Shown here in pieces: positions 1 to 64,000 of a stretch of 64,000 nt of DNA. The translations under genes were made by a program, and so were the position numbers. This DNA comes from an uncultured Gammaproteobacteria bacterium (GTDB lineage Bacteria; Pseudomonadota; Gammaproteobacteria; Eutrophobiales; Eutrophobiaceae): positions 1,921,501 to 1,985,500 of the forward strand of contig CALSRS010000001.1 of NCBI GenBank assembly GCA_943788815.1, given 5' to 3'. The notes under the pieces were generated by a model, which had not been told where the DNA came from, did not search any database, and was given only the letters and a program-made list of their open reading frames with translations. Every line of letters begins with the position of its first letter. The first letter of the stretch is position 1.

Positions 1-1971
1 AGATGCACGAGATGTATACAGTCTTAATGCCGCAACACGGTCTATAGCCTCTTCTGGCATTACTAATTCACCTTCAACACCAACATCACTTGGATCCTTG
101 ATTCTTCGCGTAATAAACATGGAAAGATCCCTGAAATAGATGCTGGGCGTCAATTCATGCCCACCTTCACCTACTACCTTCACCCCAGCCTCTAGTAAAG
201 TTTTTGTAGGGGCCAGAAATTCCAGTCCTTCAGGACCATAACGCTTTACCTGTACCAATGATTCTGCCACATCGCTGGGGCGTATCGGCACGTAAAAATT
301 GTAGTCTTTCATGATTTCGATAACGTCTGGAATTTTTCCAACTGCACCACCATGGGCAAAACCAATACGTAAATTACGGATATCATCCATGGTCATATTT
401 CCACGGATTCTAGCTTCTTCTATCCACTCTGCATGCAGGCGGAATTGGTGACTACCAAAGGCATGACTGCTAAACAGTCGCCAGCCGGAGGCGATGGCAG
501 GAACCAGGAGTTGCTTTATTCGGTAGGCCTCGTCATTCATACACCATTCGCGTTGCTTCAGCGCCATAGACCCCGGCAGATCCTGATCGAAACAGGCAAC
601 TCGCCTGGAATCACCACTACCACCATCGGTTATACCCATGGGCCAAAACCATGGGTTGGCTTCTATAGGTCCCCAGTGCGCACCAAGGTTTACAGGTAAT
701 TGTGGTTGCGTTGGATATAGTAGCGGGCTTCTTAGCATTTCATAACCGTATCCGAACCTCACTGGTAATCGTTTATCCTCGCGCATTATTCGGTAAAAGG
801 ATGTCATGGAACGGCCTTCTTCCAGGCTAGAGGCGATCATCGTAAGGCCACCTTCCGCATAATGATTCATGACGTCTTTCATCCATTGGTCATAAACATC
901 CTTTGGTACCCTGGGTGGAAATATCGTCCTTGACCAGGCTTCGGACTCCTGGAATACGCCACCAATCAAACCGCGATCTCCAGCACGGTCTGTTAAGGTC
1001 ATCATGTCATTAGCTGCCAAGACAAATCCCGGCCAAAGTTCATTGGTTTTATCAAACGCCATCTGATTCATGACGATGACCCGGTGGCTGCAATGCTGAC
1101 CATGGTGACCATCTACCTCTGCCCAGCCACATCCCTGTTCAAGATGCGCATGAAATGCATCTTCCTCAAGGGCAGCTTTATTATTGGAAAAGAGTTCATT
1201 AAATGGATTATCTTTAGACAGATCAATTTGGTGCTTGTCTTGCATCGCCTGAGGTACGCGCAATGGCTCTACAATACTCTTTTGGTCCGGTCCGATACGA
1301 ACTCGAATCATCATGCCCGGTTGAACAACTGCACTGGGACTATCACCACTACCGATGGTTGCTGGATTATTGGGGATGGCCCGGGTCAGGTCTTCCATGG
1401 TGAATACGTTGTTATAGATACCTGCTGTTAGTGCAGCGATATCTGGCAGATCTGGATGTTCTTCATAAGTAACAAGTAATACATGGATCCATTCACCGGG
1501 TTCAGGCGGATATTCATTAAGCATTTGCTTTAGATTTTCCAGCGTATCAGCCGGATTCTCTTCTACCAGGACAGCGGTATGGATACCGGGGGCCCACTGG
1601 TAGGAATCGCGAACGGCTTCAACACTGGGCATCTCATTCAAGGTACTTTCAGGATGTACGTGGGTTTCGATTAATCCAGGGATGATGGTTTTACCATTGA
1701 CATTCATTATCTGGGTATTGGGACCGGCCAGCGATCTGATGTAATTGTTATTTCCCAAGTCCAGGATCTTGCCATCGCGTATCGCCATAGCCTGGTAAAT
1801 ACTTCCAGGATCAGGTGATAACATCTCCTTGTTGTCCATGGATACGATATTGCCATTAACGACGATCGTATCGGCATAGTGCAAAACTTTATCCGGTATT
1901 TGCGCATAGGCAACAGGAAAAATTGCCAGAAATGGAATCAATCTTTTAAATAATGTAATAGTCGGTTTCAT
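1..1971 (-). CDS. Exported amidohydrolase (YtcJ-like, Amidohydro_3), 3' end beyond window
   Basis: The frame is open from ATG 1971 to the window edge (657 codons); by comparison with the paralogue immediately upstream about 60 C-terminal residues are missing. Residues 1-23 form a signal peptide ending AYA, so a periplasmic location is likely. HVH at 104-106 (in ETHVHPES) is the HxH metal motif of metal-dependent amidohydrolases, and later histidines recur in HAHLEQGC, FSSHAFGS and FAHGGAVGK. GGGGGGAA lies just upstream of the start. It follows the next amidohydrolase gene by about 90 bp on the same strand, so the two are probably cotranscribed. It resembles the broken copy at 48.4-52.1 kb more than its neighbour. 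The family hydrolyses C-N bonds; the substrate is unknown. Confidence 0.85.
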   Translation of the reverse strand, partial: MKPTITLFKRLIPFLAIFPVAYAQIPDKVLHYADTIVVNGNIVSMDNKEMLSPDPGSIYQAMAIRDGKILDLGNNNYIRSLAGPNTQIMNVNGKTIIPGLIETHVHPESTLNEMPSVEAVRDSYQWAPGIHTAVLVEENPADTLENLKQMLNEYPPEPGEWIHVLLVTYEEHPDLPDIAALTAGIYNNVFTMEDLTRAIPNNPATIGSGDSPSAVVQPGMMIRVRIGPDQKSIVEPLRVPQAMQDKHQIDLSKDNPFNELFSNNKAALEEDAFHAHLEQGCGWAEVDGHHGQHCSHRVIVMNQMAFDKTNELWPGFVLAANDMMTLTDRAGDRGLIGGVFQESEAWSRTIFPPRVPKDVYDQWMKDVMNHYAEGGLTMIASSLEEGRSMTSFYRIMREDKRLPVRFGYGYEMLRSPLLYPTQPQLPVNLGAHWGPIEANPWFWPMGITDGGSGDSRRVACFDQDLPGSMALKQREWCMNDEAYRIKQLLVPAIASGWRLFSSHAFGSHQFRLHAEWIEEARIRGNMTMDDIRNLRIGFAHGGAVGKIPDVIEIMKDYNFYVPIRPSDVAESLVQVKRYGPEGLEFLAPTKTLLEAGVKVVGEGGHELTPSIYFRDLSMFITRRIKDPSDVGVEGELVMPEEAIDRVAALRLYTSRAS

Positions 1972-2061
1972 ATTCCCCCCAGGAAAATTTTCCCAATTAA
2001 TTTACTTCAATGAGTCAACTTTATGATATTACTTTTTTTATCATTACTAATAATAGGACTG

Positions 2062-4218
2062 TTAGTTGTTGCGAATTTGCGGTGTCCAGACGGGATCCTG
2101 GTAAACCACTTTATCCCCCACCATTGTTAGTAGCACTTTATTGTCTAGTAAGTCTGCTTGAGGCATGGTGAAGTAATCTTTCTCGAGTACGACAAAATCC
2201 GCCCATTTGCCCGCTTCCAGGGTTCCTGCAAGGTCTTCTGCGAATAACCATTCAGCAGCACGGCTGGTATATAAACGTAGTGCTGTGGCACGGCTGACGG
2301 CCTCTTCAGGCATTACTATAATACCGCCATCTGCTGGGTCTTCTGAATCACGCACCCGCCGGTTGACGAATAGATTTAGGGCGTTGAAGTATAATGACGG
2401 TTCCATTCGTCCACCGTGCTCTCCTACCACATTGACGCCAGCTTCAAGCAAAGTCTTTGCCGGAGCTAAAAATTGCAGACCTTCGGGTCCATAGCGCTTT
2501 ACCTGCGCAACAGAGGCGGCGACGTCGTCCGGTGCAATAGGTACGTAAAAATTGAAATCTTTCATTATTTCTATGACATCAGGCACCTTGCCAATGGCGC
2601 CGCCGTGTGCAAAGCCAATTCGTAAAGCACGGATATCATCCATGGACATATTCGCTTCCTGTCTGGCGTCGTCTATCCATTGGGCGTGTAGGCGAAAGGC
2701 ATTGCTGCCAAACGAATGCATACTGAATAAACGCCATCCAGCCTTAACGGCAGGTTTGAGGATACGGTCGATGCGATAGGCTTCTCCGGCCATGCACATC
2801 TCACGTTGCTTCAACATGTCTGGCCCTGGCAGGTCATCTTCAAAACAGGCAACACGTCTTGAATCACCTGCGCCACCATCAGTAATCCCCATAGGCCAGA
2901 ACCATGGATTAACTTTTGGCGTGCTCACATGGGCACCGAGCAAATTTACCATTTGTGGTCCCGAGGGATACAGTAGAGGGCTTCTGAACATTTCGTATCC
3001 ATATCCAAAACGCACTGGTAGTCGACCATCGCGCCTGAGAATATTATAAAAGCCGCCCAGCGTTCTGCCTTGTTCGATACTGGACGCAATCATGGTGATA
3101 CCGGCACTGGCATAACTGTTCATTGCCGCTGTTAATAATTCGTTATACATTTTTTGTGGAATTCGAGGGGGAAACATGGTGAGCTCCCATGCATCTCTGA
3201 ATGTTTCTGTAATTATCCCCCTATCCCCGGAATCGTTGGCCAGGGATACGTAATTATTGGAAGCCAGAATAAAAGATGGCCAGGCATCATTGGTGGCATC
3301 AAAGGCAAGTTTGTTCATTACTGCTGCTCGGTGACTGCAATGATGGCCATGATGCGGACCATCATCTGCCCATACACAACCCTGGTGAGCATGCGTCTCT
3401 TCTGCCAGATCCATTGCAACATTCTTCTTAAAGACTGAATATTCAAATGGGTTTCCAGCAACCAGCGGACTGGATTTTACGCGATTATTATTTGCCTGAG
3501 GCACCTTGAGAACCTCACTGAGACTTTTTCCATCGGTTCCAATAGTGACCCTCACCACCACATCTTTCTGCCTGACGATACTCAGGCCGGTGCCACTGCC
3601 CAGGACCGCTGGATTGTCTGAAATTGCGTTGGTGATTTGATCCATGGTGATATATTCGTCATACAGGCCTTTGGTCAATGAGCCTATATCCGGATAGTCA
3701 GTATCTTCATTAGGAATAAGGTAGATATGAATCCATTCATCTGCTCCGGGTGGAAATTCATTAAGTATATTGTTGATATTTGCCAGTGTTGCAGCGCCGT
3801 CTTGTTCGATCAGCACCGCAAAATGTAAACCTGGTGCCCATGAATAAGCATCACGTTCATCGGCATACAGATCAACATTGTTCATAGTGCTTTCCGGATG
3901 GACATGGGTTTCGATAAAGCCAGGTATTATGGTTTTACCTTGCATATCCATAATCCGTGTCCCGGGCTTGGTAAACTGCATCATTTCATTTCTGCTGCCG
4001 GTTGCGAGGATCATTCCCTGGCGTATCGCCATAGCGTCAACTATGGTCCCGGGGTCGCTCGAGAGTATGTCCTGGTTGTCCATGGTTACGATCTTGCTGT
4101 TTACCACGATGGTGTCAGCTTTCAGAACTTCCTGACTGGTAACAGTCTGTGATAGCAGTAATGCCAGGACACAAATAAAAAAGTGGATTGAATTATATGA
4201 ATTTAATGTGGATTCCAT
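2062..4218 (-). CDS. Exported amidohydrolase, YtcJ-like
   Basis: A complete 718-residue member of the metal-dependent amidohydrolase superfamily. Residues 1-29 look like a signal peptide (hydrophobic FFICVLALLLSQTVTS). HVH at 105-107 is the HxH motif; HAHQGC, MHSFGSN and FAHGGAIGK carry further conserved histidines, and the C-terminal part returns to the small beta domain (AGKWADFVVLEKDYF). The start is supported by a GGGGGG run about 8 bases upstream. It is the first gene of a tandem pair with a diverged paralogue downstream. Its substrate cannot be read from sequence; annotations such as imidazolonepropionase-like or N-substituted formamide deformylase-like would be guesses. Confidence 0.88.
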   Translation of the reverse strand: MESTLNSYNSIHFFICVLALLLSQTVTSQEVLKADTIVVNSKIVTMDNQDILSSDPGTIVDAMAIRQGMILATGSRNEMMQFTKPGTRIMDMQGKTIIPGFIETHVHPESTMNNVDLYADERDAYSWAPGLHFAVLIEQDGAATLANINNILNEFPPGADEWIHIYLIPNEDTDYPDIGSLTKGLYDEYITMDQITNAISDNPAVLGSGTGLSIVRQKDVVVRVTIGTDGKSLSEVLKVPQANNNRVKSSPLVAGNPFEYSVFKKNVAMDLAEETHAHQGCVWADDGPHHGHHCSHRAAVMNKLAFDATNDAWPSFILASNNYVSLANDSGDRGIITETFRDAWELTMFPPRIPQKMYNELLTAAMNSYASAGITMIASSIEQGRTLGGFYNILRRDGRLPVRFGYGYEMFRSPLLYPSGPQMVNLLGAHVSTPKVNPWFWPMGITDGGAGDSRRVACFEDDLPGPDMLKQREMCMAGEAYRIDRILKPAVKAGWRLFSMHSFGSNAFRLHAQWIDDARQEANMSMDDIRALRIGFAHGGAIGKVPDVIEIMKDFNFYVPIAPDDVAASVAQVKRYGPEGLQFLAPAKTLLEAGVNVVGEHGGRMEPSLYFNALNLFVNRRVRDSEDPADGGIIVMPEEAVSRATALRLYTSRAAEWLFAEDLAGTLEAGKWADFVVLEKDYFTMPQADLLDNKVLLTMVGDKVVYQDPVWTPQIRNN

Positions 4219-4494
4219 TTATGTTCCCCCCGGAAAAATCTCTATTTTTATTAAGCTAATGTCGCAGTAAGATATGCCTTTGGTCAAGGCTATCATCGAG
4301 TAATTGCCAATACAAATATGCATAATATTTGCTATTTTATTGATGTTAATAGCTTTTATAGGTAATTTCCTGATTTTTTTTAAACACTCCTGCTGGTGAA
4401 TATAAGGTAAACAACTTGCAGTAATTACTTGAAAAACCCGATAATCAGGTTAATCTAAATTCAGTTAAATCAAAGCTCTATCACAAGGTTGCTT

Positions 4495-4848
4495 ATGAAA
4501 AATAATATTAGAACATTACTATTTCTCGCTATTTCCGGATTAGCATATTCTGTATTTGCTACCGATGGAGATGTGGTTTATTCCGCACCATATATTTGGG
4601 TAAATCCCGATACAGGACAAATTGAAACAGTCAATCCAGGCCCAAGGCTAAAAGCACATGAAGCTGTAGTTGAAAACGAAGCTACAGAATCGACTGACAT
4701 GGGGGTCATTCAAAACACACAGGTGGTTGCCGGTGAATCAGAAACAGAAGCTGTTGCCCATACGTCTATACTGCATCCTCTTATTGTGTTGATTGGAATG
4801 GGATTAACTGTAGGCGTTATTGTAATGATGGGACGTAAGACCGCGTAA
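4495..4848 (+). CDS. Small exported protein with C-terminal membrane anchor
   Basis: A 117-residue protein that I do not recognise. Residues 1-21 are a signal peptide (LLFLAISGLAYSVFA), followed by an acidic, low-complexity stretch (about 23-90) and one C-terminal membrane segment (ILHPLIVLIGMGLTVGVIVMM) ending in RKTA. I chose ATG 4495 rather than the in-frame TTG 6 bases earlier because AAGG sits 8 bases upstream of the ATG. It probably exposes a short loop to the periplasm. It is divergent from the amidohydrolase pair and convergent with trpE, so it is a single-gene unit. Function unknown. Confidence 0.6.
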   Translation: MKNNIRTLLFLAISGLAYSVFATDGDVVYSAPYIWVNPDTGQIETVNPGPRLKAHEAVVENEATESTDMGVIQNTQVVAGESETEAVAHTSILHPLIVLIGMGLTVGVIVMMGRKTA

Positions 4849-4965
4849 CAATCCCTCGATCTGGCAGATCACCCACGCTTGATACCCAAAGGCCAATCCA
4901 GGTTGCCGGGATCGCCTTAGACAATAGACACAACTTATTGGTCAGCAACTAGCACTTAATAGCAA

Positions 4966-6447
4966 TTAGTTAATGCCTTTTAAGGCCATAGACACGGCAC
5001 GAAAAATTGCCCTGCCTTTGTTTAGTGATTCCTGCCATTCATTTTCTGGTACCGAATCATGAACAATACCGCCACCGGCCTGTATATATAATGTATCGTT
5101 CTTAATAACAGCAGTCCTGATGGCAATCGCTGTGTCCATATTATTGTCCCAGGAAAGATAACCCACGGCACCACCATATACCCCCCGCTTAATGGGTTCG
5201 AGCTCAGCAATGATCTCCATGGCCCGTATCTTGGGTGCACCTGACAAGGTGCCTGCAGGAAAAGTAGCTTTTAGCACATCCAGTGCGTTGCTTTCATTGT
5301 TTAGTTTTCCAGTCACATTAGAAACGATATGCATCACATGGGAGTAACGTTCGATAACCATCTTTTCCGTAACTTTGACGGATCCAATCTCTGCAATTCT
5401 GCCAACGTCATTCCTGCCAAGGTCGATAAGCATCAGGTGCTCTGCAAGTTCCTTGGGATCGGCCAGTAAGTCTTTTTCCATTTCAAGATCTTCGGACTGA
5501 TCTTTGCCACGAGGACGAGTCCCAGCGATGGGCCTTACGGTAACTTCCTTGTCATCCAGCCTGACGAGTACTTCAGGCGATGCACCAACAACGTGAAAGT
5601 CACCCAGATTAAGATAGTACATATAGGGGGAGGGGTTGCTGCTTCGTAATGCCTGGTAAAGATTAAAAGGATCTGCGGTATATGGAATGGACATGCGCTG
5701 TGACAAGACCACCTGCATGGCATCGCCCTCGATTATATATTCCTTGATCCGTTTAACAGCCTTGAAATAATCTTTTTTATCAAAATGAAAATCGAAATCT
5801 GATTCATCAACGTCCATGGATGGTAAGACATCTTTTTCCGGGAGTGGTGAAAAAAGTTTGCTGGCGATTAACTCCAGTTTATCTATTGCATTATTGTAAG
5901 CATTTTCAGTTTCCGGATTAGCGTGAACGATAATATGGATTTTTTGAGAGACATTATCAAAAACGACAATTTCTTCTGTGACCATTAACAGGATGATAGG
6001 CGTTTCTAAGGGGTCGGTTTTACTATCATTTTTTAATTTTGGTTCAATGAATTCAATACAGTCATAGGCAAAATATCCAACCAGTCCACCACTGAATCTG
6101 GGCAAGCTATCAATCTTTGGGGAACGATATTGCTGTTTGAATTTTTGAAGTTCTAAAAAAGGATCGTCCGTACTTATTTCGGATACCGTCTCACCATTCT
6201 TTTGTATCGATATAATATTACCGGTTAACGAAACTATTGTTTTGGAAGGCAAGCCAATGATTGAATATCGTCCCCATCTTTCTCCACCCACCACGGATTC
6301 TAGTAGACAGGAGTAGGGACCGTCGGCCAGTTTCAGATAGGCACTTAAGGGTGTTTCAAGGTCTGCCAGAACTTCCTTAACCACCGGTATGTGGTTATAG
6401 CCTTCACAGGCGTAGGATTGAAATTGTTCCTCGGAGACGATTGCCAT
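4966..6447 (-). CDS. trpE: Anthranilate synthase component I
   Basis: The 493-residue protein has the usual TrpE length. It converts chorismate to anthranilate with ammonia from a glutamine amidotransferase subunit (TrpG, not in this window), the first step of tryptophan synthesis. The N-terminal part has the tryptophan-feedback element LLES (SCLLESVVGGERWGRYS, about residue 48). The chorismate-binding domain has PIAGTRPRG, LMLIDLGRNDVGR, TFPAGTLSGAPKIRA and the C-terminal IQAGGGIVHDS. It begins 26 bases after rpe, so rpe-trpE form an operon as in many gammaproteobacteria; the gph gene often found between them is absent. No attenuator leader peptide is visible between the two genes. Confidence 0.96.
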   Translation of the reverse strand: MAIVSEEQFQSYACEGYNHIPVVKEVLADLETPLSAYLKLADGPYSCLLESVVGGERWGRYSIIGLPSKTIVSLTGNIISIQKNGETVSEISTDDPFLELQKFKQQYRSPKIDSLPRFSGGLVGYFAYDCIEFIEPKLKNDSKTDPLETPIILLMVTEEIVVFDNVSQKIHIIVHANPETENAYNNAIDKLELIASKLFSPLPEKDVLPSMDVDESDFDFHFDKKDYFKAVKRIKEYIIEGDAMQVVLSQRMSIPYTADPFNLYQALRSSNPSPYMYYLNLGDFHVVGASPEVLVRLDDKEVTVRPIAGTRPRGKDQSEDLEMEKDLLADPKELAEHLMLIDLGRNDVGRIAEIGSVKVTEKMVIERYSHVMHIVSNVTGKLNNESNALDVLKATFPAGTLSGAPKIRAMEIIAELEPIKRGVYGGAVGYLSWDNNMDTAIAIRTAVIKNDTLYIQAGGGIVHDSVPENEWQESLNKGRAIFRAVSMALKGIN

Positions 6448-6473
6448 GATTTAGACCTGATGTGGCGGAAAGA

Positions 6474-7142
6474 TTATATCTCGGCGAGTTGATCGCGCAT
6501 GGCCTGAATTGTTGACTTATAGTCATCGCTTCCAAATATGGCAGATCCTGCAACAAAGGTATCGGCCCCGGCTTCGGCGATTTCACGGATGTTGTCTATT
6601 TTTACACCACCGTCTATTTCAAGCCGGATATCTCTGCCAGAACTATTGATGATCTCTCGAGCGTCTGCCAGTTTGCTTAATGATGACGGAATAAAACTCT
6701 GACCACCAAAACCTGGATTAACAGACATTAGTAGCACCATGTCTACCTTATCAATGACATGATTGAGGTAGTCCAGTGGTGTTGCTGGATTAAATACCAA
6801 ACCGCATTTACAACCGCTATCAAGAATCAGTTGTAGTGAACGGTCTACGTGTTCAGAAGCTTCAGGGTGGAATGTGATGTAATCTGCCCCTGCCTCAGCA
6901 AACTCAGGGATGATCCTGTCTACAGGTTTGACCATCAGGTGAACATCTATGAGCGCCTTGATACCATAATTTCTAAGCGACTTTACGACCACAGGTCCAA
7001 ATGTCAGATTTGGCACATAATGGTTGTCCATCACGTCAAAATGAATAAGATCTGCCCCGGCATCAATAACAGCCTGAACCTCTTCTCCCAGCCGGGAAAG
7101 GTCAGCAGACAAAATAGAGGGTGCAATTGCTAGTTTATTCAT
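6474..7142 (-). CDS. rpe: Ribulose-phosphate 3-epimerase
   Basis: A 222-residue TIM-barrel enzyme interconverting ribulose 5-phosphate and xylulose 5-phosphate in the pentose phosphate pathway. Family marks are [12 protein letters not shown] at the N-terminus, [17 protein letters not shown] (metal-binding His and catalytic Asp), [16 protein letters not shown] and EIDGGVK. The frame is open further upstream, but ATG 7142 is chosen because alignment with the family begins there (MNKLAIAPS). It is the first gene of the rpe-trpE unit and is divergent from the DUF3530 gene. Confidence 0.96.
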
Positions 7143-7303
7143 AACCCTGAAATTAATCCTGGAGTATCGGGAATGTGCGCACTTTACCCGATCAAGGTTA
7201 CCATAGCCAATTTCAAAATGAATAATTTCACTCCCCGGTGGAAAGGTCTGAGGTATTACCGGATAATACAAATTACATTCCAATATACCGGTATTGAAGC
7301 GCC

Positions 7304-8098
7304 ATGAAGCCAGTGTTATTCGTCATTGTGGTATTAGCAACATTTATCCCCGATGCCTGGGCGAATACATCCGCCGAGTATGAAAAAACCCTGATGTTAA
7401 GACTGGTTGAAGACCGTGCTCCTGGAGGCGCTGTATGGTTGGGCTCTGGCAGAAATACTTTTTTGTCACTGTATCAGCAAGCATCTGAGCCTGATGGAAA
7501 CAATGTCGCCATTATATTGCACAATATAGGAATGCATGCAGACTGGCCGGATTTAATATCCCCTCTAAGAAAATTATTACCACAGCAAGGTTGGGCAACT
7601 TTATCTTTACAATTACCAGTCCTGTCACCTGATATCGGTATAGCAGAATATGGAAGTACATTTATATTGGCAAACCGTAGATTGCGTACATCCATTAGAT
7701 ATTTAATGGATAAGGGGTACGAGAATATTGTATTTATAGGATTAGGGTTTGGTGCAACTACCGCAGTCCAGTACCTCACAACTTCGGAATCCGCAATCAA
7801 GGCGCTGGTAGGAATAGGCATGCAGAATCATGAGTTTTTAAAACCAAAATACAATCTCGTTGAAAACCTTTCAGATATCGAGCAACCTGTACTTGATATT
7901 TATGCACATCAGGATATCTCAGGGGTATTAAATTCGATAGACGATCGAAGGTTAGCTGGAAGTAACAAGAAAAATAAGTTGTATGATCAGGTCGTTATAA
8001 AAAATACAGGACAATATTTTTCAGGACATGAATCAGACCTGGCTAATGAAATTATTAAATGGCTAAATATAACTTTTCCAATAAATGAGCAGGATTAG
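7304..8098 (+). CDS. DUF3530 family exported protein (alpha/beta-hydrolase-like)
   Basis: A 264-residue protein with a signal peptide (cleavage near AWA-N, residue 20). The body reads like an alpha/beta hydrolase fold: [13 protein letters not shown], then [10 protein letters not shown], then [15 protein letters not shown] at the nucleophile-elbow position, where the expected serine of GxSxG is replaced (GLGFGA), and a C-terminal HESD. That pattern fits the DUF3530 family, whose function is not established. It starts a three-gene run with the DUF4870 and Mpo1-like genes (6 and 10 bases apart), so these are likely cotranscribed. Confidence 0.75.
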
Positions 8099-8104
8099 TA
8101 CAAA

Positions 8105-8500
8105 ATGACGGAACCTGACATGTTAAATGATGCCGAACTGGATAGTACTATAGTAGTAAAACCTGATAAGGACGCTCGCAACTGGGCAATGATTTGTCAC
8201 CTGTCAGGGTTAAGCGGTTTTGTCATTCCTTTTGGTAATGTGCTCGGGCCATTAGTCGTGTGGGCAATAAAAAAAGATGATCATTCTTTTATCGATGACC
8301 AGGGCAAGGAAGCATTAAATTTTCAGCTAACTATGACATTGTGTTTGATCGTATCTGCGATAATGATCATTGTCCTCGTAGGGATCTTGCTGGTTTCCAT
8401 CTTATGTATCTATATTCTGTTTATGATTATTATTGCCTCTATTAAGGCCAATGATGGGATCTATTATCGATATCCATTAACAATAAGGTTTTTCAAGTAA
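8105..8500 (+). CDS. DUF4870 domain membrane protein
   Basis: A 131-residue protein with a soluble N-terminus (about 30 residues) followed by the DUF4870 signature: NWAMICHLSGLSGFVIP, then VLGPLVVWAIKKDDHSFIDDQGKEALNFQ, and two closely packed membrane helices near the C-terminus. Members are small inner-membrane proteins of unknown role. It starts 6 bases after the DUF3530 gene and is followed within 10 bases by the Mpo1-like gene. Confidence 0.85.
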   Translation: MTEPDMLNDAELDSTIVVKPDKDARNWAMICHLSGLSGFVIPFGNVLGPLVVWAIKKDDHSFIDDQGKEALNFQLTMTLCLIVSAIMIIVLVGILLVSILCIYILFMIIIASIKANDGIYYRYPLTIRFFK

Positions 8501-8510
8501 ATATAGATAA

Positions 8511-8978
8511 ATGACAGGTATTCAACAGTTACTGGAAGAATACGGCGAAAGTCATCAACATCCAACAAACAAGTTAATTCACTGGATCTGTGTCCCTTTG
8601 ATCGTCTGGAGTTTGTTGGCAATGATCTGGTCATTTACGACCCCCGACTTTTTTACCTCCTTACCATTTGAACTTAATTGGACCCTGGTCCTGATTATGC
8701 TATCCATGATTTATTATTTTCTGGTTTCTATCTCACTTGCTGTCGGTATCTTGCTGGTGTTTATTTTGATGGTCACTATAATCTGGTGGACTAACCTCAT
8801 GGGCATACCCGCCTGGCAAGTTGCTATACCTGTATTTGTTCTGGCATGGATAGGGCAATTCATTGGCCACAATATAGAAGGCAAACGCCCTTCATTCTTC
8901 AAGGACATACAGTTTTTATTGATAGGGCCATTATGGTTATTGTCTTTTATCTATCAAAAGCTGGGGATACGTTATTAG
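8511..8978 (+). CDS. Mpo1-like (DUF962) membrane protein
   Basis: A 155-residue polytopic membrane protein of the DUF962/Mpo1 family. The N-terminal signature ESHQHPTNKLIHWICVP places three histidines before the first helix; the C-terminal half has WIGQFIGHNIEGKRPSF, with another His after a helix. The yeast member Mpo1 is an Fe(II)-dependent dioxygenase acting on 2-hydroxy fatty acids and these histidines are the proposed iron ligands. Whether the bacterial protein does this is not known. Last gene of the run; the hairpin repeat at 9034 follows. Confidence 0.85.
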   Translation: MTGIQQLLEEYGESHQHPTNKLIHWICVPLIVWSLLAMIWSFTTPDFFTSLPFELNWTLVLIMLSMIYYFLVSISLAVGILLVFILMVTIIWWTNLMGIPAWQVAIPVFVLAWIGQFIGHNIEGKRPSFFKDIQFLLIGPLWLLSFIYQKLGIRY

Positions 8979-9033
8979 TTCGGGAGCGGGTAGACAAAAA
9001 AAATTAAAAAGTGAGACATCGTGTATCTATTTC

Positions 9034-9065
9034 CTCGTCATTCCCGCTTCCGCGGGAATGACGAG
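9034..9065. repeat. REP-like hairpin, perfect 14-bp arms
   Basis: CTCGTCATTCCCGC (9034-9047) and its exact reverse complement (9052-9065) flank a TTCC loop. It lies between the convergent Mpo1-like and queG genes. The same CGTCATTCCCGCG core recurs at 22511, 27177, 27397, 32230, 36596, 38490 and elsewhere, so this is one unit of a dispersed repeat family. It could also act as a bidirectional terminator, though there is no clear T-run. Confidence 0.8.
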
Positions 9066-9159
9066 AGATCTTGTAAAATACCAAATCTCCGGGATGTGAA
9101 GACTACGATCTCATGACATTGAACTCAATATTTACGTGCCAACACTTTACTTATCAGCA

Positions 9160-10224
9160 TTAATTTCCCATATGTTGTTCTAGCGCCCACTGTACATGTT
9201 CTTTGACCATTTCTGAGGGGTGGTCTAGTCTGGATTTGAGTGCTCTAATTGTCTGAGGTGTAGAAGGGGCATTACCCAGGGCAACAGCAATATTTCTTAA
9301 CCAGCATTCATGACCAATACGCCGTATCGCACTACCTTGTGTACGCTCCAAAAATAATTGTTCAGACCAGTTGAATAACTCCACCAGCTGAGGTGCATCA
9401 AGGCCATGTCTCACACGGAAATCTTTTTCTTCAGTATTTTTTGCAAAGCGGTTCCATGGGCAAACAATCTGACAGTCATCACAACCATAGATTCTATTTC
9501 CTATCATGGATCTAAATTCAATCGGGATGCTTGAGCGTAATTCAATTGTAAGATAAGAAATACATCGTTTGGCATCAACCTGGTATGGGGCAATGATTGC
9601 CTGAGTTGGACAGATATCAATGCAGGCGTTACAGGTGCCACAATGTTCTGTTTCAAAATTCTCGTTAACTGGCAAAGGGAGATCAGTATAGAGTTCTCCG
9701 AGGAAGAACCATGAGCCTGCCTTGGGATTAATTAAATTACTATGTTTGCCTATCCATCCGATTCCTGCATTCCTCGCAATTGCTTTTTCCAGTACAGGAG
9801 CACTGTCGACGAAAGCCCGGTATCCAAATTCACCGGCAACGGATTCTATTTTGGTGGCAAGTTTCTGGAGTTTTGAGCGTATAAGCTTATGGTAGTCCCT
9901 GCCCATGGCATATCGAGATATATATCCAGCATCCGGGTTAGCTAATACAGTTGATGGGGGAACACTGTCAGGTGGGTCGTAATCCATGCGCACTGAAATG
10001 ATCCGACATGTGCCAGGAACGAGGTCAGAAGGTCTGCTACGTTTTGTTCCATGTCGTTTCATGTAATGCATGTCGCCATGCATATCCTTGTCCAACCAAT
10101 TTAGAAGATGCGTTTCATCTTCTGACAAATCTGTGCCAGTGATCCCTGTTTGTTGGAAGCCTAGATCAAATGCCCAGTTACGAATTTTCTCGGCAAGGTC
10201 AGAATAATTATATTGATTTTGCAT
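9160..10224 (-). CDS. queG: Epoxyqueuosine reductase
   Basis: A 354-residue protein of normal QueG length, catalysing the last step of queuosine synthesis in tRNA (epoxyqueuosine to queuosine) with cobalamin and two 4Fe-4S clusters. Visible are KRHGTKRSRPSDLVPG near the N-terminus, DSAPVLEKAIARNAGIGWIGK in the middle, the two cluster motifs CGTCNACIDICPTQAI and CDDCQIVCPWNRF, and a C-terminal HEAT-like region (GSAIRRIGHECWLRNIAVALGNA). It is a single gene, divergent from perM. In several bacteria queG abuts tsaE or nnr genes; those are not here. Confidence 0.95.
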   Translation of the reverse strand: MQNQYNYSDLAEKIRNWAFDLGFQQTGITGTDLSEDETHLLNWLDKDMHGDMHYMKRHGTKRSRPSDLVPGTCRIISVRMDYDPPDSVPPSTVLANPDAGYISRYAMGRDYHKLIRSKLQKLATKIESVAGEFGYRAFVDSAPVLEKAIARNAGIGWIGKHSNLINPKAGSWFFLGELYTDLPLPVNENFETEHCGTCNACIDICPTQAIIAPYQVDAKRCISYLTIELRSSIPIEFRSMIGNRIYGCDDCQIVCPWNRFAKNTEEKDFRVRHGLDAPQLVELFNWSEQLFLERTQGSAIRRIGHECWLRNIAVALGNAPSTPQTIRALKSRLDHPSEMVKEHVQWALEQHMGN

Positions 10225-10495
10225 TTATAGGCACAAGATTAGCAGGACAAGAAATTTCAATAAAGATACCATCATTAGGTAATAAATTATTAGTAGATGC
10301 CAGGATCGGGTTTGCCTGTAAAAAAATTAGATAGACCTGCAACATTAAGTGGATTTGACCATAGTTACGATAGTGCACTGTAAATCTAATAATTACTGTC
10401 TATATTACATTTGTTAGGGCTTTTTAACGCCTAACTTCTCGCCTCACTACAAATTTAGCGATATCATAGAGATTAGATCGAAACAGGTTAATTCA

Positions 10496-11578
10496 ATGTT
10501 CGAATATTTCCACTCCTGGTACAAAAGATACTTTACCGACCCACAGGCTTCCTTGCTGGTGGTGCTGTTGATTGCGAGTTTTCTCATTATCTTTTATATG
10601 GGGGGAATGCTGGCGCCGTTCTTCGCCGCGTTAATCATCGCATATATGCTTGAAGGGTCTATCTCATTTCTGGAAAACAAGAATCTGCCACGTTTGCTGG
10701 CCGTGAACCTGGTATTTCTTCTGTTTATGACCTTTTTAATATTCCTGGTCGTGGTGCTGCTCCCCATATTGTCACGACAAACCAGTCAGTTTTTCCAGGA
10801 GTTACCAGGAATGATAAATAATGGTCAGGGGCTGTTGATGAAATTACCCCAACAATATCCTGATATTTTTACCGAAGAGGCTATCACTCAGGTTATCGTA
10901 GCATCGCGAACTGCAATAAGTGCAGTGGGCCAAACAATTTTATCATTCTCACTATCTTCCATCCCCGTGATTATCACGGTACTGGTTTATCTAATTCTTG
11001 TCCCGCTTATGATATTTTTCATATTGAAGGACAAGAAAGATATTATGAACTGGTTGGCTCGATTTCTGCCTTCGGAGAAAAATTTAATCTTGTCTCTTTG
11101 GGAGGAAATGGACTCACAAATTGGAAATTACATTCGTGGCAAGGTTTATGAAATAATTATTGTTTACCTGGCTGCATATCTGCTGTTTCGTATTTTTGGA
11201 CTTAATTACGCGTCATTATTGGCAATTGTCGTGGGTCTTTCAGTCATCATCCCCTATATTGGTGCGACCTTTGTAACAATACCCATAGCCCTGGTTGCAT
11301 ATTTCCAATGGGGCATAGGATCAGATTTTTACTGGTTGGTAATCTGGTATTTTGTTTTACAAATTCTTGATGGCAATGCATTGGTGCCGATACTGGTAGG
11401 AGATGTAGTTAAATTACACCCGATTGCCATCATAGTTTCCATCCTGGTTTTTGGTGGTCTTTGGGGTTTCTGGGGTGTGTTTTTTGCAATTCCACTGGCC
11501 ACTTTGGTGAAAGCATTAATTTATGCCTGGCCAACAAATACAACTACTGGTGAACCCGAGTTACGTTCTGATGGCTAG
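10496..11578 (+). CDS. perM: AI-2E family transporter / PerM-like permease
   Basis: A 360-residue inner-membrane protein with about seven membrane segments. It matches the AI-2E/PerM family: N-terminal helices separated by MGGMLAPFFAALIIAYML, a long soluble stretch (about 85-150), then VLVYLILVPLMIFFILKDKK and the family-typical GLNYASLLAIVVGLSVIIPYIG and VGDVVKLHPIAIIVSILVFG. Substrates are uncertain for most members. It is convergent with bcp (13 bases apart) and close to dapA, a known gammaproteobacterial neighbourhood. Confidence 0.88.
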   Translation: MFEYFHSWYKRYFTDPQASLLVVLLIASFLIIFYMGGMLAPFFAALIIAYMLEGSISFLENKNLPRLLAVNLVFLLFMTFLIFLVVVLLPILSRQTSQFFQELPGMINNGQGLLMKLPQQYPDIFTEEAITQVIVASRTAISAVGQTILSFSLSSIPVIITVLVYLILVPLMIFFILKDKKDIMNWLARFLPSEKNLILSLWEEMDSQIGNYIRGKVYEIIIVYLAAYLLFRIFGLNYASLLAIVVGLSVIIPYIGATFVTIPIALVAYFQWGIGSDFYWLVIWYFVLQILDGNALVPILVGDVVKLHPIAIIVSILVFGGLWGFWGVFFAIPLATLVKALIYAWPTNTTTGEPELRSDG

Positions 11579-11591
11579 GTAAACACTCTCG

Positions 11592-12065
11592 TTATTTTTT
11601 CAGTTCCTTTACTGCCTCTAGTACTTCTTCGACATGACCATCAACTTTTACCTTGCGCCATTCTTTTCTCAAAACGCCTTTGTCATCAATTAAAAAAGTA
11701 CTACGTTCTATTCCCATTACTTTTTTTCCATACATATTTTTTTGTTTTATAACATCAAACAGATTACAAAGTTTTTCATCTTCATCGGAAAGTAAATCAA
11801 ATGGAAAACATTGATTGGTTTTGAATTTTTCATGAGACTTGATTGAGTCCCTTGAGACACCCAGAATCTTTGTTTTTCGAGAACTGAATTTTCGTATGTT
11901 GTCTCGAAAGTCCTGTCCTTCTAGAGTACAACCAGGGGTGGAGTCCCTGGGATAAAAATATAGAACGACGTAATTTCCTTTTAGGGAAGATAGCTTGATA
12001 TTTTTGTCCCCGGTTGCAGGTAAATTAAAATCAGGAACTTTTTTACCAACGGCTATTTTGCTCAT
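11592..12065 (-). CDS. bcp: Thioredoxin-dependent peroxiredoxin, Bcp/PrxQ type
   Basis: A 157-residue thiol peroxidase reducing hydroperoxides. The peroxidatic cysteine is in FYPRDSTPGCTLEG (residue about 46), with the supporting PxxxT/SxxC motif. The second cysteine five residues later that many Bcp proteins use for the resolving disulfide is absent here (CTLEGQDFRD). Other cysteines occur further along in NQCFPFDL and EKLCNLF, so resolution is either different or of the 1-Cys kind. AAGGAAAT lies just before the ATG. Convergent with perM. Confidence 0.93.
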   Translation of the reverse strand: MSKIAVGKKVPDFNLPATGDKNIKLSSLKGNYVVLYFYPRDSTPGCTLEGQDFRDNIRKFSSRKTKILGVSRDSIKSHEKFKTNQCFPFDLLSDEDEKLCNLFDVIKQKNMYGKKVMGIERSTFLIDDKGVLRKEWRKVKVDGHVEEVLEAVKELKK

Positions 12066-12278
12066 TTTATTTCCTTATTATTTTTTTTTATTATGCGGTG
12101 AGGGTAAACGGCAGGTCAAGAGTGATAATCGTCAGGTGAGAAGTGTGAGGTGAGAGGGATGAAGTGTCGGCACTTTTAGTATTTGATCCCCTGAAACACA
12201 TTCCGAAAATATCTGAACTGACTCTTTAGTATATTGAGACTCTTGGTCCTTTATCCCTCACTCTTCACCCCTTAGGCC

Positions 12279-12425
12279 TAACTTTATGCTTACTTTTTGC
12301 CAGCTTACGGCAATATATGGGTATAATGCAGGCATAATCTTGTCATATTCAATATAGCCAAGTACCATACGTGGCTCAGAAATTCGCGTACGTGGAACTT
12401 CAACATTTTAGTAAGCATAAAGTTA
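12279..12425. repeat. 147-bp element with perfect 16-bp terminal inverted repeats, upstream of dapA
   Basis: TAACTTTATGCTTACT (12279-12294) is exactly repeated in reverse complement at 12410-12425. The 115 bases between contain a plausible promoter (TATAAT at 12322) and a GTACCATACGTGG...CGCGTACGTGGAAC region. It could be a miniature mobile element or a long stem forming in the dapA leader transcript. I do not recognise it as a known riboswitch. Confidence 0.6.
12297..12327 (+). promoter_or_regulatory. Candidate dapA promoter
   Basis: TATAAT at 12322-12327 is a consensus -10 box; TTGCCA at 12297-12302 is a 5/6 match to the -35 consensus but at a long 19-base spacing. It would give a leader of roughly 120 bases before dapA. 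It sits inside the 12279-12425 inverted repeat, so element and promoter are coupled. Confidence 0.4.
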
Positions 12426-12455
12426 ATCCCGGTATAAACGTAAAAACATAAATTC

Positions 12456-13343
12456 ATGTTCAAAGGTAGCAGTGTTGCAATTGTGACGCCCATGAAGAAG
12501 GGCGTATCCCCGGATACAGAACTGGATCTTGACGATCTGGCACGATTGGTAGAATTCCATATAGAAAATGGCACAGATGCCATCGTTTCCATGGGAACCA
12601 CGGGGGAATCAGCTACTCTAACTGAAAAAGAACACTGTTTTGTCATTCGCAAGACCGTAGAGTTTGTAAACGGAAGGATACCGGTTATTGCCGGGACGGG
12701 GGCAAATTCCACCCTGGAGGCGATAAGACTGACCCAATGCGCGAAAGATGCTGGTGCGGATGCCTGTCTACTGGTGACCCCGTATTACAATAAACCGACT
12801 CAGGAAGGTTTGTTTCAGCATTTTAAAGTAATTGCGAAGGAGGTGTCGATCCCGCAAATACTCTATAATGTGCCATCCAGAACGGCATGTGACATGGTCC
12901 CTGAGACAGTGGCACGCTTGTCCGAGGTAACAAACATTATCGGGATTAAAGAGGCAACAGGCGAGATCAACAGGGTAAAAGTTACCCGTGAAATGTGCGG
13001 TAATGATTTTTTACTGTTTAGCGGTGATGACGAAACAGCCTGCGATTTTATGTTAGAAGGTGGAGATGGCGTTATATCAGTCACTGCCAATGTCACGCCT
13101 AAGGCTATGCATGACATGAGTATGGAAGCAATATCTGGGAATGTTGAGCGCGCCCGTGAGTTAGATACTAAACTTGCGGGATTGCATAAATGGTTGTTTG
13201 TAGAAGCAAATCCGATCCCGGTAAAGTGGGCGGTAAATAAACTTGGCTTAATCGATTCTGGTATTCGGCTACCATTGACCTGGTTGTCAGATGAATATCA
13301 TGATGCAGTTGAAACAGCTATGAAACAAGCAGAAGTAATTTAA
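12456..13343 (+). CDS. dapA: 4-hydroxy-tetrahydrodipicolinate synthase
   Basis: A 295-residue TIM-barrel aldolase condensing pyruvate with aspartate semialdehyde on the lysine/diaminopimelate pathway. Conserved elements: GTTGESATL (residues about 43-51), TPYYNKPTQEGLFQHF (catalytic Tyr), YNVPSRT, and the Schiff-base lysine in IIGIKEATGE (about residue 163). It is followed after 15 bases by a BamC-like lipoprotein gene, the arrangement also seen in E. coli (dapA-bamC), so the pair is probably one operon. Confidence 0.97.
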   Translation: MFKGSSVAIVTPMKKGVSPDTELDLDDLARLVEFHIENGTDAIVSMGTTGESATLTEKEHCFVIRKTVEFVNGRIPVIAGTGANSTLEAIRLTQCAKDAGADACLLVTPYYNKPTQEGLFQHFKVIAKEVSIPQILYNVPSRTACDMVPETVARLSEVTNIIGIKEATGEINRVKVTREMCGNDFLLFSGDDETACDFMLEGGDGVISVTANVTPKAMHDMSMEAISGNVERARELDTKLAGLHKWLFVEANPIPVKWAVNKLGLIDSGIRLPLTWLSDEYHDAVETAMKQAEVI

Positions 13344-13358
13344 TATATGGAAGGTAAA

Positions 13359-13985
13359 ATGAAAGTATTTGTAATTACATTATTGATGGTATTAATAACA
13401 GGGTGTTCTACGATCAATAATGTGTTTCCAGACAGGAGCAGGGAATATGAACGTGCTCAAACTATGCCTAGCCTTGAAATACCACCGGATCTGGTGGCAA
13501 GTGGCATCAACGATAGTATGTCTATTCCAGGTGAAGCAACAAGGGTAGTGCCGTCTCAAGGCCAAGCTACTACCTCATCGACGCCTGCATCAACAACTAA
13601 CATAAAACAGGCATCAATTGAGTCAATTAATAATAAACCGCTACTATCTATTCCTGAAGAATATACAACTGCCTGGACTGAAGTAGACAAGATTCTGCAA
13701 AATGCCGAAATTAAAATTAATGAACAAGACCAAGCGACTGGTGTAGTAAATGTTTCTTATTCCATAGATGGGCAAACTGAGGATAGAGGATTATTTACCA
13801 TGATTAGAACCTGGGACTGGAGAACATCCGCTGACGCCGAGGATTTTCAAATCAGTCTGACTGGCGTGGGGAATAAAACCGAATTGATAATCCTGGATAT
13901 GGATGGTGAATGGGTTAATGATGACACTTCCAACAGTTTGTTGACTACAATTCGGGATCACTACAACCTCAGTCATACTCAGTAG
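13359..13985 (+). CDS. bamC: Outer-membrane assembly lipoprotein BamC-like
   Basis: A 208-residue lipoprotein: hydrophobic signal with lipobox LITGC (Cys at about residue 16), then RSREYERAQTMPSLEIPPDL, which resembles the BamC N-terminal region that contacts BamD, a Thr/Ser linker, and one C-terminal domain (about 95-208). E. coli BamC has two such helix-grip domains, so this is a shorter version. ATG 13359 is preferred over one 12 bases upstream because GGAAGG precedes it at proper distance. Position directly after dapA supports the call. Confidence 0.82.
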   Translation: MKVFVITLLMVLITGCSTINNVFPDRSREYERAQTMPSLEIPPDLVASGINDSMSIPGEATRVVPSQGQATTSSTPASTTNIKQASIESINNKPLLSIPEEYTTAWTEVDKILQNAEIKINEQDQATGVVNVSYSIDGQTEDRGLFTMIRTWDWRTSADAEDFQISLTGVGNKTELIILDMDGEWVNDDTSNSLLTTIRDHYNLSHTQ

Positions 13986-14001
13986 TCTGGTAAATTACTA
14001 G

Positions 14002-15393
14002 CTATCTCTTAGAATATCGAATTACCCTTTGGCGTTGTTTTAACTGTCTGCCTGTTAAAACGTTTCGATTATGACGGTAGGGGTTTTTCCCATACTTGAA
14101 TTGAATAAAAACAGGTGTTCCGACTAATTTCAATTCTCGACGATAAAAATTTGATAGATAGCGAGTATATGAATCAGGCACACGATTTGTCTGGTTTCCG
14201 TGAACTATAATCCGAAGTGGGTTATGACCTCCAAGATGTGCATACCTGAGCTTGATACGACGACCATTTTTTAATGGAGGAGGATGGGCTGTAACCGCAT
14301 CGGATAATAAATCAGTTAGATATGATGACTGGATCTGTTTGTTAATGCATTTTTCAATTTTATTGACGGTCTTGAAAATATCACCGACGCCAGTTCCATG
14401 TAGTGCAGAAATAAAGTGATAACAAGCATAATCAATGAATGAAAGTTTTCTATCGATCTGGTTCTTGATTAATTCCTTTTGACTATGTCCAAGGTTGTCC
14501 CATTTATTAGCAGCGATAATTAGCGGCTTACCGCTTTGCAGTGTCAATCCCAGCAAGTGCAGATCTTGATCAGTTAACGCCTCGCTGGCATCAATAACAG
14601 CAATGATAATATTCGCTGTCTCAATTGCCTGTAGTGACTTTATGACACTTATCTTTTCTATATCTTCTGATAAGCGGGCACGTCTTCTCACACCCGCTGT
14701 ATCTACCAGTTCGTACTCTTTATTATGATGAGTAAATGGGACCAAGATACTGTCACGTGTCGTCCCGGGCTTATCAAAGGTCAAGACCCGCTCTTCCCCT
14801 ACAATGCGATTAATTAATGTAGATTTTCCGACATTAGGTCTGCCAATAATGGTGATTCTTGTTTTGGATTCTGATTCTTCTTCAATAATTTTAACTGGAA
14901 AATCTTCCAAGGCATCATCGAGAATCGCATCTATGCCATAACCTTTTTTGGCAGAGATAGGATAAGGTGTGCCTATACCAAGATTATAAAATTCTGCGCA
15001 GGCTATATCCTCATCCATACCTTCTGTTTTATTTACCAGTAGATACAGTTTTTTATTGGATGACCTGATGACACTAGAAAGGTTTTCATCTGCCAGGGTA
15101 ATGCCTTCCTGGCCATCAACAACCCAGAATAAAACATCAGCTTCTTTAATTGCCTGTAAAGATTGTCGTGATACCAGGTCAGATATGGCCTCATCTTTTG
15201 TGACGTAATCATTAAGGCCACCTGTATCAACAACAAGGATTTCTCTTTTTTTGTAAGTGGCGAGCCCATAATTTCTGTCACGGGTCACCCCTGGCATATC
15301 CGCAATGAGTGCACTACGAGTGCCAGTTATCTTGTTAAAAAGAGTGGATTTTCCTGTGTTGGGTCGTCCAACGATTGCGATAACGGGATACAT
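14002..15393 (-). CDS. der: Ribosome-associated GTPase Der (EngA)
   Basis: A 463-residue protein with two tandem GTPase domains and a C-terminal KH-like domain, needed for 50S ribosomal subunit assembly. Domain 1 starts GRPNTGKSTLFNKI with DTGGL and NKTE; domain 2 starts at about 180 with GRPNVGKSTLINRI, DTAGVRRRAR and NKWD. The C-terminal region has HPPPLKNGRRIKLRYAHLGG and VRYSKR-like basic end. It follows bamB by 44 bases on the same strand, in the classic order hisS-yfgM-bamB-der. Confidence 0.97.
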   Translation of the reverse strand: MYPVIAIVGRPNTGKSTLFNKITGTRSALIADMPGVTRDRNYGLATYKKREILVVDTGGLNDYVTKDEAISDLVSRQSLQAIKEADVLFWVVDGQEGITLADENLSSVIRSSNKKLYLLVNKTEGMDEDIACAEFYNLGIGTPYPISAKKGYGIDAILDDALEDFPVKIIEEESESKTRITIIGRPNVGKSTLINRIVGEERVLTFDKPGTTRDSILVPFTHHNKEYELVDTAGVRRRARLSEDIEKISVIKSLQAIETANIIIAVIDASEALTDQDLHLLGLTLQSGKPLIIAANKWDNLGHSQKELIKNQIDRKLSFIDYACYHFISALHGTGVGDIFKTVNKIEKCINKQIQSSYLTDLLSDAVTAHPPPLKNGRRIKLRYAHLGGHNPLRIIVHGNQTNRVPDSYTRYLSNFYRRELKLVGTPVFIQFKYGKNPYRHNRNVLTGRQLKQRQRVIRYSKR

Positions 15394-15437
15394 GATAGCT
15401 GGACAGGCAAAATAATTATCTCGAACAATCGATCCGA

Positions 15438-16628
15438 TTATTCGTATGTCAGGGCCGCCAATTCCCCGTCCGTAGTGAAAGCATATACAATATTGCCGGC
15501 GATAACAGGCGGCGAAATGAATCTTTCTTTTGAAATTTGTTGTCTTGCCACAAAGGCACCGGTAGTTTTATCCAACCAGTGAAGATAACCTTCAAAGTCA
15601 CCAACTACGAGATAGTTACCAACAGAAGACGGCGCGGTTAAATCCCTATTTAAAAGCCCATCCATTTTCCAGATAGAAGCGCCGTTAAATCGGTCAAACG
15701 CCCAAATTACACTATGGTCATCGGTGATATATAAATAATCATCATCCACGGTGAATCCGCTGTATGAAGAAGTGTCACGGTTCCAAAGTATCCTGCCAGT
15801 ATCAAGAGTAAGCGCGGCAAGTTGTCCCTGGAAAGATACAACATAAACAATCCCGCCTGACACCATAGGGCTGGCATCGATGTCGACCATCCTTTCGAGC
15901 TCAGACCGGCCACTGGCAGCGGTAATACCTGTTTCCCATATTACACTGCCGGTATTGACGTCCAGGGATGCCAGGCTTCCACTGTCAAAACCAATAATTA
16001 TGATATCACCATCTATTGCCGGTGTGCTGGTACCTCGTAGTGTTAGTGCTGGAACGGTTTTTTCGTAAGTCCATAACCTTCGTCCAGAATCACCATTTAG
16101 TCCAAAGATTCTGCCATCAAGGGTGCGCACGATAACGATATTGCCCGACTTGACCGGGGGCGCGAGAATTTCGCTGGATACTTTTGATGTCCAAAGCTCG
16201 TCACCAGTCTCGGAATCCAGGGCAATCACATCACCATTGTTTGTTCCTAAATAAACTGCGTTACCGCTGTACCCTGGTCCACCTGTGATAAAAACCTTGT
16301 CACCTTTTGAAAAGAAACCGCCACCCATTTCAAGTGTGTAAGTCCAGATGTTTCGTCCGTTTTCGATGTTCAGTGCCAGAATCTTGTTATTGGTATCTGC
16401 GATGAATATTTTATTTTCAGCCACCTTGGGTTGTAGTAACAGGTATTGTTCATCTGTACCCTTCCCTGTGTTTCTGTCCCAAAGTTCTGTGACTTTCAGG
16501 CTTGCTTCAAACTCGGTAAGTTCCGCAGGAGGATCAAAGTCTTCGGCTTTTTCGCCCATCAGGTTGTTCAGAGTTTCACAACCTGTGAGTAGAAAAAAAC
16601 ATAACAGCAATAAGAGGCGATAAAACAT
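15438..16628 (-). CDS. bamB: Outer-membrane protein assembly factor BamB
   Basis: A 396-residue lipoprotein: signal with lipobox LLTGC (Cys about 17) followed by a beta-propeller made of PQQ-like repeats, recognisable as repeated blocks such as LALNIENGRNIWTY, IALDSETGDELWTS, FGLNGDSGRRLWTY, ASLDVNTGSVIWET and AALTLDTGRILWNR. BamB binds BamA in the outer-membrane protein insertion complex. It begins 7 bases after yfgM and precedes der. Confidence 0.96.
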   Translation of the reverse strand: MFYRLLLLLCFFLLTGCETLNNLMGEKAEDFDPPAELTEFEASLKVTELWDRNTGKGTDEQYLLLQPKVAENKIFIADTNNKILALNIENGRNIWTYTLEMGGGFFSKGDKVFITGGPGYSGNAVYLGTNNGDVIALDSETGDELWTSKVSSEILAPPVKSGNIVIVRTLDGRIFGLNGDSGRRLWTYEKTVPALTLRGTSTPAIDGDIIIIGFDSGSLASLDVNTGSVIWETGITAASGRSELERMVDIDASPMVSGGIVYVVSFQGQLAALTLDTGRILWNRDTSSYSGFTVDDDYLYITDDHSVIWAFDRFNGASIWKMDGLLNRDLTAPSSVGNYLVVGDFEGYLHWLDKTTGAFVARQQISKERFISPPVIAGNIVYAFTTDGELAALTYE

Positions 16629-16635
16629 AAAAAGA

Positions 16636-17286
16636 TTATCTTAAATTTTCAATTTTGAAATTCAGAATTCTCGGATCAAATGCCAGAGATTCTGAATCGG
16701 TGATGGCTTGTTGGTATGCTTGCCTGGCTTCGTCAACTTTACCCTGCTCAGCATAGACATCGCCTTTTATTTCATTGTACTGCGCAGCAAAGTTTCCAGG
16801 GTCACCGGATGTAACGATAGTCAATGCCTGGTCAGCTTTTTTATTAGCAATGTATATCCTTGCAAGCCTGAGGTTAATTTCGTGCCGGATAGATTCATTG
16901 TCTGTTTTCTCTAGTGCAACTTTGAGATGCTCTTCTGCAGAATCATACTTGCTTTCCAGGTTATCGATGTATGCCAGTATTAATCTTGCATATATTGCAT
17001 AGCCGGTATTTTCATAGTTTGTAACGACTTCCATGGCCTGCTTGCGGGCTTCTTCTCGATTATTGAAGCCGGTAGCGACCAGGGCACTTTGATATGTATT
17101 CGATGCAGATTCAAGATTTGCAATAGTATTGGCTTGCCAGGCACGCCATACAAATATGGCACCCAGACCCAGGACAATTCCGAAAAGAGCAGATTTGCCA
17201 TTTTCTTCCCACCATTTTTTCAGGGTTTCTAGCTGTTCATCTTCTGTTTGATATACGTCCAACAATCTTCTCCCAAGTAAGGACAT
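16636..17286 (-). CDS. yfgM: Ancillary SecYEG translocon subunit YfgM-like
   Basis: A 216-residue membrane-anchored TPR protein. A cytoplasmic N-terminus (VYQTEDEQLETLKKWWEENGK) is followed by one membrane helix (SALFGIVLGLGAIFVWRAW, about residues 32-50) and TPR-like helices facing the periplasm. In E. coli YfgM joins PpiD at the Sec translocon to help chaperone exported proteins. Position between hisS and bamB is diagnostic. The start at 17286 has GGGAGAAG-type purines upstream. Confidence 0.9.
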   Translation of the reverse strand: MSLLGRRLLDVYQTEDEQLETLKKWWEENGKSALFGIVLGLGAIFVWRAWQANTIANLESASNTYQSALVATGFNNREEARKQAMEVVTNYENTGYAIYARLILAYIDNLESKYDSAEEHLKVALEKTDNESIRHEINLRLARIYIANKKADQALTIVTSGDPGNFAAQYNEIKGDVYAEQGKVDEARQAYQQAITDSESLAFDPRILNFKIENLR

Positions 17287-17361
17287 TGCCCGGTTAATAT
17301 TAAGGAATGCTTAAAAAAATGAGCAGGCATTATAACCTTGCTGTGACTGAATAACAGCCTG

Positions 17362-18636
17362 TCAGCTAATTTGATCGCGTATTTTCTCTACAAGTTCCAA
17401 CCAGCTGACTTCTTGCTGCTCAGATTCGGTTCGCAGCGATTTTATCCCGACAGTTTGCTTTTCCAGTTCATCCTTACCGAGGATTAAGGCGATTTGTGCA
17501 CCAGATCTATCGGCCTTTTTGAACTGCTTTTTAAAATTTCCCCCACCACAGTGGGTAATTAACCTGATCCCTGGTAATTGATCCCTGAGTTTTTCTGCTA
17601 GAGACATAGCAGTTGGAATACCTTCATCTGTGGCAATAACAAAATAAATATCAGCATTTTCTGCTGGTATATCATCCCTGTTACTTTCTTCCAAAAGGAT
17701 AGTTAGACGTTCCAGTCCCATTCCAAATCCAATTCCTGGGGTAGGGGGACCACCGAAATGCTGAATCATACCGTCATACCGTCCACCGGCGCACACGGCA
17801 CTTTGGGCGCCAAGCTGATCAGTAACCCATTCAAATACTGTGCGGTTATAGTAATCCAGGCCACGAACCATTCTTGGGTTAATTGTATAACTGATATTTA
17901 CCGAATTGAGGATGTTTTGCAGTAATTCAAAGTGTTCTTTTGATTCCTCATCCAGGGTATCAGCCATTTGCGGAGCTGATTGAATAAGCTTTTCAAGCTC
18001 GGGATTTTTACTGTCGAGGATACGCATGGGGTTTTTATCCAGCCTGACCAGGCTGTCTTCATCCAGTGCATCTTTATTATCACTGAAATATTCAATCAGT
18101 TTTTCTCGATAAGCCAGTCTGGCATCAGAACTTCCCAGTGAGTTGATCTCAAGTTTAAGGCCAGTAAGTCCAAGGTCCTTCCATATCCTTGCACATATCA
18201 TAATGATCTCAGCATCAATATCCGGACCGGGCAATCCAAACGCTTCAACGCCAATCTGGTGAAATTGTCTTAAGCGTCCTTTTTGTGGACGTTCATGTCG
18301 AAACATCGGACCGTAATACCACAATCGATTGTGCTTCGACTGGACGAGTCCATTTTCAATAATGGCCCTGACACAACTTGCCGTGCCTTCGGGTCTCATT
18401 GTGAGTAGATCTCCATTTCGATCTTCAAAGGTATACATTTCCTTGGTGACGATATCTGATGTTTCACCAATCGAATGCATAAATAGTTCAGTCTTTTCCA
18501 GGATCGGTGTGCGAATTTCCTCGTAACCGTAACTATTCAGGATATTGATAACAGTAGATTCAACAAAATGCCAGACAGGCATACTTGCGGGCAATGTGTC
18601 GTGCATGCCTCTTATAACTTTTATATGTTCAGCCAC
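17362..18636 (-). CDS. hisS: Histidyl-tRNA synthetase
   Basis: A 424-residue class II synthetase. Motif 2 region reads FRHERPQKGRLRQFHQIGVEAFG; histidine-binding motifs are GLDYYNRTVFEW and GGRYDGMIQHFGG; motif 3 is PGIGFGMGLERL. The C-terminal anticodon-binding domain spans about 330-424. It lies 57 bases after rodZ; ispG, which usually stands between rodZ and hisS in gammaproteobacteria, is not there. Confidence 0.97.
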   Translation of the reverse strand: MAEHIKVIRGMHDTLPASMPVWHFVESTVINILNSYGYEEIRTPILEKTELFMHSIGETSDIVTKEMYTFEDRNGDLLTMRPEGTASCVRAIIENGLVQSKHNRLWYYGPMFRHERPQKGRLRQFHQIGVEAFGLPGPDIDAEIIMICARIWKDLGLTGLKLEINSLGSSDARLAYREKLIEYFSDNKDALDEDSLVRLDKNPMRILDSKNPELEKLIQSAPQMADTLDEESKEHFELLQNILNSVNISYTINPRMVRGLDYYNRTVFEWVTDQLGAQSAVCAGGRYDGMIQHFGGPPTPGIGFGMGLERLTILLEESNRDDIPAENADIYFVIATDEGIPTAMSLAEKLRDQLPGIRLITHCGGGNFKKQFKKADRSGAQIALILGKDELEKQTVGIKSLRTESEQQEVSWLELVEKIRDQIS

Positions 18637-18693
18637 GGTCTAGAATTCGTCGTTAATTGATATGCTCAATGGAAATAGTTGCGAGGAGGAGGA

Positions 18694-19689
18694 TTAATCC
18701 CCAAGCGTGAACCTTGCAACACCTGCGCGGGTATAAGGCGACGGATCAATGTTCTCACCATTAAAATCAATGGTAACGCCTTGTGCGAAACCAAGAGTTA
18801 TATCAAATGGTGCTGTGCCCTTAAGTACTAACTGATCTCCAGTCCTTCCCAGATCAAAATAAACTTTTTGTTCATTAGTATCAGAAATATCAATCCACGA
18901 ATCAGCAGTTATATTTAGTACCAGAGTATCGGGTCCTGTGGATGGCAGGTCTTCATCATTGTTGTCAGACATGAAATCATTATTTTGCACATCATCACTG
19001 GTGTTTGAAGTTTCAGCTTCAAAATTAACCTCTGACATAAACTGTTGGGAAATATCATCCAGTACTTGACCATCAACGGTGACATCGTCATTGGTCTGTA
19101 TATTCAGAGCATCAAGCGAGGGGTCGGATTCATTTCCAGGCGAAATGGAAATGGTTGATGGAAATAATGATGTGTAGTCTGAATTAGGCAGGTAATCATC
19201 AAGTAAAATCTCTTCAAGTGTTTCTACCTCATCAATTGAGGGCGGCTGAGGTTCTGCTATTTGTGTTTGTGATGTTAGGGGGGTGGTCACTATGAAATTA
19301 CTTTGCCACCAGGTAATCACCAGTAATACCAGGCCCAGCGAGATAAGATAGGTAAAGGCTTTTACCGGTTTGTCACTACTGCTGGACTGGGTAGGATACT
19401 TAATCTCCGGGATGATCTCCGGGTCTGCATGGGGAGCACTTTCCTTATAGATTTGCAGCATTTCGTCTGCATTTAGATTTAGTAATTTACAGTATCCTCG
19501 AATGTATCCGCGTATGTATATGGAATCAGGAAGAGAATTATAATCGTCATTTTCTATTGCAATAATAATACGATTATCAAGATGCAGCTGGCTTGCAATC
19601 TGGTGGATGCTAACGTCCTGCTTTTCACGGTGTGCCTTCAGGGTTGCACCGATGTAAACAGTCTCTTTTTCTATTTCATTCTCAAGCAT
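18694..19689 (-). CDS. rodZ: Cytoskeletal protein RodZ
   Basis: A 331-residue bitopic protein coupling MreB filaments to the cell-elongation machinery. The N-terminal Xre-type helix-turn-helix (about 10-80: LKAHREKQDVSIHQIASQLHL, then DSIYIRGYIRGYCKLLNL) is followed by one membrane helix (YLISLGLVLLVITWW, about 113-128), an acidic low-complexity periplasmic linker rich in D, S, N and T, and a C-terminal DUF4115 domain (ADSWIDISDTNEQKVYFDLG, GTAPFDITLG). It starts one base after pilW ends, implying translational coupling. Confidence 0.94.
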   Translation of the reverse strand: MLENEIEKETVYIGATLKAHREKQDVSIHQIASQLHLDNRIIIAIENDDYNSLPDSIYIRGYIRGYCKLLNLNADEMLQIYKESAPHADPEIIPEIKYPTQSSSSDKPVKAFTYLISLGLVLLVITWWQSNFIVTTPLTSQTQIAEPQPPSIDEVETLEEILLDDYLPNSDYTSLFPSTISISPGNESDPSLDALNIQTNDDVTVDGQVLDDISQQFMSEVNFEAETSNTSDDVQNNDFMSDNNDEDLPSTGPDTLVLNITADSWIDISDTNEQKVYFDLGRTGDQLVLKGTAPFDITLGFAQGVTIDFNGENIDPSPYTRAGVARFTLGD

Positions 19690-19690
19690 T

Positions 19691-20452
19691 TTACTGTCGG
19701 TTTAGTTCATTGAGTTCTTGAACCTGAAGAGAATCTGAAAAGTTATTACGTAATAGCATTTCATAACTCGATTCTGTGTCCTCATCTCCAAGGACTCTTT
19801 CAATTTTGATACCAAGTAACAGGCTGCTTGCATTATGTGAAGAAAAATTTTCAAATCGCTGCAGGTATCCCCTGGCGGACAGAAAGTTATCCTGTTCATA
19901 ATTGAGTTGTGACATCTGTAATAATGCAACCGACAGTCGAGGGTTTAAGCTCAGCGCCTGTCTTAAATAATTTTCACCCAGATCTTTACGATTATTTGCT
20001 ATAGCACAAGTGCCAGCATTGGCGTAAGCGACTTCCGGTGTCTGGTAAAGTGGATTTGAAGCAGCAGAAAGAAACGTTTCTTCCGCTTCATCAAAACGTC
20101 CTCTTTGACAAAGAAAGCTGCCATAATTATTTTTTGACTCAGAATCATTACTGTTAAGAGCAATGGCACGTTTGAAATGATCTTCTGCCAGCACAGGGTC
20201 GCCCAGACGCTGATAAAGCAAACCATAAACATTATGTGTACCGTAATGCCTGGGATCAGCCTCATATGCCCGGTTTAATCGTTCAAGTGCAATTTCCAGA
20301 TCACCAGTTCTCATATATTCAACAGCAAGATTCAGGTTTGCCAGGGCAATTTGATTTGTGCCTGCACTAGGCCTTAATCCAGGGTTTGTCGGATTGGATG
20401 CACAACCGGTGATCACCATCAATATGATTATATTCAGAAGAAAATATCTCAT
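19691..20452 (-). CDS. pilW: Type IV pilus biogenesis lipoprotein PilW/PilF (TPR)
   Basis: A 253-residue lipoprotein: lipobox VITGC (Cys about 17), then six TPR-like units starting at LANLNLAVEYMRTGDLEIALERLNRA and continuing with HYGTHNVYGLLYQRLGDPVLAEDHFKRA-type repeats. PilF/PilW is the pilotin that targets the PilQ secretin to the outer membrane. The start codon overlaps the rlmN stop by one base (TAATG), and rodZ follows by one base, matching the conserved rlmN-pilW-rodZ order. No other pilus genes are in the window. Confidence 0.9.
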   Translation of the reverse strand: MRYFLLNIIILMVITGCASNPTNPGLRPSAGTNQIALANLNLAVEYMRTGDLEIALERLNRAYEADPRHYGTHNVYGLLYQRLGDPVLAEDHFKRAIALNSNDSESKNNYGSFLCQRGRFDEAEETFLSAASNPLYQTPEVAYANAGTCAIANNRKDLGENYLRQALSLNPRLSVALLQMSQLNYEQDNFLSARGYLQRFENFSSHNASSLLLGIKIERVLGDEDTESSYEMLLRNNFSDSLQVQELNELNRQ

Positions 20453-21540
20453 TAACGTATTCCCGTCTCCGCATTCATTTGATGACGCCTGGCCTTGGCG
20501 ACAACCTGACCAACCAATTGTCCACAGGCTGCGTCGATGTCATCGCCACGTGTTTTCCTGGTTATCGTTATCAATCCATACTCCATTAATATCTCCCTAA
20601 AACGGTCCAGGTCTGGTCTTGAGGAACAAGTATAGCCTGATCCAGGGAAAGGATTGAACGGGATTAGGTTAATTTTAGCCGGAAAACCTCTTAATAAGCG
20701 GCCTAACTCATGTGCATTTTCCTTTGAATCGTTAATGTTTGCCAGCATTACGTACTCGAATGTAATGGGATCCCCATTATTCGTCTCACTGTAGCGTCGA
20801 CAGGCATCCAGCAGCTTTTCAATAGGAAAACTGCGATTTATCGGTACCAGTGTATCCCTTAACGGATTATTTGGCGCATGTAGTGAAACAGCCAGGGAGA
20901 CCCGGGTGGTATTTGCCAGTTTATCTATAGCTGGTACCACGCCGGCAGTACTCAATGTGACTCGCTTTGTCGATAAGCCAAAACCCAGATCGTCCTTCAT
21001 TAGATCCATGGCCTTGGTGACGTTATCAAAATTTAATAGCGGTTCACCCATGCCCATCATTACCACGTTGGTAATAATCCTGTTTCGTTGACCAAAGTAC
21101 CCCAGATTACGGTTTGCAATCCAGACCTGACTGATGATTTCTGACAAAGTCAGGTTGCGCCCAAATCCTTGCTTGCCAGTAGAACAAAAAGAACAATCCA
21201 GCGCACAACCTACTTGTGATGAGACACACAGTGTTCCGCGATCAATTTCGGGGATGAAGACTGTTTCTATACAGTTTTTTTCATCTACCCGTATCAACCA
21301 TTTTATTGTTCCATCATTGGAAACTTGTTCAGATTCTATAGTTGGAAGTTCAAAGACTAGAATGTCGGCAAGCTGGTTTCTTAGGTCTTTACTCAGGTCT
21401 GTCATGAGGTCAAGCTCTATGACACCATGATGATAAACCCATTTCATCACCTGGGTAGCACGAAACGGTTTCTCACCAAGAACAGCAAAGAATGACCGTA
21501 GGCCTTCGTGAGTCAGACTAAAAAAGTTTACAGCTTGCAT
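20452..21540 (-). CDS. rlmN: Dual-specificity RNA methyltransferase RlmN
   Basis: A 362-residue radical-SAM enzyme that methylates C2 of adenosine in 23S rRNA (A2503) and some tRNAs. The cluster motif is [15 protein letters not shown] (C-x3-C-x2-C), with [12 protein letters not shown] and [11 protein letters not shown]. The methyl-carrying cysteine lies in the C-terminal [10 protein letters not shown] and a second conserved Cys in [10 protein letters not shown]. It starts three bases after ndk ends. Confidence 0.97.
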
Positions 21541-21543
21541 TCG

Positions 21544-21984
21544 TTATCTTGTCCGAGGACAGATTTCATCATTAGAGAAAAAGAAAGGTATCTCTGAACT
21601 TGCAGATTCAGCCGAATCTGAACCATGCACAGCATTCTCACCTTGATCACCTTCTATATCACATAAGTCAGCACGGATAGTCCCGGGTTCAGCATTCTTG
21701 GGAAACGTGGCACCCATGAGGTCTCGATTTTTCATGATTGCATTTTCACCTTCCAATACCTGGACCAGAACAGGTCCTGAAGACATAAAGTCCACCAGCT
21801 CTGAGAAGAAAGGACGGTCTTTGTGCTCAGCATAAAACTCCCCAGCCCGTTCCTTGCTAAGGTGCATCATTTTCGCAGCCACAATTCTTAGACCAGCTTT
21901 TTCAAACCGACTATAGATTTCTCCGATGACATTTTTAGCCACCGCATCAGGCTTAATTATGGATAAGGTTTGTTCTGTTGCCAT
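21544..21984 (-). CDS. ndk: Nucleoside diphosphate kinase
   Basis: A 146-residue enzyme that balances NTP pools by phosphate transfer through a phosphohistidine. [16 protein letters not shown] and the active-site [12 protein letters not shown] are all present, as is the C-terminal ICPRTR. The loop just before the active site ([16 protein letters not shown]) is about three residues longer than in E. coli Ndk. First gene of ndk-rlmN-pilW-rodZ. Confidence 0.97.
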
Positions 21985-22060
21985 TTACTACTCCAATTTC
22001 CGTTGAAAACCCGCGATTATACTGGTTTGGAGTGCATGTAAGATAGTTTATTTTGCTGTT

Positions 22061-22399
22061 TTACCCGGATTTTGGGGTCATTAGCTGTACCATACCCTCA
22101 TGAATGCGCACCTGGTAGGTTTCAACAGGTTCATAAGCAGGGGGACACAGTGGCTCGCCTGTTCGGATAGAAAACCTTGCCCCATGCCTGGGACACACAA
22201 GTTCATCACCACAAATAAGCTTACCGGGTTCCATTCCACACCCAAGCATAGGGAAACCTTCATGACTGCAGACATCTTTCAGGGCAAAGTACTCACCATC
22301 GAGATTAATGACTGCGATGCGGATGTCGTCGATTTCAATAAGACGGGATTGGTCAGGGATAAATTCCTCTGAATTCGCAACATCAATCCACGCAGTCAT
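22061..22399 (-). CDS. Small Rieske-type [2Fe-2S] ferredoxin
   Basis: A 112-residue soluble Rieske domain. The cluster ligands are in CSHEGFP (Cys-x-His) and CPRHGARF (Cys-x2-His), separated by about 20 residues; this is the spacing of NirD-like or biphenyl-dioxygenase ferredoxins. GEPLCPPAYEPVETYQVRI closes the fold. No membrane segment, so cytosolic. Genes like this often accompany suf operons; here it lies downstream of sufT on the same strand, but across a 388-base repeat-filled gap, so cotranscription is uncertain. Electron partner unknown. Confidence 0.88.
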   Translation of the reverse strand: MTAWIDVANSEEFIPDQSRLIEIDDIRIAVINLDGEYFALKDVCSHEGFPMLGCGMEPGKLICGDELVCPRHGARFSIRTGEPLCPPAYEPVETYQVRIHEGMVQLMTPKSG

Positions 22400-22787
22400 G
22401 GTTGAGATAATATCCTATTCGTCATTTGCGTGCATGTTAGAGAACATCTACGCGTTCCCAAATCCAACAAGCCTGCTAAGGTCCGTCACTCCCGCTAAAG
22501 TCCACTACTTCGTCATTCCCGCGAACGCGGGAATCTAGTCATAATGTGATCGCGCTATGCGCGGACTTCATCTACTGGAGACCCGCTTGCGCGGGTATGT
22601 CGATAGGCGTTCCTGGTGGTAATGATGGTAGAGAATTTTTTGTTTCAGGTATGTTTCAAACCTGATGAAATAAATATTATTATTGTGTGTGCGGGAACGG
22701 AGGATTAGGTATTGAGCTAATTCTCTTGCGTATATGGTAATGACGAAATCAAGAACACCTCACTCCTCCCCTCTAAGGCCTCACAGA
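22400..22787. repeat. Repeat-rich spacer between sufT and the Rieske gene
   Basis: No gene is supportable. CGTCATTCCCGCGAACGCGGGAATC (hairpin) begins at 22511, followed by other short hairpins such as GATCGCGC..GCGCGGAC and ACCCGCTTGCGCGGGT (22580-22596). A CACCTCACTCCTCCCCTC motif of the second, CTCACC-type family lies at 22756-22780, just beyond the sufT stop. Confidence 0.7.
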
Positions 22788-23339
22788 TTAATAATACATC
22801 CCCGTTTCAAGTTTCGCTGCCTCGGACATCATTTCCTGATTCCATGGAGGATCAAAGGTGAGTTCTACATTGACTTCATCAACGTTAGGAACCATAGCGA
22901 CCTTTTGTTTTACATCGGCGGCAAGAAAATCGCCCATACCGCACCCGGGCGCGGTGAGAGTCATAAGGATATTTACCACCTTGGTGCCATCTTCTTCTTT
23001 TTTGACAGTGCAGTTATAAATTAGTCCCAGCTCAACCATATTGACAGGGATCTCCGGGTCATAACAGGTGCGCATCTGCTTCCAGATCAGGTCTTCATTG
23101 ACCACGCCGTCTTGTACATCCCCTTCATCAATTGTTATCAGTTCCGGTACGTCAAAGCCCAGAGCATCTGCATTTTGTGCACCGATTTGTGCAAGGTTGC
23201 CATTGATGTTCACGGTGTAGTTTCCACCAAGTGCCTGGGTAATAGTCACTTCACTATCCTTTTGTATAAGGATGGGTGTTCCATCGGGTATTAAAATGGC
23301 TTCTACTTCGCGCTTAACGGTGATTAATTCGTTGTCCAT
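22788..23339 (-). CDS. sufT: Fe-S maturation protein SufT (DUF59/MIP18 family)
   Basis: A 183-residue protein. The N-terminal half (1-85) is the SufT-specific extension (ITVKREVEAILIPDGTPILI, GGNYTVNINGNLAQIGAQNADALG); the C-terminal half is the DUF59 domain with CYDPEIPVNMVELGLIYN, the conserved cysteine in TLTAPGCGMGDFLA, and DPPWNQEMMSEAAK. SufT helps maturation or transfer of Fe-S clusters. The frame is open 26 codons further upstream, but ATG 23339 lies 5 bases after sufU and matches the family N-terminus. Last certain gene of the suf operon. Confidence 0.93.
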   Translation of the reverse strand: MDNELITVKREVEAILIPDGTPILIQKDSEVTITQALGGNYTVNINGNLAQIGAQNADALGFDVPELITIDEGDVQDGVVNEDLIWKQMRTCYDPEIPVNMVELGLIYNCTVKKEEDGTKVVNILMTLTAPGCGMGDFLAADVKQKVAMVPNVDEVNVELTFDPPWNQEMMSEAAKLETGMYY

Positions 23340-23344
23340 ACTCT

Positions 23345-23797
23345 TTATTCTGTTGTTATTGAAGAACGATTGCCTTCTAGCAATCCATTTAATGTATGCC
23401 AGCACAGGCTGGCACATTTTATTCGTGATGGGTAATCCCGAACACCTGCAAGTGCGGCAAGTTTACCAAACTTTTCAATGTCCAATTCAGGTTCTTCATC
23501 TGTTATCAGGTGATGAAAATCATTAAATACCTTCTCTGCCTGTTCTGTGGTTTTGCCTTTCAAGGCCTCTGTCATAAGCGAAGCGGATGCGACTGAGATA
23601 GCGCAGCCGGAACCATCAAAACTGATATCAGTGATAGTGTCATTATCAAATTTTATATACAGCGTTAGACGATCACCACAAAGCGGGTTATAACCTTCCA
23701 GTGAAACGTCAGCGTGATCTATCTTTCCAAAGTTTCTGGGTGTGCGATTATGATCGACGATCACATCCTGATAGAGATCTTTCATATCAATACTCAT
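23345..23797 (-). CDS. sufU: SufU-type Fe-S scaffold / sulfur acceptor
   Basis: A 150-residue IscU-like protein. The three ligand cysteines are in YNPLCGDRLTLY, DGSGCAISVASASLM and RIKCASLCWHTL. The insertion between the second and third cysteine blocks and the GCAISxAS sequence mark SufU rather than IscU. SufU accepts persulfide sulfur from SufS, replacing SufE, which is absent. Start and stop overlap by four bases with sufS (ATGA), so translation is coupled. Confidence 0.92.
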   Translation of the reverse strand: MSIDMKDLYQDVIVDHNRTPRNFGKIDHADVSLEGYNPLCGDRLTLYIKFDNDTITDISFDGSGCAISVASASLMTEALKGKTTEQAEKVFNDFHHLITDEEPELDIEKFGKLAALAGVRDYPSRIKCASLCWHTLNGLLEGNRSSITTE

Positions 23798-25053
23798 GCG
23801 AACACCTTTCTGACATTATTAATTGCCTCAACCAGATGATCGATATCATCTCGGGTGTTATACAGGGCAAGCGAAGCACGTGCTGTCGCAGGGATTTCAT
23901 AACGCTCCATTACGGGCATGGCACAGTGGTGGCCAGTACGGATGGCAACCCCATGTTGATCAAGGATTGTTCCGATGTCATGGGGATGGATATCTTTCAT
24001 AACAAAAGACAGGATTCCTGCCTTGTTGTCAGCAGTACCGACCAGTGTCAAACCATCAATCGCTGACATTATCTCCGTAGCATAGGCTAGCAGTTCTGAT
24101 TCGTAGTGTGCGATATTGTCCATCCCAATAGCACTAACATAATCAATAGCCGCACCAGTCCCTATGACCCCGGCTATGTCGGGTGTGCCTGCTTCGAACT
24201 TGTAGGGCAAGTCGTTATAGGTGGTCTCGTCAAACCGAACAGTACGGATCATGTCACCACCACCTTGCCAGGGGGGCATGGATTCCAACAGTGCTTTCTT
24301 TCCATAAAGTACGCCTGTACCCGTTGGGCCAAATAGCTTATGACCGGAGAAACAATAAAAATCGCAATCCAGGGCCTGTACGTCAACCGGGCAATGCGGG
24401 ACTGCCTGGGCCCCGTCGAGCAATACGGGGATTCCCCTGTTATGGGCAAGCTTAATTATATCTTCGACCGGGTTAATAGTGCCCAGGGCATTGGAGATAT
24501 GGACCACGGCCACCAGGCGGGTGCGATCGTTTAACAGTGACTCGTACTCTTCCATAATGAGTTCACCCTTATCGTTAATCGGCACTACCTTGAGCTTGGC
24601 CCCGGTTTGTTCACACAGCATTTGCCAGGGAACGATATTGGAATGATGTTCCATTTCGGTAATGATTATTTCATCACCTTGTTTCAGTGTTGAGCGACCA
24701 TAGGATTGCGCAACCAGATTAATCGATGCGGTGGTGCCGCTGGTTAAAATGACTTGCTGTATAGATTCAGCATTAATAAAATTTTTTATCTTTAACCTTG
24801 CGGCTTCATATGCCCCAGTGGCTTTTTCACTTAGTGTGTGTACGCCGCGGTGTATATTTGAATTATATTCACGGTAATACTGGTCCAGTACTTCAATGAC
24901 CTGTTGTGGCTTTTGCGCCGTTGCGCCGTTATCCAGATATACCAGCGGCTTACCATTTACCTGTTGCTTCAAAATAGGGAAGTCATCACGGATCTTTTCT
25001 ATATCATAAGTCACGGTTTGTGTTGCCTGTTTCATAAGGGATTTCGCAGTCAT
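23794..25053 (-). CDS. sufS: Cysteine desulfurase SufS
   Basis: A 419-residue PLP enzyme releasing sulfur from cysteine for cluster assembly. The PLP lysine is in CFSGHKLFGPTG (about residue 238), substrate motifs are YLDNGATAQKP and SNIHRGVHTLSEKAT, and the catalytic cysteine is in RTGHHCAMPVM (about 376). That short loop form is the group II (SufS) type. Translationally coupled to sufD upstream and sufU downstream by ATGA overlaps. Confidence 0.96.
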   Translation of the reverse strand: MTAKSLMKQATQTVTYDIEKIRDDFPILKQQVNGKPLVYLDNGATAQKPQQVIEVLDQYYREYNSNIHRGVHTLSEKATGAYEAARLKIKNFINAESIQQVILTSGTTASINLVAQSYGRSTLKQGDEIIITEMEHHSNIVPWQMLCEQTGAKLKVVPINDKGELIMEEYESLLNDRTRLVAVVHISNALGTINPVEDIIKLAHNRGIPVLLDGAQAVPHCPVDVQALDCDFYCFSGHKLFGPTGTGVLYGKKALLESMPPWQGGGDMIRTVRFDETTYNDLPYKFEAGTPDIAGVIGTGAAIDYVSAIGMDNIAHYESELLAYATEIMSAIDGLTLVGTADNKAGILSFVMKDIHPHDIGTILDQHGVAIRTGHHCAMPVMERYEIPATARASLALYNTRDDIDHLVEAINNVRKVFA

Positions 25054-26378
25054 TGAACAAAATCTTCTATTACATTGCTATCAGGAAGTTTGCCCATCAC
25101 TTTTTTCTGTAAGCGCTTGCATATTTGCGGGTAGTTTATTTTCTCTATCACATCTTCAGCAAATGCAAAGGTCAAAAGGCTGCGTGCGACGTCTTTTTCA
25201 ATGGCGCGGGTACGAAGATAAAACAACATATTATCGTCCAGTCTGCCTATCGTGGCACCATGACTGCACTTAACATCGTCCGCATAGATTTCCAGTTCTG
25301 GTTTTGTGTCTACTTCTGCATTACTGGAGAGCAACAGGTTGGCGTTGGAAAGATGAGCCTCTGTCTTTTGGGCGTCCTTGTGAACGACAATCTTGCCATT
25401 AAACACACCTCGGGACTTATCTCCCAGTACACCGCGGTAGGTTTCATTAGACCTTGTGTTTGGCGAGATATGGTTGACGGTCGTATGGAAGTCGACATGT
25501 TGAGTGTCTTGTGCCATATACAAACCATACAAAGTTGATTCCGCATTGGTCCCAGACAGGTTGATATCAAGATCGCAGCGAACCAGCTTGCCACCGATGG
25601 AAACCTGATATGAGTTAAAGGAGCTGTTTTTTTGTTGAGATACGAAAAGGTTTCCTACGTGATAACCACTGTCGCCTTCTTCCTGGATTTTGTAATGATT
25701 CACCTTAGCGCCGTCTTCAAGATGGATTTCTGTTACGGTATTGGTGAAGTAGTCCAGATTATCTACCCCGGCATAGGTTTCAATTACGTCAACGCGAGAA
25801 TTAATCCCGGCCACGATCAGGTTTCGTATGTTTGATGCGGTGTTGTTAGAACCGGTAGATACAAAAATAAGATTAACCGGTTTTGTAAATTCAACATTTT
25901 TGTCTATCCAGATAACTGCGCCGTCTGCTATGAGCGAGGTATTTAAGGCAACAAAACCATTTTTTTCATGATGATGGTGCTTGTTTAAATATTCCTCAAG
26001 GTCATTGTCAGATTTTGAAATAGCTTCTTTCAGGTTAACGATGTTTACACCATCCGGTAGTTCATCAGTACAAGAATGAGTCTCGGAAAAATGGCCGTTA
26101 ACAAATACCAGTTGATGGCAATCTAGATCACTAATCTTTGCCGAGGATAGAATCGTTTCCACATCCTCTTGTTGTTCGGGTATTGATAAACTGAATTTTT
26201 TATTGAGGATGGCAGAGACATCAGTGTATTTCCATTCCTCCACACGGCGAGTAGGAAATCCCATGGTAGAGAGTGAATGAGTTGCAGCCTTGCGGTGTTC
26301 ATCCAGCCAGGCGACGTCATTCATACCAGGCAGATCTGTTGCTTGTGACAGGAAATGTTCAACGGCTTCATTGCTCAT
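25050..26378 (-). CDS. sufD: Fe-S assembly protein SufD
   Basis: A 442-residue subunit of the SufBC2D scaffold. The N-terminal helical part includes GFPTRRVEEWKYTDVS, typical of SufD, and the C-terminal right-handed beta-helix has SNANLLLSSNAEVDTKPELEIYADDVKCSHGATIGRLD, including the conserved histidine. An alternative start nine codons upstream exists, but ATG 26378 overlaps the sufC stop as ATGA and is preferred. Confidence 0.95.
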   Translation of the reverse strand: MSNEAVEHFLSQATDLPGMNDVAWLDEHRKAATHSLSTMGFPTRRVEEWKYTDVSAILNKKFSLSIPEQQEDVETILSSAKISDLDCHQLVFVNGHFSETHSCTDELPDGVNIVNLKEAISKSDNDLEEYLNKHHHHEKNGFVALNTSLIADGAVIWIDKNVEFTKPVNLIFVSTGSNNTASNIRNLIVAGINSRVDVIETYAGVDNLDYFTNTVTEIHLEDGAKVNHYKIQEEGDSGYHVGNLFVSQQKNSSFNSYQVSIGGKLVRCDLDINLSGTNAESTLYGLYMAQDTQHVDFHTTVNHISPNTRSNETYRGVLGDKSRGVFNGKIVVHKDAQKTEAHLSNANLLLSSNAEVDTKPELEIYADDVKCSHGATIGRLDDNMLFYLRTRAIEKDVARSLLTFAFAEDVIEKINYPQICKRLQKKVMGKLPDSNVIEDFVQ

Positions 26379-27130
26379 GCCGCATTTGACTCCTGAATTA
26401 CCCAATCATAACCTCGCTCTTCGAGTTCCATTGCCAGTTCCTTATCACCAGATTTAAGGATCTTTCCACCAGACAATACGTGAACGTGATGTGGGACGAT
26501 ATAATTCAACAGGCGCTGATAATGAGTGACGAGGATGATTGAGCGTTCTTCATTCATAAGATTATTAACGCCGTTGGCGACTATCTTAAGAGCATCGATG
26601 TCCAGACCAGAATCTGTTTCATCCAGTATCGCCAATGTCGGCTCTAATACGGCCATCTGAAATATCTCATTACGTTTCTTTTCCCCGCCAGAAAAACCTT
26701 CATTCACCGCGCGGTTAAGCAGGTCTTCCTTCATCTCGACGAGCTTTATTTTGTCCTTTACCAATGATAAAAATTCCACCGCGTCCAGCTCTGGCAGTCC
26801 TTTATGTTTACGAACCGCGTTAATGCCCGCCTTTAACAGGTACACATTGTTAACACCCGGAATCTCCACAGGGTACTGAAAGGCAAGAAACACACCTTCA
26901 CAGGCACGCTCTTCGGGCGACAGTGATATGAGGTCTTTACCCTTGTATTCAATACTACCCTCGATGATCTCATAACCATCACGACCCGCCAGTACATTGG
27001 CAAGCGTGCTTTTCCCTGAACCATTAGGGCCCATAATGGCATGCACCTCACCGGCCTTAACGTCAAGGTTAAGCCCGGTCAAAATCTTTTTGTTGTCTAC
27101 ATTCACGTGTAGGTTTTTTATACTTAACAT
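26375..27130 (-). CDS. sufC: Fe-S assembly ATPase SufC
   Basis: A 251-residue ABC-type ATPase of the SufBCD complex. Walker A is MGPNGSGKSTLANVLAG, the signature is GFSGGEKKRNEIFQM, Walker B is LAILDETDSGLDIDA and the switch His is in ILVTHYQRLL. ATG 27130 is preceded by AAGGAAAGAGA, better than the in-frame start 17 codons upstream, which extends into the repeat zone. It is separated from sufB by 328 bases of repeats, the only break in the operon. Confidence 0.96.
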   Translation of the reverse strand: MLSIKNLHVNVDNKKILTGLNLDVKAGEVHAIMGPNGSGKSTLANVLAGRDGYEIIEGSIEYKGKDLISLSPEERACEGVFLAFQYPVEIPGVNNVYLLKAGINAVRKHKGLPELDAVEFLSLVKDKIKLVEMKEDLLNRAVNEGFSGGEKKRNEIFQMAVLEPTLAILDETDSGLDIDALKIVANGVNNLMNEERSIILVTHYQRLLNYIVPHHVHVLSGGKILKSGDKELAMELEERGYDWVIQESNAA

Positions 27131-27458
27131 TCTCTTTCCTTGTTGCTCATTTATTCTTGTCAATTTATCTCGTGTCGTCATTCCCGCGGAACCGGGAATC
27201 CAGTCATTTAATATTCGTCCATATGACGAACGTTGTAATATTTGTTACAAGCTTTTTCTAATATTACTTTTCTCTTTCTCGTCATGCTGGCAAAAGCCAG
27301 CATCCAATGTAATCAAGTGCGACCTGTGGTCGCTCTAATATTTAAACTAGATTCCGGGTTACGCTACGCGCCCCCGGAATGACGGGTGAGGATGTGTCAT
27401 TCCCGCGAAAGCGGGAATCCAGTTATTTGATATCCGTCCTATGAACAGACATCTTTAA
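27131..27458. repeat. Repeat cluster interrupting the suf operon between sufB and sufC
   Basis: The whole 328-base gap is dispersed repeats. CGTCATTCCCGCGG...GGAATCCAG at 27177 is followed by a module ATATTCGTCCATATGACGAACG; CGTCATGCTGGCAAAAGCCAGCATCCA at 27280 is followed by a GTGCGACC..GGTCGC hairpin; CGGGTTACGC...CCGGAATGACG lies at 27356; and CATTCCCGCGAAAGCGGGAATCCAG plus a second ATATCCGTCC module lies at 27397-27450. These hairpins could stabilise, attenuate or terminate the sufB mRNA before sufC. Confidence 0.8.
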
Positions 27459-28907
27459 CTACCCAACCGCTCCTTCCAGAGTAATATTCATTAATTTTTG
27501 TGCCTCTACAGCAAATTCCATAGGCAGTTCCTTGAAGACCTGTTTGCAAAAGCCATTGACGATCATGTTAACGGCATCTTCTTCAGATATTCCACGTTGC
27601 TGACAATAAAATAATTGATCATCACTGATCTTCGATGTCGTAGCCTCGTGTTCAATCACTGCAGTCGTGTTTCTAGATTCCATATAGGGAAAGGTATGCG
27701 CAGCGCACTTGTCTCCCATTAATAAGGAGTCACATTGAGTATAGTTACGGGCGTTGTCTGCGCTCTTGCCTATGCGTACCAGGCCGCGGTAAGAATTAGA
27801 ACCGTGACCGGCAGAGATCCCCTTGGAAATAATGGTGCTTCGTGTGTTCTTACCAATATGGATCATCTTGGTCCCGGTATCGGCTTGTTGGTAATTGTTT
27901 GCCACCGCCACGGAATAAAATTCACCCACTGAGTTGTCACCTTTTAACAGGCAACTTGGATACTTCCAGGTAATGGCTGAGCCAGTTTCCACCTGGGTCC
28001 AGGAAATCTTCGAATTAACACCACGGCAGTCGCCTCGTTTGGTGACAAAGTTATAAATTCCACCGACACCGTTTTCATCACCTGGGTACCAGTTTTGCAC
28101 CGTGGAATATTTTATCGACGCGTCGTCCAGTGCTACCAGTTCCACCACTGCGGCATGTAACTGATTTTCGTCTCGCATGGGGGCAGTACAGCCCTCAAGA
28201 TAGCTAACATGGCTACCTTCATCAGCGACGATCAAGGTGCGTTCAAACTGCCCGGTATTGGCGGCATTAATACGAAAATAAGTAGACAGTTCCATGGGGC
28301 AACGTGTGCCCTTGGGGATATAGCAGAATGAACCATCGGTAAAGACCGCGGAGTTCAGTGCCGCGTAGTAATTGTCTGCCGCGGGTACCACGCTACCCAG
28401 GTATTGTTTGATGAGCTCAGGATGATCTCGTACCGCTTCAGAAAAGGAGCAAAAAATAACACCGGCTTCATATAATTTTTTCTTGAATGTGGTGGCCACC
28501 GAGACACTGTCGAATACCGCATCCACGGCCACCCCGGCCAGCATCTTTTGTTCATGTAGGGGGATACCCAGCTTCTCGTAGGTCTCTATGAGCTTCGGGT
28601 CGACTTCATCCAGGCTCTTGGGCCCGTGATCTTTAGACTTTGGCGCGGAGTAATAGGAGATGGCCTGAAAGTCTATAGGTTCATAATTAACATGTGCCCA
28701 TTCGGGTTCCTCCATCTTCAACCAGTGGCGATAGGCCTTAAGTCGCCATTCCAGCAGCCATTCAGGCTCTTCCTTCTTTTTGGAAATTAAACGGATGACA
28801 TCTTCATTGAGTCCTGGCGGGACAGTATCTGTGTCAATATCGGTTACAAAACCGTGTTTGTATTCCTGGCCGACCAGGTTTTCTACGTCTTTGGATTGCG
28901 TTGACAT
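27459..28907 (-). CDS. sufB: Fe-S assembly scaffold SufB
   Basis: A 482-residue scaffold on which clusters are built with SufC and SufD. Family elements: [19 protein letters not shown] near the N-terminus, [46 protein letters not shown] (a conserved Cys), [23 protein letters not shown] and the C-terminal [16 protein letters not shown]. Starts nine bases after sufA. Confidence 0.97.
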
Positions 28908-28916
28908 TATCGGTCC

Positions 28917-29270
28917 TTAATCCTGCTCTACAGGTTCCTTCATTGAAAAACTTTCACCACAACCACAGCTCTCTGAGACATTGGGATTCTTGAAACGAAA
29001 TCCCTCGTTAAGACCTTCACGCACATAGTCCAGCTCAGTACCATCCAGGTATCGAAAACTCTGATCGTCTATCACAATATTGATACCCCGGGTATTAACC
29101 GTGACATCTTTATCATTAATTTTTTCTGCAAGGTCAACCACGTACTGGTAACCCGAACAGCCAGTGGGTTTGACGGCAAGTCGTAGACCGGCCGAGTCCA
29201 CCTTGTCTCCCATGTAGCGGTTTATGTGATTAAAAGCGTTGTCAGTTAATGTGATTGCTGTTTTTTCCAT
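28917..29270 (-). CDS. sufA: A-type Fe-S carrier protein
   Basis: A 117-residue A-type carrier with the three ligand cysteines in KPTGCSGYQYVVDL and ESCGCGESF. It passes clusters from SufBCD to client proteins. Second gene of the operon, 15 bases after iscR and 9 before sufB, hence the sufA name; by sequence it could equally be called iscA- or erpA-like. Confidence 0.9.
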   Translation of the reverse strand: MEKTAITLTDNAFNHINRYMGDKVDSAGLRLAVKPTGCSGYQYVVDLAEKINDKDVTVNTRGINIVIDDQSFRYLDGTELDYVREGLNEGFRFKNPNVSESCGCGESFSMKEPVEQD

Positions 29271-29285
29271 CTTGATGCCTTTTTA

Positions 29286-29738
29286 CTAATGTTGAACCAT
29301 GGGTATGGCGTTCTGCCGTTGTGAAACCGTCTTCACTGAACGTCGGCTGGTAAGATCAGCCAGAGTGACGCCAGTCATAAAGCCTCTGATCTGCGTACTG
29401 AGGTCTTCCCAAAGGTCATGTGTCAGGCATTGTTCTTCGCCCTGGCAATTCATTTGTCCACCACAACGCGTAGCATCAACAGACTCATCTACTGCGTCAA
29501 TAATCTGAGATAAGGATATTTCACTGGCTGCTTTTGCCAGCTTATAACCTCCACCGGGACCACGGGCACTTGATACCAGACCTTCTTTGCGCAACCGGGA
29601 AAACAATTGTTCCAGATAGGCAAGCGAGATCACCTGTCGAGTAGAGATATCCGCCAGGTTAACCGGTACATTATTATCATGAAGCGCCAGGTCCAGCATA
29701 GCAGTTACCGCATAACGACCTTTGGTAGTCAGTTTCAT
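29286..29738 (-). CDS. iscR: Rrf2-family Fe-S regulator, IscR-like
   Basis: A 150-residue winged-helix regulator. The N-terminus [20 protein letters not shown] and the recognition region [29 protein letters not shown] match IscR. The cluster cysteines are in [16 protein letters not shown], with the IscR spacing C-x5-C-x5-C and a following His. It heads the operon, so it likely represses it when it carries a 2Fe-2S cluster, as E. coli IscR does for isc. A fitting binding site lies 43 bases upstream of its start codon. Confidence 0.94.
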
Positions 29739-29781
29739 AAGGAAAATCCTGTTTTTGCAGTAGTTTTAGGCCGATCATGGC

Positions 29782-29806
29782 ATAACCTAGTATTTTAGTA
29801 AAGTAT
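29782..29806 (-). promoter_or_regulatory. IscR type 1 binding site upstream of iscR-suf
   Basis: Read on the minus strand the 25 bases are ATACTTTACTAA followed by AATACTAGGTTAT. I compared this with the published type 1 IscR motif (ATASYYGACTRWWWYAGTCRRSTAT) and find 21 of 25 positions in agreement. It would overlap a possible promoter whose -35 is TTTACT and whose -10 is CATGAT at 17-base spacing, so bound IscR could block RNA polymerase. Confidence 0.7.
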
Positions 29807-29829
29807 TATTCTGACCAGAGTAGTTGGGT

Positions 29830-30235
29830 ATTTGAGGGGGAAGTGAGGAGTTAGGGGTGAGGTGTGAAGGTCAGCGTCATTACCATTGCGGCGAAACCAA
29901 ACATGCGTCATTACGCAAAGACGTTAGGAGTGGCTCGATCTAAATCTCGTCATATCGGCGAATGCCAGTATCCAGTAGGTAAAGTGCGACCTTCAGTCGC
30001 TCATTTAAATATTTGGATGTTGGTTTTGGCTTAGTCTCCATGAGTCGCTCTACCGCCTACATCCCTGTAGGCGTTCACCAGCATGACGGTTGTATGGTGC
30101 ATTAATTATCTTTCGTCACCCCGGCGAAAGCCAGGGTCCAATAGATAAAGTGCGACATTCATTATCAGTGGGTCATTAAATCACCGATGTGTGTCTTCAC
30201 ACATTACGCCTCACCCTTCACCCCTCACCATCTAA
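29830..30235. repeat. iscR-uup spacer made of dispersed repeats bounded by inverted CTCACC-type motifs
   Basis: The 539 bases between iscR and uup hold no gene. GTGAGGAGTTAGGGGTGAGG (29840-29860) and its approximate inverse CCTCACCCTTCACCCCTCACC (30208-30228) bracket an interior with hairpin units of the other family: CGTCATATCGGCGAATGCCAGTATCCAG plus AGTGCGACC..CAGTCGCT (29950-30003), CCTACA..TGTAGGCG (30057-30072), and CGTCACCCCGGCGAAAGCCAGGGTCCA (30115-30141). Confidence 0.65.
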
Positions 30236-30277
30236 TGTTACAATCCCCCGCCATACTAACGACGCAAAACTGAATTA

Positions 30278-32173
30278 ATGACTGCACTGATACATTTTAA
30301 AGATATTTCGCTGGAATTCGGTGATCAGAAAATTCTCACTGAAGCAAATATGACCATAGAACCCCATGAGAGAGTCTGTCTCATTGGTCGCAATGGTGCA
30401 GGTAAATCGACACTTATCAGTATCATCAGTAATGATCTCTCGCCGGATGAAGGAGAGATACATACCAAACCTCATCTTCGGGTAAGCAAGTTACAACAGG
30501 CATTACCAGCAGAATCCGATGAGACCGTATTTGAGTACATCAAAGGCGGATTGGCCAATCTCAAGCACCTGATCGATACCTATCATGCAGGCTCAGAAAA
30601 AAAGAATCATGACCTTCGTGAATTACAGAGCCTGCAACAGCGCATTGAAGAAAGTGGTGGTTGGAACATCAACAACCAGGTGGAAAGAATCATCACAGAA
30701 ATGCAATTGCCTGGTGAGAAAAAGATTCGTGAACTCTCCGGTGGATGGAGACGCAGAGCAACCCTAGGTAAGGCGCTGATCAGTCAACCGGAGCTGTTAT
30801 TGCTGGATGAACCTACCAATCACCTGGATTTAAGTGCCATTCAGTGGCTGGAAGACAAGATATACAACTTCCAGGGCAGTATCCTGTTTGTGACCCATGA
30901 CCGCGCATTTATGCAACGATTAGGGACACGCATCCTGGAACTGGATCGCGGTAAGCTCAGAAGCTGGCCCGGCTCATATCATAAGTACCTCAGGGACAAG
31001 GAGAGTCTGGAGGAAGAGGAGCAAAAACAGAACGCCTTGTTTAATAAGAAACTGGAACAAGAAGAGACCTGGGTCAGGCAGGGCTTAAAGGCGAGGCGGA
31101 CTCGGAATGAGGGCAGGGTCCGTGCCCTGAAAAAAATGCGCGAGGAATTTTCCCAACGCCTGAAACCCCAGCAGCAGGTGCGTATTCATATAGAAGAAGG
31201 CGAGACCTCGGGTAAAAAGATAGTTGATCTGCACAAGATCAGTTTCAGCTATGGTGAGCAGAATGTTATCAATCGCTTATCATTAAAGATCCAGCGGGGT
31301 GACCGCATAGGTTTGATTGGCAATAACGGGGTTGGCAAGAGCACCCTGATCCACATCATCCTTGGCGAGATCACACCACAGTCAGGTACAGTAAAGATTG
31401 GGACCAACCTGCAGATTGCCAGCTTCGATCAGCTGCGCAAAAAACTGGATCCAGATAAGACCGTCGCACAGATAGTGGGGGACGGCTCTGATTACATCAA
31501 ACTCCATGGCAAGGAACGCCATGTAATCGGTTACCTGAAAGGCTTTCTGTTTAGTCCCAAGCGCGCCATGACCAAGGTGGGTGTGCTGTCCGGCGGTGAG
31601 TGTAATCGTATATTGCTGGCAAAGTTATTCACCCAACCCTCGAATCTATTAATTCTCGATGAACCGACCAATGATCTGGATGTTGAAACACTGGAAGTGT
31701 TGGAAGAAAGATTAAGCGAATACAAAGGTACACTCATCGTAGTTAGTCATGATAGAGAATTCCTGGACAATGTGGTTAGCAGTACCCTGGTATTTGAATC
31801 AGACAACAGTATCGTCCCCTATGTCGGTGGATATTCCGACTGGTTGCAACAGGGCAAGGCGTTAAAGGAAGATGAAGGTCCCAAAGGAAGTACAAAAGCG
31901 AGTAAAGTAGAACAAAAGCGTCAACCCACCAAACTATCCTACAAGCTACAACGAGAACTGGACCTGTTGCCAAATCAGATAGAATCTCTGGAGCATGAGA
32001 TCAGCGGTCTGCATACCATCACCAGTCAACCCGATTTTTACGATAAGGATTATGAAAAGGTGAAAGAGGTTCTCGACAGCCTGGCTGAAAAAGAACAACA
32101 GTTGCAATCACTCACTGAACGTTGGGCAGAACTGGAACAGATGCAAGAAGAGATGGGGACGAAAAGTAAATGA
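30278..32173 (+). CDS. uup: ABC-F ATPase Uup
   Basis: A 631-residue soluble protein with two ABC ATPase domains. Domain 1 has GRNGAGKSTL, LSGGWRRRATLG and LLLDEPTNHLDL; domain 2 (from about 315) has GNNGVGKSTLI, LSGGECNRILLAKL and LILDEPTNDLDV. The linker is charged (KKLEQEETWVRQGLKARRTRNEGR) and the C-terminus (about 545-631) is a coiled coil with a KLSYKLQRELD motif, the features that distinguish Uup from EttA. ABC-F proteins act on ribosomes; Uup also affects transposon excision in E. coli. Confidence 0.94.
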   Translation: MTALIHFKDISLEFGDQKILTEANMTIEPHERVCLIGRNGAGKSTLISIISNDLSPDEGEIHTKPHLRVSKLQQALPAESDETVFEYIKGGLANLKHLIDTYHAGSEKKNHDLRELQSLQQRIEESGGWNINNQVERIITEMQLPGEKKIRELSGGWRRRATLGKALISQPELLLLDEPTNHLDLSAIQWLEDKIYNFQGSILFVTHDRAFMQRLGTRILELDRGKLRSWPGSYHKYLRDKESLEEEEQKQNALFNKKLEQEETWVRQGLKARRTRNEGRVRALKKMREEFSQRLKPQQQVRIHIEEGETSGKKIVDLHKISFSYGEQNVINRLSLKIQRGDRIGLIGNNGVGKSTLIHIILGEITPQSGTVKIGTNLQIASFDQLRKKLDPDKTVAQIVGDGSDYIKLHGKERHVIGYLKGFLFSPKRAMTKVGVLSGGECNRILLAKLFTQPSNLLILDEPTNDLDVETLEVLEERLSEYKGTLIVVSHDREFLDNVVSSTLVFESDNSIVPYVGGYSDWLQQGKALKEDEGPKGSTKASKVEQKRQPTKLSYKLQRELDLLPNQIESLEHEISGLHTITSQPDFYDKDYEKVKEVLDSLAEKEQQLQSLTERWAELEQMQEEMGTKSK

Positions 32174-32310
32174 GAGCTTAGGTGTGAGGGGTGAGAGGTG
32201 AGGAGTTAGGAGAATGACGTTCTTCACCATCGTCATTCCCGCGAAGGCGGGAATCCAGTCATTTAATATCCGTCCTATGGACGGACATTAAATTAACTAG
32301 ATTCCAGGTA
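32174..32310. repeat. Repeat block after uup
   Basis: GTGTGAGGGGTGAGAGGTGA (32182-32201) is a CTCACC-family motif and meets an inverse copy CTAACTCCTCACAACTC at 32475-32492. Between them lies CGTCATTCCCGCGAAGGCGGGAATCCAG (32230-32257) with the ATATCCGTCC..GGACGGACAT module. So this 300-base convergent gap has the same bracketed structure as the iscR-uup spacer. Confidence 0.7.
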
Positions 32311-32427
32311 TCACAGGAATAATGAGGCTAAATTGAACAGCACTTTTTATCCGCCAGGAAAGTTAATAGTGAGTATATACTAACTATTATAGTCAATGGT
32401 ATTAAGGACTTTTTATAAGCACTAAAA

Positions 32428-32453
32428 AAAAGACCGCTTTCTGGCGGTCTTTT
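32428..32453. terminator. Bidirectional rho-independent terminator
   Basis: AAAAGACCGC (32428-32437) and GCGGTCTTTT (32444-32453) form a perfect 10-bp stem with a six-base loop. It lies between uup and the convergent TPR gene. On the minus strand the stem is followed by an unbroken run of T (eight in all), so it is strongest for the TPR gene. Confidence 0.9.
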
Positions 32454-32493
32454 ATATAAGCAATTTTATGCCCTGCTAACTCCTCACAACTCT

Positions 32494-33120
32494 TTACGTA
32501 TTCTCAATCCCTTCCAGCTGTTGTTGTCTCTTCCTTATCAACTGTTCCAGTCTAACCTGAGGTAGGGCGGCGTCTGGGAGCATCTCCATAACAGTACGGT
32601 AGTCGGTCTCGGCGTTGTCAAAATCCCCCAGGCTTTCATAGGCCATACCTCGGTTTATATAGGCGATATGTACCTTTGTGGTTTCAAGTTCTATGGCAGT
32701 AGTGTATTCCTCGATGGCTTTATCAAATACCTTGCCAAGAAAATATACGTTACCAATGTTGACATGAATTTCACCAAACTCTGGTTTTAGTTTTAAGGCG
32801 TTGCTGTAATCATTAATGGCCGACTCATAATTTTCAAGTGCCATGTAAATGATTCCGCGGTTGGTCAGGGTTGCTGCACGGTCACGCAAGGACATGGCAC
32901 CATGATTCATGGCCATATCACAGCTCAGTAGTTCTTTATGGGAAGTATAATGGATACGCGCCGCAATGCCGGCTGCTCGATAACAGTTTCTTGCATAATT
33001 ATTACTGGTAATCACATCCATGGATGTGCTGTGCTGATATTTTTCAAACTTACTGTCCTGGGCAACTGTCATCCCTGGTGCCAGGATCATCATAATTATA
33101 ATTGCTCTGAACAGGTCCAT
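32494..33120 (-). CDS. Exported TPR-repeat protein
   Basis: A 208-residue protein with a signal peptide (MDLFRAIIIMMILAPGMTVAQ) and three to four tetratricopeptide units: RAATLTNRGIIYMALENYESA, EFGEIHVNIGNVYFLGKVFDKA, VHIAYINRGMAYESLGDFDNA. The C-terminus is Gln/Arg-rich. TPR proteins act as interaction scaffolds; no partner is indicated. Single gene, ended by the terminator at 32428. Confidence 0.75.
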   Translation of the reverse strand: MDLFRAIIIMMILAPGMTVAQDSKFEKYQHSTSMDVITSNNYARNCYRAAGIAARIHYTSHKELLSCDMAMNHGAMSLRDRAATLTNRGIIYMALENYESAINDYSNALKLKPEFGEIHVNIGNVYFLGKVFDKAIEEYTTAIELETTKVHIAYINRGMAYESLGDFDNAETDYRTVMEMLPDAALPQVRLEQLIRKRQQQLEGIENT

Positions 33121-33258
33121 ATTTCACCTCACTAAAAAACTTCTCATATGTTAAGTTTAGGAGATAAAACAAATTTCCACCAGTGTATTAATGGTGTTTT
33201 CACTATATATTCATGTTTGAAAAACCGATTTTTAATCAGTTGCTTATGAAAGCCTGCC

Positions 33259-33963
33259 CTATTCTTCTAGTGCACTGTCTGGATCATTGGTGCATATCGT
33301 ATCGATGGCAACAGAGTTTATATAAATGTCGGCGCGTTCTGGCGGGTACATGAAGATAGACGCATAGCGTGGACAGCCTTGTAACTTAAAACTCATGGCA
33401 CTGTGTTTCCATCCTAACGGCAAGGTGGTTGCACTGGAGACGGATACCGGTTCCAGATCATTTTCACTCACATCGACATCTGTTGGATATTTCACATTGA
33501 CGATGGGTGCATAGCCAACGCTGTGGTACTCAATTTGTACTCTAACGATGGTAGATAGATCACCAAAGGTATTGGCATTGGGAACGATAAAATTGAGAAA
33601 GTTTTCCAGGCTGCGATTGTTTAGCAGTTGCCACACGCCTTCACGGCCAAAATACAGGGGCAACCAATCCAGGCTGTCATTCATAAACCATAATGAACGA
33701 AATTCAACGCAGATCCCCGTGGATTGTATATAGGGATTTTCAACGATAGTGGGTATGGCCGGGTTACCTTTTGCGGTCTCGATATAGTTAGGTCGCAAAC
33801 AATCGGTAGAGGGGAGGTCTATCCTTGAATTTTCCTCATAGTGAAAGTCCCAGGTCTGGAACGTCGAACGTGGCTGTCCTCGCCATACTGGTGGATTCAT
33901 ATCTGCAGCATAGGTATTTGCTGCAAATATCAATATAATGCCGTGCCATATCTTGGGACGCAT
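33259..33963 (-). CDS. Unknown exported protein
   Basis: A 234-residue protein that I do not recognise. Residues 1-19 are a signal peptide (IILIFAANTYAA). The mature part starts MNPPVWRGQPRSTFQTWDF, is rich in aromatic residues and ends with PPERADIYINSVAIDTIC, which looks like a beta-sandwich edge. Cysteines at DCLRP, GICVEF, GCPRY and TICTN are an even number and could form disulfides. Similar openings occur in exported proteins of marine bacteria with extracellular sorting signals, but no such C-terminal signal is present here. Confidence 0.55.
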   Translation of the reverse strand: MRPKIWHGIILIFAANTYAADMNPPVWRGQPRSTFQTWDFHYEENSRIDLPSTDCLRPNYIETAKGNPAIPTIVENPYIQSTGICVEFRSLWFMNDSLDWLPLYFGREGVWQLLNNRSLENFLNFIVPNANTFGDLSTIVRVQIEYHSVGYAPIVNVKYPTDVDVSENDLEPVSVSSATTLPLGWKHSAMSFKLQGCPRYASIFMYPPERADIYINSVAIDTICTNDPDSALEE

Positions 33964-34071
33964 AATTCACCATTGATAAGAATGATACCCAAGAGATTAA
34001 ATGGTAATGAAATGTGGATAAACAGATTTGAAGAAAATTATTGATTATTCAGAGAAAACAGGGATATAATT

Positions 34072-34090
34072 GATAATGATTCTCATTTAT
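34072..34090 (+). promoter_or_regulatory. Fur box in front of the FTR1 gene
   Basis: GATAATGATTCTCATTTAT matches the 19-base Fur consensus (GATAATGATAATCATTATC) at about 15 positions and lies 67 bases before the start codon. It fits iron-dependent repression of an iron uptake gene. Confidence 0.75.
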
Positions 34091-34157
34091 ATTATTTAAT
34101 TAACGTTAAACTGATTTAAATCAATAAGTTATCAAAATCACTATATAGTATAAGATT

Positions 34158-36053
34158 ATGTTAAATATTAGGCAATATTCCCACTTTTTCGCACTATTTT
34201 TGCTCATAAGCTCATGTTCTGTTCGCGCAGATGTCCAGGCACTGTTGCAAATGGTGGATTACATGGGCGTGGACTATCCCGCAGCGGTCGAAGGTGGTCA
34301 GGTCGTCAATGAGTTTGAATATGCGGAGATGGTGGAATTTGCCGAACGCATAACGGATGAGGTCAACCAACTTGGGGCCTCACCGGCGCTGGAAGATTTA
34401 AAAGGAATATCCAGTGAACTATCCGATGCGGTCATGAGTAAGGCGCAGCCATTCATGATCGCCGAGCAGACCCAGGCCATACGCCGCTTATTGATGTCTA
34501 ACTATGATATTGAGTTAACGCCAAGACTTGCCCCCGACCTGGCCAGGGCAGAACAGTTATACATGGACCAGTGTGCATCGTGTCACGGAGAAACCGGACG
34601 CGGCGATGGCCTTATTAGTGCAAACATGGAACCTGAACCCACTGATTTTCATGACCTGGAACGCGCCATGCAGCGTAGTGTCTTTGGTTTGTATAACACC
34701 ATCACCCTGGGCGTAGAGGGTACCTCCATGACTGCCTGGCCCAATCTTGATGATGATGAACGTTGGGCCCTGGCGTTTTATGTAGGCAGCATGATTGAAG
34801 ATCAAGACATGATCGACAATGGTCAACAGGCCTGGGGCAGTGAACCTATTAGTCTCACCGAAGCGGTGACCTTATCGCCTGCCGAGATGTCACGTGTACG
34901 TGAGAGCGGAGACGCGCTTGCACTTTGGGTTAGAAAATTTCCAGAGAATTTATTTGCAGGACAAGACAGTCCCTTGAATATGGCAAGAACATTATTAGCA
35001 ACATCACTGCAAAGTTACTTTGATGGCAATCAAAGGGATGCGCGGGACCAGTCCATCACAGCCTATCTTGAAGGCTTTGAATTGATCGAGGCACCTTTAA
35101 GAAATGTCGATGCGGATCTCATGTTCCGTGCCGAAGCGGCGATGATTAATTATCGTCAGGGAATCGCGGCAGGGATTGCAGCTGAAGACTTGCAAGTCCT
35201 GTATGACAATGCCTTTAAGCTGCTGGATGAAACCGAAGCGGCCTTGTCCGGTGATGCCTTGTCACCATCGGTGGCATTTACAGGATCACTCATCATTTTG
35301 TTACGTGAAGGTCTTGAGATCATCCTGGTACTCGCGGCCATCTTCACCTTTCTGATCAAGTCAGATCGTCACGACGCCTTGAAGTATGTTCATGCCGGTT
35401 GGATTGCGGCACTCGTTGCCGGGGTAGGTACCTGGGCGGTATCGTCATACTTATTTACCATCAGTGGTGCCACACGGGAGATCACCGAGGGGCTCACGGC
35501 ATTGATCGCTGCTGCTATATTAATGTATGTGGGATTCTGGATGCACCGTAACGCCAATGCCAAGCGCTGGGCGGCCTATATCAAGTCTCAACTGGAGCAG
35601 GCACTGGATGCCAAGACCCTGTGGACTCTTGCGCTGGTTTCCTTCCTCGCGGTGTATCGGGAGATATTTGAGATCATCCTTTTCTACCAGGCACTTTGGG
35701 CCCAGGTACAGGTCGAAGCCCATTCAGCGGTGTTCTATGGGGCCGGTTTAGCCATTGTGATGTTAGTGCTCACTACCTGGGTAATCTACAAGTTTGGTAT
35801 GAAATTACCCTTGTCTACCTTCTTTAATGTAAGCGCGGTCCTGTTAGTGGCCCTGGCATTCATCTTTGCCGGTAAAGGCATCGCAGCCCTGCAGGAAGCA
35901 GGATCAATTGCCATTACCACCATTCCAGGACCTACCATCGAACTCCTTGGAATCTATCCCAACGCCCAGTCCCTGGGCCTGCAAGCGGTGGTTCTCGTTC
36001 TCACTTTCGTCGTCATCTTCTACGAGAAGTTTCTGTACAAGTCAGAGGCCTAA
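34158..36053 (+). CDS. Cytochrome c / FTR1-family iron permease
   Basis: A 631-residue fusion. A signal peptide (about 1-24) is followed by a helical region, then a c-type cytochrome domain with heme motif CASCH (residues 139-143) and a later Met in GTSMTAWP as possible axial ligand. The C-terminal half (about 370-631) is an FTR1 iron permease with about seven helices and the two iron motifs REGLE (about 382) and YREIFE (about 499). FTR1 permeases move iron across the inner membrane after oxidation of Fe(II); the heme domain may handle the electron. The Fur box upstream supports iron control. A 5'-truncated second copy lies at 41.6 kb. Confidence 0.93.
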   Translation: MLNIRQYSHFFALFLLISSCSVRADVQALLQMVDYMGVDYPAAVEGGQVVNEFEYAEMVEFAERITDEVNQLGASPALEDLKGISSELSDAVMSKAQPFMIAEQTQAIRRLLMSNYDIELTPRLAPDLARAEQLYMDQCASCHGETGRGDGLISANMEPEPTDFHDLERAMQRSVFGLYNTITLGVEGTSMTAWPNLDDDERWALAFYVGSMIEDQDMIDNGQQAWGSEPISLTEAVTLSPAEMSRVRESGDALALWVRKFPENLFAGQDSPLNMARTLLATSLQSYFDGNQRDARDQSITAYLEGFELIEAPLRNVDADLMFRAEAAMINYRQGIAAGIAAEDLQVLYDNAFKLLDETEAALSGDALSPSVAFTGSLIILLREGLEIILVLAAIFTFLIKSDRHDALKYVHAGWIAALVAGVGTWAVSSYLFTISGATREITEGLTALIAAAILMYVGFWMHRNANAKRWAAYIKSQLEQALDAKTLWTLALVSFLAVYREIFEIILFYQALWAQVQVEAHSAVFYGAGLAIVMLVLTTWVIYKFGMKLPLSTFFNVSAVLLVALAFIFAGKGIAALQEAGSIAITTIPGPTIELLGIYPNAQSLGLQAVVLVLTFVVIFYEKFLYKSEA

Positions 36054-36283
36054 AAAGTCTTCATTTGGATGTAGTCGGTAGGGTGACGTCTGGAGTTAAA
36101 GCCGAAGCGGGAATACAGGAGATAGTAGTACGCTGATAGGGCGCTCTCATTACCTTTTATCTCTCTCTCATAAAGGTGCGCCTCCGTAACCCCGGCTTAA
36201 GCAGTATTTACACGATTCAATCTGTGCACCAAACCAATTAATCGGTATCATCTCTGATATCCATCCCTTACTACGGGAATGTA

Positions 36284-39200
36284 ATGACATCAGATCTTTT
36301 TCATCCTGCCGTCACTACCTGGTTTGAAAAAACCTTCGGTCAAGCCGCACCTGCGCAACAAACTGCCTGGCCGGTCATTAAGGAAGGTAAGCACACCCTC
36401 ATAGCCGCACCTACCGGTAGTGGTAAAACCCTCGCGGCATTTCTTTCTTCCATTGATGATTTAGTACGCGAAGGAATTGAGCACGGGTTAAACGATGAAG
36501 TCTATGTCCTATATGTCTCCCCATTAAAGGCACTCTCCAATGATATTCACAAAAACCTGGAGGAACCGTTGTCTGGGATTACAGAGTTGCTTACCCGTCA
36601 TTCCCGCGCAGGCGGGAATCCAGTAGAACAAAGCCTGCCCTCCGGGCAGTCATCATTAGACCTGGACCCTGGCCTTCGCCAGGGTGACGAGAGTAGGGGC
36701 AACGAAATAATAGATCCGTCGTTCCCGCACCCTAAAGGGCATAAACTTCAGCGGGAACCAAGTGAAACAGATATCGGCCGTAGGCCGACTGAATTTCCTG
36801 TACTCGAAATAAGATCAGCAGTAAGAACCGGCGACACCACCCAGACCGAACGCAACAGGATGCGTAAGAAACCCCCGCACATCCTGGTCACCACCCCCGA
36901 GTCTTTATTCATATTACTCACCAGCGACTCTGGACGACAAATGTTAAGCACGGTAAAGACAGTCATCGTTGATGAGATCCACGCCCTGGCCAATAATAAG
37001 CGTGGTTCGCATCTTGCATTGTCTTTAGAAAGACTAGAGGCATTAACCGAACAGCACCCGGTACGCATTGGTCTCTCCGCTACGCAAAAACCCATCGCAG
37101 ACATCGCCAAATATCTGGTGGGTAACCGCGATGAGGCATGTGAGATCGTCGACAGCGGCTATACAAGAGAAAGGGATCTAAAAATCGTCGTCCCCGATCA
37201 ACCCTTAGGACCACTCATGCCCGAGGAATCCTGGGTAGACATCTACAACCGCCTCGCCGAGATCGCAGAGGACAACCAGACTACCTTAATCTTCGTCAAT
37301 ACGCGTCGCCTTGCAGAACGCGCCGCAAGACACCTTGCAGAGAGACTCGGCGAAGAAAACGTCACCGCACATCATGGCAGTCTCGCCAAAGAACACCGCA
37401 TGAACGCCGAGCAACGCTTGAAGGAAGGTAGCCTCAAGGTATTGGTAGCAACAGCATCATTAGAATTAGGCATCGACATAGGCGATGTCAGTTGTGTCTG
37501 CCAGTTAGGCTCACCCCGATCCATCTCAGCCTTATTACAAAGAGTCGGCCGTTCCGGTCACCAGGTGGGTGGTATCCCTAAAGGCAGGTTATTCCCCTTA
37601 ACCCGGGATGACCTGGTGGAATGCACCGCACTCATCGATGCAGTGAACCGCGGAGAACTGGACCGTATCCATATTCCACAGGGCCATCTCGATGTGCTTT
37701 GCCAGCAGGTCATCGCCGAGGTGGGTTGCCGGGAATGGGGTGAAGAAGAACTCTTTGATCACATCACAAGGGCCTACCCCTACCGGGATCTCAGCAAAGA
37801 CAAATTTGAACAATGCCTCGCCATGATGGCAGAAGGTTTCTCCACCCAACGGGGCCGACGCAGTCGATACATCTTTCGCGACATTGTTAACAAACAACTC
37901 AAACCCCGTGACGGCGCCAAACTCACCGCCGTCACCAACGCCGGCGCCATCCCCGACCAGTTCGACTACAACGTGGTGCTGGAGCCGGAGGGCATCTTCA
38001 TCGGCACATTAAATGAAGACTTCGCCATCGAGAGCTTGCCCGGTGACATTTTCCAACTGGGCAATACCTCCTATCGCATCCTCCGCGTAGGGCAGGGCAA
38101 GGTAAGAGTGGAAGACGCCCACGGCCAGCCACCCAACATGCCATTCTGGTTCGGCGAGGCCCCCGGCCGCACCGACGAACTCAGCGCATCGGTCTCAAGG
38201 CTACGGGAAAACATCAACGAACAACTGAATAATGGCATGGAAGCCACTGTTAAGTGGTTTATCAATAACCTAAACCAGGAAAAGAATAATGAAGAATTAA
38301 ATCGACTGGATTCCCGCCTGCGCGGGAATGACGACGGGTTTACAAGTGAGATAAAAGTAACTCGTCATACTGGCGAAAGCCAGTATCCAATCGAACAAAG
38401 TCTGCCCTTCGGGCAGACCTTAAATAATTTGGACCCTGGTTTTTACCAGGGTGACGACGAGGTAGAGGGCGACACCCAATCTGATCCGTCATTCCCGCGC
38501 AGGCGGGAATCCAGTAAAACAAACACCGCGCGTAGCGCGACCTGTTCTCTTGAACCCCATGTAGCTCAACAATTAATCGACTACCTCGCCGCCACCAAAG
38601 CCGCCCTCGGCCGCATCCCAACCCAGCAAGACATCATATTCGAACGTTTCTTCGACGAGGCCGGCGATCAACACCTGGTCATCCATTCCCCCTACGGCTC
38701 ACGCATCAACCGCGCCTGGGGCCTGGCACTGCGCAAACGTTTCTGCCGTCAGTTCAACTTCGAACTCCAGGCCGCCGCACTGGAAGACAGCATCGTCATC
38801 TCCCTGGGAGGAACCCACAGCTTCCCCCTGGAAGAGGTAGCCCGTTACTTAAATACCAACACCCTTAAAGACATCCTGGTACAGGCATTATTAGCAGCTC
38901 CTGTGTTCATGACCCGCTGGCGCTGGAATGCCACCATTGCCCTGGCGGTGAAACGCAACCTCGCGGGAAAACGTAACCCGCCGCAGTTCCAGCGCACCGA
39001 TGCCGAGGATCTCATCGCCGTGGTCTTCCCGGACCAGCTCGCCTGTGCCGAAAACATCACCGGCGAACGGGAAGTGCCCGACCACCCACTGGTAGACCAG
39101 ACCATAGACGACTGCCTCACCGAGGTCATGGACATCGTAGGCATCACCAACCTCATCGCAAAGATCGAAAATAAAGAAGTCACCATACATTGCCGCGACC

Positions 39201-41179
39201 TCAACGGACCCTCACCGCTGGCACAGGAAATACTCTTCGCAAGGCCCTACGCCTTTCTGGACGACGCCCCGGCCGAAGAACGCAGAACGCAAGCGGTGAA
39301 CGCAAGACGCTTCATGGACCCCGCCGACGCCGCGGATCTGGCCGGCCTCGATCCCGAAGCGATTAAAAAGGTTACCGAGGAAGCCTGGCCCGTCATCAAC
39401 ACCCCTGACCAACTCCACGATGCATTGATGGTATTGGGTTTTATCACCGAGGACGAAGCACAACCCCGTCATTCTGGCGAAAGCCAGAATCCAATCGAAC
39501 AAAGTCTGCCCGAAGGGCAGTCCTCCTCGCCGTCGTCCCCGCGCAGGCGGGGACCCATACCGGGCATGAAAGAACTCATCACCCAAAAACGTGCCACGGT
39601 ATTAACCACCAGCACCAAAACAATCTACACCTGTGCCGAACGCCTCCCCCAAATTAATGAAGTGTTCACCGGCACCATGGCCCCCGCCATCAACCCAGCC
39701 GGCCCCGCCACCTCTCGCGACTGGACCAAGGAAGAATCACTCGTCGAATTAATAAGGGCCCGCCTGGAAGGCAGCGCCATAGTCAGCGAATCCCAACTCG
39801 CCGACCTCTTCGAAGCCCCACTCACTTCGATCCAAACAGCATTAATGGTCCTGGAAAACGAAGGCTACGCCATGCGCGGACATTTCACATCTTCTGGCAC
39901 AGGAGGCACTGAAACCGAATGGTGCGAACGTGGCCTGCTTGCCCGTATCCACCGCTACACACTCAAGACCTTGCGTAACGAGATCAAACCCGTCACCGCC
40001 GCCGACTTCATGCGCTTTCTGTTTGCCTGGCACGGCATGGTAGAACGTCCGGAAGGCGAGGAATCATTAATGTCTACCATCGACCGGCTGGAAGGCTTCC
40101 CCATCCCGGCCGCCGCCTGGGAGGCAGACATCCTGCCCGCACGCATCAAGGGTTACCTCACCAGTTCAATAGATCATCTTTGCACCACCGGCCGCGTCTT
40201 ATGGACACGTCTCAATAAAACCCAATCAACCAAAGATGAAAACGGCAAGGCCAGCAAGACAACCTTATTACGCAACACCCCAATCGCATTAATCGACCGC
40301 TATACCATCGACTACTGGCAATCAAATAAACTAATAAAAGCCGAAGACATCAAACTCTCCGCCAACGCCACCACGGTGTTCACCGTATTAAAAGACAAGG
40401 GTGCCTCTTTCTTTGTGGACATCGTTAAACATTCAGGACTCCTGCGCACACACACCGAAGAAGCCCTGGCAGAACTCGCCGCCAATGGCCTGGTCACCTC
40501 CGACAGCTATGCAGGCCTACGCGCACTCATTGCACCTGCCAATAAAAAACAAGGCTACGGCAGACAACACAGACGAAGAAGGGCAGTGGCACAGGGACGA
40601 ACCATCGACGATGCCGGTCGCTGGTCCATCATTTCAAAACCGGAACAAGCAGAAGAACCCCAAAGCTACAACTGGATCAAGACCGACATGGACACCCTCA
40701 ACCACATTGCCTATACATTATTAAAACGTTACGGCGTGGTCTTCCATAAGGTCCTGGAGCGGGAACAGAACCTGCCGCCCTGGCGGGAACTCCTCTACGC
40801 CTGGCGACGCATGGAGGCCAGAGGCGAGATCCGCGGCGGAAGGTTCGTGGAAGGCTTCACCGGCGAACAGTTCGCCCTGCCCGATGCCGTGGGAATGTTA
40901 AGAAAATACAAGGACGGGAAGCTTCAAATCCCCAACATTGTAATTTCCGCCACCGATCCACTGAATCTAATAGGTATAGTCTTACCGGGGGAGAAGGTAA
41001 GCGCATTACACACCAACCGGATCCTGTTTCAGAATGGATTGCCTGCTGCGAAACAGTTAAATGGAGAGATCAGTTATTTCGGGACAGTGAGTCCGCATGG
41101 GCAGTGGGAGATAGGGCAGTTGTTGATGAGGAAGGGGAATGTGGGGTTTGTTGAGAGAAGACCGAGGTATTCGAATTGA
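36284..41179 (+). CDS. lhr: Lhr-type large helicase with three in-frame repeat insertions
   Basis: A 1631-residue superfamily 2 helicase, longer than usual Lhr (about 1400-1500). Motifs: APTGSGKTLAAF (I, about 42), VSPLKALSND (Ia), DEIHALANNKRGSHL (II, about 230), GLSATQKP (III), and LLQRVGRSGHQVGG (VI). The winged-helix and Lhr-core C-terminal parts follow. Three stretches look foreign: about 105-170, 675-753 and 1062-1092. They translate repeat DNA found elsewhere in intergenic regions, giving peptides such as RHSRAGGNP, DSRLRGNDD and PSFPRRRES. All keep the frame. Lhr unwinds DNA and DNA:RNA hybrids in repair. The first insert falls in the first RecA domain between motifs Ia and II, so activity is not assured. 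Confidence 0.92.
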   Translation: MTSDLFHPAVTTWFEKTFGQAAPAQQTAWPVIKEGKHTLIAAPTGSGKTLAAFLSSIDDLVREGIEHGLNDEVYVLYVSPLKALSNDIHKNLEEPLSGITELLTRHSRAGGNPVEQSLPSGQSSLDLDPGLRQGDESRGNEIIDPSFPHPKGHKLQREPSETDIGRRPTEFPVLEIRSAVRTGDTTQTERNRMRKKPPHILVTTPESLFILLTSDSGRQMLSTVKTVIVDEIHALANNKRGSHLALSLERLEALTEQHPVRIGLSATQKPIADIAKYLVGNRDEACEIVDSGYTRERDLKIVVPDQPLGPLMPEESWVDIYNRLAEIAEDNQTTLIFVNTRRLAERAARHLAERLGEENVTAHHGSLAKEHRMNAEQRLKEGSLKVLVATASLELGIDIGDVSCVCQLGSPRSISALLQRVGRSGHQVGGIPKGRLFPLTRDDLVECTALIDAVNRGELDRIHIPQGHLDVLCQQVIAEVGCREWGEEELFDHITRAYPYRDLSKDKFEQCLAMMAEGFSTQRGRRSRYIFRDIVNKQLKPRDGAKLTAVTNAGAIPDQFDYNVVLEPEGIFIGTLNEDFAIESLPGDIFQLGNTSYRILRVGQGKVRVEDAHGQPPNMPFWFGEAPGRTDELSASVSRLRENINEQLNNGMEATVKWFINNLNQEKNNEELNRLDSRLRGNDDGFTSEIKVTRHTGESQYPIEQSLPFGQTLNNLDPGFYQGDDEVEGDTQSDPSFPRRRESSKTNTARSATCSLEPHVAQQLIDYLAATKAALGRIPTQQDIIFERFFDEAGDQHLVIHSPYGSRINRAWGLALRKRFCRQFNFELQAAALEDSIVISLGGTHSFPLEEVARYLNTNTLKDILVQALLAAPVFMTRWRWNATIALAVKRNLAGKRNPPQFQRTDAEDLIAVVFPDQLACAENITGEREVPDHPLVDQTIDDCLTEVMDIVGITNLIAKIENKEVTIHCRDLNGPSPLAQEILFARPYAFLDDAPAEERRTQAVNARRFMDPADAADLAGLDPEAIKKVTEEAWPVINTPDQLHDALMVLGFITEDEAQPRHSGESQNPIEQSLPEGQSSSPSSPRRRGPIPGMKELITQKRATVLTTSTKTIYTCAERLPQINEVFTGTMAPAINPAGPATSRDWTKEESLVELIRARLEGSAIVSESQLADLFEAPLTSIQTALMVLENEGYAMRGHFTSSGTGGTETEWCERGLLARIHRYTLKTLRNEIKPVTAADFMRFLFAWHGMVERPEGEESLMSTIDRLEGFPIPAAAWEADILPARIKGYLTSSIDHLCTTGRVLWTRLNKTQSTKDENGKASKTTLLRNTPIALIDRYTIDYWQSNKLIKAEDIKLSANATTVFTVLKDKGASFFVDIVKHSGLLRTHTEEALAELAANGLVTSDSYAGLRALIAPANKKQGYGRQHRRRRAVAQGRTIDDAGRWSIISKPEQAEEPQSYNWIKTDMDTLNHIAYTLLKRYGVVFHKVLEREQNLPPWRELLYAWRRMEARGEIRGGRFVEGFTGEQFALPDAVGMLRKYKDGKLQIPNIVISATDPLNLIGIVLPGEKVSALHTNRILFQNGLPAAKQLNGEISYFGTVSPHGQWEIGQLLMRKGNVGFVERRPRYSN
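36596..36793. repeat. In-frame repeat insertion 1 in lhr
   Basis: About 198 bases beginning CGTCATTCCCGCGCAGGCGG and containing hairpins CTGCCCTCCGGGCAG, CCCTGGCCTTCGCCAGGG and CGGCCGTAGGCCG. The flanking protein (GITELL ... FPVLEIRSAVRTGDT) reads as continuous Lhr if the block is removed. Same repeat family as at 9034, 22511, 27177 and 32230. Boundaries are approximate. Confidence 0.8.
38306..38542. repeat. In-frame repeat insertion 2 in lhr
   Basis: About 237 bases, a composite: CTGGATTCCCGCCTGCGCGG, then CGTCATACTGGCGAAAGCCA, a CTGCCCTTCGGGCAG hairpin, GGACCCTGGTTTTTACCAGG, and CATTCCCGCGCAGGCGGGAA, ending with CGCGCGTAGCGCG. Translation gives LDSRLRGNDD ... PSFPRRRESS. It separates the Lhr segment ending FINNLNQEKN from ATCSLEPHVAQQLIDYLAA. 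Boundaries are approximate. Confidence 0.8.
39467..39558. repeat. In-frame repeat insertion 3 in lhr
   Basis: About 92 bases: CGTCATTCTGGCGAAAGCCA, then hairpin CTGCCCGAAGGGCAG, then CGTCCCCGCGCAGGCGGGGA. It encodes RHSGESQNPIEQSLPEG and PRRRGPIPG between MVLGFITEDEAQ and MKELITQKRA. Nearest sequence relative is insertion 2. Confidence 0.78.
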
Positions 41180-41212
41180 ATTGTTACTCTGACCCTAAAT
41201 ATTGATAAATAA

Positions 41213-41575
41213 ATGTCTAAATTGAAAAAAGAAATTAAATTTGAAACCACGTTTGGGGAATATATTGCATATGAAATAATTGGGGAAGGTGGTGCTGGAA
41301 GAGTGTATGGTGGTAAAAATCAAAATAACGATGATATAGCTATTAAGTTATTGCATTCAGGGCCCGAGTCGATAGAAAGAAGAAAAAGATTTAAGAACGA
41401 AATTAATTTTCTGCAGCAAAACAAACATAAAAATATTGTTACGGTTATTGACCATGGAATTGTAAGTAATGGCTCCAAAGTCGAACCATTCTGTGTTATG
41501 CCTAGATTTACTCAAAATTTAAGAAAATCATTGGAAACACAGCTTGATGATAAAGGGGAAAGTGGGGTCAGATAA
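41213..41575 (+). pseudogene. Truncated serine/threonine protein kinase (N-lobe only)
   Basis: A 120-residue remnant of a protein kinase. The glycine loop IGEGGAGRVYGG, the ATP lysine in IAIKLLHSG and an alpha-C region (ERRKRFKNEINFLQQ...NIVTVIDHG) are present. It stops just after the hinge, before the HRD and DFG motifs, so it cannot be an active kinase. The last residues GVR and the TAA stop come from the hairpin repeat at 41561. Base composition is more AT-rich than lhr before it. The 3' part is not found elsewhere in the window. Confidence 0.75.
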
Positions 41576-41615
41576 TACTTTTTTGTATAATTGAAAAGTC
41601 TTATCTGACCCCACT
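41561..41615. repeat. GGGGTCAGA-type hairpin repeat, perfect 15-bp arms
   Basis: AGTGGGGTCAGATAA (41561-41575) and TTATCTGACCCCACT (41601-41615) are exact inverse copies around a 25-base T-rich loop. It sits exactly at the junction between the cut kinase gene and the cut FTR1 copy. A single TACTCTGACCCTAAATATT half-site also lies at 41184, between lhr and the kinase gene. Confidence 0.85.
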
Positions 41616-41627
41616 TATTCCACGAAC

Positions 41628-42643
41628 GTGATGCACAGGAGCATGCCATCACAGCCTACCTTGAAGGATTTGAATTAATCGAGGCACCGCTAAGTAACGT
41701 TGATGCAGATCTTATGCGTCGTGCTGAAGCTGCCATGATCGGTTACCGTCAGGCGATTGCCGGCGGTGTAACACCTGAAGAACTCCAAGCCCTTTATGAC
41801 AATGTCATCAATTTATTAAATGAATCCGATGCTGCACTATCCGGGGATGCGTTATCACCTTCGGTCGCATTCACAGGATCATTAATCATTCTTTTACGTG
41901 AAGGCCTGGAGATCATATTAGTCCTGGCCGCCATCTTCACCTTCCTGGTGAAATCCGAACGACAAGATGCCTTGAAGTATGTTCATGCCGGCTGGATTGC
42001 GGCACTCGTCGCCGGGGTAGGTACATGGGCGGTATCGTCATACTTATTTACCATCAGTGGTGCGACCAGAGAGATCACCGAGGGTGTCACCGCACTCATC
42101 GCCGCGGCTATATTAATGTATGTGGGTTTTTGGATGCACCGCAATGCCAACGCCAAGCGCTGGGCCGCCTACATCAAGTCACAACTAGAACAGGCACTGG
42201 ACGCCAAGACCTTGTGGACCCTGGCCATTGTGTCCTTCCTCGCGGTGTACCGTGAGATATTCGAGATCATCCTTTTCTACCAGGCGCTTTGGGCCCAGGT
42301 GAACGCAGATGCCCATTCCGCCGTGTTCTACGGTGCCGGTTTGGCCATTGTGATGTTAGTACTCACTACATGGGTAATCTATAAGTTTGGTATGAAATTA
42401 CCGCTATCCACCTTCTTTAATGTCAGCGCCGTATTGCTAGTGCTACTGGCGTTTATCTTCGCCGGCAAAGGCATCGCCGCATTACAAGAAGCCGGCAGAA
42501 TCGCCTCCACACCCATCCCCGGCCCCACTATCGATTTACTCGGCATCTACCCCAACGTCCAGGCCCTGGGGCTACAAGCAGTTGTGATCATCTTAACGCT
42601 TGTCGTTATTTTCTATGAGAAGATCCGCCCAGGTTCCGCATAG
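41628..42643 (+). pseudogene. 5'-truncated second copy of the FTR1 permease gene
   Basis: From about 41628 the sequence aligns, in frame, with codons from about residue 295 to the end of the gene at 34158-36053; the cytochrome part, signal peptide and promoter are missing. The permease region is complete, with REGLE and YREIFE, and the protein identity to the first copy is very high by eye (for example 40 identical residues around the WAAYIKSQLEQALDAKTLW stretch). An internal ATG at 41714 could give a 309-residue protein without a signal peptide, but no ribosome-binding site is evident. Most likely a remnant of segment duplication. Confidence 0.8.
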
Positions 42644-42682
42644 CATAGGCGGCTCGCGGCTTAGATAGGTCCAGTCATTGTT

Positions 42683-43114
42683 ATGCGACTTTGGTCATTA
42701 GATCCTGCTTATCTGGATTCAAAAGGATTAGTGGCGCTATGGCGTGAAGGTCTATTGGCACAAAACGTTTTAGTGGGTAATACCAAAAGCTACAAAAACC
42801 ACCCGCAATTAATTCGGTTTAAAAATACTATCAATCCAGTAGGCGCAATCGCAAGTTACTTAAGGGCAGTTTCTGATGAGGCGGATAAGCGAGGTTACAA
42901 CTTCAATAGAAATAAAATAATTAATAAAAGACTACAAAGCAAAATCAAAGTCACCACCGGTCAAGTTGTTTATGAGCAATCGCATCTATTAAATAAGTTA
43001 AAGAAACGAGCCCCCGCTCTGTATAAACAACTAAAAGACATCAAGATAATTAAAGTCTATCCTATGTTTAGTAAAATATCTGGAAAAGTAGAACATTGGG
43101 AAATCGTATCCTGA
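42683..43114 (+). CDS. Pyrimidine dimer DNA glycosylase / endonuclease V family protein
   Basis: A 143-residue protein beginning MRLWSLDPAYLDSKGLVALW, followed by REGLLAQNVLVGNTKSYKNHPQL and YLRAVSDEADKRGYNF. This matches the bacterial branch of the Pyr_excise family related to T4 endonuclease V, which cuts DNA at UV-induced pyrimidine dimers. The arginine and glutamate positions of the T4 enzyme cannot be mapped with certainty by eye. It lies within the decayed FTR1-lhr duplicate as an added gene. Confidence 0.75.
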   Translation: MRLWSLDPAYLDSKGLVALWREGLLAQNVLVGNTKSYKNHPQLIRFKNTINPVGAIASYLRAVSDEADKRGYNFNRNKIINKRLQSKIKVTTGQVVYEQSHLLNKLKKRAPALYKQLKDIKIIKVYPMFSKISGKVEHWEIVS

Positions 43115-43396
43115 TCTTGAAATAGTAAGTGATGAAATTCGAATAATATCTGCGCGTGAAATGATTCGATGGGAACGGAATGACGAAGCTCAAGTTCTCG
43201 TCATTCTGGCTTAGGCCAGAATCCAATAGATAATACTTCCTTGACCATTCCTCAAAATGTCGCCCTTCGGGAGGTCATCAATTGATTGGATGCTGGTATA
43301 CACCAGCATGACACAAAGGTAGTAATGCCAAAATATCCCGTTTTTTCTGGCACAAAAAAGGACTGCCCACCCGAGGATAAACATCTTCCAATGATT
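43115..43396. repeat. Spacer with CTGGC-type hairpin repeats before brnT
   Basis: No gene. CGTCATTCTGGCTTAGGCCAGAATCCAATAG starts at 43200 (hairpin) and an inverted partner GGATGCTGGTATACACCAGCATGAC lies at 43298-43313, with CGCCCTTCGGGAGGT (43262) between them. These are the same modules as in the lhr insertions. Confidence 0.7.
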
Positions 43397-43425
43397 TTCA
43401 GTGTATTGACAACGTCAATACACTG
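43397..43425. promoter_or_regulatory. Palindromic operator of brnTA
   Basis: TCAGTGTATTGAC (43397-43409) and GTCAATACACTGA (43413-43425) are perfect inverse copies around a three-base spacer, 20 bases before brnT. Its TTGACA could serve as the -35 box (with a -10 near TTATAT at 43434), so binding of BrnA, which autoregulates in other bacteria, would block transcription. Confidence 0.75.
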
Positions 43426-43444
43426 ATCTAATCTTATATTACTC

Positions 43445-43741
43445 ATGGATGAGAATTATAAATTTAATGGAATTGAATTCGTCTGGAACAAGGCGAAGTC
43501 AAAAAGTAATTATCAGAAACATGGAATTACTTTTGAACAAGCAGCACAAGTTTTCTTTGACCCCTTTTTTCGCCTGATGGATGCAGGTGATAAAGGAGAA
43601 ATGCGAGATGCTGTTATTGGAATAGATGAAAACTGGAACATACTCTATGTAGTCCATGCCTTATTCATGGGAGATAAAATTAGATTAATCTCAGCAAGAA
43701 AAGCAACTCGTTTTGAACGACAATATTATGAACATAGATAA
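43445..43741 (+). CDS. brnT: BrnT family toxin
   Basis: A 98-residue protein with FVWNKAKSKSNYQKHGITFEQA at the start, DVI-like central RDAVIGIDENWNILYVVHA and the C-terminal IRLISARKATRFERQYYE, all typical of BrnT, a RelE-like RNase toxin of type II toxin-antitoxin systems. The basic/histidine residues expected for RNase activity (KHG, RKATRFERQ) are present. It precedes and overlaps its antitoxin gene by 14 bases. Confidence 0.92.
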   Translation: MDENYKFNGIEFVWNKAKSKSNYQKHGITFEQAAQVFFDPFFRLMDAGDKGEMRDAVIGIDENWNILYVVHALFMGDKIRLISARKATRFERQYYEHR

Positions 43742-44012
43742 ATTAAAAAAACGCCTGGAAAACAACAGACCAATGGTATCAGTAACAATGAGGATGCCAG
43801 AAGATGTAGTCGAAGACCTGAAAGAAATCGCTCCAATACTTGGGTTCTCCGGATATCAGCCATTGATCCGGGCTTATATTGGACAAGGACTCAGAAGAGA
43901 TTTAGAAAAGCTGGATGCTGACACCATGACCCTATTAATCACCAGTTTAAAACGACGTGGTGTAAGCCAAAAAGTAATTAAGGAAGCTCTTGCAGAAGCA
44001 CGTCAAAGTTAA
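43728..44012 (+). CDS. brnA: BrnA-type antitoxin
   Basis: A 94-residue antitoxin from ATG 43728, which overlaps the end of brnT. MVSVTMRMPEDVVEDLKEIA is the ribbon-helix-helix DNA-binding part and YQPLIRAYIGQGLRRDLE continues the fold. In many BrnA proteins this domain is C-terminal and preceded by a toxin-binding segment; here it is nearer the N-terminus with a helical C-terminal tail (VSQKVIKEALAEARQS) that may bind the toxin. A CopG-type antitoxin name would be equally fair. Confidence 0.85.
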   Translation: MNIDKLKKRLENNRPMVSVTMRMPEDVVEDLKEIAPILGFSGYQPLIRAYIGQGLRRDLEKLDADTMTLLITSLKRRGVSQKVIKEALAEARQS

Positions 44013-44063
44013 ACCGTAAATAATTCACTTAAAAGCATTGCCTTTGTTGCTTCACTGCAACTT

Positions 44064-44230
44064 CGGCTTAAACAGCATTTACACGATTCAATCTGTGCAC
44101 CAATACAATTAATCGGTATTATCATTTATATCCATCCCTTACTACGGGAATGTAATGACATCAGATCTCTTCCATCCTGCCGTCACTACCTGGTTTGAAA
44201 AACTTTTGGTCAAGCCACTCTTGCGCAGCG
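44064..44230 (+). pseudogene. Remnant of duplicated lhr promoter and first codons
   Basis: 44064-44230 matches 36193-36362 closely: the same CGGCTTAA..GCA leader, the same CATCCCTTACTACGGGAATG segment, the same ATG ACA TCA GAT start (44155) and the same FHPAVTTWFEK. After about 20 codons two bases are missing relative to lhr and the frame is lost; similarity ends near 44230. With the FTR1 remnant at 41628-42643 this marks an old copy of the FTR1-lhr segment. Confidence 0.85.
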
Positions 44231-44237
44231 TTCAAAT

Positions 44238-44796
44238 TTATTCCTCGACATTAGGAACAACCTTAATAGCACTACCAATACCGCCAATAATATTATCGCC
44301 TATGTCCGGGCCATGATATACATGGATATCGAATCCCTCGGCATTGTACTGATACGATGCAATATAATTAAACCATATGCCAAAATCATTTCTACTAATT
44401 CTCGTATCGTCTACATTCCAGCCAGCAGGATTTTCCGGACAGATTAATCTCTCATTACATTCTTCATGTATCAGCTCGGCCGCGCTTACCGCCTGGTCAA
44501 GGGCAATTTCGTAAGTCCATATTGCTAAACTCATTATGAAAGCAAAAATAACAATGGTTAATAAAGGTCTTATCAGAAAATACTTTTTTTTTGAAAAAAA
44601 TGAGCTTCACAATGACTGAAATGATGCTAACCAGGACCGGGAGTACGAACAAGCCGGCTATAAATACAAGAGCACTGCCGTTGTCAGTTGCAAACAGGAT
44701 GCCCAACATGAGCAGGGGGGGAATAACCTGAAAAAGCCAGTGCCTTGTGCCAGGAATTTCCTTACTTTTATCTTCTGGATTAATACTTTCATTCAT
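44238..44796 (-). pseudogene. Three-helix membrane protein split by a one-base frameshift
   Basis: Two overlapping frames (44796-44497 and 44534-44238) read as one protein if one A is removed from a run of nine A (plus-strand T 44584-44592): ...VIVKLIFFKKK then YFLIRPLLTIVIFAFIMSLAIW. The joined product, about 185 residues, has membrane helices at about 25-40, 44-64 and 75-93 and a C-terminal domain with Cys pair CNERLICPENPAGW. The second frame alone would start inside the third helix, which supports a single ancestral gene. The run length makes a sequencing or assembly error possible. Function unknown. Confidence 0.65.
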
Positions 44797-45008
44797 AACA
44801 ATTAATACTCAATACTCACAGGCTGATTTAATTGAGAATAGTTTAAAAAACCACAAGGATCAGTGTCGATTGATTTAAGAAAGTCAGTCTACTAGACTGA
44901 ATCAAGGTTATATACAGTTACCGGGCGTGTAATAATGATATTTAAAGTTAGAGTAAAATCTCGACAAATAATTATTACACCGACCCTTAATTAAAAAAGG
45001 AAACGTTG

Positions 45009-45470
45009 ATGAAAAATTTACTAACATATGTAGCAACCGGACTCGGGGGCGCCATACTCGGAGTGGGCCTGACCTACGCATCACTTTCAAACTCCGCCGA
45101 AGAGCCGCCACAAGAAAATCAGGCCCAGGACACAGCGGTCAGCCAGGAGGTCAAACGGATGCTGCACATTGAGAAAACACTGGAAGATGTTCTGGGACGC
45201 GTGGTTTCGATAAGTGAGACGGAGCGTCCGCCGGGTAATGGAAGCACGCCTCACCGTCACCCCGGGAGTCACAATTTCGGTTATGTGGTTTCAGGCACCT
45301 ACGAGGTACAAGTCGATGATGGCCCGGTGCAAAGGCTTGGGCCCGGCGAAGTATTCTACGAGTCCCCCGGCCAGCTGCACGCCGTATCGAGGAATGGCAG
45401 CGCAACTGAACCGGTTCGATACCTGATATTCAAGATTGCTGACCCCAGCCTCCCATCGACAGTACGATAA
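45009..45470 (+). CDS. Membrane-anchored or exported cupin-domain protein
   Basis: A 153-residue protein with one N-terminal hydrophobic segment (YVATGLGGAILGVGLTYASL) without a clear cleavage site, so possibly a membrane anchor. The rest is a cupin_2 domain: TPHRHPGSHNFGYVVSGTYEV (metal-binding His, His) and LGPGEVFYESPGQLHAVSRN (third His). ATG 45009 follows AAGGAAACGTTG, better than the adjoining TTG. Cupins of this kind are small sensors or dioxygenase-like enzymes; no substrate is indicated. Confidence 0.8.
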   Translation: MKNLLTYVATGLGGAILGVGLTYASLSNSAEEPPQENQAQDTAVSQEVKRMLHIEKTLEDVLGRVVSISETERPPGNGSTPHRHPGSHNFGYVVSGTYEVQVDDGPVQRLGPGEVFYESPGQLHAVSRNGSATEPVRYLIFKIADPSLPSTVR

Positions 45471-45784
45471 TCTCCTCGGGAGTCATAATCCCATTAAATA
45501 AAAAGGGTCAGTGAATGTAAAATCGGGGTCAGGTTGAACCTCCCCCAGTTTAACGGATACTTTTAATAAGCGACAATGTGGCAAACAGAAGGAGTTTCCA
45601 GATAAATAGGGGACAGACTACGGTTTCGAAACATGATCGGGTTCGGACCTAAGTAAGCAGTTGATTTCAAATAATAAGAAATTAAAATAGTATTGACTTT
45701 TTAGCTTAGAACCCTGTTTTTGGTATTAAAAGTAAGTTTCTAAGCTGAATTAAATTACCACCAACAGAAGACGGGAGATAAGGT
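45471..45784. repeat. Spacer with GGGTCAG / GGGGACAGAC motifs
   Basis: No gene in these 314 bases. AAGGGTCAGTGAATG (45501), CGGGGTCAGGTTG (45524) and ATAGGGGACAGACTACGG (45606) are members of the repeat family that separates genes in this half of the window. Confidence 0.65.
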
Positions 45785-46264
45785 ATGACGCTTGCAAAAT
45801 CGCTGCTGATTATGATTCTGGTTTCCGCCCCATCGATAAGCTGGAGTCAACAGGACCCTATAGAGAAACTCGCAGGATCGTGGAAACAGGATTTCTCGCA
45901 AACGAGGCCGGCGCCATTTCCAGTACCGCGGAGCCGGTTCCACCGGTGGGAGTTGGCGGGAAAAGACAAGATGATGCACATATCTGAAATAGTCGAAGCA
46001 GACGGAACGAAGAGGGTTACGGAGGAACAGACTGACGACTACAGCGGCAAGCCGTATCCAGATCGAGAAAACGGGCAAACAACCGTTTTTCGGCGTATTG
46101 ATGAGAATACCATTCAGCAGATTCGAACCGGCAAGGATGGCCAGATTGTCCGGTTTCTTGAACGTGTTATCTCAACGGATGGCAAAACGCTGACGGTACG
46201 CCAGGTCGGTGTCAACGCCGAGGGAAAAGCGAATCAGGAAATACAGGTCTATCAAAAGCAGTAG
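45785..46264 (+). CDS. Unknown exported protein, lipocalin-like
   Basis: A 159-residue protein with a clear signal peptide (LLIMILVSAPSISWSQQ). The mature part starts IEKLAGSWKQDFSQTRPAPFP, with GSWK at the usual place of lipocalin-like or DUF-type beta-barrels, and continues with alternating strands (TTVFRRIDENTIQQIRT, GKTLTVRQVGVN). Good GGGAGATAAGGT before the ATG. No partner genes. I would only call it a small periplasmic beta-barrel protein. Confidence 0.6.
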   Translation: MTLAKSLLIMILVSAPSISWSQQDPIEKLAGSWKQDFSQTRPAPFPVPRSRFHRWELAGKDKMMHISEIVEADGTKRVTEEQTDDYSGKPYPDRENGQTTVFRRIDENTIQQIRTGKDGQIVRFLERVISTDGKTLTVRQVGVNAEGKANQEIQVYQKQ

Positions 46265-46287
46265 TACGGAAATCAAATAAATATATA

Positions 46288-46376
46288 TAGGGGACAGACC
46301 ACGCTTTTCTACAATATTTGAGGTCAGAGTAAAAACTCTGAGGAAGAGCACAAGTAATTTTTATTCTGACCCTGAA
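46288..46376. repeat. Compound GGGGACAGACC / GGTCAGAGTAAAA repeat
   Basis: ATAGGGGACAGACCACGC (46288) is followed by GAGGTCAGAGTAAAAACTCTG (46320) and by its inverse partner TTATTCTGACCCTGA (46361-46375), giving a hairpin with GGTCAGAGTAAAA / TTTTTATTCTGACC arms. It lies between two convergent genes. Confidence 0.75.
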
Positions 46377-46389
46377 CTTACTATTTCTT

Positions 46390-46671
46390 TTAGTCCGTGC
46401 GGCTAGTGACTTCCAGCAGGTGATAACCGAACTGGGTTTTAACTGGCCCTTGCACTACATTGACTTCGTCGTTAAAGACTACCTCGTCAAATTCCTTGAC
46501 CATTTGTTTTGGACCAAATTCACCCAGGTCTCCTCCTGATTTCCCTGAAGGACAACTTGAATATTGCCTGGCAAGCTCGGCAAAGTCTGCACCGTCGGCT
46601 ATTTGCTGTTTCAGGTCCGCACATTTTTCTTCAGTATCCACCAGGATATGCCTTGCACTTGCTCTCGCCAT
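46390..46671 (-). CDS. ppiC: Parvulin-type peptidyl-prolyl isomerase
   Basis: A 93-residue single-domain parvulin. ASARHILVDTEEKCADLKQQI, FAELARQYSSCPSGKSGGDLG, FGPKQMVKEFDEVVF and the C-terminal FGYHLLEVTSR give the full PpiC fold with the conserved active-site histidines, Cys and Phe. No signal peptide, so cytosolic like E. coli PpiC. The frame is open further upstream, but GGAG precedes the ATG pair at 46674/46671. Confidence 0.93.
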   Translation of the reverse strand: MARASARHILVDTEEKCADLKQQIADGADFAELARQYSSCPSGKSGGDLGEFGPKQMVKEFDEVVFNDEVNVVQGPVKTQFGYHLLEVTSRTD

Positions 46672-46795
46672 CATTTTCTCCAGTTTGGTATAAATGGTCA
46701 TTGTACCTTTAATGGTATGCGGTGTCATACCGTGGTTTACCTGTCTTTTTCCATTCCTCCGAAGGCCACCAGCAATTCCTCGACCAGGTGAAGAG

Positions 46796-46850
46796 ATATT
46801 TGGGGTCAGAGTGAAAACTCGAAAGTTACTTTTACTCTGACCCTAATTAA
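46796..46850. repeat. 54-bp hairpin repeat, left copy flanking the pirin gene
   Basis: ATATTTGGGGTCAGAGTGAA ... TTACTTTTACTCTGACCCTA. The arms GGGTCAGAGT and ACTCTGACCC are inverse copies. It is nearly identical, in the same orientation, to the copy at 47781-47835. Confidence 0.85.
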
Positions 46851-46910
46851 AGTACGTCATCAGTATGAGAAAAATCTGTCCGTAACAATGCTGCCCTATA
46901 TAATGTGAGT

Positions 46911-47782
46911 ATGAATCAACATCCAAAAATAGTTAATGCTACAAAGCTTGGCAATATCGGTCTGCGCCTAATCGGCACTACAGATATTGATGGACAAGGT
47001 ACTGCACATGAAATTGCGCAGGTGGACCCCATTGTTTTGTTTGATTTTGCAAAATTCAAAGCCAGTAAGGAATCAGAATTTCGTCCCCATCCCCACCTGG
47101 GACTAACAGCCATGAGTTTTATGCCCCAGAATGGAACCTGGAAAGCATGGGACAGTTTAAAGGGTGACACGGATGAGGTTTTAAAACCAGGCGGGCTATA
47201 TTATGTCCATGCGGGGACTTCTGCATTTCATCATGAATTCGCTGCACCTGAATCAGCAGATTCGGGAGAAGAGATCGAGTTTATTCAACTTGTTTGGAAC
47301 GCCACGGATGAAAAATATGTTAAAACACTGATTCTGCGCAAATACGTGTCATGGCGGGTGAATTCTGTGGCGTTTCGTCCGTCCAACCTTTCACTCACAG
47401 AAAAATAATCTATAGCTATATTCATTTACATCCAGGTAAAAATTTAGAAGTTGATATTCCGGAAAACATGAACGGGATTGTCTTTCCAATTGAAGGTGAT
47501 ATTACGGTGAGTGGCACAACACTGAATCAACAACAGATGCTGATATTCGATGCTGGCACGGCAGATCTAACATTGAAAAACGCTGATGCAAATCATTCAG
47601 CACGATTAATCATTGCCGCGGGTGAGCCAGTTAATAAATCATTTCATAAACTTATAGGGTTAGGAGGGTTTATTATTGGTGATGATGAACAATCAATTCG
47701 GGATGAGATGCAAGCCTTGAGCGCCCAGACCGAGCAGTTAAAAAAAGAAATTCCCCAATACTTCCCAACGAAGTACCTTTGA
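46911..47782 (+). pseudogene. Pirin family protein gene with a frameshift
   Basis: Two overlapping frames together give a pirin of about 290 residues. The first (to 47408) has VDPIVLFDFAKF, FRPHPHLGLTAMSFM and YYVHAGTSAFHHEF, with the His ligands of the pirin N-terminal cupin. The second continues with NTDSAQIRVMAGEFCGV, IYSYIHLHPGKNLEVDIP and INKSFHK-type C-terminal sequence. The shift lies between about 47310 and 47326 in an A-rich stretch (GATGAAAAATATGTTAAAAC), consistent with one lost base. As given, the first frame ends 30 residues after the shift, so a full protein is not made unless this is a sequencing error. Pirins are Fe-binding proteins, some with quercetinase activity. Confidence 0.8.
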
Positions 47783-47835
47783 TATTTAGGGTCAGAGTAA
47801 AAATTCGAAAGTAATGTTTACTCTGGTCCTAATTA
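47781..47835. repeat. 54-bp hairpin repeat, right copy flanking the pirin gene
   Basis: ATATTTAGGGTCAGAGTAAA ... TTTACTCTGGTCCTAATTA. It begins within or just after the pirin stop codon and ends at the RidA-like stop. About 47 of 54 positions match the copy at 46796. Confidence 0.85.
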
Positions 47836-48282
47836 CTAAGGCAGGATAGCGATGGCTTCGATCTCAACCTTATAGGCGGGATCCGCCAATTGTACAACCT
47901 CGAACGATGAGCTTGCCGGTCTGTGATTTCCAAAATGTTTGGCGCGTATGGCCCTCACTTCCGGGCTCTGATACTCGTCCATGTTGGTAACAAAGGTCGT
48001 AATCTTGGCGAGGTTGCTGATGTCGGCTCCTTGTGACTTGAGCGCCGTGGTTACGTTGACTAATGTCTGGTCCAACTGCTCCTCCATGCTTGGTCCCACG
48101 ATCTGTCCATCGGCATTGCGGCCCACCTGCCCTGAAATGAAAAGGATATTTCCTGCCTTGACCACGTGTGAGTATCGCGTTGGGGTGGGTATCCCTTCAG
48201 GATTTGTAAACTCGAGCATCTGAGCATAGGCTGGATTAACTGCCAACAAAACTAATATGGTTATTGCCAGGCTTCTTTTCAT
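47836..48282 (-). CDS. Exported RidA-family (YjgF/Rid) protein
   Basis: A 148-residue Rid protein with a signal peptide (ITILVLLAVNPAYAQ). The Rid core follows: RYSHVVKAGNILFISGQVGRN, MEEQLDQTLVNVTTALKSQGAD, KITTFVTNMDEY and ASSSFEVVQLADPAYKVEIEAIA. RidA has an arginine before the final VEIE segment for enamine/imine hydrolysis; here the corresponding place is PASSSFEVVQLA and the arginine is not obvious, so it may belong to a Rid subgroup without that activity. Export is unusual, since RidA acts on cytosolic enamines. It is on the same strand as the broken amidohydrolase, downstream of it. Confidence 0.85.
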   Translation of the reverse strand: MKRSLAITILVLLAVNPAYAQMLEFTNPEGIPTPTRYSHVVKAGNILFISGQVGRNADGQIVGPSMEEQLDQTLVNVTTALKSQGADISNLAKITTFVTNMDEYQSPEVRAIRAKHFGNHRPASSSFEVVQLADPAYKVEIEAIAILP

Positions 48283-48305
48283 GAATCACCTCCAGAACTG
48301 ATGAA

Positions 48306-48426
48306 AAATATTTGGGGTCAGAGTAAAAACTCTAAACTAAAAGGGGCCGGAGTGATTTATTTTTAACCACTCCGACCTTTTATATTTTTATCTACCAGGG
48401 TCAGAGTTTTTACTCTGACCCCGTAT
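48306..48426. repeat. Compound GGGGTCAGAG repeat overlapping the amidohydrolase 3' end
   Basis: Three arms are visible: TTTGGGGTCAGAGTAAAAAC (48311), an imperfect inverted pair GGGGCCGGAGTG / CACTCCGACC (48343-48378), and a perfect hairpin GGGTCAGAG / CTCTGACCC (48398-48406 and 48413-48421). The last one contains the stop codon and last codons of the amidohydrolase copy. Confidence 0.8.
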
Positions 48427-50464
48427 ATTCCCATTCAGGATCTTTGTAGATTACTTCATCTCCAACTACCGTCATTAGCATTTTATTGTCCTCAATTTCT
48501 GCAACGGGAACGGAAAAGAAATCACGATCGAGCACAACGAAGTCGGCCAATTTTCCTCGTTCCAGTGTGCCTGCCATATTTTCTGCAAAGAGCCATTCCG
48601 ATGCACGGCTGGTATATAATCTCAATGCGGTTGTTCGGTTAACCGCTTCTTCGGGCATGACTATCTCACCTTTGGCATGTTCATCGCTGGGGTCTTTTAC
48701 CTCCCGGGTAATAAACATGGATATATCCCGGAAGTAAATACTAGGATCCAGCTCATGTCCGCCTTCGCCAACGACCTTCACGCCTGCCTCAAGCAAGGTT
48801 TTCGTTGGTGCAAGAAATTCCAAACCTTCAGGTCCATATCGCTTGACCTGAACAAGCGATTCAGCAACATCACTGGGTCGTATGGGGACATAAAAGTTAT
48901 AGTCAATCATGGTTTGCATAACATCCGGGACTTTGCCGACAGCACCGCCGTGTGCAAAGGATAATCTTAAATTGCGAATATCATCCATGCTCATTCTTGC
49001 ATCCTGGCGCGCTTTGTCTATCCAAGCAGCATGGAGACGAAACTGTTCACTACCAAAAGAATGCATACTGAAGATACGCCAGCCGGCTTTAATCGCTGGA
49101 ATCAAAACCTGATTGATTCGATAGTTCTCTATATCCATACATTGTTCTCTATCCTTAAGACCGGGCGAACCTGGCAGATCCTCACCAAAACAGGCAACAC
49201 GCCGTGAATCGCCACTTCCTCCATCTGTAATTCCCATGGGCCAGAACCACGGATTCGCTTCTGGTGGCCCCCAGTGACTACCCAGTTGAACAGGTAACTG
49301 TGGATGATTGGGATAAAGAAGTGGGGTACGGAGCATTTCGTAGCCATAGCCAAACCGCACTGGCAGCCGCTTGTCCTCACGCAATATCTCATAGAAGGCC
49401 GTTAGTGTACGGCCATTCTCAATACTGGATGAAATCATGGTCAAGCCGGCTTCTGCATAATGCTCCATCACTTTTTTCAACCATCCCCTGTACATATCCC
49501 TGGGAACTCGGGGTGGGAACACTGTGGTTACCCATGCGCCAGAATCATTCAGAACACCTCCGATCAAACCTCGGTCACCTCCGTTTTCTGTTAAGGAGGT
49601 CATTGCATTTGCCGCAGCAATAAAACCTGGCCACACGTCAATCGTTTTTTCCAAAGCCAACTTGTTCATGACGGCAACATTATGACTACAATGTTGACCA
49701 TGATGTGGATATTTTTCGGACCAGGCACATCCCTGTTCGAGATGTACGTGCAGATCATCCTCTCGGTCACGGGCGATATTTTTACTGAACAAGGTAAAGA
49801 AGGGGTTAATATTGTGATCGTCTGAGGAACTTGGTGCCGCTGCCTGCGGTACGCTCAACGGTTCAACGAGACTTTTTCCATCAGGTTCAACACGGATCCG
49901 GATTACCACACCCCTTTGCCTCACTGCGCTAGTACCACGACCGTTTTGCATTACAGCAGGATTATTTGGAACGACGCGGGTCAAATCATCCAGGGTAAAA
50001 GCATTTACCTTATATATTCCATCCGTCATTGCAGACTGGTCGGGATATACATCGTGCTCTTCTAATGTAATAAGATTTATATGTACCCATTCTCCCGATT
50101 CCGGAGGATATGTTTGAAGCTTCTGACTCAATTTTTCGAGTACATCGGATGGTTCTTCTCCTATTTCCAATGTCACTGTCATATGCAGACCGGGGGCTAA
50201 TTGATAAGAATCTCGTATAACCTGAACACTGGGCGTCTCATTAAGCGTCGTTTCTGGATGGACATGAGTTTCTATCAGACCAGGAATAACGGTCTTACCT
50301 TTAACATCCATTATTCGTGTGGAAGGACCAGCGAGGCTTCTTATATAAGCATCACTACCAAGATCCAGGATCGTTCCATCCCTTATCGCCATCGCCTGCA
50401 CGATGGACCCAGGATCGGCTGACATTATGTCGGTGTTATCCATGGTGACGATATTGCCATTGAT
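48410..50464 (-). pseudogene. Third amidohydrolase, main part, cut off from its 5' end by an IS element
   Basis: About 680 codons of a YtcJ-like amidohydrolase closely related to the copy at 1-1971: the same PGSI.QAMAIRDG.ILDLG, ETHVHPETTLNE (HVH), HVHLEQGCAW, FSMHSFGSEQF and FAHGGAVGK. The signal peptide and first 46 residues lie on the far side of the insertion element, at 51969-52109. Read back from the main part, the frame meets a stop inside the element at 50474-50476. An internal ATG at 50443 could start a 677-residue product without export signal. The C-terminus ends YTGSE plus stop, encoded by the repeat at 48398; in the paralogue the same region reads VWTPQIRNN, so the original end has been replaced. 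Confidence 0.9.
50456..50464. repeat. Target-site duplication, left copy (GCCATTGAT)
   Basis: GCCATTGAT here and at 51969-51977 flank the insertion element exactly. On the coding strand it is ATCAATGGC, codons I-N-G of the amidohydrolase. Confidence 0.85.
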
Positions 50465-50537
50465 TGTAAGTCGTCAAAAGATTTGGGACAAAATAGCGTA
50501 AATATTAAGAGAGACTTTTAACTATTATAGTCTTGTT

Positions 50538-51524
50538 TCACTGATTTATATATATTCTTAAATTTTCCTTTCTCCTCTGTTGTAATGTTTCGTATTTGAT
50601 AATGGTTCTTCTATCCATAATTTCATGATAGCGGCCAAAATACATATCTGCCGGCGTAATATTATCAAGTGACTCATGGTAACGTTCATGATTGTAGTAT
50701 TGTACAAATTGCCGGATAGCATGTTCGAGTTCCCACGGATAATAATAGTGCTCCAGCTTCACGACGTTCTTCATGGAGCGGTGATATCGCTCTATCTTGC
50801 CTTGTGTCATGGGATGGTACGGTGCGCCACGGGTGTGTTGCATCTGATATTTACTCAGATAATCCTTCAATTCCGAGGAGATATAACAAGGCCCGTTATC
50901 ACTCAGTAAGCGAGGTCGGTGTTTGACCGTTATCTCGTTGACTCCCGTGGTCTCAATCGCCGCATCCAGCGTCTGCTTCACGTCATCAGCTGCCATGCTG
51001 GTTGTTAACTTCCAGGCAATGATGTAGCGGGAGTAATCATCTAGAACAGTGGACAGGTAATACCACCCCCAACCAACAATACGAAAGTAGGTGAAGTCAG
51101 TCTGCCAAAGCTCGTTGACTCGTCGTGTTGGATTCTGAAACGAATCACCCGCTTGCATCAGGATATAAGCAGGACTGGTAATGAGATCGTACTGCTTTAA
51201 CAGTCGATAAACGCTGGATTCCGAGATGAAGTAGTTGTGCTCATCGGTGATGGTCCAGGCAAGTTCCCGAGGCGATTTGTCAGGGTACTGTAACGCGAGC
51301 TCCAGACACTGCTCCTTCACCATCTCAGGTATCTTATTCCAGAACTGTCTCGGGGACCGATTATCTGGCTCCAGGCCCTCTGGACCATCATCCAGGTATT
51401 GCCGATACCAACGATAGAAACTGCTGCGGCTCACACCTAACTCGGCCAGAGTGCGTTTCACGGGTAATTCCGACGCCTCTACCAAGCGGATCACTTCCAG
51501 CTTTTCAGCTGCTGAAAGACTCAT
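50538..51524 (-). CDS. IS3-family transposase OrfB (DDE integrase domain)
   Basis: A 328-residue transposase. An N-terminal helix-turn-helix (LAELGVSRSSFYRWYRQYL) is followed by a linker with a HTH_21-like segment (SPRELAWTITDEHNYFISESSVYRLLKQYDL) and an rve catalytic core with the acidic residues in LWQTDFTYF, LLSDNGPCY and GKIERYHRSMKN. The C-terminus has QYYNHERYHESLDNITPADMYFGR, typical of the family. It overlaps orfA as ATGA. All catalytic motifs are intact, so the element may be active. Confidence 0.93.
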   Translation of the reverse strand: MSLSAAEKLEVIRLVEASELPVKRTLAELGVSRSSFYRWYRQYLDDGPEGLEPDNRSPRQFWNKIPEMVKEQCLELALQYPDKSPRELAWTITDEHNYFISESSVYRLLKQYDLITSPAYILMQAGDSFQNPTRRVNELWQTDFTYFRIVGWGWYYLSTVLDDYSRYIIAWKLTTSMAADDVKQTLDAAIETTGVNEITVKHRPRLLSDNGPCYISSELKDYLSKYQMQHTRGAPYHPMTQGKIERYHRSMKNVVKLEHYYYPWELEHAIRQFVQYYNHERYHESLDNITPADMYFGRYHEIMDRRTIIKYETLQQRRKENLRIYINQ

Positions 51525-51880
51525 TCGTCTTCCCAGGTCGACTCCAAGCCAAGCACACTTTTTTTAAGTACCTCGTTCTTCAGCATGATGTCAGCCACCA
51601 GGCGTTTGAGCTGGTCATTTTCTTTCTTCAGGTCGGTCACTTCAGTGGAGTTTGCTTCCCGTTTTATATCGCCCGCCAGACGCTGTTTACCCGCTTCCAG
51701 GAACTCCTTACTCCAGCGGTAATACACGTTTTGATTCAATCCTTCACGGCGACACAGCTCGGCAATGCTTTCTTCTCCACGCATCCCTTCCAGTACAATT
51801 CGGATCTTTTCTTCAGAGGAATACTTCTTACGGGTACGACGACGTATATCTTTAACTAATTTCTCGCTATTATTGCTCAT
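51521..51880 (-). CDS. IS3-family OrfA
   Basis: A 119-residue helix-turn-helix protein (KYSSEEKIRIVLEGMRGEES, then ELCRREGLNQNVYYRWSKEF) with a C-terminal coiled-coil/leucine zipper (TDLKKENDQLKRLVADIMLKN). Two ways to express orfB are visible: reinitiation at the ATGA overlap, and a -1 frameshift at A7G (51560-51566 on the other strand), after which the frame is open into orfB without a stop. Confidence 0.92.
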   Translation of the reverse strand: MSNNSEKLVKDIRRRTRKKYSSEEKIRIVLEGMRGEESIAELCRREGLNQNVYYRWSKEFLEAGKQRLAGDIKREANSTEVTDLKKENDQLKRLVADIMLKNEVLKKSVLGLESTWEDE

Positions 51881-51968
51881 AATGAGACTCCTATTTATAA
51901 GTTTAACTTATCAGAAGTCTCTCTTAGAAATCAGCTCAATTCTGTCTCATATGCTTTGACGGGATACA

Positions 51969-52109
51969 GCCATTGATCACAATTGTGTCAGCGTAGTGTA
52001 AAACTCTCTCCGGGATAGTGCCGGATGACTGTGCAGAAGCAAAATGTATATTTGAAATGGTAAGAACGGCTAATGCTGCCGCTTGTAAATAGCTGAATCG
52101 ATTTTTCAT
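51969..52109 (-). pseudogene. 5' fragment of the third amidohydrolase
   Basis: ATG 52109, preceded by AGGGGGAATTC, encodes a signal peptide (MKNRFSYLQAAALAVLTIS ... ASAQ) and the start of the mature enzyme (VLHYADTIVING), then meets the insertion element. These residues align with residues 1-40 of the copy at 1-1971 and complete the main part at 48410-50464. Beyond the border translation continues for 11 codons of element sequence and stops. Confidence 0.9.
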
Positions 52110-52167
52110 GAATTCCCCCTGTGTCACTTAACATCTAAATCTAAAGGACTATGTGTATCGCGTCAAA

Positions 52168-52222
52168 GAGATATTTGGGGTCACAGTAAAAACGCTGATA
52201 ATTGGAGTCAGAGCCCTTTTAG
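52168..52222. repeat. Degenerate GGGGTCACAGTAAAA repeat
   Basis: ATATTTGGGGTCACAGTAAA (52171) is followed by ATTGGAGTCAGAGCCC (52202) and TTGGAGTCAGGAC (52232). These lie upstream of the amidohydrolase fragment and downstream of the TonB receptor gene, in the same pattern of separators. The remaining sequence up to 52376 shows no gene. Confidence 0.65.
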
Positions 52223-52376
52223 AAATCAACACAGATTGGAGTCAGGACTTGCAATAGTACATGGCAATGCAAGACTTGACCCTAGAATATGATGAAGGGA
52301 GATACGGTTATCACTAGAATTTCCACCGGGCGTACATTACCAGGCTGCCCCCGTAATGTTACCTAGGCCAATCCCG

Positions 52377-54506
52377 CTAGAAAGATCCATTTACACTCAG
52401 AATAAATCGCCTTCCCCCAGTATAAGCGGTTACTTCCTCTGTTTCAATTGGCGTCAGTCCGCGTAATCCGGAATAAATCACCCTGTTGCGGGTTTCTGTG
52501 GAGTCAATTAAATTTCGTACATCCAGCCTGAATTTCAGTCCGAACCAACGGGTAGTTTCTGTGTACATATTAAACATTACCCTGTCATCCCGGGTATCCA
52601 GCTCATTAACATTATAGCTCGTACGTTCGGCATTAAATGAAATGTCCCACCCCCAGGCCATCTCCTGGGCATCAAGATCTTGCCTGAAATCAACTCGCGC
52701 CTCGTACTCAACATCTGATCCAAACGAACGCCTGTTGAAGTACCCTCCATCAACGCTGGATAATTTTCTTGATTCACCGGTTACCGGGTCTGTCACTTTT
52801 GAGTCCTGCCAGTACAAATCAAAATCGAGTCGTGAATTATTCAGGCCAAGTTTCTCCAGCGGCATGCTACTTTCAAACATTATGCCCCACCGACGGCCAT
52901 TACCGATATTACCAGCGGCTTCATTTGTGTCTGATAAGGGCAGGAGGTCCTGGACGTCGGTAATCCAGTGATGGAATGCCGTAAGTTTGTATACACCAAG
53001 TTCCTCAGTTCGTTGCTCATAACTTAACTGGCCGACCCAGGTCGTCTCCGGACGGAGGTTAGGATTTCCAAGTGCGACATCATCATCCTCAAACACGGTT
53101 GAACTGACAAAGTCATCAAAATCCAGTTGGGATACCTTCCGTTCAATTCGCAATCGTGTCTGACGTGATTCATCAGGTGAATAACTCAACATTGAGTAAG
53201 GTTTTAAAAAGAAAAAATTACGGGCTAAATTTTCATCTCCAGTTTGTTTAATTCTTGATACCTCTGCCCCGAGACCATAATCAAATTCAAGGGATGTATT
53301 TGCCCAGGTTTCATGCAACAGGATATCACCGCGCATCTCTTCAACCCGGGTATTGGCGCCGGGCACAGAAATGTCTATTGGACCTTTCCCGGTATCACTG
53401 GTTTCAATTTCGGCATTTTCGAGGACATTATAAGCCGCTTCCATACTCAACTGGGGGGAATGCCTCGGCCAACCTGTCCACACAAACTCAGAGCGCAGTA
53501 TTGCCTCCGATTCAAACGTATCAGTATCTTTTAAACGGGTCCTGAAGAATTCACCTGTACCCATAAACTGCTGTTTAGAATCCATCGTGTTTTGATCATC
53601 CTGGACATACAGAAGGATAAATTTACCGGCAAGATTAGAAAGCAGTTGGCGCTCAAAATCAAACCCCAGTTCCACTTCCAGCTCATCCTCGTTTTCAACT
53701 TCCAGCGCGGTGGGTGTCATGGCAGCAGGGGCAGGAAATATAGAAGTTGAAATAAAATCTTCATCAGCATTTTGGTAACCTATCTTCGCATTGAAATGAA
53801 TATCTGTATCCATCAATAACGTGGTGCCATTCAAATTACTGATCAGTCTTATTCCTTTTCTGAGGTTATTGTCTGCGGTAGCGTCTGTTCGCTTACGCGA
53901 GGCATTGAACCGGCTTTCTGTTCCCTCATCCGCTCGTGCAAAGCGGGTCACCTCAAAACCAAGATTGTAGTCCACAGACTGCCACGTATCTGCTATTGAA
54001 ATATTGCCGTTAAGTGGAACCGTATCAAACACAGGACTCTTACCTACCCTGGTCTCCCATCTTATTGATGCAGGGGAATCATCGCTCAATATGACGTTGA
54101 CGACTTCCACCTGACCTTGTAGTTCAACATCGCGCACTGCACCCCGTATCATCTCGATCCTGTCGACCTTGCTTGCTGGAATACGGTCAAGAATGTTAGA
54201 TGGTTGGTCTTGCTTGACTGTGGGACGACGGCCATCGATAAGCACATTTCCTGAGGTCCCGCCGAAACCACGACCTTCGCCGCCATTATCGATCCTGAAA
54301 CCAGGGACTTGTTCAACCATATCAAGTGCAGTGTTGGGTTGGTACATATCAAAGAAACTGGAGGGATAGTGAATCACACCGCTCCTGTCGTCATCTGTGT
54401 CTGGATTAAGCGCAACAAGCATGCCCTCCTGGGACAGTGAATTAGCGATGCCGGCCATCCAGATACAAGGAACCAGGAGAATCGAAAATAAAATTATTTT
54501 TGTCAT
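52377..54506 (-). CDS. TonB-dependent outer-membrane receptor
   Basis: About 709 residues from ATG 54506. The N-terminus (ILFSILLVPCIWMAGIANSLS) is a signal peptide; the plug domain spans about 45-160 (MYQPNTALDMVEQVPGFRI, GNVLIDGRRPTVKQDQPSNI, LDRIPASKVDRIEMIRG). The rest is a beta-barrel with alternating strands ending in the terminal aromatic F (RRFILSVNGSF). The start is uncertain by up to 17 codons. It is the only receptor here and lies between the exported amidohydrolase and the exported alpha/beta hydrolase. No Fur box is visible upstream, so a non-iron substrate is possible. Confidence 0.88.
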   Translation of the reverse strand: MTKIILFSILLVPCIWMAGIANSLSQEGMLVALNPDTDDDRSGVIHYPSSFFDMYQPNTALDMVEQVPGFRIDNGGEGRGFGGTSGNVLIDGRRPTVKQDQPSNILDRIPASKVDRIEMIRGAVRDVELQGQVEVVNVILSDDSPASIRWETRVGKSPVFDTVPLNGNISIADTWQSVDYNLGFEVTRFARADEGTESRFNASRKRTDATADNNLRKGIRLISNLNGTTLLMDTDIHFNAKIGYQNADEDFISTSIFPAPAAMTPTALEVENEDELEVELGFDFERQLLSNLAGKFILLYVQDDQNTMDSKQQFMGTGEFFRTRLKDTDTFESEAILRSEFVWTGWPRHSPQLSMEAAYNVLENAEIETSDTGKGPIDISVPGANTRVEEMRGDILLHETWANTSLEFDYGLGAEVSRIKQTGDENLARNFFFLKPYSMLSYSPDESRQTRLRIERKVSQLDFDDFVSSTVFEDDDVALGNPNLRPETTWVGQLSYEQRTEELGVYKLTAFHHWITDVQDLLPLSDTNEAAGNIGNGRRWGIMFESSMPLEKLGLNNSRLDFDLYWQDSKVTDPVTGESRKLSSVDGGYFNRRSFGSDVEYEARVDFRQDLDAQEMAWGWDISFNAERTSYNVNELDTRDDRVMFNMYTETTRWFGLKFRLDVRNLIDSTETRNRVIYSGLRGLTPIETEEVTAYTGGRRFILSVNGSF

Positions 54507-54625
54507 GGAATTTAACCGGCACATCTTGTTATGGCTGCAAATATTTACAGGCGACAATTATGCAATGACTGTGTGGAGTAAATGTGAGAGTAATGTGAAA
54601 ATTGAGTGAAGAGATTGATACGGAT

Positions 54626-54720
54626 ATTTGGGGTCACAGTAAAAACTATTTTCAAGATTTACGAATATATAGGGGACAGACCACGTTTTTAAATTAAATT
54701 AACGGTTTGTCCTATATAAT
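54626..54720. repeat. Compound repeat between the TonB receptor and the hydrolase
   Basis: ATATTTGGGGTCACAGTAAA (54625) is followed by TATATAGGGGACAGACCACG (54669-54688), which pairs with GGTTTGTCCTATATAA (54704-54719) to form an imperfect hairpin. It lies between divergent genes, so it could carry promoter function in addition. Confidence 0.7.
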
Positions 54721-54776
54721 TTCAAAGATACAAATATTTTCATTCATTCCTTCCAAGATCAGCAAGGAGTTGCCAG

Positions 54777-55745
54777 ATGCTTAAATTCATTAATAAGACG
54801 AAAGCATGGATAAATATTAATCATGTCATTTATCTAATATTTATACTTGTCATAACATCAGGTTTTCAATCGGCCATCGCACAGTCATTCAATTCAGACT
54901 TTGTGCGGGTCGCTAATGATTATGTGATTACTCCCAATATCACCTACATACGCGCAGGTGGTGAAGATCTTAAACTGGATGTCTATCAACCAGGAGGACA
55001 GACAGGGCCGAATCTAACCCTGATTTATTTTCACGGTGGTGGATGGACAGCCAGTTCCAAGGAAAGTGTAGCGCTGGATTTTCTTCCGTTCATGGAGCAG
55101 GGGTGGACGGTAGTGAATGTTGAATATCGTCTCGCCAGCTCGGCACATGCGCCAGCCGCTGTGGAAGATTCTCGCTGTGCTCTTCGTTGGGTTTATAGAA
55201 ATGCAGAAGAATATGGTTTTGATTTAAACAAGATCGTTACATCCGGAACATCAGCCGGCGGTCATCTCGCACTCACCACGGGTATGCTCCCAGAATCAGC
55301 TGGACTGGATCATCAATGTCCTGGAGACAGGCGGCGGATATGGAACGGTGGTAAATCATCAACGCAAGAGCTTAAAGTGGCGGCCATCATTAACTGGTAC
55401 GGTATTACCGATGTCAATGATTCGCTGGATAGGCCACCAGGTCCGGGGGGCGCTTATACACAAGCCTGGCTGGGGAGCGCCCCTGACCGTCGAGAAATAG
55501 CCACACGTGTTTCGCCTATCAACTATGTTCGAAAAGGGCTGCCGCCCATTATGACAATCCATGGTGATAAAGATACCTCTGTACACTATTCGCAGGGCGT
55601 AAGATTGCATGAGGCGCTGGATAAGGCAGGGGTTCCCAACGAGCTTGTGATTATAGAAGAAGGTGGTCATGGCGGATTCAGTCAAACCGAGATGGTCTGG
55701 ATATATGATCACATAGGTGACTTCCTTCGGGAGAACAATTTATAG
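54777..55745 (+). CDS. Exported alpha/beta hydrolase (esterase/lipase-like)
   Basis: A 322-residue enzyme with a signal sequence (YLIFILVITSGFQSAIAQ, cleavage near 36). The oxyanion motif is YFHGGGWTAS, the nucleophile serine is in TSGTSAGGHLAL (GxSxG), the acid is in HGDKDTSVHYSQ and the His is in EGGHGGFS; this is the BD-FAE / hormone-sensitive-lipase-like pattern. It hydrolyses esters of small substrates; the exact one is unknown. AAGGAG lies eight bases before the ATG. Divergent from the TonB receptor gene. Confidence 0.9.
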   Translation: MLKFINKTKAWININHVIYLIFILVITSGFQSAIAQSFNSDFVRVANDYVITPNITYIRAGGEDLKLDVYQPGGQTGPNLTLIYFHGGGWTASSKESVALDFLPFMEQGWTVVNVEYRLASSAHAPAAVEDSRCALRWVYRNAEEYGFDLNKIVTSGTSAGGHLALTTGMLPESAGLDHQCPGDRRRIWNGGKSSTQELKVAAIINWYGITDVNDSLDRPPGPGGAYTQAWLGSAPDRREIATRVSPINYVRKGLPPIMTIHGDKDTSVHYSQGVRLHEALDKAGVPNELVIIEEGGHGGFSQTEMVWIYDHIGDFLRENNL

Positions 55746-55749
55746 ATAT

Positions 55750-55812
55750 TGATATTTGGGGACGGAGTAAAAACTTGCTAACGCCAATAATAATTTTTAC
55801 TCTGACAACAAT
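55750..55812. repeat. GGGGACGGAGTAAAA hairpin repeat
   Basis: TTGGGGACGGAGTAAAAAC (55757) and TAATTTTTACTCTGACAAC (55791-55810) are imperfect inverse arms. It starts just after the hydrolase stop and ends before the cyclase gene. Confidence 0.7.
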
Positions 55813-55853
55813 TACTTTATAAATAAAAAAAAATATTAAATGGGAGACATGCG

Positions 55854-56888
55854 ATGAAAAGTAATAATGAGGCAGCTACTGTACAAGGCATTAGCATTAT
55901 TTTTACCCTGGCCCTCATGCTGTCATTACCACCTGGCGTTGCTGCACAGGACCGAGAATCCGGGCCCTGGTGGCCGTCACCGCATGGGCCGTCAGATCAG
56001 GCTGGTGGTTCGAATTACGTCACGCCAGAAAAGATTCTCCAGGCGCTACAACTACCGAAAACGGGACGGACTTACGAGCTGGGTCATCCGTATGAGGCAA
56101 GCATGCCTCAGTATGGCGATCGACCTTACTATCTGAATGTCCCACCTGCTCCAACGATCACGAAACCCGGCGTCGCCGTTACTCATAGGGACTACTTGAC
56201 CGGCTTCATTGGTCAGATGGGAACGCAGTTCGATGCATTGTCACACCAGGGTCTAACGGTCCAGATGGCGGATGGCACGGTGCAACCGGTTTTTTACAAC
56301 GGTTACACCGAAGAAGAACTAACCGGGCAGAACGGCGGGTTAGGCGGTACCGAAGCGCTTGGTGTTGAACATTTTAAGCCATTCATCACCCGCGGGATTC
56401 TTGTGGATATTGCGGGTTACAAGGGCGTTGAAACGCTAGGGGCCACTTATGCAGTGACCCTGGCTGATGTTATCGGCGCGCTGGAGAGGCAGGGCATGGA
56501 TGAAGATACTATCGAACAGGGTGATGCAGTCCTGTTTAATTATGGTTGGTCAGCGAACTGGACGAACCCGTCCAAATACAATGACCGCAATGTCGGCGTT
56601 GGCGAAAACGAGGGTTCCCCCGGGATCAACGCGGACGTTGGTCGCTGGCTGGCAGAGCGCAATGTGTCCATGGTTGGAGCCGATTCGTGTTGCGTGCAGG
56701 TCAGCCCCAGGCCGGGTCCGGACAGGGTTCATCACATTCTCTTTTTCGAAAAGGGTATTCCGCTCCTTGAAAATATGGAACTGCGGGAGGTGGCACGGGA
56801 TCAAGTCTACGAGTTCCTGTTTCTGAATTTGACCCTGCGAATTAATGGCGCGACGGGCTCGCCGGTCCGTCCCATCGCCGTCCGATAG
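55854..56888 (+). CDS. Exported cyclase-family (KynB-like) hydrolase
   Basis: A 344-residue protein with a signal peptide (IIFTLALMLSLPPGVAAQ). The fold is the cyclase/kynurenine-formamidase family: GRTYELGHPYEASMPQYGDRP, the motif GQMGTQFDALSHQ, and GILVDIAGYKGVE with GDAVLFNYGWSANW. The canonical metal motif is HxGTHxDxPxH; here the first His is a Gln (QMGTQFDALSH) while Asp and the last His remain, so metal binding may differ. Such enzymes hydrolyse amides or lactones. RBS GGGAGAC precedes the ATG. Confidence 0.85.
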   Translation: MKSNNEAATVQGISIIFTLALMLSLPPGVAAQDRESGPWWPSPHGPSDQAGGSNYVTPEKILQALQLPKTGRTYELGHPYEASMPQYGDRPYYLNVPPAPTITKPGVAVTHRDYLTGFIGQMGTQFDALSHQGLTVQMADGTVQPVFYNGYTEEELTGQNGGLGGTEALGVEHFKPFITRGILVDIAGYKGVETLGATYAVTLADVIGALERQGMDEDTIEQGDAVLFNYGWSANWTNPSKYNDRNVGVGENEGSPGINADVGRWLAERNVSMVGADSCCVQVSPRPGPDRVHHILFFEKGIPLLENMELREVARDQVYEFLFLNLTLRINGATGSPVRPIAVR

Positions 56889-56912
56889 GACGGGGACAGA
56901 CCACGCTTATTT
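56885..56912. repeat. GGGGACAGACCACG motif after the cyclase gene
   Basis: GGACGGGGACAGACCACGCT starts just inside the stop codon region of the cyclase gene and is followed by TATTTAAC. Nearly the same sequence follows the next gene at 57931. No inverse partner was seen nearby. Confidence 0.7.
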
Positions 56913-57041
56913 AACTTGAGTTTTGTTTGCATAGTTAGCAATCAATTGGGTCTAAGTGTTTAAATGCTAAATTGCATACTCTGATCTCATGATATTTAAT
57001 GATTTACAGTTAGCTCTTAAAATAATAGTTGGGAATTAAAC

Positions 57042-57911
57042 ATGAGTAACGATGTCATTATAGAAGCCTGGAACACTGTGTTATTCGAGAAGTTTTCGCG
57101 TTTTAAATATCTCTTTATTGAGGGCTATGCCTCTATTAGTGAAGAAGCCTTAACAAGACACTGGCATCCAGAGGGGAGTCACGTAGTTGATATTGGCTGT
57201 GGTTTTGGGGATTGCACTATTAAAATCGCGAAATCTGTTGGGGAAAATGGTTTGGCTACTGGAGTTGATTGCGCGAGTAATTTCATTGCCGAATGTAATC
57301 AAACCGCAGTTGCAGAAGGGATCAGTAATGTAAAATTTTTGGTTGCTGATGTAGAAGCAGATGATCTTGGTGGTCCTTATGATGAAGCTTTTGCACGATT
57401 AGGTACCATGTTTTTTAATTTACCTGGTTTGGCAATGAAGAACATTCGCTCTGCTTTGAAGCCAGGGGGGAAGTTTACCCAGGTAGTATGGCGTAAACGC
57501 GAAGACAACCCATGGCTATACGATGCAGAATGTTGTGTAAAAAACATGGTCCCTGTTATATCACATGAAGAAACTGATGCCGTTCATTGTGGTCCAGGAC
57601 CATTCTCAATGTCAGGCCCTGATATGGTTAGCGATATGTTGCAAGCTGTCGGTTTTGAGAGGATTCAGTTCGAACGCTTTGATACTAATATCTGTATTGG
57701 ACGAAATTTGGAAGAGGCAATACAGTTTGCTATGGAGGTTGGGCCAGCTGGAGAAATTATTCGTTTCGCCGAGGAAGAGGGTGAGCGGGTAAATAAAGAT
57801 GAAATCGCGATAGCGCTGGAAGAGGTTATTGGAAAATATTTAAAAGAAGATGGCAGTATCTGGGCGCCTGCAAGCACATGGTTTATAACCGCTTACAATC
57901 CTGCTAAGTAA
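57042..57911 (+). CDS. Class I SAM-dependent methyltransferase
   Basis: A 289-residue cytosolic methyltransferase. Motif I is VVDIGCGFGDCTIKIAK (about 47-63), the acidic loop is GVDCASNFI, and later VADVEADDL and ALKPGGKFTQVVW match motifs II-IV. The C-terminal third may hold the acceptor site; I cannot name the substrate. Codon use looks more AT-rich than the flanking exported genes. Single gene between repeats at 56885 and 57928. Confidence 0.88.
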   Translation: MSNDVIIEAWNTVLFEKFSRFKYLFIEGYASISEEALTRHWHPEGSHVVDIGCGFGDCTIKIAKSVGENGLATGVDCASNFIAECNQTAVAEGISNVKFLVADVEADDLGGPYDEAFARLGTMFFNLPGLAMKNIRSALKPGGKFTQVVWRKREDNPWLYDAECCVKNMVPVISHEETDAVHCGPGPFSMSGPDMVSDMLQAVGFERIQFERFDTNICIGRNLEEAIQFAMEVGPAGEIIRFAEEEGERVNKDEIAIALEEVIGKYLKEDGSIWAPASTWFITAYNPAK

Positions 57912-57927
57912 ACAAGTTCGATAACAA

Positions 57928-57955
57928 AATCGGGGACAGACCACGCTTTTCTAAG
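57928..57955. repeat. GGGGACAGACCACG motif after the methyltransferase gene
   Basis: ATCGGGGACAGACCACGCTT at 57930, the same core as 56886, 54675 and 46290. Followed by the spacer to the next gene, which holds no further gene. Confidence 0.7.
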
Positions 57956-58139
57956 TGGCGTTTTGTTTATTCGGCCTACCTGTTTTACCCGGTGATACAT
58001 GCTTGTTAAGCATTTACGCTAGAAATTAATATTAACCTTTCTTAAAAGAAAAGTTGTCATTGCGCAACTAATATTTATTCAATTATATTTATTTCAATAA
58101 CTAACTGTGCTGATAAAATTTTTTTATTGGAGTAATAAT

Positions 58140-59051
58140 ATGCGTATCGTTGGACTCATCGCAAGTTTATTCATTATTACAAGTTGTACTCACCAACCAG
58201 GTTATACCTTTCTTTTAGATAACGGATCGTTAAAAGGACATTCGCAGAGTGTTATCGAAGTTGAGCAAAGTGACACTATACAACTAAGGTTAGATAGTGC
58301 GATTGCAGGGTTTCTTAAGGAGTCAGTTGGTAGTTTTGGTGACTCTATTTGTGCAAGGTAAATATTATTGTATGCGAAGATTTATAAGAATGGTTATTTT
58401 CTGGAATACAAAAAGATTACAGATATCGCAACGGACATGTGTTCGTATAAGCCTTTCGTTATTCAAAATGACATTATATTTACTGGGACGGCAGATGATT
58501 TCTATGAAATAGAACTCAAAGGCTATGAAGTTGATACAAAAGCGCTAGTAAGGTTTTTACGCCGTACACAAAAAGTCGATATTGATACTTTGGAGGGAGG
58601 TCCTTTTAACCCTGGAAGTACGTTTGCATCTGGATTTAAAGCGGCCATTACTGGTGCATTTGATATGCTGTTTTCCGTAACTGGTCGTTCTATTGATGAT
58701 TGGGCAGCAAAGGTTAGTGCTGATTTATTTTTACATCACACCATCTATATAGCACCACGTTCCCATGAGGTAAGTCCAATTACAACTGATGTTGGAGGTG
58801 CCTCAAAAGAATACTTTCTCGTGGTAGGAAATGCTTATCCGGGTATGACATGCTCAAATAAAGATTGTTATTCAAAAAGCAATCTTAAGTCAGGTCCGAT
58901 TTATTCAGAGACAGGTGCAGACTTGAATACTGCAGTAACTGATCTATCGACTGCATTTAAATTAGATGATTTACAGAGCGGTAGCTATACAAATTTAGCT
59001 GGGCTTCCATACTTACTGATCGAGGTAAGAAGAAAAGACTTTAATCAGTAA
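58140..59051 (+). pseudogene. Lipoprotein gene with a premature stop codon
   Basis: ATG 58140 with GGAG upstream starts a lipoprotein (MRIVGLIASLFIITSC, Cys 16) that reads to a TAA at 58359-58361. The same frame then stays open to 59051, with no shift, through 227 more codons (KNGYFLEYKKITDIATDMCSYK, FAITGAFDMLFSVTGRSIDDW-type sequence). One base change (TAA to AAA or CAA) would restore about 303 residues. So this is probably a nonsense mutant of an unknown lipoprotein. The downstream part alone has only a TTG start and no export signal. Function unknown. Confidence 0.65.
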
Positions 59052-59336
59052 ATTATTTTGGTCTGACTCTAAATTACCAAGACAAGGCTCCATAAACTGC
59101 TTTCGCCATATTTGCCCATATTTACCCTAATTTTTTAGACGTATCTGTGAAGAAAAGATATAATTAAGCTGTTACAGTAATGAAACACTAACAGTTGAAG
59201 GCGCCGTAGTTTCGCACTCTTACATACTTACCGTTTACGGTCACTACCCGCGAATTGAATATGAAAGCTCAAACCAATACCACATGATTATTCATAGTTG
59301 CATCAATCGACTGCAAAGAAAAATCATGTGCCTCGT

Positions 59337-60368
59337 ATGAAAACAACGTTAGAAATTTTAGGTTGGCAGCCTTTTTTTGCACAACAAGTCAGCGCGAATG
59401 AGTTGGATGAAACACCGCCCGTGCGGGTTATGGAGGTGCATCGTCGCGGATTGCATGTTCTGGGTGAGAATATTGATACGCAAACCCCTTCCGGAGTTGA
59501 TGCGACGATAGGTGACTGGCTATTGCTCAACTCCTCAGAACCCGTTTTAAGTAGAGTGTTAGATCGTAAGAGTCTTATCAAGCGCCGTGCTCCGGGAACC
59601 CATGTTAAAGTTCAATTGATCGCTGCAAATATCGATACTGCTTTTATCGTGTCTTCTTGCAATCAAGATTTTAATGTCGCGCGATTGGAACGCTATATTG
59701 CGATGGCATTGGAAGCTGCGGTAACGCCGGTCATCGTTCTGACTAAAACCGATCTTTGCGATAATCCAGATCAATATATTGAAGAAGCTCAAACAATCTC
59801 AGCATCAGTCCCAGTGGTTGTGCTTGATGCGCGCGGCGATGAACCAAAATCCAAATTGGCAAAGTGGAGTGGGCCGGGTCAAACCGTTGGATTTTTAGGC
59901 TCATCGGGTGTGGGCAAGTCAACATTGGTCAATGCCTTATCAGAAACACTAGACATTGCCACACAGGCGATACGTGAAAAAGATGACAAGGGAAAACATA
60001 CTACAACGAGTCGGCAGATACACATCGTAGCAAATGGCTGCGCTGTAATGGATACACCGGGCATGCGAGAGATTCAATTGATTGATGCAAGCTCAGGGGT
60101 GAATGATCTCTTTGCAGACATTCATGATCTATCCTTGCAGTGCCGTTTTAATGATTGCCAACACCAAACGGAGCCTGGATGCGCTATTGTGGCCGCAGTT
60201 GAAAACGGAATAATAGACAGTGCCAGGCTAAAGCGGTGGGAAAAGCTTGTTGCAGAAGAGAGAGAAAATAATACCAGCATAGCTGGAAAAAAGTCGGGTG
60301 ATAAATCTCTTGAGAAAAAGAGTCGTGCAATCAAAAAAGAGAATAAAAATGATCAAAGGGTTCGTTAG
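59337..60368 (+). CDS. rsgA: Ribosome small-subunit GTPase RsgA
   Basis: A 343-residue circularly permuted GTPase. The order is G4 (VLTKTDLCDN), then G1 (GSSGVGKSTLVNAL), G2 region (KHTTTSRQIH) and G3 (VMDTPGMREIQL). An OB-fold precedes it (about 30-90) and a zinc motif CRFNDCQHQTEPGCAI follows; the C-terminal tail is lysine-rich. RsgA assists late 30S maturation. A TTG start 13 codons earlier exists, but ATG 59337 is preferred. Enteric RsgA is near psd/orn; here it stands alone. Confidence 0.92.
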   Translation: MKTTLEILGWQPFFAQQVSANELDETPPVRVMEVHRRGLHVLGENIDTQTPSGVDATIGDWLLLNSSEPVLSRVLDRKSLIKRRAPGTHVKVQLIAANIDTAFIVSSCNQDFNVARLERYIAMALEAAVTPVIVLTKTDLCDNPDQYIEEAQTISASVPVVVLDARGDEPKSKLAKWSGPGQTVGFLGSSGVGKSTLVNALSETLDIATQAIREKDDKGKHTTTSRQIHIVANGCAVMDTPGMREIQLIDASSGVNDLFADIHDLSLQCRFNDCQHQTEPGCAIVAAVENGIIDSARLKRWEKLVAEERENNTSIAGKKSGDKSLEKKSRAIKKENKNDQRVR

Positions 60369-60441
60369 AGTCATGCCGTGGTTTCTATTCAATTAGAAAA
60401 AATATAAAATATTTTGATTTAGATCAGTAATAGGAAAATTC

Positions 60442-61179
60442 ATGAACCCACCTACGCCGCACCCAGACCATAAGCCACGACCATTTATAGATTTAATGGT
60501 CAGTATCATTATCCCCTCAGTGATACTGATGAAATTCAGTGGCGATGAGCATCTGGGTAGTGTCAATGCCCTACTGCTTGGCCTGGCCTTTCCTCTGGGC
60601 TGGGGACTCTTCGAGCTGATCCGCTACCAAAAGAAAAACTTTATTGCAGTATTAGGGATGGTAAGCGTGGGACTAACTGGCGGCATTGGCCTCTTAGAGA
60701 TAGATGCGCAATGGTTGGCTGTAAAAGAAGCGGCCGTACCTGCCATTATTGGTCTGGCGGTGTTGATTTCCACCAAGACCAAATACCCATTGATACGAAC
60801 CCTGCTCTACAACCCCAAGGTGCTGGATGTGCACAAGATCCAGGAGGTATTGAAAAGCAATAATCATGAAAAGGAATTTGATAAGCGCTTGTTAAATGCC
60901 ACCTACTTTTTCTCGCTTACGTTTTTGTTTTCATCCATCATGAATTATGTGTTAGCGCGATGGATAGTCACCAGTCCTTCGGGCACACAAGCGTTCAATG
61001 AAGAGCTTGGGCGTATGACCTTACTGAGTTACCCCATGATTGCCATTCCGTCCACTGTGATGATGATGTTTATTTTTTACTACCTGTGGCGCACCATACG
61101 CCGATTAACCGGTTTTACACTAGAAGAGGTAGTTGCACCTCATTTACAAGTAGAACAGGAACAATCTGACGACAAGTAA
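60442..61179 (+). CDS. VC0807-like membrane protein
   Basis: A 245-residue inner-membrane protein with about six helices. It begins with a proline-rich cytoplasmic stretch (MNPPTPHPDHKPRP), then LMVSIIIPSVILMKFSGDE, PLGWGLFELIRYQKKN, IISTKTKYPLIRTLLYNP and a paired C-terminal helix region (YPMIAIPSTVMMMFIFYYLW). This matches the uncharacterised VC0807 family. AGGAAAATTC lies ahead of the ATG. Confidence 0.8.
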   Translation: MNPPTPHPDHKPRPFIDLMVSIIIPSVILMKFSGDEHLGSVNALLLGLAFPLGWGLFELIRYQKKNFIAVLGMVSVGLTGGIGLLEIDAQWLAVKEAAVPAIIGLAVLISTKTKYPLIRTLLYNPKVLDVHKIQEVLKSNNHEKEFDKRLLNATYFFSLTFLFSSIMNYVLARWIVTSPSGTQAFNEELGRMTLLSYPMIAIPSTVMMMFIFYYLWRTIRRLTGFTLEEVVAPHLQVEQEQSDDK

Positions 61180-61183
61180 ATGG

Positions 61184-61323
61184 TTGGGGTCAGTTCTTGC
61201 AATGACAAATCATCGACAGTTTGAATAAGACGAATACTTGCACATGTTAGAAAATATTTTATTAAAGCAAGGTGAGTTTGCTTATAACAGGTTTGCTATA
61301 CTGCAATGCAAGTGCTGAACCCA
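61184..61323. repeat. Inverted GGGGTCAG..TTGCA repeat before the HAD gene
   Basis: TGGGGTCAGTTCTTGCAATG (61186) and its approximate inverse CATGCAAGTGCTGAACCCA (61304-61323, partly CAATGCAAGTGCTGAACCCA) bracket about 100 bases with no gene. It is a variant of the GGGGTCAG family with the additional TTGCA inner arm. Confidence 0.65.
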
Positions 61324-61350
61324 CACATACTATTGATTTATTAATTCTCG

Positions 61351-61986
61351 ATGTTAGTTATATTTGATTGGGACGGAACCCTGCTGAATTCATTGGCGAA
61401 GATTACCCAGTGCATGCAACTGGCCGCGACCGATGCTGGGCTAGAACCGCGCAGTGAATCGGAGGTTCATGGCATCATCGGGTTGGGAATACCGCAAGCC
61501 CTTGCCACACTGTATCCGGGTGTGCCGCAAGCACCACTGGATGTTATGCGAGATCGCTATTCACATCATTTCTTGATTAAAGACCAGAGTCCCTGCGATC
61601 TCTATCCTGGCGTGAGTGATACGCTTGCTGAGCTCAAGTCCGGTGGTCATCACATTGCGGTCGCAACCGGCAAGAGCCGCCGGGGGTTAGACCGTGTGCT
61701 TGGCAACCTGGGGTGGGAAAACCATTTTCATGCAACCCGTTGTGCAGACGAAACCTCATCGAAACCCGATCCCTTGATGCTGTCAGAACTCATGGCTGAA
61801 CTGGACTGTAATGTAGAGGATGCCATGATGGTGGGGGATACAGAGTTCGACCTTGAAATGGCTTCGCGCCTGAGTATGCGCAGGGTAGGCGTGAGTTATG
61901 GTGCCCACTCGCCGCAGCGCTTAAGCCTGCATAATCCGGAGCTTATTATTGATGAGATAAAAGATTTATTGCGGATCATTCAATGA
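61351..61986 (+). CDS. HAD-superfamily phosphatase (Gph-like)
   Basis: A 211-residue haloacid-dehalogenase hydrolase. Motif I is FDWDGTLLNS (nucleophile Asp 6, general acid Asp 8), a helical cap follows (about 15-85), motif II/III is ATGKSRRGLDRVL and motif IV is MMVGDTEFDLEMA. The pattern is that of phosphoglycolate-phosphatase-like enzymes; the substrate is uncertain. No strong ribosome-binding site is seen, only ATTCTCG before the ATG. It is followed closely by an exported hydrolase. Confidence 0.88.
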   Translation: MLVIFDWDGTLLNSLAKITQCMQLAATDAGLEPRSESEVHGIIGLGIPQALATLYPGVPQAPLDVMRDRYSHHFLIKDQSPCDLYPGVSDTLAELKSGGHHIAVATGKSRRGLDRVLGNLGWENHFHATRCADETSSKPDPLMLSELMAELDCNVEDAMMVGDTEFDLEMASRLSMRRVGVSYGAHSPQRLSLHNPELIIDEIKDLLRIIQ

Positions 61987-62020
61987 CCCTATAAATTTGT
62001 TATCAAACGAAGGGGGAAAC

Positions 62021-63052
62021 ATGCAGAATAAAAAGCTATCGATCATTTCCGTTGTTACCGTGCTTACCATCAGTGCTGCACTCACCGCGCAGGCCGAGGA
62101 TGACCTGGTCATCCGTCACCAGGGTAGTATGGAAGCCGGCGGCAGGGTTGAAGTTTGTAATACGGTAGACAGTGCAAACAACAGCGCGCGCCACTTTGGC
62201 GGCCAGACGGTAGTGGACAGTATCTACGCCACCTATCAGTATCCAGTCAATCAGCGTTATGCGTATCCGATCCTGTTCAACCACGGTGGCGGCCATACAG
62301 GGCGTTTCTATGACACCACGCCGGACGGTCGCGAAGGCTGGTTGACGTTATTTTTGCGCCAGGGATTTGCAACCTATGGTGTGGATCGTGTTAACTCCGG
62401 TCGATCTGGCATCGACTCGTGTCAGGTCATCGCGGTCAGTACGGGTAAGGCACCATTGTCAACGATGCCATCGATGAATCGCTATTCGTTCGAGTCAGCT
62501 TGGAAGGCGTTTCGCTGGGGGCCGCAATACGGAACAGCATATTCGAATACGCAATTCCCCATTGAAGCGGTGGACAACTACTATCCGCAGTTGGTTAATA
62601 CCTATCGTGACGCAGAACAAGTTCCCAAATCAGTAGCAGCCTATTCAGCGTTGATCGACAAGATAGGCACGCCAGTGGTGCTGCAATCGTGGTCGTCGTC
62701 AGGCCTTTTGATCTATCTGACTGCGGCGGCACGTCCGGACATGGTGAAGGGCATACTCGCGGTGGAAAGTTCCGCGACTGCGTTTGACAACATTCCACCT
62801 GACGCGATGAAGAAGCTGGCCAACGTGCCGATTATCATTGTCATCGGTGATCGCGCTCAGGACAGAGTCGACGCATCGCGAGCGTTTCAGAAAAAGATGG
62901 CTGCCATTGGCGGTGATGTGACCGTTGATGTGCTGCCCGAAGCTGGCATCTATGGTAACAGCCATACGCTACCACTGGAGAAGAACAACAGGCAGATCAT
63001 GTTCCGAATGATTGCGTGGATGGAAGGTCATATTTATAACAAGTCCAACTAA
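62021..63052 (+). CDS. Exported alpha/beta hydrolase
   Basis: A 343-residue protein with a signal peptide (MQNKKLSIISVVTVLTIS ... AQAED). The hydrolase core has FNHGGGHTGRFYDTTPDG (oxyanion HGGG), the nucleophile region QSWSSSGLLIYLTAA, in which GxSxG is degenerate (SWSSSG), and a His in YGNSHTLPLEKNN. The start at 62021 is supported by GAAGGGGGAAAC. It begins 34 bases after the HAD gene on the same strand. Not closely similar to the hydrolase at 54777. Confidence 0.85.
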   Translation: MQNKKLSIISVVTVLTISAALTAQAEDDLVIRHQGSMEAGGRVEVCNTVDSANNSARHFGGQTVVDSIYATYQYPVNQRYAYPILFNHGGGHTGRFYDTTPDGREGWLTLFLRQGFATYGVDRVNSGRSGIDSCQVIAVSTGKAPLSTMPSMNRYSFESAWKAFRWGPQYGTAYSNTQFPIEAVDNYYPQLVNTYRDAEQVPKSVAAYSALIDKIGTPVVLQSWSSSGLLIYLTAAARPDMVKGILAVESSATAFDNIPPDAMKKLANVPIIIVIGDRAQDRVDASRAFQKKMAAIGGDVTVDVLPEAGIYGNSHTLPLEKNNRQIMFRMIAWMEGHIYNKSN

Positions 63053-63429
63053 GACTCACCAATGGGGCCAGTGCCGATTGATTGAATGGATTATTCATAT
63101 TTTACAGAGATGATCGATCGACACTGACCCTTATAAATACCAACGTCCCTACTAAACTTGATGCCATTCCGGATTTTGCGAAGCAAATATCCGGAATCCA
63201 GGTAAGTATAATTGTCGCGCGAAGCACGGACCTATTAATATTTTTTGTAACCCCATACTTTTTTCTATCCCGACAAATTCTGGAAATGGATTCCGGATAA
63301 GTCCTTCGAACTTTCCGGAATGATGGGAGGGAGCTATATTTTGAAAATCGTGGTCTGTCCCCAGTTTTCCAGCTAGAATTGCCGTTACTAATATATAACT
63401 GCCCATAAGGGCGTATCAGGAGAAATGCC
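63053..63429. repeat. Spacer with GGGGCCAGTG and CCGGA-type inverted repeats
   Basis: No gene in 377 bases. ATGGGGCCAGTGCCGATTGA (63062) and its approximate inverse TCGATCGACACTGACCC (63113-63129) form one pair; CCGGATTTTGCGAAGCAAATATCCGGAATCC (63168-63198) and GGATTCCGGATAAG...TTTCCGGAATGATG (63290-63324) form another; a reversed GTGGTCTGTCCCC (63349) is the GGGGACAGACCAC motif on the other strand. Confidence 0.7.
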
Positions 63430-64000
63430 ATGTTCCGTCCCCACACCATTATATATGTACTGACTATTGCCCTGTGTTCATTCGCTGGCGCCGTGTCTGC
63501 GCAGAACGCACCCGCCTACGCCACTGCTGCAGTTGCCGACAGCTCCCGTCCCGCTGCACAGCGCGCGGACGATGCTGCACGCATGCCTGCCACAATCGTT
63601 GCCTTTGCCATGGTTAAACCCGGTTCCGTGGTTGCGGAAGTTCGTCCCGGTCGTGGTTATTACACTCGCATACTTTCCAAAGCGGTGGGTGCGAACGGTA
63701 AGCTCTATTCAGTAGACAGTGCCGAGCGCGTGCAAGCAAGACCCGATCGCATGGATGGCATCAACGCCATTGCTGCCGAAGCGGGATATTCCAACATCGA
63801 AGTTGCCACGCCACCTTTTGCCTCACTTGCTGAGGTCGGTGGGCCGCTGGATGTAGTTTGGACTACCAACGGTTACCACGACATGATCAACGGCCAGACC
63901 CCGGAAGAAATGGCTGCCTATAATAAAAGTGTCTTCCGTGCGCTAAAGTCGGGTGGCTACTATTTCGTTCTTGACCACGCAGCGCAGGTTGGAACTGGTC
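63430..64000 (+). CDS. Exported methyltransferase-like protein, 3' end beyond window
   Basis: ATG 63430, preceded by AGGAGAAATGCC, opens a frame to the window edge (190 codons). Residues 1-25 are a signal peptide (IIYVLTIALCSFAGAVSAQ). The mature protein has a class I methyltransferase-like core: AMVKPGSVVAEVRPGRGYYT (motif I, with P-G-R-G-Y in place of the usual G-x-G-x-G), KLYSVDSAER, and VFRALKSGGYYFVLDH. Exported proteins of this kind occur in several proteobacteria, although SAM is not known to be available in the periplasm, so a methyltransferase function is uncertain. Confidence 0.8.
   Translation, partial: MFRPHTIIYVLTIALCSFAGAVSAQNAPAYATAAVADSSRPAAQRADDAARMPATIVAFAMVKPGSVVAEVRPGRGYYTRILSKAVGANGKLYSVDSAERVQARPDRMDGINAIAAEAGYSNIEVATPPFASLAEVGGPLDVVWTTNGYHDMINGQTPEEMAAYNKSVFRALKSGGYYFVLDHAAQVGTG

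Follow-up and report, generated by a model that had tools for sequence, protein, structure and literature searches.

Probable TIRYT-type hairpin repeats and the edges of gene blocks that differ between species in a genus of uncultured Gammaproteobacteria

In a genus of uncultured Gammaproteobacteria, short hairpin-forming repeats coincide with the edges of gene blocks that were gained, lost or re-ordered between species, as shown by statistical association. The window, a stretch of 64,000 nucleotides (C1:1921501-1985500), belongs to a genome of 3.23 Mb in three contigs. The hairpin family appears to belong to the known TIRYT-type repeats, and the interesting part is its link with breakpoints. 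Quite probably, the hairpins are orphaned, non-autonomous remnants derived from a RAYT/TIRYT element that would act as preferred joints of gene-block turnover. As part of this explanation, two hairpins flanking a pirin gene are ordinary copies of the family rather than the termini of an element devoted to pirin. The question bears on whether REP-like repeats join in gene gain and loss or merely collect in spacers. The genus provides a compact test case: copies are few, their outer end can be recognised, and block edges are in measurable excess there; a further merit is that no whole transposase relative was found in the source genome.

Edges of shared blocks and their coincidence with hairpins

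The core GGTCAGAGT occurs nine times in the window, against 0.34 expected, and the full and half copies of the family are the hairpins and arms of Table 1. DNA of the window and of the sequence following it was compared with relatives, among them G001, G002 (of the same genus) and G004; these are draft assemblies, in which false joins can arise at repeats. Edges of shared blocks fall at 41203 (end), 46359 (start), 46791 (end), 46799 and 48303 (start and end of one block), 48407 (start), 52193 (end), 54624 and 55739 (start and end of one block), 55751 (start), 64176 (end), 64267 (start) and 79650 (end). All of these edges lie within 13 bp of a hairpin or inside one.

Table 1. Hairpins and neighbouring genes in the window (window coordinates)
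Feature	Position	Strand	Remark
Half hairpin 3' of the helicase stop	41181-41202	-	End of the shared helicase block at 41203
Family hairpin, degenerate	44934-44996	+	R1 model/alignment
Third hairpin, with a longer loop, separating the 45785-46264 gene from the PPIase gene	46313-46380	+	PPIase block edge inside hairpin
PPIC-type peptidyl-prolyl isomerase (PPIase) gene	46390-46728	-
Remnant of rdgC 3' end, adjoining the 46795 hairpin	46737-46791	-	rdgC whole at the equivalent place in G002
55-bp hairpin left of pirin	46795-46849	+	Left edge of pirin-RidA block common to G002
Pirin, N-terminal half	46905-47408	+	Pfam Pirin, PF02678, barely above cut-off
Pirin, C-terminal half, other frame	47351-47782	+	Pfam Pirin_C, PF05726
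55-bp hairpin between pirin and RidA	47781-47835	+	Away from any block edge
RidA/L-PSP family gene	47836-48282	-
Composite hairpin region, RidA to amidohydrolase	48308-48421	+	Left arm 48308-48329, arm pair 48398-48421
Amidohydrolase gene, next block	48410-50443	-
Single arm	52171-52192	+	End of G002-shared block at 52193
Single arm	54624-54645	+	Start of G001-shared block at 54624
Hairpin	55750-55815	+	Joins G001/G004-shared block (to 55739) to G002-shared block (from 55751)

Additional DNA is present in G002 between the PPIase and pirin genes (rdgC and an alpha/beta hydrolase gene, 2.3 kb), between the RidA and amidohydrolase genes (a PSD-domain gene and an ankyrin gene, 4.6 kb) and at 64.2 kb (3.0 kb). 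The composite hairpin region carries both edges of the 4.6-kb difference. At the joint between PPIase and pirin, one end of the difference falls on the hairpin and the other inside rdgC, only the last codons of which are retained in the window before the hairpin.

The association was measured on 44 alignment rows (at least 72% identity), of which seven were left out (six shorter than 155 bp or in helicase repeats, and a 362-bp row whose left edge was also that of a retained row); a duplicate pair was merged. Six edges at contig ends or IS were dropped and 55 were kept, 41 of them either in spacers or no more than 30 bp from a gene end. Twelve of these 41 edges are no more than 5 bp from a hairpin, a proximity that 4.9% of such positions have (binomial 4e-7, edges at one hairpin coming in pairs and not being independent). 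When the count is restricted to 41-66 kb, where hairpins occupy much of the short spacers, it becomes 11 of 27 edges against 10.6% of spacer positions (p 5e-5). Hairpins were defined by a 22-bp scan that gives 0-3 on shuffled sequence, and 10 of the 21 stand at an edge, whereas random relocation among spacers yields a mean of 1.8 and a maximum of 8, with 0 of 5000 relocations as high. Seen from the G002 side, five of six hairpins found by a covariance model of the family (R1) are at an edge, a count from the same alignments and thus not independent; the sixth lies between pirin and RidA. One more palindrome in G002, the seventh (C67:11317-11375), absent from the R1 list, was left out of this count though an edge lies inside it. 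The remaining 29 of the 41 gene-end edges are away from any hairpin.

These figures also bear on a passive coincidence, in which REP-like repeats gather in fast-changing spacers and alignments end there without any part played by the repeats. This explanation is possible though doubtful. Hairpins do lie mainly in two regions, the compared region varies in content, and repeats can turn over faster than genes, as in the spacer between pirin and RidA. However, the null is already drawn from spacer positions in the same region, and the other sequence held by the relative at three joints (2.3, 4.6 and 3.0 kb) goes beyond another repeat. Furthermore, many joints fall at the outer ends of a repeat, with 10 of 27 edges within 5 bp of a repeat boundary in 41-66 kb against 4.5% expected from positions. 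Under the favoured explanation, with the hairpins as RAYT/TIRYT-derived joints, deletions and insertions would most likely take one of their ends from these hairpin-forming repeats, either through cutting by the transposase as long as the genome still had it or through template switching, to which the repeats may be prone as single strands. A broader proposal makes tyrosine-transposase repeats general joints of cassette-like exchange. Throughout the genus, one- or two-gene blocks with TIRYT hairpins at their ends would be swapped in and out, also between two chromosome regions, with neither an integron nor a cognate transposase resident in the genome; in that general form the proposal is rather unlikely.

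Three side observations were made. The gene at 45785-46264 (window 45746-46266) is 94% identical to a stretch in G004 and 92% to one in G001, far above the 78% of the neighbouring PPIase, and for that reason was likely transferred recently between species. A BrnT-like gene (PF04365) and its partner, at window 43445-44012, are found in G002 on the opposite side of the helicase. Near the same joints in relatives (G001:C1 near 80730 and 81950; G004:C2 near 6290 and 7460) are palindromes resembling TGGATTC-GGC-TTCGC-AGAATGACGG, looking like another REP family.

The pirin gene and its two flanking hairpins

A sequence-only reading of this DNA had presented the pirin gene as a unit bracketed by two near-identical hairpins in direct orientation, by which it could be excised or duplicated. 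The direct repeats themselves were confirmed, being identical at 47 of 55 positions, in the same orientation and 986 bp apart from start to start. Both copies fold as single-stranded DNA (-13.0 kcal/mol and z -6.4 against shuffles for the left one, -10.4 kcal/mol and z -5.4 for the right one), but the stem of the right copy is imperfect because its right arm reads ACTCTGGTCC. The pair was said to enclose exactly one gene; pirin is indeed between them, but split into two overlapping open reading frames and not whole. In G002, pirin is a single frame of 302 amino acids including both parts, the N-terminal part scoring under the Pfam cut-off there, and the window copy shows a 37-bp gap when aligned with it. 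The split frame and this gap make the window pirin very probably a pseudogene. It was also called the cleanest case of a bracketed gene, but it is not the only one: the PPIase gene (between the 46313 and 46795 hairpins) and the RidA gene (between the 47781 hairpin and the composite region) also sit between family hairpins.

Excision or duplication of the pirin unit would call for RecA-dependent recombination between the two direct repeats, which appears quite improbable. The orientation, likeness and spacing of the repeats are in its favour, as is the restriction of pirin, at E ≤ 1e-10, to the source genome and G002 among 40 genomes. Nevertheless, RecA recombination needs roughly 20-30 bp of identity, whereas the longest uninterrupted identity between the two repeats is 10 bp. 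Moreover, pirin and RidA form one block in common with G002, in which the 47781 hairpin is internal, so that pirin alone is not the exchanged unit. The predicted allele, with one repeat and lacking pirin, was not found at the matching place in G001, G003 or G004. Because these three genomes have no match to pirin (E ≤ 1e-10) or RidA (E ≤ 1e-15) and the PPIase gene adjoins rdgC in G001 and G004 (in G001 some 120 kb from the helicase match), no clean empty site can be read. Pirin with unrelated flanks, the observation named beforehand as contrary to the bracketed unit, was not seen either: G002, the sole other genome of the 40 with pirin, has R1-model hairpins on both sides of it. A plasmid search with the protein of the N-terminal half gave one match only, 31% identical.

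The earlier interpretation thus holds in spirit, hairpins lying at the boundaries of blocks of differing gene content between same-genus genomes, but not as excision of pirin alone. Since about half of the region's hairpins sit where gene content differs from close relatives, the hairpins look like joints of gene exchange and not like the termini of a mobile unit belonging to pirin alone.

Spread, structure and transposase link of the repeat family

A 20-bp arm of the family (up to three mismatches) has 26 matches in the source genome, against one for the reversed control pattern, and 23 of the 26 lie in C1:413-444 kb and C1:1962-2025 kb. At E ≤ 0.05, and with 150 of the 1476 candidates scored, the R1 model, built from 14 copies, finds at least 20 distinct places, those 14 included; 18 of 20 are in C1:413-444 or 1906-2029 kb. 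At E ≤ 0.01, with up to 123 candidates scored per genome, R1 is found in 11 of 40 genomes, all among the 25 of the same family, and in 0 of the 15 genomes outside it. The first cluster (C1:400-460 kb), compared with 20 loci of relatives, gave just four matches of at least 150 bp and at least 72% identity, not enough to repeat the edge test there. It includes two adjacent paralogues of 742 amino acids (C1:433803-438933), whose G002 relative, 87.5% and 77% identical to them, is separated by 4 bp from a hairpin and is located on a contig otherwise matching the other hairpin-rich region (cluster 2). Each hairpin-rich region also has one copy of a two-gene IS with an rve domain, the two copies being 99.9% identical (window 50464-51968 and C1:445319-446822).

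Twenty of the 21 hairpins lie in or across intergenic spacers and one lies inside a gene. Stable hairpins near stop codons at several places could be transcription terminators that work in both directions and are conserved for their RNA structure, an explanation of low probability. Indeed, 14 of the 21 are between tandem genes, four between divergent ones (including the 46795 hairpin) and three between convergent ones, and several copies of the family are single arms. Stem pairs show no covariation: 3 of 22 changed on both sides against a shuffle mean of 3.8, and there is no sign of selection for RNA structure because two-sided changes are no commoner than in shuffles. No Rfam match and no tRNA were found in the window, and a tRNA-linked island was set aside for lack of tRNA genes there.

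At least 119 stretches of genome_contigs carry the 18-bp arm TTTGGGGTCAGAGTAAAA as an exact match; most of the 80 stretches among the matches listed are titled as gammaproteobacterial MAGs. There is no exact copy in viral_contigs, on which ground viral carriage was rejected. An HMM of five transposases was used to scan 119 arm-bearing stretches, in place of a motif filter for RAYTs whose five frames looked false. A RAYT-like frame was identified in 17 of the at least 119 stretches, and 16 of the 17 have it no more than 1 kb from an arm. In seven loci (L130, L135, L168, L172, L187, L225 and L234), a near-full frame stands between inverted arms, and in L153 and L194 a fragment does, so that inverted repeats bracketing a Y1 (HUH) tyrosine transposase gene, as in TIRYTs, are present. 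All five transposases tested exceed the Pfam Y1_Tnp cut-off; they score 61-75 bits with NF047646 (REP-associated tyrosine transposase), under its curated cut-off of 80 bits, and are therefore called RAYT-like only.

The arms of the seven elements were chosen by the exact 18-mer and their likeness within it is by selection. Past the 18-mer, AC continues in 7/7 elements and ACTC in 4/7, as in many window hairpins, and three of the seven begin with ATATTT like most window copies. Hairpins are present in 51 of the at least 119 arm-bearing loci. The consensus core GGGGTCAG fits the TIRYT motif GGGGWSAS, with variation in single copies (the 47781 copy reads AGGGTCAG). No GTAG or GT[AG]G tag was seen by eye at either foot of the consensus hairpin in the alignment, where GTAG occurs within the stem in two rows. 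The source of the hairpins would be a RAYT/TIRYT element (HUH-type, with an IS200-like tyrosine transposase), and more precisely its terminal inverted repeats. Given the arms and their observed transposase link, the hairpin looks like the 5' and 3' ends of such an element, which would have been joined with little between them. The source genome has one partial transposase relative (C1:1197711-1198199) with no arms beside it, and G002 has none at E ≤ 1e-5. It is because of this lone partial relative without such arms that past mobilisation of the hairpins in the source genome is something we infer. A complete TIRYT/TIRtron would include a cognate transposase in the same genome, and the family as found here falls short of that full element.

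Other repeats were noticed in the window. A second repeat, AGGGGACAGACCACG, also fitting GGGGWSAS, is at 45605, 46286 and 54668, the last two copies within 30 bp of a hairpin, and has six matches (up to four mismatches) in C1:1895-2045 kb. A hairpin at 41565-41611, GGGTCAGATA...TATCTGACCC, is perhaps from a third repeat family.

Comparison with known repeat systems

TIRYT repeats were described with the motif GGGGWSAS, that is GGGG[AT][CG]A[CG] (Di Nocera et al. 2013, PMC3733652), and some genomes are known to have TIRYT-type repeats while lacking the transposase gene (Quentin et al. 2018, PMC6006769). As far as the consulted portions of these papers describe them, TIRYTs/TIRtrons resemble the present family in inverted repeats around a RAYT-like tyrosine transposase gene, the GGGGWSAS core, moderate copy number, dimers and clusters, whereas the partial transposase relative only, the copies in two regions and the coincidence with block edges set it apart. 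Among the matches listed, a text search did not find the family's sequence in print as a known repeat; the one paper with both this string and the word transposase concerns human cells. GGGGTCAG is absent from the main text of PMC3733652, whose Figure 9, showing TIR sequences, may depict the repeat. The GTAG-tagged REPs and REPINs of RAYTs are likewise short intergenic palindromes tied to a Y1 transposase, with dimers and orphan populations, whereas the present family has about 20 copies and a consensus hairpin whose foot, by eye, lacks GTAG.

REP sequences were proposed at exchange points in E. coli O157 (PMC3158064), where, in the sections consulted, palindromic repeats meet some junctions of exchanged O-antigen gene blocks and a genome-wide comparison of REPs and exchange points is called for. 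The repeat family and host differ here, and a null based on spacers was applied; among the matches listed in the literature search, no paper applied such a breakpoint test. REPs are also described, in the consulted text of PMC1525189, as insertion targets for IS elements. In Pseudomonas, according to the corresponding text of PMC3390384, REPs mark older, stable regions and are absent from acquired DNA, a picture opposite to the one drawn for the hairpins of this genus.

Integron attC arrays share with the window the presence of hairpins between short gene blocks, and the source genome has an integron integrase (TIGR02249, 446 bits, C1:241882-242820). Reading the hairpins as attC-like sites and the region as a cassette array is nonetheless extremely improbable and was rejected, as no link between the hairpins and the integrase locus was seen. 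The hairpins lie 1.7 Mb from it and not in its array, no arm of the family occurs in the C1:222-300 kb surrounding it, genes of the region are on both strands, and elsewhere these arms stand on either side of a RAYT. The repeats beside the integrase (C1:242.6-248 kb) are different and have AAC/GTT-type ends, as in the attC motif. By eye, C1:241882-248000 (L050/L051) has the integrase beside an apparent attC cassette array of its own.
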